The notes beneath the pieces are model-generated. The model saw only the letters and a program-made list of their open reading frames with translations, was not told where the DNA came from and did not search any database. A stretch of 40,234 nt of DNA, from contig NZ_JAGSXH010000053.1 of the NCBI RefSeq assembly GCF_018283645.1, forward strand, positions 1-40,234, given 5' to 3'. The translations under genes were made by a program, and so were the position numbers. How positions within the stretch are numbered: position 1 is the stretch's first letter; every line of letters starts with the position of its first letter. Shown piece by piece: positions 1 to 40,234 of the stretch. Source of the stretch: Actinocrinis puniceicyclus. Its GTDB lineage: Bacteria; Actinomycetota; Actinomycetes; Streptomycetales; Catenulisporaceae.

Positions 1-32
1 CCGGATGCCCCTGGTGTGAAAGTTACGCGATC

Positions 33-1592
33 TTACCCGGCGGCAGCCTGCCTGCGACGGTTGGGCACGAACCACATCGCGAGCGCCGCGACCACCAGGA
101 CCGCCGCGCCGGTCCACACGGCGGGCTGGAGGCCGTTGATGAAGTGCTGGGCGGCGGAGAGCGTACGGGTCGGCCCGTAGCCGCCGCGGCCCGCGAAGAT
201 CGCGCCCATGACCGCGATGCCGAGCACCCCGCCGAGCTCGCGGATCGCGTTGTTGACCCCGGATGCGATGCCTTCCTCGGCGCGGCGCACCGAGCCGAGC
301 ACCAGGTTGGCGATCGGCGCGAAGAACAGCGCGTTGCCGATGCCGCCGAGGATCAGGCCGGGCAGCAGGTGCGTGTAGGGCGTGTTCACCGTGGTCACGT
401 CCGCGAGCCAGGCCAGCGCCGCGGCCTGGAAGAGCAGACCAACCGCGACGATCGGGCGCCCGCCGATGCGGTCGGAGAGGATGCCCGCCAGCGGAGCGAT
501 CACCATCGGCATCGCCGTCCACGGCAGCATCCGCACGCCGCTGGCCAGCGGCGAGTAGCCCCAGATCAGCTGGAAGGTCTGCACCAGGAAGAACACCGAG
601 CCGAACATGCCGAAGAACATCAGCAGCGAGGCGAGGTTGATCAGCGGGAACGAGCGGCCGCGGAACAGGCGCAGCGGCAGCATCGGGTGGTCGGTACGCC
701 CTTCGCGCACGACGAAGCCGGCCAGGGCGAGCGCGCCGGCCGCGAAGCCCGCCAGCACCTCGGCGTTGGTCCAGCCGATCGAGCCGCCGCGGATCAGGCC
801 GAGCACCACGCCGAACAGGCCGAGGCTCACCAGCGCGTTGCCGAGCAGGTCGAGCCGCTGCGCCGGGCCGCGGCTCTCGGTCAGCCAGAACCGGGACAGC
901 GGCACGATGACCGCGCCGATCGGCACGTTCAGCCAGAAGATCCACTGCCAGGAGGCGTTCTCCACCACCGCTCCGCCGACCATCGGGCCGACCGCGATCG
1001 CGAGCCCGGCGAGCGCGCTCCAGCCGCCGACGGCGAGTCCGCGGCGCTGCGGGCGCACGGACGCGGACAGCAACGTGAGCGTGAGCGGCACCACGATCGC
1101 GCCGCCGAGCCCCTGCACCGCGCGCGCCGCGATCAGGACGCCGATGTTGGGCGCCAGCGCCGAGACCACCGAGGCCGCGGTGAACAGGCTCAGGCCGAGC
1201 GAGAACAGCCGGCGGCGGCCGAAGCGGTCGCCGAGCGTGGATCCGGTCAGCAGGAAGACGGCGAACGTCAGGGTGTAGGCGGAGATGGTCCATTGCAGGC
1301 CCTGGAGGCCGGTGTGCAGCGACCTCTGAATGGACGGCAGCGCCGTGGTCACCACGAGGTTGTCCAACTGCGCCATGAACATCGCGATGCCGGTGATGAC
1401 GAAGGTGCGGACCGGGTGGCCGATGACGGCGCTCTGCGGCGCCCGGCCCTCGGCGGAGGCGGGCGCGTGGCTGTCGCTGCGCGCGGTGCGTGTAGCGGCT
1501 GCGTGTTGAGCGGTGTCGGGCGGCGGTGCGTCTGGTGACGGTGCGTCGAGCGGCGGTGTGTCGAGCGGCGGTGTGTCGGTCATCTCGGTCAT
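33..1592 (-). CDS. DHA2-family MFS drug efflux transporter
   Basis: A 519-residue proton-driven multidrug exporter of the EmrB/QacA (DHA2, 14-helix) group, in the cytoplasmic membrane. A Pro/Asp/Ala-rich cytosolic N-terminus of about 60 residues, with PPLD/PPPD repeats, precedes the helices. Motif A (GDRFGRRR) lies near residue 121 and the antiporter motif C region (GPMVGG) near residue 200. The ATG at 1592 is chosen over an in-frame upstream start at 1625 because it has a strong Shine-Dalgarno (GGAGGGG at 1599-1605) and because the longer form would read through the operator at 1613-1630. The TetR gene lies just upstream on the same strand and the two share an operator sequence, so this is very likely a TetR-repressed efflux pump. 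The substrate cannot be read from the sequence. Confidence 0.92.
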   Translation of the reverse strand: MTEMTDTPPLDTPPLDAPSPDAPPPDTAQHAAATRTARSDSHAPASAEGRAPQSAVIGHPVRTFVITGIAMFMAQLDNLVVTTALPSIQRSLHTGLQGLQWTISAYTLTFAVFLLTGSTLGDRFGRRRLFSLGLSLFTAASVVSALAPNIGVLIAARAVQGLGGAIVVPLTLTLLSASVRPQRRGLAVGGWSALAGLAIAVGPMVGGAVVENASWQWIFWLNVPIGAVIVPLSRFWLTESRGPAQRLDLLGNALVSLGLFGVVLGLIRGGSIGWTNAEVLAGFAAGALALAGFVVREGRTDHPMLPLRLFRGRSFPLINLASLLMFFGMFGSVFFLVQTFQLIWGYSPLASGVRMLPWTAMPMVIAPLAGILSDRIGGRPIVAVGLLFQAAALAWLADVTTVNTPYTHLLPGLILGGIGNALFFAPIANLVLGSVRRAEEGIASGVNNAIRELGGVLGIAVMGAIFAGRGGYGPTRTLSAAQHFINGLQPAVWTGAAVLVVAALAMWFVPNRRRQAAAG

Positions 1593-1612
1593 CGTTTTCC
1601 CCTCCGATGAAT

Positions 1613-1630
1613 AGTTATCAATCACTAACT
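1613..1630. promoter_or_regulatory. Putative TetR operator upstream of the MFS gene
   Basis: The minus strand reads AGTTAGTGATTGATAACT, an inverted repeat with arms AGTTA and TAACT around 8 bases. It lies 21 bp upstream of the MFS ATG. A near-identical copy (16 of 18 bases) lies at 2423-2440, upstream of the tetR gene. A shared palindrome at both promoters is the expected arrangement for an autoregulated TetR repressor controlling its neighbour. Confidence 0.72.
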
Positions 1631-1780
1631 TGAGCTGCCGGAGTCCACCCGCTTGATTCGTCGGTGAGGAGACCGCTGTCAGCTGCGGTTGGTCAGGTGC
1701 CGTGTCGCCGGATACCCGGCGCCGGATCGGCCGACCGCGGCGGAGCGGCTATGCCGAACCGGTTCGCGCGGCGCGGATCG

Positions 1781-2371
1781 TCAACTGCGCGCGTGCTGAG
1801 ACGGAGACTCGGATCGGGCCTGGGCCTGAGTGTGTGCGTTGAGCGCGTCGAGCACCGGCATCCACGGCGAGTCCATGCCGTCGAGCCGGCCGGCGGCCGC
1901 TATCACGTTGCAGAACATCCCCTTGGCGAAGAAGATCACCCGGTCCTCGATCGGCAGGCCGGAAAGCTTCTCCACCTCGTCCCAGATCCGCTGCAGGCAC
2001 TGCTGGGTCTGCCGCTGGACGTCCTCGTCGTAGCAGGCCGCGAAGGTCTGCAACTGCATCAGCAGCCACTCGCGGTGCGTCAGCAGCTTCTCCTGGTACG
2101 CCTGGCCCATCGCTTCGAGCGCGTCCTGGCCGCTCTTGCCACCCGCCGCCTCGCGCATCAGGCCCAGCGTGTCGTCCATGTTCCGCTCGCTGGCCGCGAG
2201 GAACAGGGCCTTCTTGGTCGGGAACAGGCGAAAGAGGTAGGGCTGCGAGACCCCGACCCGCGCGGCGATGGCGGCCGTGGTCGCGCCCTCATAGCCGGAC
2301 CTGGCGAAGACGGTGATCGCCTCTTTGATCACCTGCTCGCGCCGGTCCTCGGCCGACATCCTGGGGCTCAC
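1781..2371 (-). CDS. TetR/AcrR-family transcriptional repressor
   Basis: About 197 residues, the usual TetR length. The N-terminal DNA-binding domain holds the helix-turn-helix around residues 29-50 (TTAAIAARVGVSQPYLFRLF), preceded by an RREQVIKEA helix. The C-terminal ligand domain is not assignable. The GTG at 2371 is chosen because AAGGAGG lies 8 nt upstream; a GTG at 2380 would overlap that Shine-Dalgarno, and an ATG at 2359 is a shorter option. It precedes the DHA2 pump gene on the same strand, and both have the same AGTTA-N8-TAACT site upstream. I infer repression of the pump and of itself, relieved by a pump substrate. Confidence 0.88.
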   Translation of the reverse strand: MSPRMSAEDRREQVIKEAITVFARSGYEGATTAAIAARVGVSQPYLFRLFPTKKALFLAASERNMDDTLGLMREAAGGKSGQDALEAMGQAYQEKLLTHREWLLMQLQTFAACYDEDVQRQTQQCLQRIWDEVEKLSGLPIEDRVIFFAKGMFCNVIAAAGRLDGMDSPWMPVLDALNAHTQAQARSESPSQHARS

Positions 2372-2422
2372 CCGAACCACCTCCTTCCGCGCCGCCGGAC
2401 GGAGGTCTCCGCCCAGGAAGTA

Positions 2423-2440
2423 AGTTAGTGAGCGATAACT
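2423..2440. promoter_or_regulatory. Putative TetR operator upstream of tetR (second copy)
   Basis: AGTTAGTGAGCGATAACT on the plus strand, an inverted repeat with arms AGTTA/TAACT. It matches the minus-strand sequence of the site at 1613-1630 at 16 of 18 positions and has the same orientation relative to its downstream gene. Its last two bases overlap the murB stop codon, so the tetR promoter must lie at the extreme 3' end of murB. Confidence 0.72.
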
Positions 2441-3521
2441 ACCAAGTCAAGTCCGGCACGAACGCGGGTTCCGGCACCAGCGTCACGCCGAACCGCGCGG
2501 CGACTCCGTCGCGCACCTCGGCGGCGAGACGCAGCAGGTCGGCCGTGCTCGCCCCGCCCCGGTTCGTCAGCGCCAAGGTGTGCTTCGTGGACAGGGACAC
2601 CGGCCCCGAGCCGTAGCCCTTGCCGAAGCCCGCCTGTTCGATCAGCCAGGCGGCCAAGGTCTTGAACCGTCCGTCCGGCTCCGGATAATGCGGTGGCGGC
2701 GTCTCACAACGCGCCGCGAGAGCCGCGAAGGCGCCGGCGTCGAGAATCGGGTTGGTGAAGAACGAACCCGCGCTCCACGTGTCGTGGTCCGCCGGGTCCA
2801 GCACCATGCCGCGGCGGCGCCGCTGCTCGATCACGGCCTCGCGCACCGCCTTCAGCGGCGCGCGCTCGCCGACCGCCAGGCCGAGAGCGCTCGCCACGTC
2901 CTTGTACCGGATCGGCGCGGAAAGCCCCCCGGCGTCCGAAAGCTGGAAATGCACGCGCGTGACGACGTAACGCCCCGCGGACCTCGCTTCACCGGACACC
3001 GCGTCCGTCAGCACCGCGTCCTTGAACACGCTGTGCCGGTAGGTGAACGCGCAGTCGGCGTTGTCCAGCAACACCATCCGCTCGGCGACGCGGTCGTAGG
3101 CGTCGACCATCACGATGGTCTGGCTGACGTCCTGGCCGTAGGCGCCGACGTTCTGGATCGGCGTCGCGCCGGCGAGTCCCGGGATGCCGGAGAGGCATTC
3201 GATACCCGAGAGACCCTCGTCGACGGCCTGGGCGACCACGTCGTCCCATCCCACGCCCGCCGCCACGGACATCAAACCGTCCCGGATCGTCACACCCGTC
3301 GTGGCGATACGCACCACCGTGCCGCGGAAACCTTCGTCCCCGATCACGAGGTTCGATCCGCCCCCGAGGATCAGCAGGTCATCGCCGTGACCCTCCACAT
3401 CCCGGATCGCGGCGACCAGATTCGCGTCCGTGTCCGCGGTGAAGAAGTGGTCGGCGGGCCCGCCGAGCCGCAACGTCGTGTACGGCGCGAGCGTGACGGC
3501 GTGCTCATATCCGCCCGTCAT
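2439..3521 (-). CDS. murB: UDP-N-acetylenolpyruvoylglucosamine reductase (MurB)
   Basis: Cytosolic FAD enzyme that reduces UDP-GlcNAc-enolpyruvate to UDP-MurNAc, the second step of peptidoglycan precursor synthesis. It is 360 residues long, typical of actinobacterial type I MurB. The FAD-binding half shows TLRLGGPADHF, LGGGSNLV and SGIPGLAGATPIQNVGAYGQ. The catalytic set is visible: Arg in YRHSVFK (about 159), the proton-donor Ser in SAGSFFTNP (about 250) and Glu in LVPEPAF (about 350). The ATG overlaps the stop of the hadB-like gene (ATGA), so translation is probably coupled to the upstream dehydratase pair. Its stop codon overlaps the TetR operator. Confidence 0.97.
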   Translation of the reverse strand: MTGGYEHAVTLAPYTTLRLGGPADHFFTADTDANLVAAIRDVEGHGDDLLILGGGSNLVIGDEGFRGTVVRIATTGVTIRDGLMSVAAGVGWDDVVAQAVDEGLSGIECLSGIPGLAGATPIQNVGAYGQDVSQTIVMVDAYDRVAERMVLLDNADCAFTYRHSVFKDAVLTDAVSGEARSAGRYVVTRVHFQLSDAGGLSAPIRYKDVASALGLAVGERAPLKAVREAVIEQRRRRGMVLDPADHDTWSAGSFFTNPILDAGAFAALAARCETPPPHYPEPDGRFKTLAAWLIEQAGFGKGYGSGPVSLSTKHTLALTNRGGASTADLLRLAAEVRDGVAARFGVTLVPEPAFVPDLTW

Positions 3522-3937
3522 GGCACCGACACGACCGCCACCGCGCGGCCCAGCACCTTCTGCCCCGCGCTCATCGCGGTCAGCTCCACCCGCACCCGGT
3601 TGCCCTCAAGCAGCGCGCCGATCTTCCCCGAGACCTCGACGCCGGCGCCGACGCCGTCGTCGGGGACGACGACCGGCTTGGTGAAACGCACCCCGTACTC
3701 CACGACCGCTCCCGGATCCCCGACCCAGTCGGTGACCACGCGGATCGCCTGGGCCATGGTGAACATGCCGTGCGCGATCACGCCCGGCAGCCCCACCTGG
3801 AGCGCGAAGCGCTCGTTCCAGTGGATCGGGTTGAAGTCCCCGGCGGCTCCGGCATAGCGGACCAGGTCGGCCCGGTCGACGGGAAACGACTGCGACGGAA
3901 GCTCGTCGCCGACCGCCAACTCCTCGTAGCGCGGCAT
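3518..3937 (-). CDS. hadB: MaoC-type (3R)-hydroxyacyl-ACP dehydratase subunit, HadB-like
   Basis: 139 residues with a single hotdog fold of the MaoC family. The hydratase-2 motif is intact at residues about 29-37 (AGDFNPIHW, catalytic Asp and His), followed by GVIAHGMFTMA. By homology with the mycobacterial HadAB complex, it should be the catalytic subunit of a (3R)-hydroxyacyl-ACP dehydratase, dimerised with the product of the next gene. In non-mycolate actinomycetes the physiological substrate is not settled. The start at 3937 (MPRYEELAVGD) shares its A with the upstream TGA (TGATG), and the 3' end overlaps murB. The open frame upstream of 3937 is only a shadow of hadA. Confidence 0.9.
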   Translation of the reverse strand: MPRYEELAVGDELPSQSFPVDRADLVRYAGAAGDFNPIHWNERFALQVGLPGVIAHGMFTMAQAIRVVTDWVGDPGAVVEYGVRFTKPVVVPDDGVGAGVEVSGKIGALLEGNRVRVELTAMSAGQKVLGRAVAVVSVP

Positions 3938-4443
3938 CAGGACTCCCCTGCCTGTGTCGTGGCAGCCGTCCGCGTCGTCGTGTCCCCGGCCGGCTCGGAC
4001 TCGGTCTGACGCACCACGAACAGCGAGCGCACCGAGCACACCGGCTCGCCTTCTACCGTCCGCAGATCGTTGACCAGGGTGATCATGTCGCTGTCGGCGA
4101 TGGACTTGATCGCCTCGATGGTGACCTCGCACTGGATCCGGTCTCCCGCGCGCAGCGGCCGCTGGTAGACGAAACGCTGGTCGCCGTGCACCACCCAGGC
4201 ACCGACCAGGCCGAAGTCCGGGTCGTTGACCGCGGCCAGAGAGGCCGGGATCGCGATGATGACCGGGAACGTCGGCGGGGCGATCACGTCCGGGTGCCCG
4301 AGCGCCTTGGCGGCTTCGGGGTCGAAGTACGCCGGGTGCAGGTCACGCACCGCGGTGGCGAACTCCCGGATCTTCTCCCGGCCCACCTCGTACGGCGCGC
4401 TCGGCGGATACGTCCGCCCGACGAACGACTGATCCAGCGGCAT
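3937..4443 (-). CDS. hadA: FAS1-type dehydratase / MaoC-N hotdog protein, HadA-like
   Basis: 168 residues of the UPF0336 / N-terminal MaoC-like dehydratase family, opening with MPLDQSFVGRTYPP and containing the substrate-tunnel region around APPTFPVIIAIP. It lacks the catalytic Asp/His hydratase motif. In the mycobacterial complexes this subunit binds the acyl chain while HadB supplies catalysis. The C-terminal about 20 residues are a Thr/Ala-rich tail. It is the first gene of the hadA-hadB-murB run (TGATG and ATGA overlaps), downstream of rpmG, an arrangement widespread in actinobacteria. Confidence 0.9.
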   Translation of the reverse strand: MPLDQSFVGRTYPPSAPYEVGREKIREFATAVRDLHPAYFDPEAAKALGHPDVIAPPTFPVIIAIPASLAAVNDPDFGLVGAWVVHGDQRFVYQRPLRAGDRIQCEVTIEAIKSIADSDMITLVNDLRTVEGEPVCSVRSLFVVRQTESEPAGDTTTRTAATTQAGES

Positions 4444-4553
4444 GGCTCGGCCGCCACCCCTCTACTCGGGACGCCCGCGCCGCGCGAGAACGGGCGCCGC
4501 GTCGCAGTGAGCGCTGCGTTGACCAGCGAACGCTGCGTCGCACAGCGCCGTGT

Positions 4554-4567
4554 CGTGTTCGAACACG
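4554..4567. promoter_or_regulatory. 14-bp perfect palindrome upstream of hadA
   Basis: CGTGTTCGAACACG is a perfect palindrome in the 212-bp gap between rpmG and hadA, about 110 bp upstream of the hadA start. It could be an operator or chance in GC-rich DNA. It does not match the spaced TCGAAC-N4-GTTCGA SOS box. Confidence 0.3.
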
Positions 4568-4655
4568 GACAGAAGCCGCCATGTTCTGCGCGCCGTGGTC
4601 ACAGCTGGACGGTGATCACTGCGCAGGGCTGGCGGCTTCCGGAAGGCCGGCGCGG

Positions 4656-4820
4656 CTACCGCGTCTCGCGGTGCGAGGTGTGCTTGCCGCAGCGCGGGCA
4701 GAACTTCTTCATCTCCAGGCGGTCCGGGTCGTTGCGCCGGTTCTTCTTGGTGATGTAGTTCCGCTCCTTGCACTCCACGCAGGCCAGCGTGATCTTCGGG
4801 CGGACGTCGGTAGCGGCCAC
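4656..4820 (-). CDS. rpmG: 50S ribosomal protein L33 (zinc-binding form)
   Basis: A 54-residue protein starting at GTG ([13 protein letters not shown]), with AGGAG 8 nt upstream. It is a component of the large ribosomal subunit near the E site. The two CxxC pairs (CVEC and CPRC) mark the C+ zinc-binding paralogue rather than the zinc-free C- form. The conserved core [23 protein letters not shown] is intact in the reading frame, with the usual TSHRETR end. It lies 112 bp downstream of tRNA-Met and precedes hadA-hadB-murB, the standard actinobacterial order. Confidence 0.96.
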
Positions 4821-4932
4821 GGGAGCGACTCCTACTTGCGAACGGGACAGGCTGATAAGCGGACCACAACAGGCTACCCGATCGAACCGGATGCCTCGGA
4901 CGCCCGCGCGGTACTGCTGGTGACACTTCGGG

Positions 4933-5005
4933 TAGCGGTGACCGGACTTGAACCGGTGACACAGCGATTATGAGCCGCTTGCTCTGCCAACTGAGCTACA
5001 CCGCC
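4933..5005 (-). tRNA. tRNA-Met (anticodon CAT, elongator type)
   Basis: 73-nt cloverleaf. The acceptor GGCGGTG pairs with CACCGCT (first pair G-U) and is followed by discriminator A. The D-arm is TAGCTCAGTTGGCAGAGC, the anticodon loop carries CAT in GCGGCTCATAATCGC, and the T-arm is CCGGTTCAAGTCCGG. No CCA is encoded (ACCC follows). Confidence 0.95.
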
Positions 5006-5070
5006 ATGGACCGACAAAGCCCGCCGGTCGACGCTCGTTCAAGTCGTCACGGGCGGGCCGCCGATCACAG

Positions 5071-5143
5071 AGCCCCAATACGGAATCGAACCGTAGACCT
5101 TCTCCTTACCATGGAGACGCTCTGCCGACTGAGCTATTGGGGC
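5071..5143 (-). tRNA. tRNA-Thr (anticodon GGT)
   Basis: 73-nt cloverleaf. The acceptor GCCCCAA pairs with TTGGGGC, with discriminator T. The anticodon stem TCTCC/GGAGA closes the loop ATGGTAA, giving anticodon GGT. The T-arm is TACGGTTCGATTCCGTA. It lies 65 bp upstream of tRNA-Met on the same strand, so the two are probably co-transcribed with rpmG. Confidence 0.95.
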
Positions 5144-5323
5144 GAGCGAGGAAAACCATACACGGCGGACCGGCCGCAGCGAAATCCGGTTTCTCCCCGG
5201 GCGAGTCGCGCCCGGTGCCCGACCGCGCGGACGTCCCTCGGTTGTAGTGCACGAACACCCGGCCGCCCGGCGAGCGGACCGAGGGGCGGACGCCGCGCCC
5301 GCGGATACGCCACCATAATCCCT

Positions 5324-7156
5324 GTGACACAACAGGCGGGGGCCGATGCGGGGGCCGCTCCTCACTCGGGGTCGGGCACGGGTGCGAGCACAGGTGCGCA
5401 GGCGGGCCCAGATTCGGATATGGGCACTGGTTCGGGTATGAGCGCCGGCGCGGACGGGGGCTGGGACAACGCGACTGTCGAGGCACCAGGCGACGACGTC
5501 CCCGATTGGCTTCCGCCCCTGAGCCGGGCTGAACGCCGCCTCTGGGACGCGTTCCCCTACGGCGCGACGGTCGAGTACCTGTCCGGAGACCCCGACCTCG
5601 ACGATCCCGCACGCGCCGCGCGGTGGGGCGAAGAGCGGACCATACGCGCGGCCGTGATCGCGGCCCTCGCGCTCGGAGCGCGCAGACCGGTCCCGGGCCG
5701 CACCGCGGGAGTCCGCATCATCGGCGCCCGGGTCGTCGGACAGATCGATCTGCGTCACGGGCAGATCGAAGTGCCGCTGACACTGCGCCGCTGCCGCATC
5801 GAGGACACCCTGCGACTCGACGAGGCGGTCGCCAAGTCCATCGACCTGACCGGATCTCACACCGGCCGGATCATGGCGGAAGGCGCACACGTGCGCGGCT
5901 CGCTCAAGCTGAACGACGTACGCGTCGTCGGCGGTCCCGACTTCGCGCTTCACCTCGACGAGATCACCGTCGACACCGACCTGGCCGCGCGGGCACTGCA
6001 CTGCGACGGCCCGCTGTGCTTGATCGGCGCGCGAATCGGCGCCGTGCTCGACCTGATCCGCTGCACGGTGCACTATCCCGGCAAGATCGCCGTCAACCTC
6101 GGCGGCGCCCAGATCGGCCGCAGCCTCCTGTTCGGCTACGCGCATATACGCGGCCAGCTCAGGATGCCCGGCGCTCAGGTCGACGGGATGGCGTTGTTCT
6201 CCGGCACCGAGATCACCGACGCCGCCGCGGCGCACGGCATCGCGTTGGAGGGGGAGAACTTCACCACGGGCGGCGACGGCCTCTTCGACAAGGGCTTCCG
6301 CGCCGAGGGCCAGGTCGCGCTCATCGGCGCGAACTTCGGCGGAGTCCTGTCCTTCCGCGACGCGCATCTCGTCTCGGTCGGGAGCAGCGCCGCGCTGCAC
6401 TGTGGCGGGATGCAGGTGGCGCGCGGCCTCTACCTCACACACGGCTTCCACGCGGAAGGAGAGGTCCGGCTGGTCGGTGTCCGCATCGGCGGTCACCTCG
6501 ACCTGGTAGGCATGGCCCCGAACCGCGGTCCGATCACGCTCTACCACGCGGCGGCCGCGACGATCCGGGACGGCGGGCCGGAAACCTGGCCGCAAGAAGT
6601 GCTGCTCGACGGCCTCACGTACAACGCGTTCGACCCGTATCTGCCCGGCAGGGAGCGGTTGGCGCTGCTGCGCCGACAACACGGCGGCTACCGCGCGCAG
6701 CCCTACGAGTTCATGGCCGCTTATTACCGGGCGCTCGGGCACGAAGAGGACGCCCGCGCCGTGTTGATCGAGAAGGAGCGCGTACGGCGCACGGACGGCC
6801 GGCGATGGGACCGGTTCGTCGGCATGATGTTCGGCACGCTGGTCGGCTACGGATACCGTCCGATGCGCGCCGTATTATTCAGCATATTGATTCAGTTGGC
6901 GGCGATCGGGTACTTCACCGTCGACCGGCCGACGCAGATCCGCCCGGACGAGCACGTCGTGTATTACCCGGCGCTTTACGCTGCGGATCTATTCGTCCCC
7001 ATCGTGCACTTCGGGCAGGTCGACGCGTTCCAGTCGCACGGATTCGCCGCGGTGGTGGCATGGGGGCTGCCCTATCTCGGCTGGGCCTTCGGCATCGCGA
7101 TCGTCGCGGGGGCTTCGCGCGCGCTGGCCCGCGGCGGCTCCGGGCTCCCCGGCTGA
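5324..7156 (+). CDS. Large beta-helix-like membrane protein (often annotated membrane-associated oxidoreductase)
   Basis: About 610 residues starting at GTG (MTQQAGADAGA). The first about 45 residues are low-complexity Gly/Ser/Ala/Thr. A long repetitive middle (about 130-400) has turns of the form G.RI.G.LDL / GA.I.G.L.L, which suggests a right-handed beta-helix related to pentapeptide repeats. The C-terminal third carries about three hydrophobic segments (AVLFSILIQLAAIGYF; AAVVAWGLPYLGWAFGIAIVAG) after a charged linker. I recall actinomycete relatives labelled membrane-associated oxidoreductase, but no cofactor motif is visible and the function is unknown. There is no Shine-Dalgarno. A CATAAT at 5314-5319 places a transcription start at or next to the GTG, so the message may be leaderless. 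Confidence 0.75.
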   Translation: MTQQAGADAGAAPHSGSGTGASTGAQAGPDSDMGTGSGMSAGADGGWDNATVEAPGDDVPDWLPPLSRAERRLWDAFPYGATVEYLSGDPDLDDPARAARWGEERTIRAAVIAALALGARRPVPGRTAGVRIIGARVVGQIDLRHGQIEVPLTLRRCRIEDTLRLDEAVAKSIDLTGSHTGRIMAEGAHVRGSLKLNDVRVVGGPDFALHLDEITVDTDLAARALHCDGPLCLIGARIGAVLDLIRCTVHYPGKIAVNLGGAQIGRSLLFGYAHIRGQLRMPGAQVDGMALFSGTEITDAAAAHGIALEGENFTTGGDGLFDKGFRAEGQVALIGANFGGVLSFRDAHLVSVGSSAALHCGGMQVARGLYLTHGFHAEGEVRLVGVRIGGHLDLVGMAPNRGPITLYHAAAATIRDGGPETWPQEVLLDGLTYNAFDPYLPGRERLALLRRQHGGYRAQPYEFMAAYYRALGHEEDARAVLIEKERVRRTDGRRWDRFVGMMFGTLVGYGYRPMRAVLFSILIQLAAIGYFTVDRPTQIRPDEHVVYYPALYAADLFVPIVHFGQVDAFQSHGFAAVVAWGLPYLGWAFGIAIVAGASRALARGGSGLPG

Positions 7157-7166
7157 ACTGAAGCGC

Positions 7167-7212
7167 GATTCAACAACATCCGGCCGGAATAGTTTAAGAT
7201 TCAACGTAGTTG
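7167..7212. promoter_or_regulatory. Phased GATTCAAC repeats upstream of the nitroreductase gene
   Basis: GATTCAAC occurs at 7167-7174 and again at 7198-7205, exactly 31 bp (about three helical turns) apart. The second copy runs into CAAC-GTA-GTTG, a small inverted repeat ending at 7212. The AT-rich TAGTTTAAGAT lies between them. This is 53-98 bp upstream of the nitroreductase ATG, a plausible promoter and operator area. Confidence 0.35.
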
Positions 7213-7264
7213 CAGGGTGAGGTACCCACCCGATCCCGAAGCGAGCATTCAGGAGCCCGTTCCC

Positions 7265-7870
7265 ATGACCGAGCTGCACAACGTTCTCCAACTGGACAAG
7301 AACGCCCAGGATCTGCTGTTCCGCTCCGCCCGCACCGCGAACGCGTTCACCGACGAACCGGTGACCGAGCAGCAGGTCGCGGCGATCTACGACCTGGTCA
7401 AGTACGCGCCGACCTCGATGAACATCCAGCCGCTGCGCGTGGTGCTGGTTCGCTCCCCCGAGGCTCGTGAGCGTCTGGTCGCGCGGATGAGCGACGGCAA
7501 CAAGGCCAAGACCGCCACCGCGCCGCTGACGGCGATCCTCGCCTACGACCCCGAGTTCCACGAGCACCTGCCCGCCGTGTTCCCGCACTTTCAGGGGGCT
7601 CAGGACCTGTTCAAGGGCAAGCCGCACCGCTTCGACACGGCGAAGTTCAACGCGCTGCTGCAGGTCGGCTACTTCATCCTCGGCGTACGCGCGGCCGGTC
7701 TCGCAGCGGGTCCGATGACCGGTTTCGACGCCGACGGCGTCGACGGCGAGTTCTTCGCCGATTCGCAGTACCGGTCCCTCGTCGTGGTGAACATCGGCAA
7801 GCCCGCCGAGAACGCCTGGTTCGCCCGCAGCCCTCGCCTCGAGTTCGATCAGGTGGTCTCCACCGTCTGA
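7265..7870 (+). CDS. Nitroreductase-family protein, RutE/HadB-type malonic semialdehyde reductase
   Basis: 201 residues, a flavin (FMN) NAD(P)H oxidoreductase of the nitroreductase fold. It shows the RutE-like pattern: RSARTANAFTDEPV, the FMN-binding YAPTSMNIQPLRVV near residue 46, then LLQVGYFILGVRAAGLAAGPMTGFD near residue 140 and VVVNIGKP near the end. RutE removes 3-oxopropanoate (malonic semialdehyde) formed during uracil breakdown. No other rut gene is nearby, so the native substrate here is uncertain. The ATG at 7265 follows AGGAG with 9-nt spacing; the frame extends upstream but without a ribosome site. It is followed by a strong terminator. Confidence 0.88.
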   Translation: MTELHNVLQLDKNAQDLLFRSARTANAFTDEPVTEQQVAAIYDLVKYAPTSMNIQPLRVVLVRSPEARERLVARMSDGNKAKTATAPLTAILAYDPEFHEHLPAVFPHFQGAQDLFKGKPHRFDTAKFNALLQVGYFILGVRAAGLAAGPMTGFDADGVDGEFFADSQYRSLVVVNIGKPAENAWFARSPRLEFDQVVSTV

Positions 7871-7936
7871 GCATGCGGGACCGGGCCCGCCCGCGCGGAC
7901 TCGATTCCAGCGCATCTCAGCACATTTCAGCACGCT

Positions 7937-7969
7937 GCTATGGCCCGCCGCGTCCCGGCGGGCCATAGC
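7937..7969. terminator. Hairpin terminator after the nitroreductase gene
   Basis: GCTATGGCCCGCC (7937-7949) and GGCGGGCCATAGC (7957-7969) form a perfect 13-bp stem with a 7-nt loop, 67 bp after the stop. There is no T-tract, as is common in actinomycetes. It may act in both directions. From here to the tRNA at 8244 I see no convincing gene. Confidence 0.75.
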
Positions 7970-8243
7970 GCATAACGCCGCGACATCCACGGGGGAACCG
8001 TCGCCGAGTTGCCACGATCGAGTGATGAGGATCCGGGGCCGGCCGGATCTGTGGGTGCGTCAGCTGACGGCTCGAATGGTCGCCCGCGCGACGAGCGGAT
8101 TCGACCAGGTGGTCTTCGAGGCGCGCGGCGTGCTCGCGCGCTTCTCGGGTCGTCGGGCGGCATCTGCCCGCGTGCCGCCGGCCGACGAGGCCTGCGGATC
8201 GCCGCTGCGCTCTGCCCGGAAGCGGACCCGTCGGCTTGACCGG

Positions 8244-8327
8244 TGCGCGAGGCGGGATTCGAACCCGCACGCCTTATCAGGGCACTGATTCCTAAGACCA
8301 GCGCGTCTGCCATTCCGCCACTCGCGC
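8244..8327 (-). tRNA. tRNA-Leu (anticodon TAG)
   Basis: 84-nt type II tRNA with a long variable arm. The acceptor GCGCGAG pairs with CTCGCGC, with discriminator A. The anticodon stem CTGGT/ATCAG closes the loop CTTAGGA (anticodon TAG). The T-arm is TGCGGGTTCGAATCCCGC. CCA is not fully encoded. Confidence 0.95.
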
Positions 8328-8377
8328 GCGCAATCATCGTACGGCACCGGCCCGCGCCCGCGCATCGACGATCGCCG

Positions 8378-8920
8378 TCACCGGCGTGCGAGATCGCCCG
8401 GGATCAGGGAGAAGACCACCATGTCCTGCTGGCCCTCGTGCGTGAAACCGCGGTTGCGGGCAACGCCCTCGCGCACGAAGCCGGCCTTCTCGGCCACGCG
8501 CTGGGAGGCGGTGTTCGCCGTGGCCGCCAACAGTTCCACGCGGTTGAAGCCCTGCTCGCGCAGGATCCACTGCGCGGCGGCCCGCAGCGCCTCGGGGGCG
8601 TAGCCGCGGCCGCGCGCCGACGGCGTGACCGCGTAACCGATCTCGGTGCAGCGGCGCAGCCAGTCCGTTCCCCTCACACCGATACCGCCCAGGTAGCAGC
8701 CCGACCGCGCGTCGCTGATCACCCAGTGGACACCATCGCCCATCGCACGCAGCAGGTGCACGGTGTCCACGCACCAGCGGCGAGCGTCTTCGAGGGTGTA
8801 GGGCCTCGGGTTGCTCAGCCAGCGCTCGGACAACTCGTCGGCGTACATCGCCACCGTCGGCTCGATGTCCCGCTCGCGGTGCGCGCGCAACACGAGCCGT
8901 TCGGTCGTCAGCTCGGTCAT
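8378..8920 (-). CDS. GNAT N-acetyltransferase, RimJ/RimL type
   Basis: 180 residues with a single GNAT acetyltransferase fold using acetyl-CoA. It begins with the RimJ/RimL signature MTELTTERLVLRAHRERDIE. The acetyl-CoA pyrophosphate loop is visible as ARGRGYAPEALRAAAQW (the Q/RxxGxG/A equivalent), followed by GFNRVELLAATANTASQRVAEKAGFVREG. The substrate is unknown: ribosomal protein N-terminus, other protein or small molecule. An in-frame ATG at 8944 would add eight residues. Neither start has a clear Shine-Dalgarno. It is transcribed divergently from the malic enzyme gene. Confidence 0.85.
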   Translation of the reverse strand: MTELTTERLVLRAHRERDIEPTVAMYADELSERWLSNPRPYTLEDARRWCVDTVHLLRAMGDGVHWVISDARSGCYLGGIGVRGTDWLRRCTEIGYAVTPSARGRGYAPEALRAAAQWILREQGFNRVELLAATANTASQRVAEKAGFVREGVARNRGFTHEGQQDMVVFSLIPGDLARR

Positions 8921-9071
8921 CGGAAACGTGTGCTGCGCGAGCATCGATCCAGCTTCGCAGGTTTCGTGTGAGAGTGGAATCACAGCCGGGAACACGCGAT
9001 CGCCGCAGGCCGGACCGGCGGCGCGTGACAGCATGGCTTCGCACGACGAACCGCGGAGAGAGGCGATCGCG

Positions 9072-10478
9072 ATGACGGCGCAGCCCAGCGTCTCGTATTC
9101 GATCACGGTGCGGCTTGAGGCGCCCGCGCGCGGCAGCGCGGTCTCGCAGCTGACCCGGGTCGTCGAGGAGGCCGGCGGCGCGCTGACCGCGCTCGACGTC
9201 TCGGGCTCCGGAAACGAACGGCTCCGCATCGACGTGACGATCGCGGCGTCCAGCAGCGAGCACGCGAAGCGGATCACCGAAGCCATCGACGCCATCGACG
9301 GGATCCAGGTCGGCAGGGTCTCGGACCGCACGTTCCTGCTGCACCTCGGCGGCAAGATCGAGATGCAGTCGAAGGTTCCGCTGCGCAACCGCGACGACCT
9401 GTCGATGGCGTACACACCGGGTGTCGCGCGGGTCTGCATGGCGATCGCGGCGAATCCCGAGGACGCTCGCCGCCTGACGATAAAGCGCAACGCGATCGCG
9501 GTGGTGACCGACGGATCGGCCGTGCTCGGGCTCGGCAACATCGGCCCGCAGGCGGCGCTGCCGGTGATGGAGGGCAAGGCGGCGCTGTTCAAGCGTTTCG
9601 CCGGCATCGACGCGTGGCCGATCTGCCTGGACACCCAGGACACCGAGGAGATCATCCGCACCGTCAGGGCGATCGCGCCGGGCTTCGCCGGGATCAACCT
9701 GGAGGACATCTCGGCGCCGCGCTGTTTCGAGATCGAGCGGCGGCTGCGCGAGCAGTTGGACATCCCGGTCTTCCACGACGACCAGCACGGGACCGCGATC
9801 GTGGTGCTGGCCGCGTTGACGAACGCGCTGCGGGTGGTCGGCAAGGACATCGGCCGGGTGCGGATCGTCGGCTCGGGCGCGGGCGCGGCCGGCACCGCGA
9901 TCCTTCGGCTGTTGCGGGAGGCCGGCGCGAAGGACATCACCGTGGCCGACTACCACGGTGTGGTGCACGCGGGGCGCGACGATCTCGGCGGACCGGACTC
10001 CGATCTGCGGTGGGTGGCGCAGAACACCAATCCGGGCGGTTACACCGGGACGCTGCGCGAGGCGCTGGTCGGCGCGGACGTGTTCATCGGCGTCTCCGCG
10101 TCGAACATCCTGACCGGCGAGGACATCGCGACGATGGCGCCTGACGCGATCGTGTTCGCGCTCGCGAACCCGGACCCGGAGGTCGATCCGGCCGCGGCGC
10201 GGGAGCACGCCGCGGTGGTCGCGACCGGCCGCAGCGACTTCCCGAACCAGATCAACAACGTGCTGGCGTTCCCCGGCGTGTTCCGCGGGTTGCTGGACGC
10301 GCACGGGCACAAGGTGTCGCTGGCGATGCTGCTCGCGGCGGCGCGGGCGCTGGCCGACGTGGTGAAGGAGGACGAGTTGAACGCGAACTTCATCGTGCCG
10401 TCGGTCTTCGATCCGCACCTGGCCCCGGCGGTGGCCGCGGCGGTGCGCGCGGCGGTGGACGCGGAGCGGGGGTCGTAA
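9072..10478 (+). CDS. NAD-dependent malic enzyme with N-terminal ACT domain
   Basis: 468 residues. Catalyses oxidative decarboxylation of malate to pyruvate in the cytosol, supplying pyruvate and reducing power. An ACT domain (about 7-80) suggests allosteric control by a small ligand. The malic N-terminal domain follows (AYTPGVARVC near 113; KRNAIAVVTDGSAVLGLGNIGP; VFHDDQHGTAIV with metal-binding acids). The Rossmann domain has GSGAGAAG near residue 275. The length and ACT-malic architecture match the actinobacterial family. The ATG at 9072 follows a GAGAGAGG Shine-Dalgarno. A long perfect hairpin lies just after the stop. Confidence 0.95.
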   Translation: MTAQPSVSYSITVRLEAPARGSAVSQLTRVVEEAGGALTALDVSGSGNERLRIDVTIAASSSEHAKRITEAIDAIDGIQVGRVSDRTFLLHLGGKIEMQSKVPLRNRDDLSMAYTPGVARVCMAIAANPEDARRLTIKRNAIAVVTDGSAVLGLGNIGPQAALPVMEGKAALFKRFAGIDAWPICLDTQDTEEIIRTVRAIAPGFAGINLEDISAPRCFEIERRLREQLDIPVFHDDQHGTAIVVLAALTNALRVVGKDIGRVRIVGSGAGAAGTAILRLLREAGAKDITVADYHGVVHAGRDDLGGPDSDLRWVAQNTNPGGYTGTLREALVGADVFIGVSASNILTGEDIATMAPDAIVFALANPDPEVDPAAAREHAAVVATGRSDFPNQINNVLAFPGVFRGLLDAHGHKVSLAMLLAAARALADVVKEDELNANFIVPSVFDPHLAPAVAAAVRAAVDAERGS

Positions 10479-10480
10479 GA

Positions 10481-10537
10481 GCCCTACGACGCCCCCACAC
10501 ACACCGCTCGCGCAGCGTGGGGAGGGCGTCGTAGGGC
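10481..10537. terminator. Long nested hairpin terminator after the malic enzyme gene
   Basis: GCCCTACGACGCCC (10481-10494) pairs perfectly with GGGCGTCGTAGGGC (10524-10537). Inside it, CCCCAC pairs with GTGGGG and CGCT with AGCG, giving an almost continuous rod 3 bp after the stop codon. No T-tract follows. It is very likely the transcription terminator for the malic enzyme. Confidence 0.8.
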
Positions 10538-10591
10538 GGCATTTCCGGGTCCTGCGGTTTCTGCGCCGTGGATCCCCGCAGAGGCCGCTGA

Positions 10592-10686
10592 TCACTGTCC
10601 GCTGATCACTGCCCGGGGTCGCTGCCCGGGGTCGCTGGTCAGGGTCGCTGCCCGGGGATCACTGCCCTGGAATCACTGCCCTGGAA
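10592..10686. repeat. Seven-unit 13-14 bp tandem array overlapping a stop codon
   Basis: Seven consecutive units beginning TCACTG or TCGCTG (14, 13, 13, 13, 14, 14, 14 bp). The last two (10659-10672 and 10673-10686) are identical, TCACTGCCCTGGAA. The final unit encodes the last four residues and the stop of the quinone oxidoreductase on the minus strand, so the array looks like serial duplication of the gene's own 3' end into its 3' UTR. Confidence 0.85.
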
Positions 10687-11656
10687 TCAGCAGGACCTTG
10701 CCGGTGGTCGCGCGGGACTCGAGCGCGGTGTGCGCGGCAGCAGCCTCAGCCAGCGGGTAACGCGCGCCGACGTTAATGCACAGGTCACCGGAAGCCACCG
10801 CGGTGAACAGTTCGCCGGCGCGCCAGGCCAGTTCCTCGGCCGTGGCGATGTAGTGCATGAGGCTGGGCCGGGTGACGAACAGCGAGCCGCCCGAGTTGAG
10901 CCGTTGCAGCTCGAACGGCGGGACCGGACCGCTGGCCGCGCCGTAGAGCGCCAGCAGGCCCCGCGGCCGCAGCGAGGCGAGAGATGCGTCGAAGGTCGTC
11001 TTGCCGACCCCGTCGTAGACCACGTCGACGCCGCGGCCGTTCTCGGTCACGGCGCGCACGGCCGCCGGAAGGTCTTCGACCTCGGTGTAGCGGATGATCT
11101 CGTCCGCGCCGGCCGCCCGGGCGACGGCCTCCTTCTCCTGCGTGGAAACCGTGCCGATCACCCGGCCCCCGCGTGCCTTGATCATCTGTGTGAGCTGCAG
11201 GCCCATGCCGCCGGCGGCCGCGTGGACCAGCGCCGTCTGGCCCTTCTGGATCGGCCAGGTGGAGGTGGTCAGGTAATGCGCCGTCAGGCCCTGCAACAGC
11301 GCCGCCGCGGCCGTCTCCAGCGCGATCCGCTCCGGGATGCGCACGGCCCTGGCCGCGTCGACGAGCGTGTGCTGCGCGTAACTGCCGCTGACGCTGTCCA
11401 CGGACGCGACGCGGTCGCCGACCTCGAACCCGGTCACCCCCTCGCCGACCGCCTCGACCGTGCCGGCGAACTCACCACCCGGGGTGAACGGCAGCGGCCT
11501 CGGGTAGGCGCCGACGCGGAAGTACGTGTCGATGAAGTTCACACCCGCCGCGGCGACCCGGACCAGTAGCCGGCCCGGTCCCGCGGTGAGCTCTGCGCCC
11601 TCGGTGTGCTCCAGTACTTCGGGCCCGCCGGTCCTGGTGACGACGATCGCTTCCAT
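10673..11656 (-). CDS. Zinc-independent quinone oxidoreductase / zeta-crystallin-like MDR
   Basis: 327 residues of the medium-chain dehydrogenase/reductase superfamily (QOR type), a likely NADPH:quinone or enone reductase. The N-terminal GroES-like domain shows AAGVNFIDTYFRVGAYPRPLP and PGGEFAGTVEAVG. The Rossmann domain has the AAAGGMG nucleotide loop near residue 150. No zinc ligands are seen, as expected for this branch. The ATG at 11656 is preferred: GGAGG sits just upstream, whereas the longer GTG form at 11668 overlaps the Shine-Dalgarno. The last residues and stop lie inside a 14-bp tandem repeat. Confidence 0.9.
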   Translation of the reverse strand: MEAIVVTRTGGPEVLEHTEGAELTAGPGRLLVRVAAAGVNFIDTYFRVGAYPRPLPFTPGGEFAGTVEAVGEGVTGFEVGDRVASVDSVSGSYAQHTLVDAARAVRIPERIALETAAAALLQGLTAHYLTTSTWPIQKGQTALVHAAAGGMGLQLTQMIKARGGRVIGTVSTQEKEAVARAAGADEIIRYTEVEDLPAAVRAVTENGRGVDVVYDGVGKTTFDASLASLRPRGLLALYGAASGPVPPFELQRLNSGGSLFVTRPSLMHYIATAEELAWRAGELFTAVASGDLCINVGARYPLAEAAAAHTALESRATTGKVLLIPGQ

Positions 11657-11723
11657 GCATGCCTCCACTTTGGTCGATATCCATCGAACCAGAAGTGCCC
11701 TGACGGCGCCGGTATTCCGGGCC

Positions 11724-13133
11724 TCAGTCGACGGCGTTCTCGCCGAACTCGAAGCGGGCGCCGAGGGCGCCGAGTTTGAACGCGAAGTCCTCGTAGCCGC
11801 GGTTGATCAGCGAGATGCCGTGCACCGTCGACGTGCCCTGAGCGGCGAGCGCCGCGATGAGGTAGGAGAAGCCGGCGCGCAGGTCGGGGATCTCCAGTTC
11901 GGCGGCGTGCAGCTTGGTCGGGCCGGAGATCACCGCGGAGTGCATGAAGTTGCGCTGGCCGAACCGGCAGGGCGTACCGCCGAGGCACTCGCGGTACAAC
12001 TGCACCTGGGCGCCCATCGAGACCAGCGCGTTGGTGAAGCCGAGCCGTTTCTCGTACACGGTCTCGTGCACGATCGAGAGCCCCTGGGCCTGGGTCAGCG
12101 CGACCACGAGCGGCTGCTGCCAGTCGGTCTGGAACCCGGGGTGCACGTCGGTCTCCAGCGCCAGCGTCTTGAGCGCGCCGCCGGGGTGCCAGAAGCGGAT
12201 GCCCGCGGCGCCCGGGGTGTCATCGACCTCGAAGGCGCCCCCGACCCGGCGGAAGACGTTCAGGAAGGTCATCATCGAGCCCTGCTGCGCGCCGCTCACG
12301 AGGATGTCGCCGCCGGTGGCCAGCGCCGCGCAGGCCCACGACGCGGCCTCCAGCCGGTCGGGCAGCGCGCGGTGCGTGTAGCCCTCCAGCCGGTCGACCC
12401 CGGTGATGTGGATGACCCGGTTGTCGAGCACGGAGATGATCGCGCCCATCTTCTGCAGGATCGCGATCAGGTCCACGATTTCCGGCTCGGTGGCGGCGTT
12501 GCGCAGTTCGGTCACGCCCTCGGCGAGCACCGCGGTAAGCAGCACCTGCTCGGTAGAGCCGACGCTCGGGTAAGGCAGCGTTATCTTCGTACCGCGCAAC
12601 CGCTGCGGTGCTTCGAGGTGCAGGCCGTCGGCTCGCTTGTCGACGACCGCGCCGAACGCCCGCAGCGCGTCGAGATGGAAGTCGATCGGCCGGTCGCCGA
12701 TGCGGCAGCCGCCGAGGTCGGGGATGAATGCGTGGCCGATGCGGTGCAGCAGCGGGCCACACAGCAGGATCGGGATGCGGCTTTCGCCGGCGTGCGCGGC
12801 GATCTCGGCGTGGTCCGCCTTGTCCACCGAGGTGGGGTCGAGGACCAGTTCGTCGCGGACCTCGCCGGTGCGCACGGTGACGCCGTGCGCTTCCAGCAGG
12901 CCGGTGACGATGTGCACATCGCTGATCTGCGGCACGTTGCGCAGGCGGCTCGGGCCGCTGCCCAGGAGCGCCGCGACCATGGCCTTGGGCACCAGATTCT
13001 TGGCGCCGCGCAGGGTGACCTCGCCGGTGAGAGGCGTGCCGCCGGTGACATGGATGCGGTCCGGCCGCAGCGCGGAGGCGGATGCGTCCAGCGCGAGGGG
13101 GCGGGGCAGGATGGTGGCGGATGTGCTGTTCAT
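11724..13133 (-). CDS. murA: UDP-N-acetylglucosamine 1-carboxyvinyltransferase (MurA)
   Basis: 469 residues. Transfers enolpyruvate from PEP to UDP-GlcNAc, the first committed step of peptidoglycan synthesis (EPSP-synthase fold). It has RGAKNLVPKAMVAALL at the start and the active-site loop IPDLGGCRIGDRPIDFH with cysteine near residue 141. That cysteine is the residue alkylated by fosfomycin; mycobacterial MurA has aspartate there. The segments ALPDRLEAASW and HPGFQTDWQQPLVVALTQA are typical of the actinobacterial enzyme. The N-terminal about 20 residues are unconserved. The Shine-Dalgarno is weak or too close, so the start is less certain than the rest. Confidence 0.95.
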   Translation of the reverse strand: MNSTSATILPRPLALDASASALRPDRIHVTGGTPLTGEVTLRGAKNLVPKAMVAALLGSGPSRLRNVPQISDVHIVTGLLEAHGVTVRTGEVRDELVLDPTSVDKADHAEIAAHAGESRIPILLCGPLLHRIGHAFIPDLGGCRIGDRPIDFHLDALRAFGAVVDKRADGLHLEAPQRLRGTKITLPYPSVGSTEQVLLTAVLAEGVTELRNAATEPEIVDLIAILQKMGAIISVLDNRVIHITGVDRLEGYTHRALPDRLEAASWACAALATGGDILVSGAQQGSMMTFLNVFRRVGGAFEVDDTPGAAGIRFWHPGGALKTLALETDVHPGFQTDWQQPLVVALTQAQGLSIVHETVYEKRLGFTNALVSMGAQVQLYRECLGGTPCRFGQRNFMHSAVISGPTKLHAAELEIPDLRAGFSYLIAALAAQGTSTVHGISLINRGYEDFAFKLGALGARFEFGENAVD

Positions 13134-13517
13134 AGCTCCGTGGTCTGCTTTGGCCCGGGCGGGCGCTTCAGGACTTGAAGTCCCGACCCGGCCTGTCTCT
13201 CAATCGGCCCTTCGGAGCTCGGGACGGAACAAGCGCCCAGTCTGCCAGACGCGCGCCGTCGCGTACCAACACCGCGCCGGGCCGGTTCGAACAAGCGATC
13301 CGCCGGAGCCGGGGGCGCCGGCGGCCTGCGGATCAGCGCGGCGGGGGCGCGGGCGGCCGGCTGCCGTGACGATGAGGTTCGGTGAGAAGGGTGAGTCGAT
13401 CCGGGCGGCCGGAGGCGTGCCGCGCTCCGGCGGCGGCACCGCCCGAGCGGCGCGAATCGCCGGCGCCACTCGGGTCCTGGACTCGGCGCGGGATGATCCT
13501 CCTGAGAGGATGGCTCC
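13134..13517. other. 384-bp divergent intergenic region between murA and yqgE
   Basis: No convincing gene on either strand; the open frames here are GC-driven. It must carry the murA promoter (minus) and the yqgE promoter (plus). The only clear structure is the hairpin at 13496-13511 directly in front of yqgE. Confidence 0.6.
13496..13511 (+). promoter_or_regulatory. Small hairpin enclosing the yqgE ribosome binding site
   Basis: ATCCTC (13496-13501) and GAGGAT (13506-13511) form a perfect 6-bp stem with a CTGA loop. The yqgE Shine-Dalgarno (GAGAGG, 13504-13509) lies in the loop and 3' arm, 8 nt before the ATG. Folding would hide it, so translation could be tuned by structure. Confidence 0.4.
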
Positions 13518-14090
13518 ATGACCGAGGTCGCATTGACCGGCAGGCTGCTGGTCGCCACCCCGCTCCTGGTGGACCCGAATTTCGACCGTACCGTGGTGCT
13601 GGTGCTCGACCACGATGGCGACGGCACGCTTGGAGTGGTGGTCAACAGGCCGACTGCGGTACCGGTCCGCGAGGTGTTGCCGGCCTGGAGCGAACTGGCC
13701 GAGCCGCTGCCGATGGTGTTCCAGGGCGGCCCGGTGGCGCTGGATTCGGCGCTGGGCCTGGCCGAGTTGCGCTCGGTGCCGCGCCCGGGGGCGGGCGAAC
13801 CACTCGGGTGGCGCCGGGTGCACGGGGATCTCGGGCTGGTGGATCTGGACATCCCGCCGGAGATGCTGGCGGCGGAGATATCGGCTTTCCGGGTCTACGC
13901 GGGGTATGCGGGCTGGAGTTCCGGCCAGTTGGAGCGGGAACTGGCGCAGGGCGCCTGGTACGTGGTCGATCCGGCGCCGGGTGACGCCTTCACGCTGGAC
14001 CCGGACCGCACCTGGCGGGCCGTGCTGCGGCGGCAGCGCGGCGAACTGGCGCTGCTTTCCACGTTCCCGGAGGACCCGGCGCTGAACTGA
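13518..14090 (+). CDS. YqgE/AlgH family protein (UPF0301)
   Basis: 190 residues, full length for the family. It shows LTGRLLVATPLLVDPNFDRTVVLVLDH at the N-terminus, LGVVVNRPT near residue 38, FQGGPV near residue 70, and AGYAGWSSGQLERELAQGAWYVV near residue 120. The fold is known but the biochemical role is not; AlgH in pseudomonads affects alginate expression, and the actinobacterial role is undefined. It is a cytosolic protein. The start follows a Shine-Dalgarno within a hairpin. In actinomycetes it commonly lies near murA and the DUF3039 gene, as here. Confidence 0.92.
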   Translation: MTEVALTGRLLVATPLLVDPNFDRTVVLVLDHDGDGTLGVVVNRPTAVPVREVLPAWSELAEPLPMVFQGGPVALDSALGLAELRSVPRPGAGEPLGWRRVHGDLGLVDLDIPPEMLAAEISAFRVYAGYAGWSSGQLERELAQGAWYVVDPAPGDAFTLDPDRTWRAVLRRQRGELALLSTFPEDPALN

Positions 14091-14212
14091 GCCGCCCGTC
14101 CGCGCTGAACCGACCCGCCGTGCACCGCTCGCCATGCCGGGTGAGCTGCGGCGTGTCATTCCGTATCGCCATCCGCTCCACAGCGGGCCGGATGCACTCG
14201 TAGACTCGCCTC

Positions 14213-14497
14213 ATGAGTACGGCAGAGCAACCTTCGGGCGGAACCGCCACGATCACCGATGAGCGGGTCGACTACAGCACCGACAACGGCGATCACGAGC
14301 GGTTTTCCCATTACGCGGAGAAGGAGAAGATCACCGAGGCGCTGGTGCTCGGCACCCCGGTGACGGCTTTGTGCGGCAAGGTGTGGGTACCAAGTCGTGA
14401 TCCCAGCCGCTTCCCGATCTGCCCCACGTGCAAGGAGATCTTCGACGACCCGCGGTTCTTCCACGACGACGAAGACTCCTCCGGCGGCGAGAAGTAG
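14213..14497 (+). CDS. DUF3039 domain protein (small CxxC protein)
   Basis: 94 residues, typical length for DUF3039. Visible landmarks are DGDHERF-type sequence (NGDHERFSHYAEKEKI), ALCGKVWVPSRDPSRFPICPTC and KEIFDDPR. The CGK and CPTC cysteines may bind zinc. The function is unknown. It is conserved across actinobacteria near yqgE and murA. The gene ends 5 nt before the xanthine-dehydrogenase-like operon, so it may be its first transcribed member. Confidence 0.9.
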   Translation: MSTAEQPSGGTATITDERVDYSTDNGDHERFSHYAEKEKITEALVLGTPVTALCGKVWVPSRDPSRFPICPTCKEIFDDPRFFHDDEDSSGGEK

Positions 14498-14502
14498 CCG
14501 GG

Positions 14503-15594
14503 ATGGACTCGGGGACCGCGGTCGCCGACCGGGCGGTCGCGTTCCCCGGATCGGTGCGCGAGGCGCTGGACGCGATGACGGCGTGCCCGCAAGCGACCCT
14601 GGTGGCCGGGGGCACCGAGGTGATGACCCTGGTCAACTCCGGGGCGCTGCGTCCGTCCTGCCTGGTCGTGCTCGATCGGATCGAGGAACTGCGCGGGGTC
14701 TGGTTCGGGGACCAGGAGATCGTGCTGGGTTCGGCGACGACGTGCGCCGACCTGATGCAGAGCGACGTGCGCGGCGTGTTGCCCGCCCTGGCCCAGGCGG
14801 CGCGCTCGATCGCCTCGCCCGGTGTCCGCAGCCGGGCGACGCTGGGCGGGAATCTGTTGTCGGGCAAGCGGCCCGGCGGGCCGGCCGCCGCGGCGCCGAC
14901 CCGCGATCTGCTGACCGTGCTGGTCGCGTTGAACGCGGTGGCGGTGTGCCGGTCTGAGCAGGGGTGGCGGCAACTGCCTGTCGCGGAGCTGTACGCGCGG
15001 GACGGCGGCGTGAATCTGCGGCCGGGCGAGCTGCTGACCGCGCTGCGGGTGCCTACCTGCGGCGGACGGCAGGGCTTCATGAAGGTGGGCACGCGAGCCG
15101 GGGCGGCCCGTTCGCTGGTCACCTTCGCGTTGGCGGCGGACCTATCCGCCCGGACGGTCACGTGCGCGATCGGCGGTTTCTCGCCGCTGGCGGTGCGGGT
15201 GGACCATGCGGGGCAATGGCTGGCCGAGCATGTGGACTGGGAGAACGGCGCGATCCCGGATCCGACGACGTACCCGCGGTTCGCCCGGCTGATCGCGGAG
15301 GGTCTGGTGGTGCCGGGTTCGGCCGGGCCGGCGGGCCGGACCACCGTCGCGGTGCCGCAGAGCTACCGCGAGCAGGCGGCGGAGGTCTGCGCGCGCCGCG
15401 CGCTCGTGCGGGCGCTGCCGCCGGCCGGGTGGCTGGAGCAGGTCGCGCAATACCAGCAGCGTGCGGAGTTCGTGCGCAACAGGGCCCGGGTGGAACGCGC
15501 GGAGCGCGGCCTGCCGCCTGAGCCGCCGGTGCCGGGGCAGATGCCGGGTGCCCAACCTCCGGGCGGCGGCCTTTCGAGGGGAGCGGGCGCGTGA
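14503..15594 (+). CDS. FAD-binding subunit of a xanthine-dehydrogenase-family oxidoreductase (CoxM-like)
   Basis: 363 residues, the medium (FAD) subunit of the molybdenum hydroxylase family. The PCMH FAD domain shows LVAGGTEVMTLVNSG near residue 33 and RATLGGNL near residue 112. The C-terminal CO-dehydrogenase flavoprotein-like domain includes FMKVGTRAGAARSLVTFALAA. The segment after GGNL is unusual: SGKRPGGPAAAAPTRDLL replaces the common NASPAADT type. It should carry electrons from the Fe-S subunit to its acceptor. The ATG is 5 nt after the DUF3039 stop, and its own stop overlaps the next GTG (GTGA). Confidence 0.88.
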   Translation: MDSGTAVADRAVAFPGSVREALDAMTACPQATLVAGGTEVMTLVNSGALRPSCLVVLDRIEELRGVWFGDQEIVLGSATTCADLMQSDVRGVLPALAQAARSIASPGVRSRATLGGNLLSGKRPGGPAAAAPTRDLLTVLVALNAVAVCRSEQGWRQLPVAELYARDGGVNLRPGELLTALRVPTCGGRQGFMKVGTRAGAARSLVTFALAADLSARTVTCAIGGFSPLAVRVDHAGQWLAEHVDWENGAIPDPTTYPRFARLIAEGLVVPGSAGPAGRTTVAVPQSYREQAAEVCARRALVRALPPAGWLEQVAQYQQRAEFVRNRARVERAERGLPPEPPVPGQMPGAQPPGGGLSRGAGA

Positions 15595-16352
15595 GCGAAG
15601 CGGATGCGGGTGAGGCCGGGGCACACGCCGGGGCCGGGTCCGGCGGCTGGCCGACCGTTGATTTCGAGCTCACGGTCAACGGGGCGCCGCAGCGGGTGAC
15701 CGGCGCTTGGGTCGGCGAGAATCTGCTGTTCGTGCTGCGGGAGCGGTTGGGCTTCACCGCGGTGAAGGACGGCTGCGGGGAAGGCGAGTGCGGGGCGTGC
15801 ACGGTGCTGATGGAGGGTCGGCCCACCACCGCCTGCCTGGTGCCCGCGGTCGCCGCGACGGGCCTGGCGATCGAGACTCCCGAGGTGCACGCGGTACCGC
15901 AGCCGGACCCGGTGGCTGCTGCGCTGGCCGTGCACGCGGGGGCGGGCTGCGGGTTCTGCCTGCCCGGCATCGGCATGGAGATGCGCGCGCTGCTGGCGCA
16001 CAACGGCAAGCCGAGCGCGGCCGCCATCCGGGAGACGCTCAGTGGGCACCGCTGCCGTTGCCTGCCGCCGGAGCGGTTCATCGCGGCGACGCGGGACGCG
16101 GCGAAGACGCTGGCTCACAAACAGGCCCAGGCCCGAGCCCAGGCCGACGCTTCGGCTCAGGACGCTCAGGACGCGCAGGCCGAGCGGGAGTTGCAGGCCG
16201 AGCGGGAGTTGCAGGCCGAGCCGCAGCCGCCGCACGAGTCGCCGATCTATCCGCGGGTGCCGGCGCAGGCCGGTGAGCGCACGCAGCCGGGCGGGCGCGC
16301 CCGGGCGGGCGAGAACGACAGCGAGCATGAGCAGGCCGGGGCCAGGTCGTGA
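15591..16352 (+). CDS. [2Fe-2S] subunit of a xanthine-dehydrogenase-family oxidoreductase (CoxS-like)
   Basis: 253 residues, against about 160-170 for a usual small subunit. The first cluster motif (GCGEGECGAC followed by TACLV) and the second (GCGFCLPG and HRCRC) supply all eight cysteines, so both [2Fe-2S] clusters should form. After CRC the family's TGY is replaced by LPPERF. The last about 90 residues are an added Ala/Gln/Glu-rich tail with a duplicated AERELQ unit and no recognisable domain. The GTG start overlaps the upstream stop, and the 3' end overlaps the molybdenum-subunit start, giving strict coupling. Confidence 0.9.
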   Translation: MSEADAGEAGAHAGAGSGGWPTVDFELTVNGAPQRVTGAWVGENLLFVLRERLGFTAVKDGCGEGECGACTVLMEGRPTTACLVPAVAATGLAIETPEVHAVPQPDPVAAALAVHAGAGCGFCLPGIGMEMRALLAHNGKPSAAAIRETLSGHRCRCLPPERFIAATRDAAKTLAHKQAQARAQADASAQDAQDAQAERELQAERELQAEPQPPHESPIYPRVPAQAGERTQPGGRARAGENDSEHEQAGARS

Positions 16353-18883
16353 GCACCCCCACGTCCCTGCCAGGTTTCCTGATCAGCGAACAGCTGCCGG
16401 ATGCGGAACGCGGCGCGGCGCAGCCGGTCGAGTCGGAGCTGGCCGAGTACGGGCCGAATCTCACCGAGCCGAGCCCGGCGACCGGGGACGGCATCGGGAG
16501 GGTGGTGCCGGCGGCCAAGGCGACCGGCCGTTACCCGTACGCGGCGGACTTGGGTGCGCCGGGCATGTTGTGGGCCGCGATGATCCGCAGCCCGCACGCC
16601 CGAGCGGTCATCGAGGGCTGCGACACGTCGGCGGCTGAGGCGATGCCGGGTGTGCACGCCGTGCTCGCCGGGCCCGGGCTGGGCGTGGACCAGGTCGACT
16701 ACCTGGGGCAGTGTGTCGCGATCGCCGCGGCCGAGCATCCGGCGATCGCGCGGGCCGCGCTGAGCGCCGTCGTGATCGACTATCGGCCGCAGGAGCCGCT
16801 GACCGATCCGCGCCAGGCGTTCAACGCGGAGCCGATCCACGAGGACGGCAACATCGCGGCGCACCGTTTCTTCACCACGGGACGGGACGCGGTCGACCGG
16901 GTGGCGGCGGCCGCCGAACTGCGCAAGAACGCGCCGTCCGCTCGCCGCGCGGAGGCGTTCCAGGGCTTGAAGCCCGGTCGAGGGCCGGGAGCGCAGCCTG
17001 ATTCGCGCGAACCGGAGGGCGGGGACGGCGCGCAGGCCGAACCCGAACCGTCGCGGTCGGTGTCCGTCATCCACGGGTACGAATTCGCCCGGCCGGCGAA
17101 CTGGCCGGCCGGACCGGGCACCGTGTTCGCCGTTCCACACGGCGACGCGATCGAGATCCACACGCTGACGGTGGACCCGGGCCGGGACCGGCGCGCGCTG
17201 GCCGCCGCGCTGGGCCGGCCGGAGGGCGAGATCCGGTTGGTGCCCGCGCCGTTCACCGGCGGCGCTATCGCGGACGACGCGGACCTGCGGGTCGCCGCGG
17301 CGCTGCTGGCCGCGCGCACCGGCCGGCCGGTGAAGGCGGTGGACGGCAGCGTCGGGCACTGGCCTGCCGGGACGGCGGAGCCGGCGGCTCGGGTGCACGC
17401 GATCCACGTGGCGGACGCGGACGGGACGCTGCGGGAGGTGCGCGTCGAGCTGGTGATCGACGGCGGCGCGGAGCCGGCCGCGGCGGAGGCGCTGCTGGAC
17501 GAGTACTGCCGGCTGGCCGCGGGGCCGTACCGGGTGCCGAAGGTGGAGGTGCAGGGCTGGGTGGTGCGCACGCACAACCCGCCGCTGGCGCCGTGGCCCG
17601 GCGGCGGCGCGGCGCTCGCGGCGGTGGTCGCCGAGGCTCAGATGGACGCGGTCGCGGCGGCGCTCGGCGTGTCGGGGCTGGAAGCGCGTGTCAAGAATCT
17701 GATGCGTACCGGGGACCGGTTGCCGGACGGCCGGAAGGTCGCGGCGGCGGACGCGCTGCCGGAGCTGGTCGCGGCGGTGCTGGACGCCTCGGTGCCGCCG
17801 TTCCCGCCGGGCCCGGACGTGCGGGAGTTCCCGGGCACGATCGGGCGGACCGGGGAGATGACCCGGTTGCGGCGCGGCGTCGGGGTGGCGTTGGCGATGG
17901 TGGACCTGGTTCCGCCGGGGCTGCCGGAGGAACTGGCGACGGCGCAGGTCGCGCTGACCTCGGATGTGCACGGGCCGATCGCGCACGTGAGCACCGCGAT
18001 GGTGGACACCGGGGCGGGGCAGCATGCGATGCTGCGGCGGATCGTGCGCGAGGTGTTGGGTGTGCAGCGGGTGCTGGTGCGCCGACCGACCGCGCCGGGT
18101 GCGCTTCCGGCGACTCCGCTCGCGTCGGGGCGCGCCGCGTGGCTGCACGGTATGGCCGTGCAGCGGGCCGCACAGGCGGTGCGCGCGCAGGCGCTGGAAG
18201 CGGTCGGGGCTCAGTTGGCGATCTCGCCCGAGTTGCTTGAGGTGCGCGGGGACCGGGTCGTGAGTTACGACGGGATGCTGTCCCGTCCGCTGGACGAGGT
18301 GTACCGGGCGGCGTTGCGCGGTGCGGCGGTGTATCTGGCGGACGGTGAGTTCCGGGTGCGTGGCTCGGGGCCGGCGCAGCCGGGCGTGTTCGTGCCGGAA
18401 CCGGGTCAGGCGCATGTGGCTTTCGCGGCGCATCGGGCGGTGGTGGACGCCGACACGGAACTGGGGTTGCTGCGCCCGGTGCGGGTGACGGCGGCGCACG
18501 ACGTGGGTCGCGCGCTGGTGCCGGGCCGGATCGAGGCGGCGATCGCGGCGGGGGTGATGTCGGCGGCTTCCGCGGTGTTCGCGGACGAGGCGCCGGGCGC
18601 ACGGGCGTATGCGGGGGCGCTTGCGTGTGCGCAGTTGCCGACGGCGCTGGATCTGCCCGAGGTGGATGTCCTGCCGCCGGTCCAGTCGTCGATCGGGGAT
18701 CTGGAGACGACGGCGTTGCGTCGGCGCGGTTTCTCGGCGCCGTTGCCGCTGGGTTATCAGCCGGTGGGCCGGATCGCGCATGCGGCGGCCGCGGCGGCGT
18801 TGGCCTGCGCCGCGCGTGACGCATTGAGCGCGCACCGCACGGCGATCCCGATCCGGCCGTGGGAGACCGGGCCGGTGCTGTGA
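16349..18883 (+). CDS. Divergent molybdopterin-binding (large) subunit of a xanthine-dehydrogenase-like enzyme
   Basis: 844 residues, longer than usual, with an inserted Glu/Pro-rich stretch around residues 190-240. The a/b hammerhead domain is clear (ATGRYPYAADLGAPGMLWAAMIRSPHA) and the large domain follows. Key family residues are altered. The loop that normally reads GGGFGGK is TGGAIADDADLR (about 303-314). The C-terminal motif that normally carries the base glutamate (VGEP) reads PVGRIAHAAAA (Arg about 808). The usual QGxGQ-type contact near TAMVDTGAGQHAMLRR is partly kept. Standard hydroxylase chemistry is therefore doubtful. It may use a different mechanism, bind cofactor without hydroxylating, or be drifting. 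Co-translation with intact Fe-S and FAD subunits argues it is still used. Confidence 0.82.
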   Translation: MSTPTSLPGFLISEQLPDAERGAAQPVESELAEYGPNLTEPSPATGDGIGRVVPAAKATGRYPYAADLGAPGMLWAAMIRSPHARAVIEGCDTSAAEAMPGVHAVLAGPGLGVDQVDYLGQCVAIAAAEHPAIARAALSAVVIDYRPQEPLTDPRQAFNAEPIHEDGNIAAHRFFTTGRDAVDRVAAAAELRKNAPSARRAEAFQGLKPGRGPGAQPDSREPEGGDGAQAEPEPSRSVSVIHGYEFARPANWPAGPGTVFAVPHGDAIEIHTLTVDPGRDRRALAAALGRPEGEIRLVPAPFTGGAIADDADLRVAAALLAARTGRPVKAVDGSVGHWPAGTAEPAARVHAIHVADADGTLREVRVELVIDGGAEPAAAEALLDEYCRLAAGPYRVPKVEVQGWVVRTHNPPLAPWPGGGAALAAVVAEAQMDAVAAALGVSGLEARVKNLMRTGDRLPDGRKVAAADALPELVAAVLDASVPPFPPGPDVREFPGTIGRTGEMTRLRRGVGVALAMVDLVPPGLPEELATAQVALTSDVHGPIAHVSTAMVDTGAGQHAMLRRIVREVLGVQRVLVRRPTAPGALPATPLASGRAAWLHGMAVQRAAQAVRAQALEAVGAQLAISPELLEVRGDRVVSYDGMLSRPLDEVYRAALRGAAVYLADGEFRVRGSGPAQPGVFVPEPGQAHVAFAAHRAVVDADTELGLLRPVRVTAAHDVGRALVPGRIEAAIAAGVMSAASAVFADEAPGARAYAGALACAQLPTALDLPEVDVLPPVQSSIGDLETTALRRRGFSAPLPLGYQPVGRIAHAAAAAALACAARDALSAHRTAIPIRPWETGPVL

Positions 18884-18980
18884 GGGCGGTGTCTGGCTCG
18901 GGGCCGGACGGGCCGGACGAAGAGAGGTCGGCTTCTGCGAGGCGGCGGCGACATGAAGCGCGGGCGGGTTCGAGCCCTGA

Positions 18981-19265
18981 TCGCGCGCTCGGCGCGCCTC
19001 GGCCGTCTCGATCGTGATCACCCTCGGCTACGCCGGGTTCCTCGTCGGTCCGGCCGCGGTGGGGCTGACGGCGGCCGCCGCCGGCTTGCGGACTGCGCTG
19101 GCGGGCGTGGGTCTCGTGGCCGTCACTCTGGCGGTCCTCACGGCGCTCGTTCCAGTCGGATCAGGCGGTAGGGCAAGCCTTCCCAGGCCGTCGCCGCGCA
19201 CGCACGCGACCGGAGGGCGCGCAGAGCCCGAGGAGAGCGAGAGCGGTGGCACCCGGTCCGGGTAA
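18981..19265 (+). pseudogene. C-terminal remnant of an MFS transporter
   Basis: The frame reads ASAVSIVITLGYAGFLVGP, then AVGLTAAAAGLRTAL and a hydrophobic helix, matching the last two transmembrane segments of 12-helix MFS proteins. A stop codon lies at 18978-18980, and no N-terminal part is present between here and the upstream operon. No ribosome binding site precedes the GTG at 19014. It appears to be the tail of a transporter lost by deletion. The intact MFS gene at 19306 is a separate gene. Confidence 0.6.
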
Positions 19266-19305
19266 TAGCCAAAAATGGCTTGCGCCCATGACGTAGGCTT
19301 GGGCG

Positions 19306-20775
19306 ATGGCCACCTCCGTCGAGACCTCGGGCGCCGGCGCCCCTTCGCCGCCGGGCGTGACCACCGGCACCGGCACCGGCACCGGCACCGGCACCGACGG
19401 ACTGTTCTCGCCGAGATATCTGGCGGTGACGATCGGCATCATCATCTCGGTGCTGCTCACCGCGTTCGAGGCGATGGCCGTGAGCACGGCGATGCCGGTC
19501 GCCGTCGCGGATCTGCACGGCCTGCCGTACTACTCACTCGCCTTCAGCTCCTATCTGACGCTCAGTCTGCTGGGCATGGTGCTGGCCGGGCAGCGCTCCG
19601 ACGCACGCGGGCCGCGCCTGCCGTACCTCGGCGGGATCGCGCTGTTCGGGGCCGGGCTGCTGGCCGCCGGTACCGCGACGAGCATGGCGCAGTTCGTCCT
19701 GGGGCGCGCGGTGCAGGGCCTCGGCGGCGGGATGGTGATCGTCTCGCTGTTCGTGCTGGTCGGCCGGGCGTACCCGGAGCGGTTGCACAGCAAGGCCTTC
19801 TCGGCGCTCGCGAGTTGCTGGGTACTGCCCGGGATCATCGGGCCGTTCGTGTCCGGGCTGCTGACCGAGCGGGCATCGTGGCGCTGGGTCTTCCTCGGTG
19901 TCGCGGCGTGCATCGTGCTGCCGCTGGCCTTCATCGCCCGGGCGCTGCGCGGGTTGCCGGACCTGCCCAGGCCGCAGGCGGCGACATCGTCCGGCGCCGC
20001 CCCGGGCGTGGACGCCGCGAGGCTGCGCACCGTCCGCGTGCGCGCCGCGCTGACCGCGCTCGGTGCCGGTTTGTTCCAGTTCGGCAGTCAGCGGCTCGAC
20101 TGGATCGGCGCCCTGCTGGTGCCGCTGGCGCTCGCCCTGCTCGTCTACAGCGTGCCGAAGCTGCTGCCGCGCGGACTGTTCCGAGCCGGCCGCGGGCTGC
20201 CGACCGTGGTCGCGCTGCGCGGGCTGATGGCGGCGACGTACTTCGGCATCGAGGCGTTCATTCCGCTGATGCTCGTTCAGGAACGCGGCCTGAGCCCGAT
20301 GACGGCCGGGCTCTCCCTCGCCGGGGCGGCCGTGAGCTGGGCGTTCGCGGCGTGGTCGATCAACCGGCCGTTCCTGCGCTCGCGGCTGACTCAGGCCGCC
20401 GTGGTCCGGCTGGGCGCCGGGCTGGCCACGGTCGCGCTGCTCGGCGCGGTCGCGGCGATCAGCCCGCGCAGCCCGCAGTGGACCGCGGCCGCGGCGATGT
20501 TCCTGGCCGCCGGGGGCATGGGGCTGATCTGGCCGAATGTCAGTGTGCTGACTCTGGAGCTGTCGGAGCCGGGCGACCAGGGCGCCAACTCCGCCTCGCT
20601 GCAGGTGGCCGACGGGCTCGGCAGCACCTTGTCGATAGCCGTCGCCGGTGCGCTCTATCACGCGCTGCACACCTCGGCCGCGGCCGACCGGCCGGTGTTC
20701 GTGCTGATCTACGGGCTGTTCATCGTCGTCGGCTTCGCCGGTTGGCTGATCGCGCCCCGAGTCCGGGTACGGTAG
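19306..20775 (+). CDS. MFS transporter (EmrB/QacA-like)
   Basis: 489 residues with about 12-14 hydrophobic segments, an inner-membrane exporter of unknown substrate. The N-terminus contains a run of Thr-Gly repeats encoded by the hexanucleotide array at 19363-19396. The motif A equivalent is LAGQRSDARGPR. GRAVQGLGGGMVIV and PGIIGPFVSGLLTERASWRWVFL form the motif B/C region. The C-terminal half is conserved (GMGLIWPNVSVLTLELSEPGDQGANSASLQVADGLG). The helicase gene follows within 60 nt, so the two may be co-transcribed. Confidence 0.88.
   Translation: MATSVETSGAGAPSPPGVTTGTGTGTGTGTDGLFSPRYLAVTIGIIISVLLTAFEAMAVSTAMPVAVADLHGLPYYSLAFSSYLTLSLLGMVLAGQRSDARGPRLPYLGGIALFGAGLLAAGTATSMAQFVLGRAVQGLGGGMVIVSLFVLVGRAYPERLHSKAFSALASCWVLPGIIGPFVSGLLTERASWRWVFLGVAACIVLPLAFIARALRGLPDLPRPQAATSSGAAPGVDAARLRTVRVRAALTALGAGLFQFGSQRLDWIGALLVPLALALLVYSVPKLLPRGLFRAGRGLPTVVALRGLMAATYFGIEAFIPLMLVQERGLSPMTAGLSLAGAAVSWAFAAWSINRPFLRSRLTQAAVVRLGAGLATVALLGAVAAISPRSPQWTAAAAMFLAAGGMGLIWPNVSVLTLELSEPGDQGANSASLQVADGLGSTLSIAVAGALYHALHTSAAADRPVFVLIYGLFIVVGFAGWLIAPRVRVR
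19363..19396 (+). repeat. In-frame ACCGGC hexanucleotide array in the MFS N-terminus
   Basis: Five perfect ACCGGC copies plus a partial sixth, encoding alternating Thr-Gly. Six-base slippage would change the length of the cytosolic tail without breaking the frame. Confidence 0.9.
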
Positions 20776-20834
20776 TCTGCGCGGCTTTCGACGGCGGCTA
20801 CATTCGACGGCGGTACCGAATAGGGGGCAGAACA

Positions 20835-22616
20835 CTGAGTACGTCCGCGGCATCCCACCTGTCCCCGGCCTATCCCGACCGAGCCCCGTGGGGTACCGCG
20901 GGCCGGCTGCGCGCCTGGCAGCAGGCCGCGCTCAAGTCGTATCTGGAAGGCGCGCCGCGGGATTTCCTCGCGGTGGCGACCCCCGGCGCCGGCAAGACGA
21001 CCTTCGCGCTACGGGTCGCCACCGAACTGCTGGACCGTCACATCGTGCAGCAGGTCACGGTCGTGGCGCCGACCGAGCATCTGAAGCACCAGTGGGCGCA
21101 GGCGGCGAAGAAGGTCGGGATAGGGATCGACCCGACGTACTCGGGCGCGTCCGGGGGCACCTCGCGGGACTACACCGGTATCGCGGTCACCTATGCGGGT
21201 GTGGCCGCGCACCCGATGCTGCACCGGCGGCGGGTGGAAAATCGCAGAACCCTGGTGATCCTGGACGAGGTCCACCACGCGGGCGACGCGCTGTCCTGGG
21301 GTGAGGCGGTCTCGGAGGCCTTCGAGCCGGCCGCGCGCCGCCTGGCGCTGACAGGCACGCCGTTTCGCTCGGACACCGCGCCGATCCCCTTCGTGACGTA
21401 CGCCCCGGACGCCGAGGGCGCGCGCCGCTCGGTCGCGGACTACACCTATGGGTACGGCGCGGCGCTCGCGGACGGCGTGGTGCGTCCAGTGATCTTCCTG
21501 TCCTACGCGGGGCAGATGCGCTGGCGCACGAAGGCCGGTGACGAGGTGGCCGCGAGCCTCGGCGAACCGATGACACAGGACGCGATCGCGCAGGCCTGGC
21601 GCACCGCGCTGGACCCGGAGGGCAACTGGATGCCCGCGGTGCTCCGCGCCGCGGACCGGCGGCTCGAGGAGGTACGCCGGGCCGTGCCGGACGCCGGCGG
21701 GCTCGTGATCGCCACGGACCACAACACGGCGCGCGCCTACGCGAAGATGCTGCGGGAGATCACCGGCCGGTCGGCGATCGTCGTGCTCTCGGACGATCCG
21801 AAGGCGTCCACGCGGATCGCGAAGTTCAGCGAGTCCGAGGACAAGTGGATGGTCGCCGTGCGCATGGTGTCCGAGGGCGTGGACGTGCCGCGGCTGGCCG
21901 TCGGGGTGTACGCGACGTCGATCTCGACACCGCTGTTCTTCGCGCAGGCCGTGGGCCGTTTCGTGCGCGCACGGCGGCGCGGCGAGACGGCTTCGGTCTT
22001 CCTGCCGTCGGTGCCGTCGCTGGTGCAGTTCGCAGGCGAGCTCGAACTCGAACGCGACCACGTGCTCGACCGCAAGAAGCGCGGCGAGGACGACCTGTGG
22101 AGCGAGGAGGAGGACCTGCTCGCGGACGCCAACGCGACGAAGGACGAGGCGCCGTTCGAGGAGTTCACCTTCAAGGCCCTGGAGTCGGAGGCGACCTTCG
22201 ACAGGGTGCTCTTCGACGGCGGCGAGTTCGGTGTCGCGGCCCAGGTCGGCAGCGCCGAGGAGGCGGACTTCCTCGGCATCCCCGGCCTGCTGGAGCCCGA
22301 GCATGTGCGTACTCTGCTGCAGAAGCGGCAGGCGCGGCAGCTCTCCCGGCAGCGGCAGGGCGCCGGCCACGGTGACGGCGCGGCGGCGGTGACCGCCGAG
22401 CAGCGCCCGGTGGTCAGCCACCAGCAGTTGCTGGAACTGCGCCGAGAGCTGAACACTCTGGTCGGGGCCTGGCACCATCAGACCGGGCAGCCGCACGGGG
22501 TTATCCACGCGGACCTGCGGCGCAGCTGCGGCGGGCCGCCGACCGCGCAGGCCACCGCCGCCGAGCTGCGCAGCCGGATCGACACGGTGCGCAGGTGGGC
22601 CGTCGAACGCGGCTGA
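20835..22616 (+). CDS. DEAD/DEAH-box SF2 helicase
   Basis: About 593 residues. An ATP-dependent superfamily 2 helicase with Q-like LRAWQQAALKSY, motif I ATPGAGKTT (about 49-57), Ia VVAPTEHLKHQW, motif II ILDEVHHAGD, motif III LTGTPFRSD, and motif VI QAVGRFVRARR. The C-terminal third is an acidic linker (KKRGEDDLWSEEEDLL) and a conserved tail ending in a GVIHADLRR...CGGPP region. Strong streptomycete orthologues exist from memory; their cellular role is not established. No ATG or GTG fits the conserved N-terminus. The best start is CTG at 20835 (L-STSAASHLSP), with GGGGG 7 nt upstream. A TTG at 20742 inside the MFS gene is the alternative. Confidence 0.9.
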   Translation: MSTSAASHLSPAYPDRAPWGTAGRLRAWQQAALKSYLEGAPRDFLAVATPGAGKTTFALRVATELLDRHIVQQVTVVAPTEHLKHQWAQAAKKVGIGIDPTYSGASGGTSRDYTGIAVTYAGVAAHPMLHRRRVENRRTLVILDEVHHAGDALSWGEAVSEAFEPAARRLALTGTPFRSDTAPIPFVTYAPDAEGARRSVADYTYGYGAALADGVVRPVIFLSYAGQMRWRTKAGDEVAASLGEPMTQDAIAQAWRTALDPEGNWMPAVLRAADRRLEEVRRAVPDAGGLVIATDHNTARAYAKMLREITGRSAIVVLSDDPKASTRIAKFSESEDKWMVAVRMVSEGVDVPRLAVGVYATSISTPLFFAQAVGRFVRARRRGETASVFLPSVPSLVQFAGELELERDHVLDRKKRGEDDLWSEEEDLLADANATKDEAPFEEFTFKALESEATFDRVLFDGGEFGVAAQVGSAEEADFLGIPGLLEPEHVRTLLQKRQARQLSRQRQGAGHGDGAAAVTAEQRPVVSHQQLLELRRELNTLVGAWHHQTGQPHGVIHADLRRSCGGPPTAQATAAELRSRIDTVRRWAVERG

Positions 22617-22641
22617 GCACAGCGTCTGCCGACCGTGCGGC

Positions 22642-22810
22642 CTAGGCCGTGTCTGAGAAGTATCGCCGGGGTCGCGACGCCTGCCACACACGCTCGCTGT
22701 GTTGGCGGAACATCCACAGACGACCCGGTATGAGGATGCCCCGCCGCCTTGCGATCGCACGCGCCAGACGCCGCGACCTTATCCGACGCTACTTCTTAGA
22801 CACGGCCTAG
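22642..22810. mobile_element. 161-bp MITE with IS5-type ends and CTAG target duplication
   Basis: Nearly perfect terminal inverted repeats: GGCCGTGTCTGAGAAGTA at the left and, reverse-complemented, GGCCGTGTCTAAGAAGTA at the right (one mismatch). Similarity continues inward with gaps (GGTCGCGACGCC versus GGTCGCGGCGTC). The element is bounded by CTAG on both sides, fitting the YTAR target of IS5-group transposases. There is no room for a transposase, so it is non-autonomous. It ends 9 bp before the iclR-family GTG. Confidence 0.78.
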
Positions 22811-22813
22811 ACT
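22808..22813 (+). promoter_or_regulatory. Candidate -10 box (TAGACT) of the IclR gene at the MITE edge
   Basis: TAGACT matches the actinomycete -10 pattern (TAGRRT/TANNNT) and lies 6 nt before the GTG at 22820, which would give a leaderless mRNA. Its TAG is part of the MITE's right target duplication. No good -35 is visible. Confidence 0.4.
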
Positions 22814-22819
22814 CTCGCT

Positions 22820-23470
22820 GTGACGACGACCGCGCACCACCCGGAGACCTCGCAGACCCTGGACCGGGGCCTGCGTGCGCTCGAAGAGCTGGCCGACGCG
22901 CCCACGGGGCTGACCGTCACGGAACTGGCCGACCACCTCGGGGTCAACCGCACGATCGTCTACCGTTTGCTGGCCACGCTGGAACTGCACGGGCTGGCCC
23001 GGCGCGACGTGGCCGGGCGGGCGCGGCTGGGCATCGGGGTGCTCGCGCTGGCCCGCCGGGTGCAGCCGCTGCTGCGCGACGCGGCCGCGATCCCGCTGCG
23101 CCGGCTGGCGGAGGAGGTCGGGGCGACCGCGCACCTGACGGTGGTGGACGGCACGGAGGCGCTGGCGGTCGCGGTGGTCGAGCCGACGTGGACGGATTAC
23201 CACGTCGCCTACCGGGTGGGTTCGCGGCACGCACTGGACCGGGGCGCGGCGGGGCGCGCGATCGTGGCCTATCGCGACAACGGCACGAAGACGTTCATCG
23301 TGACGCAGGGAGAGTTGCAGGTCGGCGCGTTCGGTATCGCGGCCCCGGTGGTGGATGTGCCGGGCATCGAGGCCTCAGTCGGTGTGATCTCGTTCGGCGA
23401 GCTCGACCCGGCCCGCACCGGTCCCCGCATCGTGCGCGCCGCCGCCGAGGTCGCCAAGGCGCTGCGCTGA
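22820..23470 (+). CDS. IclR-family transcriptional regulator
   Basis: 216 residues, somewhat short for IclR (about 240-260). The winged helix is at about 14-75 (QTLDRGLRALEELADAPTGLTVTELADHLGVNRTIVYRLLATLE). The effector domain follows (RRLAEEVGATAHLTVVDG; GSRHALDRGAAGRAI; GAFGIAAPVVD; ASVGVISFGEL). The target and ligand are unknown, and no obvious metabolic operon adjoins it. The start at GTG 22820 lies directly after a MITE with no Shine-Dalgarno, which suggests a leaderless transcript. The 3' end overlaps the convergent HTTM-DCC gene by 96 bp. Confidence 0.9.
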   Translation: MTTTAHHPETSQTLDRGLRALEELADAPTGLTVTELADHLGVNRTIVYRLLATLELHGLARRDVAGRARLGIGVLALARRVQPLLRDAAAIPLRRLAEEVGATAHLTVVDGTEALAVAVVEPTWTDYHVAYRVGSRHALDRGAAGRAIVAYRDNGTKTFIVTQGELQVGAFGIAAPVVDVPGIEASVGVISFGELDPARTGPRIVRAAAEVAKALR

Positions 23471-24967
23471 GAGCGAAGCGGGCGGCACGTCGCCCCCGCG
23501 CGGCGACTGCGTGTCCGGTCCGACCGCACAGGCCGGGGTCGAGCCCGGCAGCCGGTAGCGGTTGGCCGAGATCACCTTGTACGCGGCCGCGGCCAGCCAG
23601 GAGATCGGCGGCATGAGCATGAGCGCGCCGAGCGGGCGCCACGGCCGGCGTGAGCGCAGCAGGACCCGCGCCACGGCCGCCGCGCCCGAGCGGATCGGCG
23701 CGTCCGCGGTGACCGGCAGCCATTGCACGGACGTGGTGACCTGTTCCCGGGTCAGCCGGTGCGCGGCCAGGTCGAGCCGCTGCCAGGGTACGAAGCGCAC
23801 CTCTGGCCGGCACCAGCGTTCAAGCACGTGGACGGAGGCGGTGCAGAAGCCGCAGTCGCCGTCGAAGACGAGGGTGGGGCGCACGGTCTCGGCCGGCGCT
23901 GCTGTCGCTGCACTCATGCGTCGAGCGTAAGCCGGTGCGGCCAGTAGCCGCCCGGCCGCCGCCCAGAACCGGTCCGGCAGGAAGACCGCGTCGCCGATCA
24001 GCATGATGGCGGAGAAGAACGGCAGGCCGAGCAGGATCGCGATGGACACGTGCATGACGACGAGCACGGCCAGCGCCGGGTATTTCAGCCGCGGGCTGAA
24101 CACGATGAACGGGAAGCCGGCCTGCACGAACACCGTCACGTATCCGGCGACGGTCAGTGCGATCGCGTGCCCGGCCAGCCAGGCGGACAGGCCGGGCCAG
24201 GGATGGAACCAGTTCAGTCGCAGGACGTACCCGAGCGCCGACCCGTCCTGCCACATCGAGCCCTGCACCTTGAGCAGCCCGGCGGTGCCGTAGACGACAC
24301 AGACCTGCGCGGCGATGACGAGCGCGGCGCCGTTGTGCGCGACCGTGAGCACGCGCCGCCGGGCCTCGGCCAGTTCGGCTCGCCAACCGGGCACGTCTCC
24401 GGCCTCTGCTTCGTGCTGCGCGGGCGCGTGGCGGCGCGCCTTCGCGGCCTTCCGGCGCGCGTCGAGAGACCAATGCGTTCCGCAGGCCGTGAACGCCAGA
24501 TAGATCGACATCAGTGTGAGCACGTTGTCGCCGCCGTCGGTGATCAACGGGGACCGGTTCTCCAGCGCCACGACGATCGCCGCGAACAGGACGGAGACGA
24601 CCCGGGTGCGCCAGCCGAGCGCGAAGGCGGCGCCGAGCGCGATCGCGGCCAGGTAGAACAGATCGAACTGGGTGCGGGTGAGTCCCGCGACCGCGGTGAA
24701 CCAGGCGCTCATCGGCCCGGGCCAGCCGCGGTTCGCGGCGTACGCGCGGTCGAGCGCCGGGCTCCAGGCCGAATCCGGGCCCCACGCGGCGTCCCGTTCT
24801 CCCCACTCGCGCAGCAGGAACAGCACCCACACGGCGCCGTAGCCGATCCGCAGTACCGCCAGACCGCGCGCGGCGACAAGGCGGGTGGTGACCGTCTCGT
24901 AGCGGTCGCCGAACCACCACAGCGCGCGTGCGAGCGGACCCTCGGCCGTGCCGGGTGCGCCGTTCAC
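23375..24967 (-). CDS. HTTM membrane protein fused to a DCC thiol-disulfide oxidoreductase domain
   Basis: 530 residues. Residues about 25-345 are an HTTM (gamma-carboxylase-like, SdpB-related) membrane domain with several helices, including RGLAVLRIGYGAVWVLFLL, ITDGGDNVLTL and WHQ/WFHP-type segments. Residues about 365-490 form a DUF393/DCC domain with the redox motif LVFDGDCGFC. The last about 45 residues look unstructured and are antisense to the iclR 3' end. The two domains are usually separate neighbouring genes. An internal ATG at 23917 could still make free DCC protein. The GTG start overlaps the stop of the DUF5819 gene (GTGA), so the two are coupled. Function unknown. Confidence 0.85.
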   Translation of the reverse strand: MNGAPGTAEGPLARALWWFGDRYETVTTRLVAARGLAVLRIGYGAVWVLFLLREWGERDAAWGPDSAWSPALDRAYAANRGWPGPMSAWFTAVAGLTRTQFDLFYLAAIALGAAFALGWRTRVVSVLFAAIVVALENRSPLITDGGDNVLTLMSIYLAFTACGTHWSLDARRKAAKARRHAPAQHEAEAGDVPGWRAELAEARRRVLTVAHNGAALVIAAQVCVVYGTAGLLKVQGSMWQDGSALGYVLRLNWFHPWPGLSAWLAGHAIALTVAGYVTVFVQAGFPFIVFSPRLKYPALAVLVVMHVSIAILLGLPFFSAIMLIGDAVFLPDRFWAAAGRLLAAPAYARRMSAATAAPAETVRPTLVFDGDCGFCTASVHVLERWCRPEVRFVPWQRLDLAAHRLTREQVTTSVQWLPVTADAPIRSGAAAVARVLLRSRRPWRPLGALMLMPPISWLAAAAYKVISANRYRLPGSTPACAVGPDTQSPRGGDVPPASLSAQRLGDLGGGAHDAGTGAGRVELAERDHTD

Positions 24968-25626
24968 GCCGTGCTCCCGCCGCGGCCGGCCGCCCACCAG
25001 TCGAGAGTCCTGGTCTGCGGGGCGCTCTGGGCGGCGGTGCGGCCCGGGCCGGGGATCAGGGTCGTGGTCGCGCGGATCTGCACCGAGCCGATGGCGCCGC
25101 CGACCTGGCCGCGCAGCCGGTCGAACACCACGTTGAGCAGGTACTGCCGCATGATTTCCGAGTTCGGCCCCGTCGGATTGCCGTTTCCGTCATGTGTCTG
25201 GGCGTATTGGAGCCAGGCGTTGCGCAGGCTGTTCTCGGCGAGGTGGCCGGGGGCGGGATCGCCGCGGACCGTCGCCTCGTCCTGGGCGGACAGGTCGATC
25301 CACCCGGTCGTCCGGCCGTCGGGGTCGAGGCTCGCGCGCGCTTCGATCCGCAGGTTCTCCGAGATCGGGTTCGGCGCGAACAGCCGCCAGTTCTGGCTGA
25401 ACAGCGGATCCATCCACCAGTGCACGGCTTCGGCGTAGCGCTGGGACACCGGGTTCGCCGGCGCGTTGTAGAGGAAGGTGGCCGCCAAGTGCACCGAGGC
25501 GACAGCGGCCACGGTGAGCGTCGCCCCGCTGACCAGTGCCCGGGACCAGCGCCGGGTGAGCCGCGCCGGCGCCGCAGCCGGCTCATGCCCGGCCGGGGTG
25601 CCGGTCGCGGGAGTCGAGGCGCTCAT
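24964..25626 (-). CDS. DUF5819 family protein (SdpA-like partner of HTTM)
   Basis: 220 residues with one N-terminal transmembrane segment (ATLTVAAVASVHLAATFLY, about 35-53) and an extracytoplasmic domain. The diagnostic stretch PLFSQNWRLFAPNPIS near residue 77 matches DUF5819 and resembles Bacillus SdpA. SdpA and the HTTM protein SdpB together mature the SdpC cannibalism toxin. Here the gene is directly coupled to an HTTM-DCC gene, the same pairing. No SdpC-like precursor is visible nearby, so toxin maturation is only an analogy. The start at 25626 lacks a clear Shine-Dalgarno. Confidence 0.82.
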   Translation of the reverse strand: MSASTPATGTPAGHEPAAAPARLTRRWSRALVSGATLTVAAVASVHLAATFLYNAPANPVSQRYAEAVHWWMDPLFSQNWRLFAPNPISENLRIEARASLDPDGRTTGWIDLSAQDEATVRGDPAPGHLAENSLRNAWLQYAQTHDGNGNPTGPNSEIMRQYLLNVVFDRLRGQVGGAIGSVQIRATTTLIPGPGRTAAQSAPQTRTLDWWAAGRGGSTA

Positions 25627-25745
25627 CGCGCCGAGCGTACTCGCGGCCGCGGGACGCCGGGGCTGCTTCGACAGGGTCCTTTTCCGCTAATCTCCGTGGG
25701 AGAGTTGCGGTGACGCGACGACTTAGGGGAGTGCGGGGCGCAGTC

Positions 25746-26747
25746 ATGAGCACTGGACCAGAGGCGGGCTACTACGCCGATCCGTCGATACCGGGGTACA
25801 TCCGTTACTGGGACGGCACGCAGTGGGTGCCGGGCACGAGCCGGCCCGCGCCGGAAGTCTCGCAGCAGCCGGCTCAGCCGCCGTATCAGCAAGAGCAACA
25901 ACGGGCACGGGAACAGACGCAGGCGCAGACTTACGCCGGGCAGGCTTCGGTCGCGGCCGCCAGCGCGTACGAATACGACCAGGCCGCGCTCCAGCAGTCC
26001 GTCGCGGCCCAGCTGGCGCAGCCGCCCGCGCAGAGAGCCGACCAGGCGCCTGCTCAGGCGCCCGCCGATCAAGGCGCCGCGGCGTCCGCCGGGGCCGAGG
26101 TCCCGACCTCGGTGGCGACGATGGTCGTCCCGTCCGCGTTCGCCGGCCGCACGGCCCCCGGTTCAAACTGGGCCGCGGGCGGCTCGCCGTTCGACGCCAT
26201 ACCCGGTCTCTACCGTTCGCCCGAGCCGGCGGTTAAGTCCCAACCCGCGGTTCGCGTCGTCGAACTGGCCTCGGCCGGTTCACGCATCCTGGCGCGAATC
26301 ATCGACGTCTGCATCGCCGTCGTTCTGTCACTGCCGGCCACGGTCACCCTGCTGCTCATCGCTCACCGGCATGATCACGCGTACGTGGATCAGTTGCGGC
26401 TGCACGCCAAGACGACGTACCGCACTCTCGGCATGGACACGACGGGGATCGCGCTGTGGGCCGGCGCTCTCGCCGTCGTGCTGCTCACGGCGATCGTCCT
26501 GGAGGGCTACCGGCTGCCGCGCAGCGGGCAGACCACCGGACGCCGCCTGGTGGGCGTGCAGGTGGTGACCGCGGAAAGTGCCGAGGTGGCGACCGGCGGC
26601 GCGGCCGCGGCCCGCGCATTCGTGTTCTGGCTGCTCGCGTTGATCCCGCTGGTCGACGTGCTGGCGCTCGGCGGGATCCTGTGGGGGCGGCCGTATCGGC
26701 AGGGCCTGCACGAGAAGCTGAGCGGCACGCTGAGTATACGTGCGTAG
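25746..26747 (+). CDS. DUF2510 and RDD-domain membrane protein
   Basis: 333 residues. It begins with a DUF2510 motif (GYYADPSIPGYIRYWDGTQW, about 8-27). A Gln/Ala/Pro-rich cytosolic linker of about 130 residues follows, and the C-terminal RDD domain (about 178-330) has three to four hydrophobic segments, with RILARIIDVC, QTTGRRLVGVQVV and GRPYRQGLHEKLSGT as landmarks. RDD proteins are proposed ion or osmolyte transporters; in actinobacteria the DUF2510-RDD pairing is common and uncharacterised. The ATG at 25746 is chosen because the conserved domain starts right after it. It is convergent with the next gene, 19 bp away. Confidence 0.88.
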   Translation: MSTGPEAGYYADPSIPGYIRYWDGTQWVPGTSRPAPEVSQQPAQPPYQQEQQRAREQTQAQTYAGQASVAAASAYEYDQAALQQSVAAQLAQPPAQRADQAPAQAPADQGAAASAGAEVPTSVATMVVPSAFAGRTAPGSNWAAGGSPFDAIPGLYRSPEPAVKSQPAVRVVELASAGSRILARIIDVCIAVVLSLPATVTLLLIAHRHDHAYVDQLRLHAKTTYRTLGMDTTGIALWAGALAVVLLTAIVLEGYRLPRSGQTTGRRLVGVQVVTAESAEVATGGAAAARAFVFWLLALIPLVDVLALGGILWGRPYRQGLHEKLSGTLSIRA

Positions 26748-26766
26748 TGGCCGACTGCTCCGGCGC

Positions 26767-27645
26767 TCAGCCGTGCGTCGGCTCCGGGCCTTCCCACGGT
26801 TCGGGCCGGGTCTTGGGCAGCAGGCCCAGGCCGCAGAGCGCATCGACCACGGGCGCGACCCGCGGCACCGCGAAGCCGTGGACCAGGGACCTGACCTGCC
26901 CTGCGATCTGCTCATCCAGGTCACGCACGTCGTCGATCAGCTCCACCCGGTCGGTGCGGGCGAGTTGCGCGCCGATCTGCGCACCGCCGGTTCCGCGCAC
27001 CGCGGCGGCCGTGGCCAGCAGTACGTTGAGGATGCCGGGCAGCTGATCGTCCCAGGGGTCGGTGACGGCCTTCCAGTCGCCGCAGGACCAGGAGAAGGGG
27101 CAGCGCTCCGCGGTGGCCGCACGGATCGCCTCGACCAGCACTGGCGTGTCCGGTGCGTCTACCCCGCACACCGCGAAGCGCACGGACCTGCCGCGGGCGT
27201 TGATCATGCTCAGCGCCTGCCGCCAGCCGGGTTCGAGGCCCAGCCCGACGGTGACCGAGACGCTGCGCGGGACATCAGCCAGATGGGCTAACGTCCGGTG
27301 CGCGGACTCGACACAGTGTCGGTCGCGTTCCTGGGCGATGTCGATGCCGATGCCGGCGCCCGCGACCGCCTGCGCCGCCGCCGCGCTGCGGTAGCCGCCC
27401 AGTGCGCGCGCCGCCGGGCCGTGGATCAGCACGGGCACATTTTCCGGCTGCGTGATCTCGGGCCGCCCCGCATCGTCCCAACTCTCGGCCTGGAGTACGC
27501 GCCGGCCGACGGTCTCGCTGGCCGGCTCCGCGACGGTCAGCGCCGCGCCGCGCCGCCGGGTCGCGATCTGCGGCCCGGGGCGGCGGATCGTGGAGAAGTC
27601 GTCCAGCAACGCCTGGAGAAGGACTTTCGGTACTGCCCGTGACAT
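26767..27645 (-). CDS. Unrecognised conserved-looking cytosolic protein
   Basis: 292 residues from the ATG at 27645 (SRAVPKVLLQALLDDFSTIRRPGPQ); a GTG at 27654 would add three. There is no signal peptide and no membrane segment. Composition and codon usage match the core genes, so it is likely real. The sequence has an N-terminal basic and hydrophobic region, a central HGPAARALGGYRSAAAAQAVAGAG segment, and an SWSCGDWKAVTDPWDD stretch with a Trp-rich cluster. I do not recognise the family and assign no function. It is convergent with the RDD gene and divergent from the interrupted ABC gene. Confidence 0.65.
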   Translation of the reverse strand: MSRAVPKVLLQALLDDFSTIRRPGPQIATRRRGAALTVAEPASETVGRRVLQAESWDDAGRPEITQPENVPVLIHGPAARALGGYRSAAAAQAVAGAGIGIDIAQERDRHCVESAHRTLAHLADVPRSVSVTVGLGLEPGWRQALSMINARGRSVRFAVCGVDAPDTPVLVEAIRAATAERCPFSWSCGDWKAVTDPWDDQLPGILNVLLATAAAVRGTGGAQIGAQLARTDRVELIDDVRDLDEQIAGQVRSLVHGFAVPRVAPVVDALCGLGLLPKTRPEPWEGPEPTHG

Positions 27646-27832
27646 GTCGGTCACGCTAGCGCGCGCATCCGGCTTCCGACAATACGGGCGATGTTAATTC
27701 GGGGCGTCGATTCACCACTAAACCGAACAAGACGGCCGGGCCGCCGCGGGCACCGACCAGTCCACATCGTGAAAATCACGTGCGGGCGCGGGCGGCTCGG
27801 CGCAAGCTGGGGCCAGCCAATAGGGAGGGACC

Positions 27833-28100
27833 ATGAATATTAGTCGGAACGTCGGCGCGCGCCGCGCCGCTGCCGACGCCGAGGGATGCTCGGGCGCCGA
27901 GGGCACCATCACCGCCGAGAACCTCACCAAGGTCTTCCACGTCTCGGCGCGCCGGCCCGGCCGCCTCTCCGCCATCAGGTCCCTGATTCATCCGCAGCGG
28001 GTGGCGAAGACCGCGGTGGACGGGGTCAGCTTCCGCATCCGGCCCGGGCAGCTGGTCGCCTTCCTCGGCCCGAACGGCGCGGGCAAGTCCACCACTGTCA
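27833..28100 (+). pseudogene. ABC transporter ATPase, N-terminal fragment cut at Walker A
   Basis: Residues 1-89 of an ABC-2 type drug or polysaccharide exporter ATPase: ITAENLTKVFHVSARRPGRL, then VAKTAVDGVSFRIRPGQLVAFLGPNGAGKSTT. The frame then leaves the family (VIPGPYTYSYGY) and stops at 28135. The Q-loop, signature, Walker B and H-loop are all missing, and the rest of the gene is not in the window. The start has GGGAGGG just upstream. The break at the Walker A codons coincides with the start of a serine recombinase, so integration of a mobile element is the likely cause. Confidence 0.85.
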
Positions 28101-28124
28101 TACCTGGTCCGTACACTTATTCGT
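28088..28124. other. Probable attachment-site junction of a serine-recombinase element
   Basis: Chromosomal coding sequence ends within the codons for G-K-S-T-T of the ABC Walker A motif. About 25 bp of lower-GC sequence (CATACCTGGTCCGTACAC and onward) separates it from the recombinase ATG at 28125. Integrase genes normally start or end next to their attachment site. The exact crossover dinucleotide cannot be fixed without the empty site. Confidence 0.5.
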
Positions 28125-28475
28125 ATGGGTACTGATACGGTAAACGAGCTGGACAGGGCGCAGATTCAGCATCTCGCGCGGGTCGCCGGAATCACCGGGC
28201 CGAAGCAGGCGCGGCGCGATCCGGCATCCTGGGAGGGGGAAGGCGCGGCCATCTACTGCCGCATCTCCAAGACCCACGACGAGGACCAAACCGGGGTGGA
28301 GAGGCAGGAGCGGATCTGCCGGGATGTGGCCGAGCGGCTACGCCTCCAGGTCGCTTCCGGGAACGCCTATATCGACAACAACCGGTCGGCGTGGCAGCGC
28401 AACCGCAAGCGTCCGGGGTGGGACCGGTTGCTGGCCGCGATCGAGTCGGGGCAGGCCGCGATCCTGACCCTGTAG
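28125..28475 (+). pseudogene. Large serine recombinase, N-terminal catalytic fragment
   Basis: 116 residues. The resolvase catalytic domain starts at AAIYCRISKTHDEDQTGVERQ with the nucleophile serine in CRIS, and continues through NNRSAWQRNRKRPGWDRLLAAI. It ends at AILTL-stop just where the family continues with a hydrophobic strand and the R-x-x-R active-site arginines. A functional enzyme would be about 450-600 residues. A C-terminal piece typical of the same family lies about 4.1 kb downstream in the same orientation (about 32584-32895). I read this as one split gene with its middle lost. Confidence 0.8.
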
Positions 28476-28501
28476 CCGACACCGAAGCCCATCCGAGAAA
28501 C

Positions 28502-28526
28502 CCTTGCAAATCAACAAGGGTTTCCG
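28502..28526. terminator. Hairpin after the recombinase fragment
   Basis: AAACCCTTG and CAAGGGTTT form a perfect 9-bp stem with an 8-nt loop (CAAATCAA), about 25 nt after the truncated recombinase stop. It could be a terminator, and it also overlaps the ribosome-binding region (AAGGG) of the following ORF. Confidence 0.5.
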
Positions 28527-28530
28527 CGAA

Positions 28531-28797
28531 ATGACGCACATCCCCAAGACTAGAGGCGATCTGGCCCAGCAGACATTCCGGATGATCTTCAACGCCGTCA
28601 GGCGACACGACCTGAGCGTGGACCCGCTCACCCCGGTAGGGCAAAGCCTGTACCGAAGCCGAGAGGCGACACGAAGGCAGTACCCGGACTCGGAACCTCA
28701 ATACGACACAGAGTTCTTTCACCTCGAACCGCCCGACCGCCGCTACATCTCGCAGCATGCCGAATGCTGCGAACTCAGCGAAGCCGGCCTGGGCTGA
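28531..28797 (+). CDS. Small hypothetical protein in the mobile region
   Basis: 88 residues from ATG (THIPKTRGDLAQQTFRMIF), with AAGGG about 9 nt upstream. It is charged and soluble, with no transmembrane or recognised domain. Its GC content is visibly lower than the flanking core genes, consistent with foreign DNA. It lies between two 27-bp direct repeats. It may be a real cargo gene or a chance ORF; no family is recognised. Confidence 0.3.
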   Translation: MTHIPKTRGDLAQQTFRMIFNAVRRHDLSVDPLTPVGQSLYRSREATRRQYPDSEPQYDTEFFHLEPPDRRYISQHAECCELSEAGLG

Positions 28798-28912
28798 CCG
28801 TACCTCTCATCGCGATCCCGACCCTGTAACCGATGCCTACCAGCCCCAATCATCAGCCTCTTGACACGCTATCCGGGGCCTGGTTTCCGCAATATATCTT
28901 CACTGGCTCAAG

Positions 28913-28937
28913 GGCGGCGGCGCTTCGCGCCGCCGCC
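28913..28937. repeat. Perfect 11-bp GC hairpin with 3-nt loop
   Basis: GGCGGCGGCGC, loop TTC, then GCGCCGCCGCC. It is immediately upstream of the conserved-stem hairpin pair in the non-coding part of the mobile region. Confidence 0.8.
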
Positions 28938-28967
28938 GCGCGCTGACGGGACGGCCCAGCGCCGCCC

Positions 28968-29007
28968 GCGCCTTGCGCGTGCGGCGCTGGGGCGCCGTTC
29001 GCGGCGC
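28968..29007. repeat. Conserved-stem hairpin, copy 1
   Basis: The arms GCGCCTTGCGCGTGCGGC and GCCGTTCGCGGCGC fold into paired blocks GCGCC/GGCGC, GCG/CGC and CGGC/GCCG with small internal loops. The tip is CGGCGC-TGGG-GCGCCG. The same arms recur at 29156-29192 with a different but also paired tip. An overlapping, mutually exclusive 11-bp stem (CCCAGCGCCGC at 28955 with GCGGCGCTGGG at 28981) is possible. Confidence 0.7.
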
Positions 29008-29155
29008 GCGCCGCTGTCCCGCCCCGTTGGCGCGCGCAGGCAGCTAAGCCCACCGCCCATGATCAGAAAGAAACAGCGGCATCCTACCACAACAGTGTCA
29101 GTGTATTGACGGTTGCCGGTCATCGCACGGGCACGCGGCGGGCCCGCGCGCCCTC

Positions 29156-29192
29156 GCGCCTTGCGCGTGCGGCCTTCGGCCGTTCGCGGCGC
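29156..29192. repeat. Conserved-stem hairpin, copy 2
   Basis: Same arms as the copy at 28968 (GCGCCTTGCGCGTGCGGC and CGTTCGCGGCGC identical), but the tip is CGGCC-TTC-GGCCG. Stem and internal loops are preserved and only the tip differs, again paired. Confidence 0.7.
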
Positions 29193-29274
29193 GAACGCGC
29201 GACCCCGCCACACCCGATCACATCCCGCACGATCAACCCTGATCCAGGCCGAGACGATCGCCCCGGTTCCCTAC

Positions 29275-29481
29275 TGCGTCACGCGCGACAGCCGCCGCCG
29301 TGCGAACGGACACGGCGCGCGACGCAGCAAACGACTCCCGCCCGGCGAGCGATCCGGCCAACGTTCCCGCGTGCTCACCGCGCTCTCGGCCCACGCCCTG
29401 ACCCTGGGCACCGCTCTTTCGGTCACCACCGGCTGCTGTCCCCGCCGCCCCCAACAGCACGGAGCAGCGGGGACGGCAGCC
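29275..29481. repeat. Structured non-coding element, copy A
   Basis: The outer stem TGCGTCACGCGC (29275-29286) pairs with GCGCGCGACGCA (29315-29326; one mismatch) across exactly 28 nt that hold an inner hairpin CCGT-GCGA-ACGG. A 107-nt linker follows that aligns without gaps to copy B at about 79% identity. A strong 15-bp hairpin ends it (29431-29445 with 29467-29481, one G-T pair). It lies 3' of the small gene at 29552-29941 on the minus strand. Confidence 0.7.
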
Positions 29482-29551
29482 GCGCCGACTTCGCACGGAT
29501 TGCTTCAGCCGCAGTCACCAGTGAGTGGTGTCGGCGTGATTGACGGCCTGC

Positions 29552-29941
29552 TTAGTTGATTGGCTGGTAATCGCCGATCGCGATCGACACGGTTTCGTCC
29601 GACGGGCACACCCAGACCGAGCTCTCCGCGAGCGCTGTCATCGGATGCCGATGACCAGTGATCAGACACCGTGGCCAGGTCACTACCTGCCCATCGGGCG
29701 ACCTGACGTTGTCATGAATGAGGTCCTGTACCTGATTGGCGACAACGCCGGTCTGCCAACCGGCCGCATCCCCAAGCACGGCCGCGACCAGCCCGATGCG
29801 CGCACCGTTCAGCAGGAGCCACGCGGTACGGCTCCCGGACACTCCCAGCGAAGGGTCCGCTAGACTCAGTGCCGCACTCATTCCACAGGCAGCCAGGTCT
29901 TTAGCGACCGGCCGGAACGCTTCGTCAAGCGGGTCGTCCAC
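29552..29941 (-). CDS. Small TWP/W-C motif protein, paralogue 1
   Basis: 129 residues from GTG, with GGGAGG 5-6 nt upstream, so translation is well supported. The C-terminal half carries ANQVQDLIHDNV, VTWPRC, HRHPMTALAESSVWVCP and a final IAIGDY. The paralogue at 31621-31959 keeps the same order of residues (ANQ.QD, DN, TWP, P..A, ES, W.C). This pattern is common in small uncharacterised actinomycete proteins, possibly metal-binding through Cys/His. It lies 32 bp downstream of the secreted-protein gene, probably in one operon, and upstream (minus sense) of structured element A. Function unknown. Confidence 0.65.
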   Translation of the reverse strand: MDDPLDEAFRPVAKDLAACGMSAALSLADPSLGVSGSRTAWLLLNGARIGLVAAVLGDAAGWQTGVVANQVQDLIHDNVRSPDGQVVTWPRCLITGHRHPMTALAESSVWVCPSDETVSIAIGDYQPIN

Positions 29942-29973
29942 GGCTGCCTCCCAGCGTAGTGATTTCGCGTCAG

Positions 29974-30651
29974 CTAGTTGACGTCGGGCTCATAGGTGCA
30001 GTTGACCCACGCGTATCCGCCCGAGCCCGGGTCCGCCACGCTGTTCCAGTACCAGTAGAACGATACCGATGCGCCGGGACCCATCAGATAGTCACCGCCG
30101 CCCTTGACGCTGAAGGGGTTGCCCAGGTTGGCATGGAACGTGTAGTCCCACGGTTCGACGTGGGTTGAGTACCCGTTCTGTTCGCGGTTGTCGGCCCAGG
30201 TCTGGTTGTTGAAGGCCACCACACCCAGTCCCGCATTGGCGTCGGTCAGGTAGACGCCCCACGGGATGCTGGTCCAGCTCTCCTGGAGATAGACGTCGGC
30301 AGCTGGCTCGTCATTGAAGTACCCCGTGCAGTCGCTGCCAGGATCCGGGGGCGGCACCACGTTCGGTGACACGGACCCGTTGCCCGCAGCCTTGTGGACC
30401 ACGACGCCCGAGCCCGAGCCCGATGCTCCCGCAGCCTTCAACGCGGCCCGGACCTGCTGACCCTCTGCACTGCTAAACAGACCGCCGCCGTGCGCGCCGT
30501 GAACGGCGGCGAGGTGGGCGAACACGCCGTCGACCGTCGAGCCGGTCTTGCTGACGCCGGGCGTCGGCGCAGCCTGCGCGTTCGTGCCGACAAGGACGAA
30601 CGCGCTAGCGGCGCATGCCACTGCGGCGTATATCAACCTTCTAGAGCGCAT
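29974..30651 (-). CDS. Secreted protein of unknown function
   Basis: 225 residues from ATG with GGAGG 8 nt upstream. A classical Sec signal peptide (RSRRLIYAAVACAASAFVLVG, cleavage near AQA|AP at about 28) leads to an about 80-residue Ala/Gly/Ser-rich stretch and then a compact aromatic domain (about 110-225) rich in Trp/Tyr/Asn. It contains YLQESWTSIPWGVYL, FNNQTWADN and FYWYWNS, and two cysteines (SDC...VNC) that could form one disulfide. It looks like a small beta-rich exoprotein, perhaps carbohydrate- or membrane-binding. No family is recognised. It is first in a two-gene operon with the TWP protein. Confidence 0.7.
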   Translation of the reverse strand: MRSRRLIYAAVACAASAFVLVGTNAQAAPTPGVSKTGSTVDGVFAHLAAVHGAHGGGLFSSAEGQQVRAALKAAGASGSGSGVVVHKAAGNGSVSPNVVPPPDPGSDCTGYFNDEPAADVYLQESWTSIPWGVYLTDANAGLGVVAFNNQTWADNREQNGYSTHVEPWDYTFHANLGNPFSVKGGGDYLMGPGASVSFYWYWNSVADPGSGGYAWVNCTYEPDVN

Positions 30652-30987
30652 GTCTTCTTCCTCCGTGAGATTGCGAGATTTTCAAGCATCCTGACGGCAA
30701 CCGTCCCCCACGGCAGCGTGGCATATGCACACGATGTATGCACCCGTATAATTGGAGCCTTGCTATCAGGCCACTCATTATGAGAGTACTGCTAGCCTCC
30801 GACGGTGACGATAAGCGCCGAGGCGGCTCCCATGTGACATAGGTAACGGGCATGATCGCGCCCTACATCACAGACACCTGGTGAAACCGGCCGATGGCTC
30901 ATTCGCCTTAGAAACCCGGCATGTGCCCCCGCTACCCACAGGTCAGCCACTCCAATGGCCGCCCCGAGTTCGCCAACGTTCCAGCAC
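30652..30987. other. Upstream region of the secreted-protein gene
   Basis: No gene is supported. The AT-richer part (30710-30790) should hold the minus-strand promoter. TATGCA occurs twice on the plus strand (in CATATGCACACGATGTATGCAC), 13 bp apart, resembling an operator. No confident -35/-10 pair can be assigned. Confidence 0.4.
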
Positions 30988-31183
30988 TGCGTCACGCGCG
31001 ACAGCCACCGCCGTAGGAACGGACACAGCGCGTGACGCACTCAACGACTCCCACCCCGCAACCGATCCGGCCAACGTCCCCACGTACTCACCAAGCCGTC
31101 AGCCCACGTCCCGCCGCTGCTCACCGCTCCTTCGGTCACCACCGGCCGCCGGCACCGCGGTTAAAGACGACCGCGGTGCCGGC
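30988..31183. repeat. Structured non-coding element, copy B
   Basis: The outer stem TGCGTCACGCGC (30988-30999) pairs perfectly with GCGCGTGACGCA (31028-31039) across 28 nt that contain CCGT-AGGA-ACGG. The gap-free 107-nt linker matches copy A at about 79%. The terminal hairpin is a perfect 14-bp stem, GCCGGCACCGCGGT (31148-31161) with ACCGCGGTGCCGGC (31170-31183). That hairpin sequence is unrelated to copy A's, but its position is the same. Confidence 0.75.
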
Positions 31184-31199
31184 AGCCTGGTCGGAAAAG

Positions 31200-31242
31200 C
31201 CCCGGTCGTGCCCCCTAGCGCGGAGGACAGGCACGACCGGGG
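31200..31242. repeat. Perfect 13-bp hairpin next to element B
   Basis: CCCCGGTCGTGCC (31200-31212) and GGCACGACCGGGG (31230-31242) with a 17-nt loop. It follows element B by 16 bp. It may be a terminator for the minus-strand gene at 31621-31959 or part of the structured element. Confidence 0.75.
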
Positions 31243-31620
31243 CACGCAGCGAGGCGAGCATCAGAACGGCCACCATGCACCAGCGACAGGGGGACGCTCC
31301 ACAGCCCCGCACAGCAGCGATCCAGACCCCCACGGACGGGACCACCACCGGTCATGATCGGAGCGCCCCCGGCCGCCGTACTCCAGGCGACGGCCAGGGG
31401 CACCCACACGGGCATCCGGGCATCCGGGCATCCGGGCATCGGGGAGACGTGCCCGGACGCCCACCTACGGGCCACGCGGCGCAGGCCCCGTCATCGGCTC
31501 CAGGATGGAAATCTCATGGACCTTCGATCCCGGCTCAGGGTGGACCTCCCTGCGGAGTAGCCCCGCGCCGGGTGACGTTGACGCCGCGCGCCCAGTCTGC
31601 GGCGCGGTCCGCTCGTGTTC
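31243..31620. other. Gene-free stretch with an 8-bp tandem repeat
   Basis: No supported gene. It contains four copies of GGGCATCC (31410-31441, last copy ending in G). Otherwise I see nothing in it. Confidence 0.5.
31410..31441. repeat. GGGCATCC tandem repeat, four copies
   Basis: Four consecutive 8-bp units; the last differs by one base. It is non-coding, in the mobile region. Confidence 0.9.
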
Positions 31621-31959
31621 CTACTCAGCCGAGTCCGGCGCATTGGCCGCCAGCGCGCCCGCGAGCTGCCCGACCGCGCACCACGGCTTGCCGTCCAGGC
31701 ACCAGCAGGCGACCCCGGACTCAGCGGAGGCGAACAACGGACGGCCGTCCACTTCGGGCCAGGTACGGCCGATGTTGTCAATCACGTCGTCTTGCAACTG
31801 GTTCGCGATCGAGGCGACCAGCGGCTCATAGGGTGCCGCCGCCGTGAACTGCATCCCGTGCGCGGTGATCGTCTCGTCCGCGACGCTCGGCAGGTCAACG
31901 GGCAGGCCGGAGAAGTCCGCTTCAATACGGCTAAGGACCGCGCTCACGCGAGCTTGCAT
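31621..31959 (-). CDS. Small TWP/W-C motif protein, paralogue 2 (probably 5'-truncated)
   Basis: 112 residues from ATG (QARVSAVLSRIEADFSGLP). The C-terminal half shows ANQLQDDVIDNIGRTWPEVDG, then PLFASAESGVACWC and AVGQL, paralleling the protein at 29552-29941. There are about 50 residues before ANQ, against about 70 in the paralogue. The group II intron's 3' end lies only about 6 bp upstream, so the original start and ribosome site are probably lost and the gene may be silent. Function unknown; the Cys/Trp arrangement hints at metal binding. Confidence 0.5.
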   Translation of the reverse strand: MQARVSAVLSRIEADFSGLPVDLPSVADETITAHGMQFTAAAPYEPLVASIANQLQDDVIDNIGRTWPEVDGRPLFASAESGVACWCLDGKPWCAVGQLAGALAANAPDSAE

Positions 31960-32005
31960 TGGAAGGTCGGGTCGCCCCGGGGAATCTCAGCCCGGGGCTC
32001 CCACG

Positions 32006-32039
32006 GAACCGTACGTAACAGTCTCCCGTTATACGGCTC
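32006..32039 (-). ncRNA. Group II intron domain V
   Basis: 34 nt. GAGCCGTA pairs with TACGGTTC (one G-U), a two-nucleotide bulge region follows, and the tip stem AACGG/CTGTT closes a GAGA tetraloop. The catalytic AGC is intact. The RT reading frame stops inside it (32029-32031). Confidence 0.85.
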
Positions 32040-32590
32040 TTGTCGTCCTGGTCACCGCCCCGGTCGGGGGCACCCAGGTCCAGTGAGCGAAGTACCGAGG
32101 CCGGAGCTTATAGCCGTCCGCCGTGCGGCGCGCGGCCTGCTTCCAGCCGAGCCGGTACTTCTTTCCGATCCACCGCGTCAGCTTGAAGTTGATGCGGCCG
32201 AGCAGGGGATACAGCGCCGAGCGGTAGAACCGGCCGTAGTGAGCCAGCCAGCCCCGGACCACCGGATTGATCATCCGGGCCAGGTCGGCGGTCTCACTGC
32301 CGGAGCGCCGTTGCAGGTTCCACGCCCGCACGGTCGCGCTCATGCGCTTGAGGGCAGCTTTGCTGACCGCCGGCAAGAACGCGGTGAACACCACCCCGTA
32401 CTTGTTCTTGGCCGACCGTGGGCGGAACGTGAACCCCAGGAACGTGAACTCGATGTGCGGGAACCCGCCACGCCGGTTGCTGTCCTTGCAGTAGACGATC
32501 CTCGTCTTGTCCGGATGCAGCTCCAGACCGACCCCGGTCATCCTGGACCGCAGCGCGGCCAGAACCTGCTCTGCTTCCGCCCGCGTGCCG
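32029..32590 (-). pseudogene. Group II intron reverse transcriptase, C-terminal part (thumb and maturase)
   Basis: About 187 residues: EAEQVLAALRSRMTGVGLELHPDKTR, then FTFLGFTFRPRSAKNKYG and the maturase X domain (INPVVRGWLAHYGRFYRSALYPLLG; FKLTRWIGKKYRLGWKQA; FAHW). It lacks the palm with the YADD motif. The frame upstream of about 32590 is antisense to the recombinase fragment and is not RT. The two RT parts together are missing about 130 residues. Confidence 0.85.
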
Positions 32591-32895
32591 CCGCCCTCGG
32601 CCTGGCGCCCTCCACGCTGCACCGCTGGCTCACCGACGGGTTCATCCCCGGCCAGCAGACCACCCCCGGCTCGCCCTGGCGCATCCGGCTGAGCGAGCAA
32701 CTGCGCGGCCTGTTCGTCGACGACGCCCCGACCGGATGGCTGGCCATGCTCGAGGCCACCATGGCCTACGGCGTCTCCCGCCAGACCCTCATGCAGCGTG
32801 TCAAGCGCGGCGAGCTCAAAGCAGTCCACGTACGCACCGGACGCAGGAAAGGCCTGCGTATCGAGCCGCCAGCCACCCAAACCGGGCTCTTCTAA
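32584..32895 (+). pseudogene. C-terminal HTH fragment of a serine recombinase
   Basis: About 103 residues: RAAALGLAPSTLHRWLTDGF, TPGSPWRIRLSEQLRGLFV, APTGWLAMLEATMAYGVSRQTLMQRVKRGEL, then GRRKGLRIEPP and GLF-stop. I recognise this as the tail of actinobacterial large serine recombinases (two helix-turn-helix-like segments and an RKGLRI end). It has no start and is embedded between the halves of the intron RT. It is in the same orientation as the N-terminal fragment at 28125 and is probably the other end of that gene. Confidence 0.65.
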
Positions 32896-32904
32896 AACCG
32901 ACAA

Positions 32905-33375
32905 TCAGGATATGGAGCAGTGTGACGATGCATCCAAGAACGCCCGGATGTCAAGATCGATCACCCAGTCGCTGCGCCAGCACCGCACCCGGCAGGTGGC
33001 CACCGCGTCCAGGGCCGATCTGCCCGGCCGATACCCGTACGAGTCCCGATGGAACACGGGTTCCACCCGGACCGAGAGATGCTCGGCCACCACCGTCTGC
33101 GCGACCCTGTCACCGACAGTGGGCACACCCAGGATCCTGGTGCCGCCCGCCGACTTCGGGATCGCGACCGCCTTCACATCCGGCGGGAAGTAGGTGCCCG
33201 AGCTCATCCGGTTCCAGACCCTGTACAGATTGTCTTCCAGGTCCTTCTCGAACTCGCCGATCGACACCTCGTCCACACCGGGCGCGCCCTTGTTGCCGCG
33301 CACCTTCTCCCACGCCGCCCAGACCTCCTGCTTGGAGATCTGGAACGGCTTGGCCGGTGCTTTCAGCCCATCCAT
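32905..33375 (-). pseudogene. Group II intron reverse transcriptase, N-terminal part
   Basis: 156 codons from ATG with GGGAGGAG four nt upstream. RT0-RT3 region: VWAAWEKVRGNKGAPGVDEVSI, LYRVWNRMSSGTYFPPDVKAVAIPK, GTRILGVPTVGDRVAQTVVAE, DSYGYRPGRSALDAV and VIDLDIRAF. It diverges just after DLDIRAF (the first catalytic-Asp strand) and stops. The remainder resumes at 32590, after the inserted fragment. Confidence 0.88.
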
Positions 33376-33970
33376 ACCGCTCCTCCCGGAGAGCTTCCGG
33401 TTGACTCAACGAATCAGGCCACGAACGACCCGGCCCCTTCGCTCCACCCCCGTTACAGGGGCTTCACCACTACTACGAGCCGGTCCGCCGACGCGCCGCG
33501 CGACGGTACTCTGACGCCCGGCCGGGGCCCGGCCCCGGGTCTCGCGGGCTCTCCCTCTCACCCCCGGCCGCTGAACCGGGGGCAGTGTCGCGACACGCCT
33601 TCTCCTGTTCCGCACGGACGCCGCAGACCGGGCTCGCGCCTCCTGTACGCCGGACACCGCCTGGCCAGAAAGACGGCCACCCGCCAGGCCCATCCCGGGA
33701 CGGCATTGAAACCCCGGTTTCGATGTCATCTGACTAGTTACGACGCTTGATCAGAGGTTCGCTTCCGCTCGCCTTCCCGATCCCTGCCTGACGCATGACC
33801 TGCGCCTTTTCCCCGACCGTTCGCCACGACAGTCTTCAGCTAACGCAGTGCGGGGCGGCTTGGAGCCTCCCACCGCCGGGCGGCTCCGAGGGGCCACAAA
33901 ACCCTCATCATCCGTGCAGCACCGATCCGGTACTGGCTACTGCATAACCACTCCTTCACGTTCAGGACAC
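33376..33970 (-). ncRNA. Group II intron 5' ribozyme domains (I to IV)
   Basis: This 595-nt stretch between the intron 5' end and the RT start has no gene. It contains the expected RNA: GTGTC start, long GC-rich domain I helices and the domain III motif GTAGTGGTGAAGC...GGAGCGAAGGGGC just before the RT. Confidence 0.75.
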
Positions 33971-34015
33971 AACAACACCGCCTAGTGTCCCAGGGCGTGC
34001 CGCGCACGACCGACT

Positions 34016-34585
34016 TCACTTTTCGGGCTGGAACGCGACCTGCGCGGTCGTGACCGTGCCCGCGGTGCGGCGCGGCGCGTCCTGGTAGGCCCAGTACAGA
34101 TTCGTGTGCGCGATCACCTGCTCCGGCGGCGGCGCGCCCCACTTCGTCTGGTCCTCGGTGGTGTGCGCGTCGCCGACCAGGATCGCGTCGTAGCCTCGGG
34201 CGAACGCGCCGTGCAGCGTCGAGCGGACGCAGGCGTCGGTCTGCGCTCCGGAGACGATCAGCCGACCGACGCCCAGTACGGACAGCGCCGTCTCCAGGGC
34301 GGTGTCCTCGAACGAGTCGCCATAGTGCTTGTCCACGCGGGTCTCGTCCTCGCGCGGGGACAGCTCGGGCACGATCTGCCAGCCCTCGCTGCCGTGCACG
34401 ATGCCGCCTTCGTCCAAGTCCGAGTGCTGAATCCAGACGACCGGCACCTGGGCCGCGCGGGCTCTTTCGACGAGCGCGTTGATGTTCGCGACGACCTTGT
34501 CGCGTTCATACGCGTTCTCGACGACGCTGTTTTGAACGTCGACGACGAGCAGCGCCGTGTTCGGCCGGTTCTCGAGTGTGGTCAT
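34016..34585 (-). CDS. Isochorismatase-family cysteine hydrolase
   Basis: 189 residues, a single isochorismatase-like hydrolase domain. The catalytic triad is visible: Asp in LLVVDVQN (about 15), Lys in RVDKHYGDSF (about 85) and Cys in GAQTDACVRSTLHGA (about 118). A conserved cis-peptide-type VSGAQTD precedes the cysteine. The substrate is unknown (nicotinamide-like amides, isochorismate or others); it is distinct from the pncA gene nearby. It is the first intact gene right of the mobile region, its stop lying 46 bp from the intron's 5' end. A duplicated 15-bp sequence lies in its upstream region. Confidence 0.9.
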   Translation of the reverse strand: MTTLENRPNTALLVVDVQNSVVENAYERDKVVANINALVERARAAQVPVVWIQHSDLDEGGIVHGSEGWQIVPELSPREDETRVDKHYGDSFEDTALETALSVLGVGRLIVSGAQTDACVRSTLHGAFARGYDAILVGDAHTTEDQTKWGAPPPEQVIAHTNLYWAYQDAPRRTAGTVTTAQVAFQPEK

Positions 34586-34630
34586 GATCTCCCTGCGCTC
34601 TCTCGTGCCGCGGCCACCGGGCGCCCCGCA

Positions 34631-34675
34631 GCATCGTTTCGGACCGCATCGTTTCGGACCGCGTTGTCCGACCCC
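34631..34675. repeat. 15-bp direct repeats in the divergent promoter region
   Basis: Two perfect tandem copies of GCATCGTTTCGGACC (34631-34660) followed by a degenerate third (GCGTTGTCCGACCCC, 34661-34675). They lie 46-90 bp upstream of the isochorismatase ATG and about 205-250 bp upstream of the kinase gene. Possible operator iterons. Confidence 0.6.
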
Positions 34676-34880
34676 GGTCAGCCCGCTTTGTTCGGTCGCC
34701 TTCCAGGCTAGCCGCGGCCTCCGACAGCAACGATCAACCGGTGGCCGTCAGCGGCGCCAAGCCGGCGAGCACGTCCCGGTGAAACCGGTGGCCGGCCGGG
34801 AACACGTCCGCGAGAATTCTGATCCGGCTCACCATCTGGCTCAGTACGGGCGCAGCACTCATCGGCGGCGGAGGATACGC

Positions 34881-35816
34881 GTGGACCTCGATCTGTTTCC
34901 CGCATCGCTTCCCGTCGTGGCGACGGTGCAGCGGTATGACGGCGGCCCGCGCTGGCTGGCGCGACTGCCTGGCGTCGTGGAGGAGTTGCGCGAGCGCTGG
35001 TCGCTGCGGCTCGGCGCGCCTTTCAACGGCGGCAGTTGCTCCTGGGTCGCGCCCGTCCGGCTGCCCGGCGGAGATCCCGCGGTGCTGAAGGTCACGTGGC
35101 CGCACCGGGAGGCGATGGGCGAAGCCGAGGGCCTGCGGCTGTGGGACGGGCGCGGTGCCGTGCGCCTGTACCGGGAGGATCGCGACCATCTCGCCGTGCT
35201 GGTGGAACGGTGCGAACCGGGAACGACACTCGCCGACGCCGAGCAGCTCAGCCCGGACCGGCGGCTGCTGATCGGCGCGCAACTGCTGTACGAACTGTGG
35301 TCGGCGCCGGTGCCCGAGCAGACCGGGCTGGAGCGGCTCGGCGAGGTCACCGGCGTCTGGGCCGACCTGGTCGAGCAGCGCATGGAACGGCTCAAGCCCG
35401 GCTTCGATCCGTGGTTGGTCGCGCTCGGCGCCCGGCTGCTGCGCGAGCTGCCCACCGGCGCACAGCGCGCGGTGATCGTGCACGGCGACTTCAACCCGGG
35501 CAACATCCTCGCGGCCCAGCGCAAGCCGTGGCTCGTGATCGACGCCAAGCCGATGCTCGGCGACGCGGGCTACGACGTGTGGCCGCTGATCTCCCAGATC
35601 GACGACCCGTTCGCGCGGGCCGACGCTGCGCGCCTGTTGGCCGAACGCATGACGCTGATAGCGGACATGGCCGGCCAGGACGCGCGGCGGCTCGCGGCGT
35701 GGTGCGTGGCCCGCGAGGTCGAGGCGGCGCTGTGGCTGGCCGAGCACCCGCACACGCCTTTCCCGGTCGGGTCGATGGAACGCGCCCGGCTGTTCGCCCA
35801 ACTCGCGGAGCTCTGA
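34881..35816 (+). CDS. Aminoglycoside/hydroxyurea phosphotransferase-family kinase
   Basis: 311 residues of the APH(6)/hydroxyurea kinase group. The N-lobe includes WVAPVRLPGGDPAVLKVTWPH. The catalytic loop is VIVHGDFNPGNIL (about 200) with HGD and the Asn ligand, followed by VIDAKPMLGDAGYDVWPL, the metal-binding Asp segment. Relatives phosphorylate streptomycin or hydroxyurea, but many actinomycete members are uncharacterised, so a resistance role is possible, not proven. The GTG at 34881 has GGAGG 7 nt upstream. It is convergent with pncA, with a hexanucleotide repeat between them. Confidence 0.85.
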   Translation: MDLDLFPASLPVVATVQRYDGGPRWLARLPGVVEELRERWSLRLGAPFNGGSCSWVAPVRLPGGDPAVLKVTWPHREAMGEAEGLRLWDGRGAVRLYREDRDHLAVLVERCEPGTTLADAEQLSPDRRLLIGAQLLYELWSAPVPEQTGLERLGEVTGVWADLVEQRMERLKPGFDPWLVALGARLLRELPTGAQRAVIVHGDFNPGNILAAQRKPWLVIDAKPMLGDAGYDVWPLISQIDDPFARADAARLLAERMTLIADMAGQDARRLAAWCVAREVEAALWLAEHPHTPFPVGSMERARLFAQLAEL

Positions 35817-35821
35817 GCTCT

Positions 35822-35851
35822 GGGACTGGGACTGGGACTGGGACTGGGACT
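35822..35851. repeat. GGGACT hexanucleotide array, five copies
   Basis: Five perfect GGGACT units directly after the kinase stop, in the gap between convergent genes. It is non-coding in every annotated gene. Confidence 0.9.
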
Positions 35852-35939
35852 GAGCCCCCGAGACTGAGCTGAGATGGCGCCGCACGCGGGGCGCGGCAAG
35901 TCGACGCCCCGCGGGACGGTGAAGGACGCCCGGTCCCGG

Positions 35940-36509
35940 TCAAGAGACCGCGACGACCCCGGCATCCTCGAAATCCGCCAGCGTTCTGGCCAGCGTCAGA
36001 GGGGACACCGCGGCGGTCTTGTCCAGCAGCACACGCACCGCGATGCCGTGCTCCGCGGCGTCCAGGGCCGTGGCGCGCACGCAGTGGTCGGTGGCGATGC
36101 CGACGACGTCGACCTCGCTGACGTGACGCTCGCGCAGCCAAGCCGCGAGCGACCGGCCGTCGGCCGTCGCGCCCTGGAAACCCGAGTACGCCGCCTCGTG
36201 CGCGCCCTTGCGGAACTCCGCGTCGAAACGCAGATCCGCGACGGCCGGGTGCAGCTCGGCGCCATCCGTGCCGGCGACGCAGTGCACCGGCCAGCTGTGC
36301 ACGAAGTCGGGGCCGTCCGGCGGGGTGCCGAAATGGGCGCCCGGATCCACGTGGTAGTCCCGGGTCGCCACGGTGAACTGCGCGCCGCCGGAACCGGCCG
36401 CGACGTACCGGGCGATCTGCCGGGCCACGGCCGTGCCGCCGACCACCGGCAGCGCGCCGCCCTCGCAGAAGTCGTTCTGTACATCCACCACGATCAGTGC
36501 CCTGTTCAT
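35940..36509 (-). CDS. pncA: Nicotinamidase (PncA)
   Basis: 189 residues. Hydrolyses nicotinamide to nicotinate in NAD salvage; homologues activate pyrazinamide. Catalytic Asp in LIVVDVQNDF (about 8), Lys in FRKGAHE, and Cys in IATDHCVRAT. The metal site includes the TRDYHVDPGAHF Asp and His residues, and PVHCVAGTDGAELHP is typical. The ATG shares its A with the stop of pncB (TGATG), so the two are coupled. A GTG start 12 nt earlier is possible but would overlap pncB. Confidence 0.95.
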   Translation of the reverse strand: MNRALIVVDVQNDFCEGGALPVVGGTAVARQIARYVAAGSGGAQFTVATRDYHVDPGAHFGTPPDGPDFVHSWPVHCVAGTDGAELHPAVADLRFDAEFRKGAHEAAYSGFQGATADGRSLAAWLRERHVSEVDVVGIATDHCVRATALDAAEHGIAVRVLLDKTAAVSPLTLARTLADFEDAGVVAVS

Positions 36510-37897
36510 CAGCGCGCCCACCCGTCCCTGGCCTCGTGCTCGAGTTCGTCCCCGTATTCGTACACCGTCGGGATCACGGCGTCACCGCGGGAGAGCTGTG
36601 TCGCGGATATCGGCAGCTCGGCGAGCGAGCGGCGGTGCAGTTCACGGCCCTCTTCGAGGGTGGCCCGGCGCACCGGCTCGCCGTTCGTCATCAGTGGCGC
36701 GATCAGGTCGCGGCGGCGCGAGTCCGGGTCGGCCGGCTGCGCGCCGATCCTGATCATCTCCGCGGTCGCCACCCCGTCGGCGTCGATGCGGCGACAAGCC
36801 TGCTTGCGCCCGCCGCGGCTCGGCTTGTCCGGCGAGCGCTTCTCGACCGGGACCAGCGGCGCGTCCGGGCCGGGCGAGGCCGCGCGGGCCACCAGCTTGT
36901 ACACCATCGCCGCGGTCGGTGCGCCGCTGCCGGTGACCAACTGGGTGCCGACGCCGTAGGCGTCCACCGGGGCGGACGCGAGCGCCGCGATCGCGTACTC
37001 GTCCAGATCGCTGGTCACCACGATCTTCGTGTCACGGGCGCCGAGCTGGTCGAGCTGCCTGCGCACCCGGTGCGCCATCCACAACAGGTCGCCCGAGTCC
37101 AGCCGCACCGCCCCGAGATCGGCGCCGGCCACCTCGACCGCTACGCGCACCGCCTCGGCGACGTCGAACGTGTCGACCAGCAGCGTGGTGCCCTTGCCGA
37201 GCGCGGCGAGCTGCGCCTGGAACGCATCGCGTTCGGTGTCGTGCACGAGCGTGAACGCGTGCGCGCTGGTGCCCACGGTCGGCACCCCGTAGCGGTACCC
37301 GGCCTCCAGGTTGGACGTGGAGGCGAACCCGGCCAGGTAGGCGGCGCGGGCGCTGGCCACGGCGGCCTGCTCGTGGGTGCGACGCGAACCCATCTCGATG
37401 CACGGCCGCCCGGCCGCCGCCGAGGTCATCCGGGAGGCCGCGGACGCGATGGCCGAATCGTGGTTGAGGACGGAGAGGATCAGCGTTTCCAGCAGCACCC
37501 CCTCGGCGAAGGTGGCCTCGACCTCGAGGATCGGCGAGTGCGGGAAGTACGTTTCGCCCTCGGCGTACCCGCGCACAGCGCCACGGAATCGGTACTGCGC
37601 CAACCAGTCGATCGTGGCGCGGTCGACCACACCGGTCCGCTCCAGAAAGGCCAGTTGCTCGTCGCCGAAGCTGAACGCCGCGATCGCGTCGAGCAGCCTG
37701 CCGGTACCGGCGACCACGCCGTAGCGGCGGCCGTCGGGGAGCTTGCGCGCGAAGACCTCGAAGACCGACCTGCGGTGGGCCGCGCCGCTGCGCAGGGAGG
37801 CTTGGAGCATCGTGAGCTCGTAATGGTCGGTCAACAGGGCCGTGGAGGCCGCGGCGGCAGCCTGTGCCGCCTGCCGGTCCGGACTTATCGTCACCAT
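36509..37897 (-). CDS. pncB: Nicotinate phosphoribosyltransferase
   Basis: 462 residues. Converts nicotinate and PRPP to nicotinate mononucleotide with ATP hydrolysis, the step after PncA. Landmarks: LLTDHYELTMLQASL near the start, FEVFARKLPDGRRYGVVAGTGRLL, GSRRTHEQAAVASARAAYLAGF, AVRLDSGDL, VVTSDLDEY and AYGVGTQLVTGSGAP. The ATG-GTG start (MVTIS) has no Shine-Dalgarno, suggesting a leaderless message. It is divergent from clpS. Confidence 0.95.
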   Translation of the reverse strand: MVTISPDRQAAQAAAAASTALLTDHYELTMLQASLRSGAAHRRSVFEVFARKLPDGRRYGVVAGTGRLLDAIAAFSFGDEQLAFLERTGVVDRATIDWLAQYRFRGAVRGYAEGETYFPHSPILEVEATFAEGVLLETLILSVLNHDSAIASAASRMTSAAAGRPCIEMGSRRTHEQAAVASARAAYLAGFASTSNLEAGYRYGVPTVGTSAHAFTLVHDTERDAFQAQLAALGKGTTLLVDTFDVAEAVRVAVEVAGADLGAVRLDSGDLLWMAHRVRRQLDQLGARDTKIVVTSDLDEYAIAALASAPVDAYGVGTQLVTGSGAPTAAMVYKLVARAASPGPDAPLVPVEKRSPDKPSRGGRKQACRRIDADGVATAEMIRIGAQPADPDSRRRDLIAPLMTNGEPVRRATLEEGRELHRRSLAELPISATQLSRGDAVIPTVYEYGDELEHEARDGWAR

Positions 37898-37962
37898 GAC
37901 GCAAAGGGTACTCCGCCGAGCGGCTCCTGTCGCCTCCGTGGGGACGAACGCGGTGTGAGCCG

Positions 37963-37991
37963 ACTCTCAGATGATGCGAAGATGTGAGAGT
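37963..37991. promoter_or_regulatory. Inverted repeat overlapping the clpS start
   Basis: ACTCTCA (37963-37969) and TGAGAGT (37985-37991) form a perfect 7-bp inverted repeat with 15 nt between. The right arm overlaps the candidate GTG starts at 37984 and 37990. It could be an operator in the pncB/clpS divergent promoter or an mRNA hairpin. Confidence 0.4.
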
Positions 37992-38289
37992 GACCAGCGC
38001 ACCGGTTGAAGTCGATCGGCCGGATGTCCGCGGCGAGCAGCAGGCCGCCGAGGAGACCGACCGCCCGTGGAACACGATCGTGTGGAACGACCCGATCAAC
38101 CTCATGAGCTACGTCACCTACGTCTTCGAGAGCTATTTCGGTTATCCCAAGACCAAGGCGCACAAGCTCATGCTCGATGTGCACCACCGCGGCAAGGCGG
38201 TCGTCGCGCACGGCTCCCGCGAGGAGATGGAGCGCGACGTGTCCGCGATGCACTCCTACGGCCTGTGGGCCACGCTGCAACGTGCGTGA
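37990..38289 (+). CDS. clpS: ATP-dependent Clp protease adaptor ClpS
   Basis: 99 residues from GTG 37990 ([10 protein letters not shown]); a GTG at 37984 would add two. The N-end rule adaptor that delivers substrates to ClpC/ClpAP-type proteases. The core shows [42 protein letters not shown] and [20 protein letters not shown], with the conserved ND and HxxH-like positions. It is the first gene of the clpS-DUF2017-JAMM cluster common in actinobacteria. Confidence 0.95.
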
Positions 38290-38332
38290 GCGGCGGACGG
38301 CGTCGTTACCGGGGAAGGCTCGTGAGCGAGTA

Positions 38333-38938
38333 GTGCCCTTTCGAAAGGACAGGCGGAACGTGATCGCGGCGTTCACCCGCGGGCCCGACGGGACCGTGCT
38401 CGTCGACCTGCGCGCGGCCGAGGCGCGGCTGCTCACCGACCTGTTCGGCGACCTGCTCGAACTGTTGACCGAGCAGTCCCCGGCCGCGCCCCGCCCGGAC
38501 GAGGGCGACCCGCTGGCCGCGCAACTGGGCCTCGACGGCCTCGGCGACGACACGCCGCCGGCCAGGCCCGACGACCCGGCGCTGGCCCGCCTCTTCCCCG
38601 ACGCCTACCCGGACGACCCGGACGCGACCGCCGAGTTTCGCCGCTACACCCAGGCGGACCTGACCACCGAGCGCCGCCGCCGGGCCACCCTGGCGCTGCA
38701 GAGCCTCGAACGGATCAAGGGCGGCGGGCGGCTGAGCCTGGCGCCGGGCGAGGCGACGGCCTGGCTGGGCGCACTCAACGACCTGCGACTGGTGCTCGGC
38801 ATCCGACTGGAGATCACCGCGGACGACCAGGAACCCGGCCAGGACTTCGGCCCGGGCGACCCCCGCACGGCCTATGTCCCGGTGTACTACTACCTCGGCT
38901 TCCTCCAGGAGACGCTGGTCGAGGCGCTGTCCGGATGA
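38333..38938 (+). CDS. DUF2017 family protein
   Basis: 201 residues from GTG (PFRKDRRNVIAAFTRGPDG). Landmarks of the family: LVDLRAAEARLLTDLFGDLLELL, DDPALARLFPDAYPDDPDATAEFRRYTQADL, and WLGALNDLRLVLGIRLEIT near the end. Function unknown. It lies almost always between clpS and the JAMM protease gene in actinobacteria, as here. GAAGG is about 13-14 nt upstream of the GTG, a weak site. Confidence 0.9.
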   Translation: MPFRKDRRNVIAAFTRGPDGTVLVDLRAAEARLLTDLFGDLLELLTEQSPAAPRPDEGDPLAAQLGLDGLGDDTPPARPDDPALARLFPDAYPDDPDATAEFRRYTQADLTTERRRRATLALQSLERIKGGGRLSLAPGEATAWLGALNDLRLVLGIRLEITADDQEPGQDFGPGDPRTAYVPVYYYLGFLQETLVEALSG

Positions 38939-38987
38939 CCGCGGCGTGACGCGCCTCGCAGCGGCGCCGGTGCCCTACCCTGGTGCC

Positions 38988-39401
38988 GTGTTGACCATCG
39001 ACAAGGCCATATACGACGCCATCGTCGAACACGCCCGCGCGGATCATCCCGACGAGGCCTGCGGCGTCGTCGCCGGCCCGGCGGGTTCCGACCTGCCGCA
39101 GCGGTTCGTCCCGATGGCCAACGCGGCGCGCTCGCCCACGTTCTACGAGTTCGACTCCGCGGACCTGCTGAAGCTGTACCGCGAGATGGACGACCGCGAC
39201 GAGGAACCGGTCGTGGTCTACCACTCGCACACCGCGACCGAGGCGTTCCCCTCGCGCACGGACATCTCCTACGCTTCCGAGCCGAACGCGCACTACGTGC
39301 TGGTCTCCACCCGTGATGCGGACGGCCTGGGCGAGTTCCAGTTCCGCTCGTTCCGCATCGTGGACGGAACCGTCTCGGAGGAAGAGGTCGTCGTCAAGTA
39401 G
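38988..39401 (+). CDS. JAMM/MPN+ metalloprotease (Mec-like)
   Basis: 137 residues from GTG-TTG (VLTIDKAIYDAIVEHA). The zinc-protease JAMM signature is complete: Glu in DEACGVV (about 24) and YHSHTATEAFPSRTD (about 79-93; H-x-H-x10-D). In mycobacteria the orthologue Mec cleaves cysteine from the sulfur-carrier protein CysO during cysteine synthesis. The usual downstream cysO (moaD-like) and cysM genes are not present here; the next gene is a membrane glycosyltransferase. Confidence 0.92.
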   Translation: MLTIDKAIYDAIVEHARADHPDEACGVVAGPAGSDLPQRFVPMANAARSPTFYEFDSADLLKLYREMDDRDEEPVVVYHSHTATEAFPSRTDISYASEPNAHYVLVSTRDADGLGEFQFRSFRIVDGTVSEEEVVVK

Positions 39402-39595
39402 TGCGGCGCGGCCCTGTCGAGTGGTGCGACGCGGCGGGCGCTCGAAGACGGCCCCCATCGCGTGACGGTTCGACAACAGTCCCGGGCTCAACCGGCGCCG
39501 GGCCGATCAGCACCGATCGCCTCCCCGTACCATCGACGGGGCGGCGCCATCGACAAGAGGCGGCAGCCGATGACTGCGGGAGGGATGAGCGGGAG

Positions 39596-40234
39596 ATGAG
39601 CGCTGTGCGGCGTCTCGCCTCGGCGTCACTTCTCGCGCCCCGGTATCGGCGGGCCTGGTTCTGGTGGGGCGGTTCCCGTTTCCTGCTGCTGCTCTGGTCG
39701 CTCCAAGCGCTGCCGTACTTCTCGCGCGGCGCGGTCATCGGCGACGTGAACATCTACCACGGCTGGGCCGACACGATGACGGGCGGCTCGTTCCCGTCGA
39801 GCGACCCCCAGTGGCAGTACCCGCCTGCTGCCGCCCTGATCATGCTCGCGCCGAAACTGATCGCGCACATCGGTATCGGCTACGTCAACTCCTTCTTCTT
39901 CGTCGCGCTCGGCGCGGACGCCGTGGTGTTCCGGCTGCTGCTCGGGCAGGCGGACCGGATCGCGGCCGAGACCGGGCGCGAAGCACACCTGGCGGGGGTG
40001 TGGGCCTGGGTGCTCGGGGGGTTCGCGCTCGGGCCGATCCTGTTCATGCGCTACGACGTGATCGTCACCGCGCTCGCCGTCGGCGGCATGGTGGCGACGG
40101 TCAAGGCGACGACCCGCCGCTCCGGCGAACGGGCCGATCGGATCACCTGGGATCTGCGCGGGGTGCTGCTCGGCGTCGGCGCCGTGGTGAAGGTGTGGCC
40201 GGTGGTGCTGCTCGCGGGCCTGCCGGGCGGGCGC
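39596..40234 (+). CDS. GT87-type polyprenyl-phosphate glycosyltransferase, 5' part
   Basis: Partial gene running off the window end (213 codons visible). It is an integral membrane protein: a hydrophobic segment WWGGSRFLLLLWSLQALPYF, then NIYHGWADTMTGGSFPSSDPQWQYPPAAALIMLAP (the acidic loop and QYPP typical of GT-C mannosyltransferases), LGGFALGPILFMRYDVIVTALAV and GVGAVVKVWPVVLLAGLP. GT87 enzymes transfer mannose from polyprenyl-phosphate-mannose. The ATG at 39596 has GGAGG 12 nt upstream; a GTG at 39605 has GGGAG 9 nt upstream and is equally plausible. A nine-codon ORF (39570-39599) ends overlapping the ATG. Confidence 0.82.
   Translation, partial: MSAVRRLASASLLAPRYRRAWFWWGGSRFLLLLWSLQALPYFSRGAVIGDVNIYHGWADTMTGGSFPSSDPQWQYPPAAALIMLAPKLIAHIGIGYVNSFFFVALGADAVVFRLLLGQADRIAAETGREAHLAGVWAWVLGGFALGPILFMRYDVIVTALAVGGMVATVKATTRRSGERADRITWDLRGVLLGVGAVVKVWPVVLLAGLPGGR

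Follow-up and report, generated by a model that had tools for sequence, protein, structure and literature searches.

A structured repeat of Actinocrinis puniceicyclus that looks like a palindromic intergenic repeat rather than a conserved regulatory RNA

The stretch of Actinocrinis puniceicyclus DNA analysed here (40,234 nt, called the window) contains two copies, A and B, of a structured element. A first-pass annotation had described them as gap-free and non-coding, each beside a small gene, and had proposed a regulatory RNA. This raises the question whether the element is a conserved RNA tied to these genes or a repeat of another kind. A full copy, read along the coding strand of the gene that precedes it, has the order H1 hairpin, M1 core, linker, M2 hairpin and M3/H3 hairpins. 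In the window, the two copies are composed as follows.

29431-29481, minus strand: copy A, strong hairpin H1, about 70 nt 3′ of the stop codon of the 129-aa gene; arms paired and aligned with those of B and of the copy on contig C82
29405-29430, minus strand: copy A, M1 core, GGTGGTGACCG-N3-G-N-GCGGTGNSCA, from a pattern search of the genome
29327-29404, minus strand: copy A, linker, from the gap-free alignment with B
29275-29326, minus strand: copy A, M2, a 12-bp outer stem plus the inner CCGT-4-ACGG hairpin
29179-29274, minus strand: continuation of copy A, M3 and the start of the GC-rich hairpin H3, common to contig C108 and not to B
31144-31187, minus strand: copy B, H1, a fully paired hairpin of 18 bp
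31118-31143, minus strand: copy B, M1 core, from the pattern search
31040-31117, minus strand: copy B, linker, from the gap-free alignment with A
30988-31039, minus strand: copy B, M2 hairpin

The alignment of A (29273-29445) with B (30986-31158) extends over 173 nt without gaps and contains 31 differences (82% identity). In a BLAST search within the organism's own genome this match has an E-value of about 1e-43, so the repeat is well past chance and the gap-free two-copy description is confirmed. The 107-nt linker with about 22 differences was recovered as well, 21 of the 31 differences being located within 29329-29435. The shared outer stem, 12 bp in both copies, and the inner hairpin CCGT-N4-ACGG are present as described and were also found in a third copy on contig C108. 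Folding of A and B yields structures more stable than those of nearly all shuffled sequences (z -2.4 to -4.0). A synonymous-substitution pattern, which would have spoken for a protein-coding region, was looked for on both strands. The best frame contains 9 synonymous and 18 nonsynonymous changes, no frame shows a synonymous excess, the substitutions have no clear codon-phase bias, and at least one stop interrupts every frame. A coding origin of A and B was therefore rejected, and the claim that the element is non-coding holds.

The terminal hairpins had been reported to differ in sequence between the two copies. Instead, the 18-nt arms of H1 in A and B align without gaps on the minus strand. 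Among the 18 pairs, four double changes stay paired (T-A/G-C, C-G/A-T, T-G/G-C, C-G/T-A), one single-sided change is still paired, and one mismatch occurs, in A only. When the substitutions of the 3′ arm were scattered at random as a null model, this compensation was reached in 0.03% of the trials (p 0.0003). Once the C82 copy was added, 4 pairs were changed on both sides; 18 of 500 shuffles attained this number, and slid controls gave 0-1. Because compensatory pair changes are rarely reached in these nulls, H1 looks, as far as the sequences tell, like a single hairpin kept by compensation. Template switching at the DNA level can be an alternative source of compensatory changes in a palindrome. 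In the copy on contig C88, H1 is poorly paired.

In M2, pairing is 100% in the three copies A, B and C108, and no double changes occur among them; the covariation that the first-pass annotation had suggested scoring is thus present in H1 and absent from M2. The stem and inner hairpin had also been called nearly invariant. Their pairing is indeed kept, but between A and B they are not significantly less diverged than the linker, with Fisher p values of 0.14 when the whole hairpin module is counted and 0.08 when the stem alone is. One G-U/A-U change retains pairing on the minus strand, where the plus strand would have an A-C mismatch in A and C108. Folding of the minus strand is favoured over that of the plus strand by 5-6 kcal/mol for M2 in A and C108 and for H1 in A, and the two strands are about equal for M2 in B. 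This strand preference, together with four exact M1 cores in the genome, favours the proposal that the M1 and M2 hairpins are the functional fold of a minus-strand cis-acting regulatory RNA or small RNA.

Query searches of the genome (430 contigs) located three further partial copies, on contigs C108, C82 and C88, making five copies or partial copies in all. M2 and the linker occur in a third place, C108:5771-5910, so that M2 is present three times. H1 and M1 recur together at C82:8383-8486 and C88:80710-80816. Searched with up to 2 mismatches allowed, the M1 core was found at exactly four genome sites, each with 0 mismatches (control 0). The C108 copy retains M2 but lacks both H1 and the M1 core. 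The segments shared between copies are different ones: 29273-29445 for A and B, 29386-29482 for A and C82, and 29179-29391 for A and C108 (C108:5780-5992, 86% identity). Since the pairwise homologies stop at different points, the family is modular, and on the basis of these alignments the A/B repeat is one module of a longer mosaic. Two additional modules of the window have second copies on other contigs.

28811-29064, minus strand: module Y, nested hairpins rich in GC; present a second time at C88:82480-82732 (82%)
31273-31595, minus strand: module X, flanking the 112-aa gene on its 3′ side; found again at C108:5222-5524 and, in part, on C210

The gene in front of module X is not the same in the window and on C108, and in both places the module lies just past the stop codon. 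At 31409-31440, inside module X, a tandem 8-nt unit (CGGGCATC) is present in more repeats than in C108.

Outside the genome, the distribution was examined with a covariance model of a 139-nt core built from A, B and C108. It recovered the three copies, all in their own genome, and none elsewhere when 392 genomes from the order and 396 from the phylum were searched, with one genome representing this genus. The absence of further homologues, named beforehand as an outcome that would speak against the element, therefore applies outside the genome; within it, the third M2 copy keeps its stems. BLAST searches of phages and of 72,556 plasmid records gave no match, and the exact M2 pattern was not found in GTDB contigs. 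In the window, an Rfam 15 scan reported only tRNAs and parts of a group II intron and no family for the element, and a literature search for repeats in Catenulispora (guessed to be the sister genus) returned nothing relevant. Several candidate matches were rejected as chance: BLAST matches in relatives are short GC-rich stretches inside long open frames, at least 118 M1 pattern matches in GTDB contigs come from unrelated phyla with similarity limited to about 25-60 nt, and the single match in a viral contig (L062) is without the stem.

All five copies are positioned 3′ of a gene and on its coding strand, a placement expected by chance in about 1 of 32 cases, and the location of A and B behind minus-strand genes is as first described. 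The genes around A and B are the following.

29552-29941, minus strand: 129-aa protein gene, 5′ neighbour of A; homologues with 41-44% identity in the sister genus
29974-30651, minus strand: gene for a 225-aa secreted protein between B and A; signal peptide assigned by eye, no family match
31621-31959, minus strand: gene for a 112-aa protein, next to module X and B on their 5′ side; 61% paralogue on C210

The 129-aa and 112-aa genes had been regarded as paralogous, which is only marginally supported: the similarity of the two proteins is confined to one stretch of 43 aa, in which 17 residues are identical and 10 positions are gaps (pairwise E 2e-4), and in genome searches at E 0.001 neither retrieves the other. 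Going by this short alignment, paralogy is possible. A link of the element to genes of this TWP/W.C type was not upheld, as three of the five copies lie beside unrelated genes. The C108 copy stands between a radical-SAM cyclophane-type RiPP operon and the C-terminal part of a RepSA gene (PF20199, E 2.6e-22), the C82 copy is next to an HTH regulator with DUF952, and the C88 copy is next to a GntR/UTRA regulator. Furthermore, the element is absent 3′ of the 129-aa homologues in ten sister-genus genomes, and other DNA is found there. The element had been argued to be under selection on structure for being more alike than the neighbouring proteins; this inference does not hold, since the occurrence of the element does not depend on which gene lies next to it. 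As a separate observation, the radical-SAM maturase on C108 (locus L044 2327-3520) matches AmcB (NF041718, E 5e-159), and the region is possibly a cyclophane-peptide cluster beside the RepSA gene fragment.

With no homologue beyond the genome, no covariation in M2, unrelated neighbours and no Rfam match, the regulatory RNA proposal appears distinctly improbable despite the strand preference and the M1 cores. The element is structured, non-coding and 3′ of minus-strand genes, as the first-pass annotation stated, but a conserved regulatory RNA belonging to TWP/W.C genes is not borne out. The A/B repeat looks like a bacterial palindromic intergenic repeat rather than a conserved regulatory RNA.

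A and B are located in an island-like stretch beside a truncated serine recombinase of the resolvase family (28125-28475). A second family of 3′ hairpins, about 250 nt long and 86-90% identical, was found at C108:183-432, C88:77932-78181, C210:39084-39316 and C72:3981-4222; each copy contains a near-palindrome of about 136 nt, lies 3′ of an HTH (XRE-type) regulator gene, and is absent from 59 other genomes (60 searched). Like the A/B repeat, this family is a large palindrome repeated 3′ of genes and genome-private among the 60 genomes, but it differs in sequence and is larger, and it is the non-coding strand that folds more stably. Since this second, independent family follows HTH genes, repeated 3′ hairpins are a habit of these islands. 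Two very long hairpins of unrelated sequence and similar nested design are present on C82 (locus L045 291-392 and 2930-3067).

Two further observations concern the window. A gene for an ABC-transporter ATPase appears to be interrupted exactly at the Walker A motif, with the N-half at 27833-28102 and the C-half on C88 (locus L046 7233-7872, C88 ~77232-77871), beside another island segment. Its junctions read AAGTCCACC-AC-TGTCATACC and GGCTTGACA-AC-CATCAAG, with the AC flanked by a near-palindrome. By inspection, the split would fit a serine-integrase crossover with an AC core. A group II intron (31966-33906, minus strand) has Rfam parts at both ends and a broken reverse-transcriptase frame, and its 3′ end directly precedes the start of the 112-aa gene.

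Dispersed, palindromic, non-coding DNA with unrelated neighbours, in regions rich in mobile elements, could also be a non-autonomous mobile element (MITE or REP-like), a palindrome copied by a transposase in trans. However, the copies share different sub-segments and number only about five, and neither fixed ends nor terminal inverted repeats nor target duplications were observed (duplications checked by eye), so that we regard this explanation as unlikely. The RepSA fragment abutting the C108 copy, the GntR/UTRA regulator preceding the C88 copy and the truncated recombinase near A and B would suit a site for replication or transfer (single-strand origin, clt) that integrated pSAM2-like elements left behind. 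On the other hand, A and B, at a distance of 1.7 kb from each other, are not accompanied by rep or tra genes, none of these are found near C82 with its DUF952 context, and the plasmid records gave no match; such an origin seems very unlikely. An attC-like recombination site marking interchangeable gene cassettes would explain orphan genes with structured repeats behind them: orphan genes are separated by shared palindromic 3′ DNA, and module X directly follows the stop codon of two different genes. Only five copies exist, though, no crossover core is common to all, and the regions read contain no integron-type integrase, which makes this the least probable of these possibilities, one to which we give hardly any weight. 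It is also very improbable that H1, the M1 core and M2 are one unit, either a transcribed lineage-specific structured RNA or an island recombination site, that enables the exchange of gene tails.

The explanation that we consider somewhat probable is that of low-copy, genome-private, mosaic palindromic intergenic repeats of island regions, with H1 at the transcript end and the rest recombined. H1 would either terminate transcription of the preceding gene, as a U-less (I-shaped) terminator, or shield the end of its transcript from 3′ exonucleases, and the remaining modules would be carried along and reshuffled by recombination between islands. Because the modules would spread with gene tails by recombination, the copies would be related as gene-tail DNA and not as one regulon. 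Judged from its position and structure, the most likely role of H1 is to mark the 3′ end of the transcript that precedes it, or to protect that end. A terminator scan finds no canonical intrinsic terminator at H1, which has no U tract and is followed by GGTGGTGACC. Such structured transcript ends without a U tract are common in Streptomyces (PMC8269248). H1 resembles them in being a stable, GC-rich hairpin past the stop codon; it differs in that the conserved M1 core, linker and M2 downstream of it are unneeded for termination, and the ends described here are predicted. The absence of a U tract also counts against the 3′-end model, as do the C108 copy without H1 and an extra hairpin between the gene and H1 in C88 and in B. 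In B this hairpin carries a T4 tail.

31199-31243, minus strand: perfect hairpin of 14 bp with TTTT behind it, immediately upstream of B; a candidate for the intrinsic terminator of the 112-aa gene

With another hairpin in between, the element may not be the transcript end in B and C88.

Among known repeats, the REP/BIME sequences of enterobacteria are likewise extragenic palindromes in 3′ untranslated regions. REP units are short and occur in hundreds, whereas the repeat described here is about 200 nt long and low in copy number. With M2 present three times in the genome and M1 four times, it does not match the high copy number and 20-40 nt palindrome that define REP sequences. More than 650 REP units are mentioned in one study (PMC4681348). 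The pneumococcal BOX, RUP and SPRITE repeats (PMC3049150) are also short, intergenic, highly paired and modular (boxA/B/C), and SPRITE is terminator-like. They are, however, numerous and occur across strains, and IS elements have been proposed to mobilise them, whereas the repeat described here has about five copies, all in one genome, and lacks a known mobiliser.

Our analysis indicates that a comparison of two copies can mimic a conserved RNA when the repeat is genome-private. The compensatory changes in H1, together with repeated 3′ hairpins behind unrelated island genes, suggest that strong palindromes are retained at gene ends in GC-rich actinobacterial islands.
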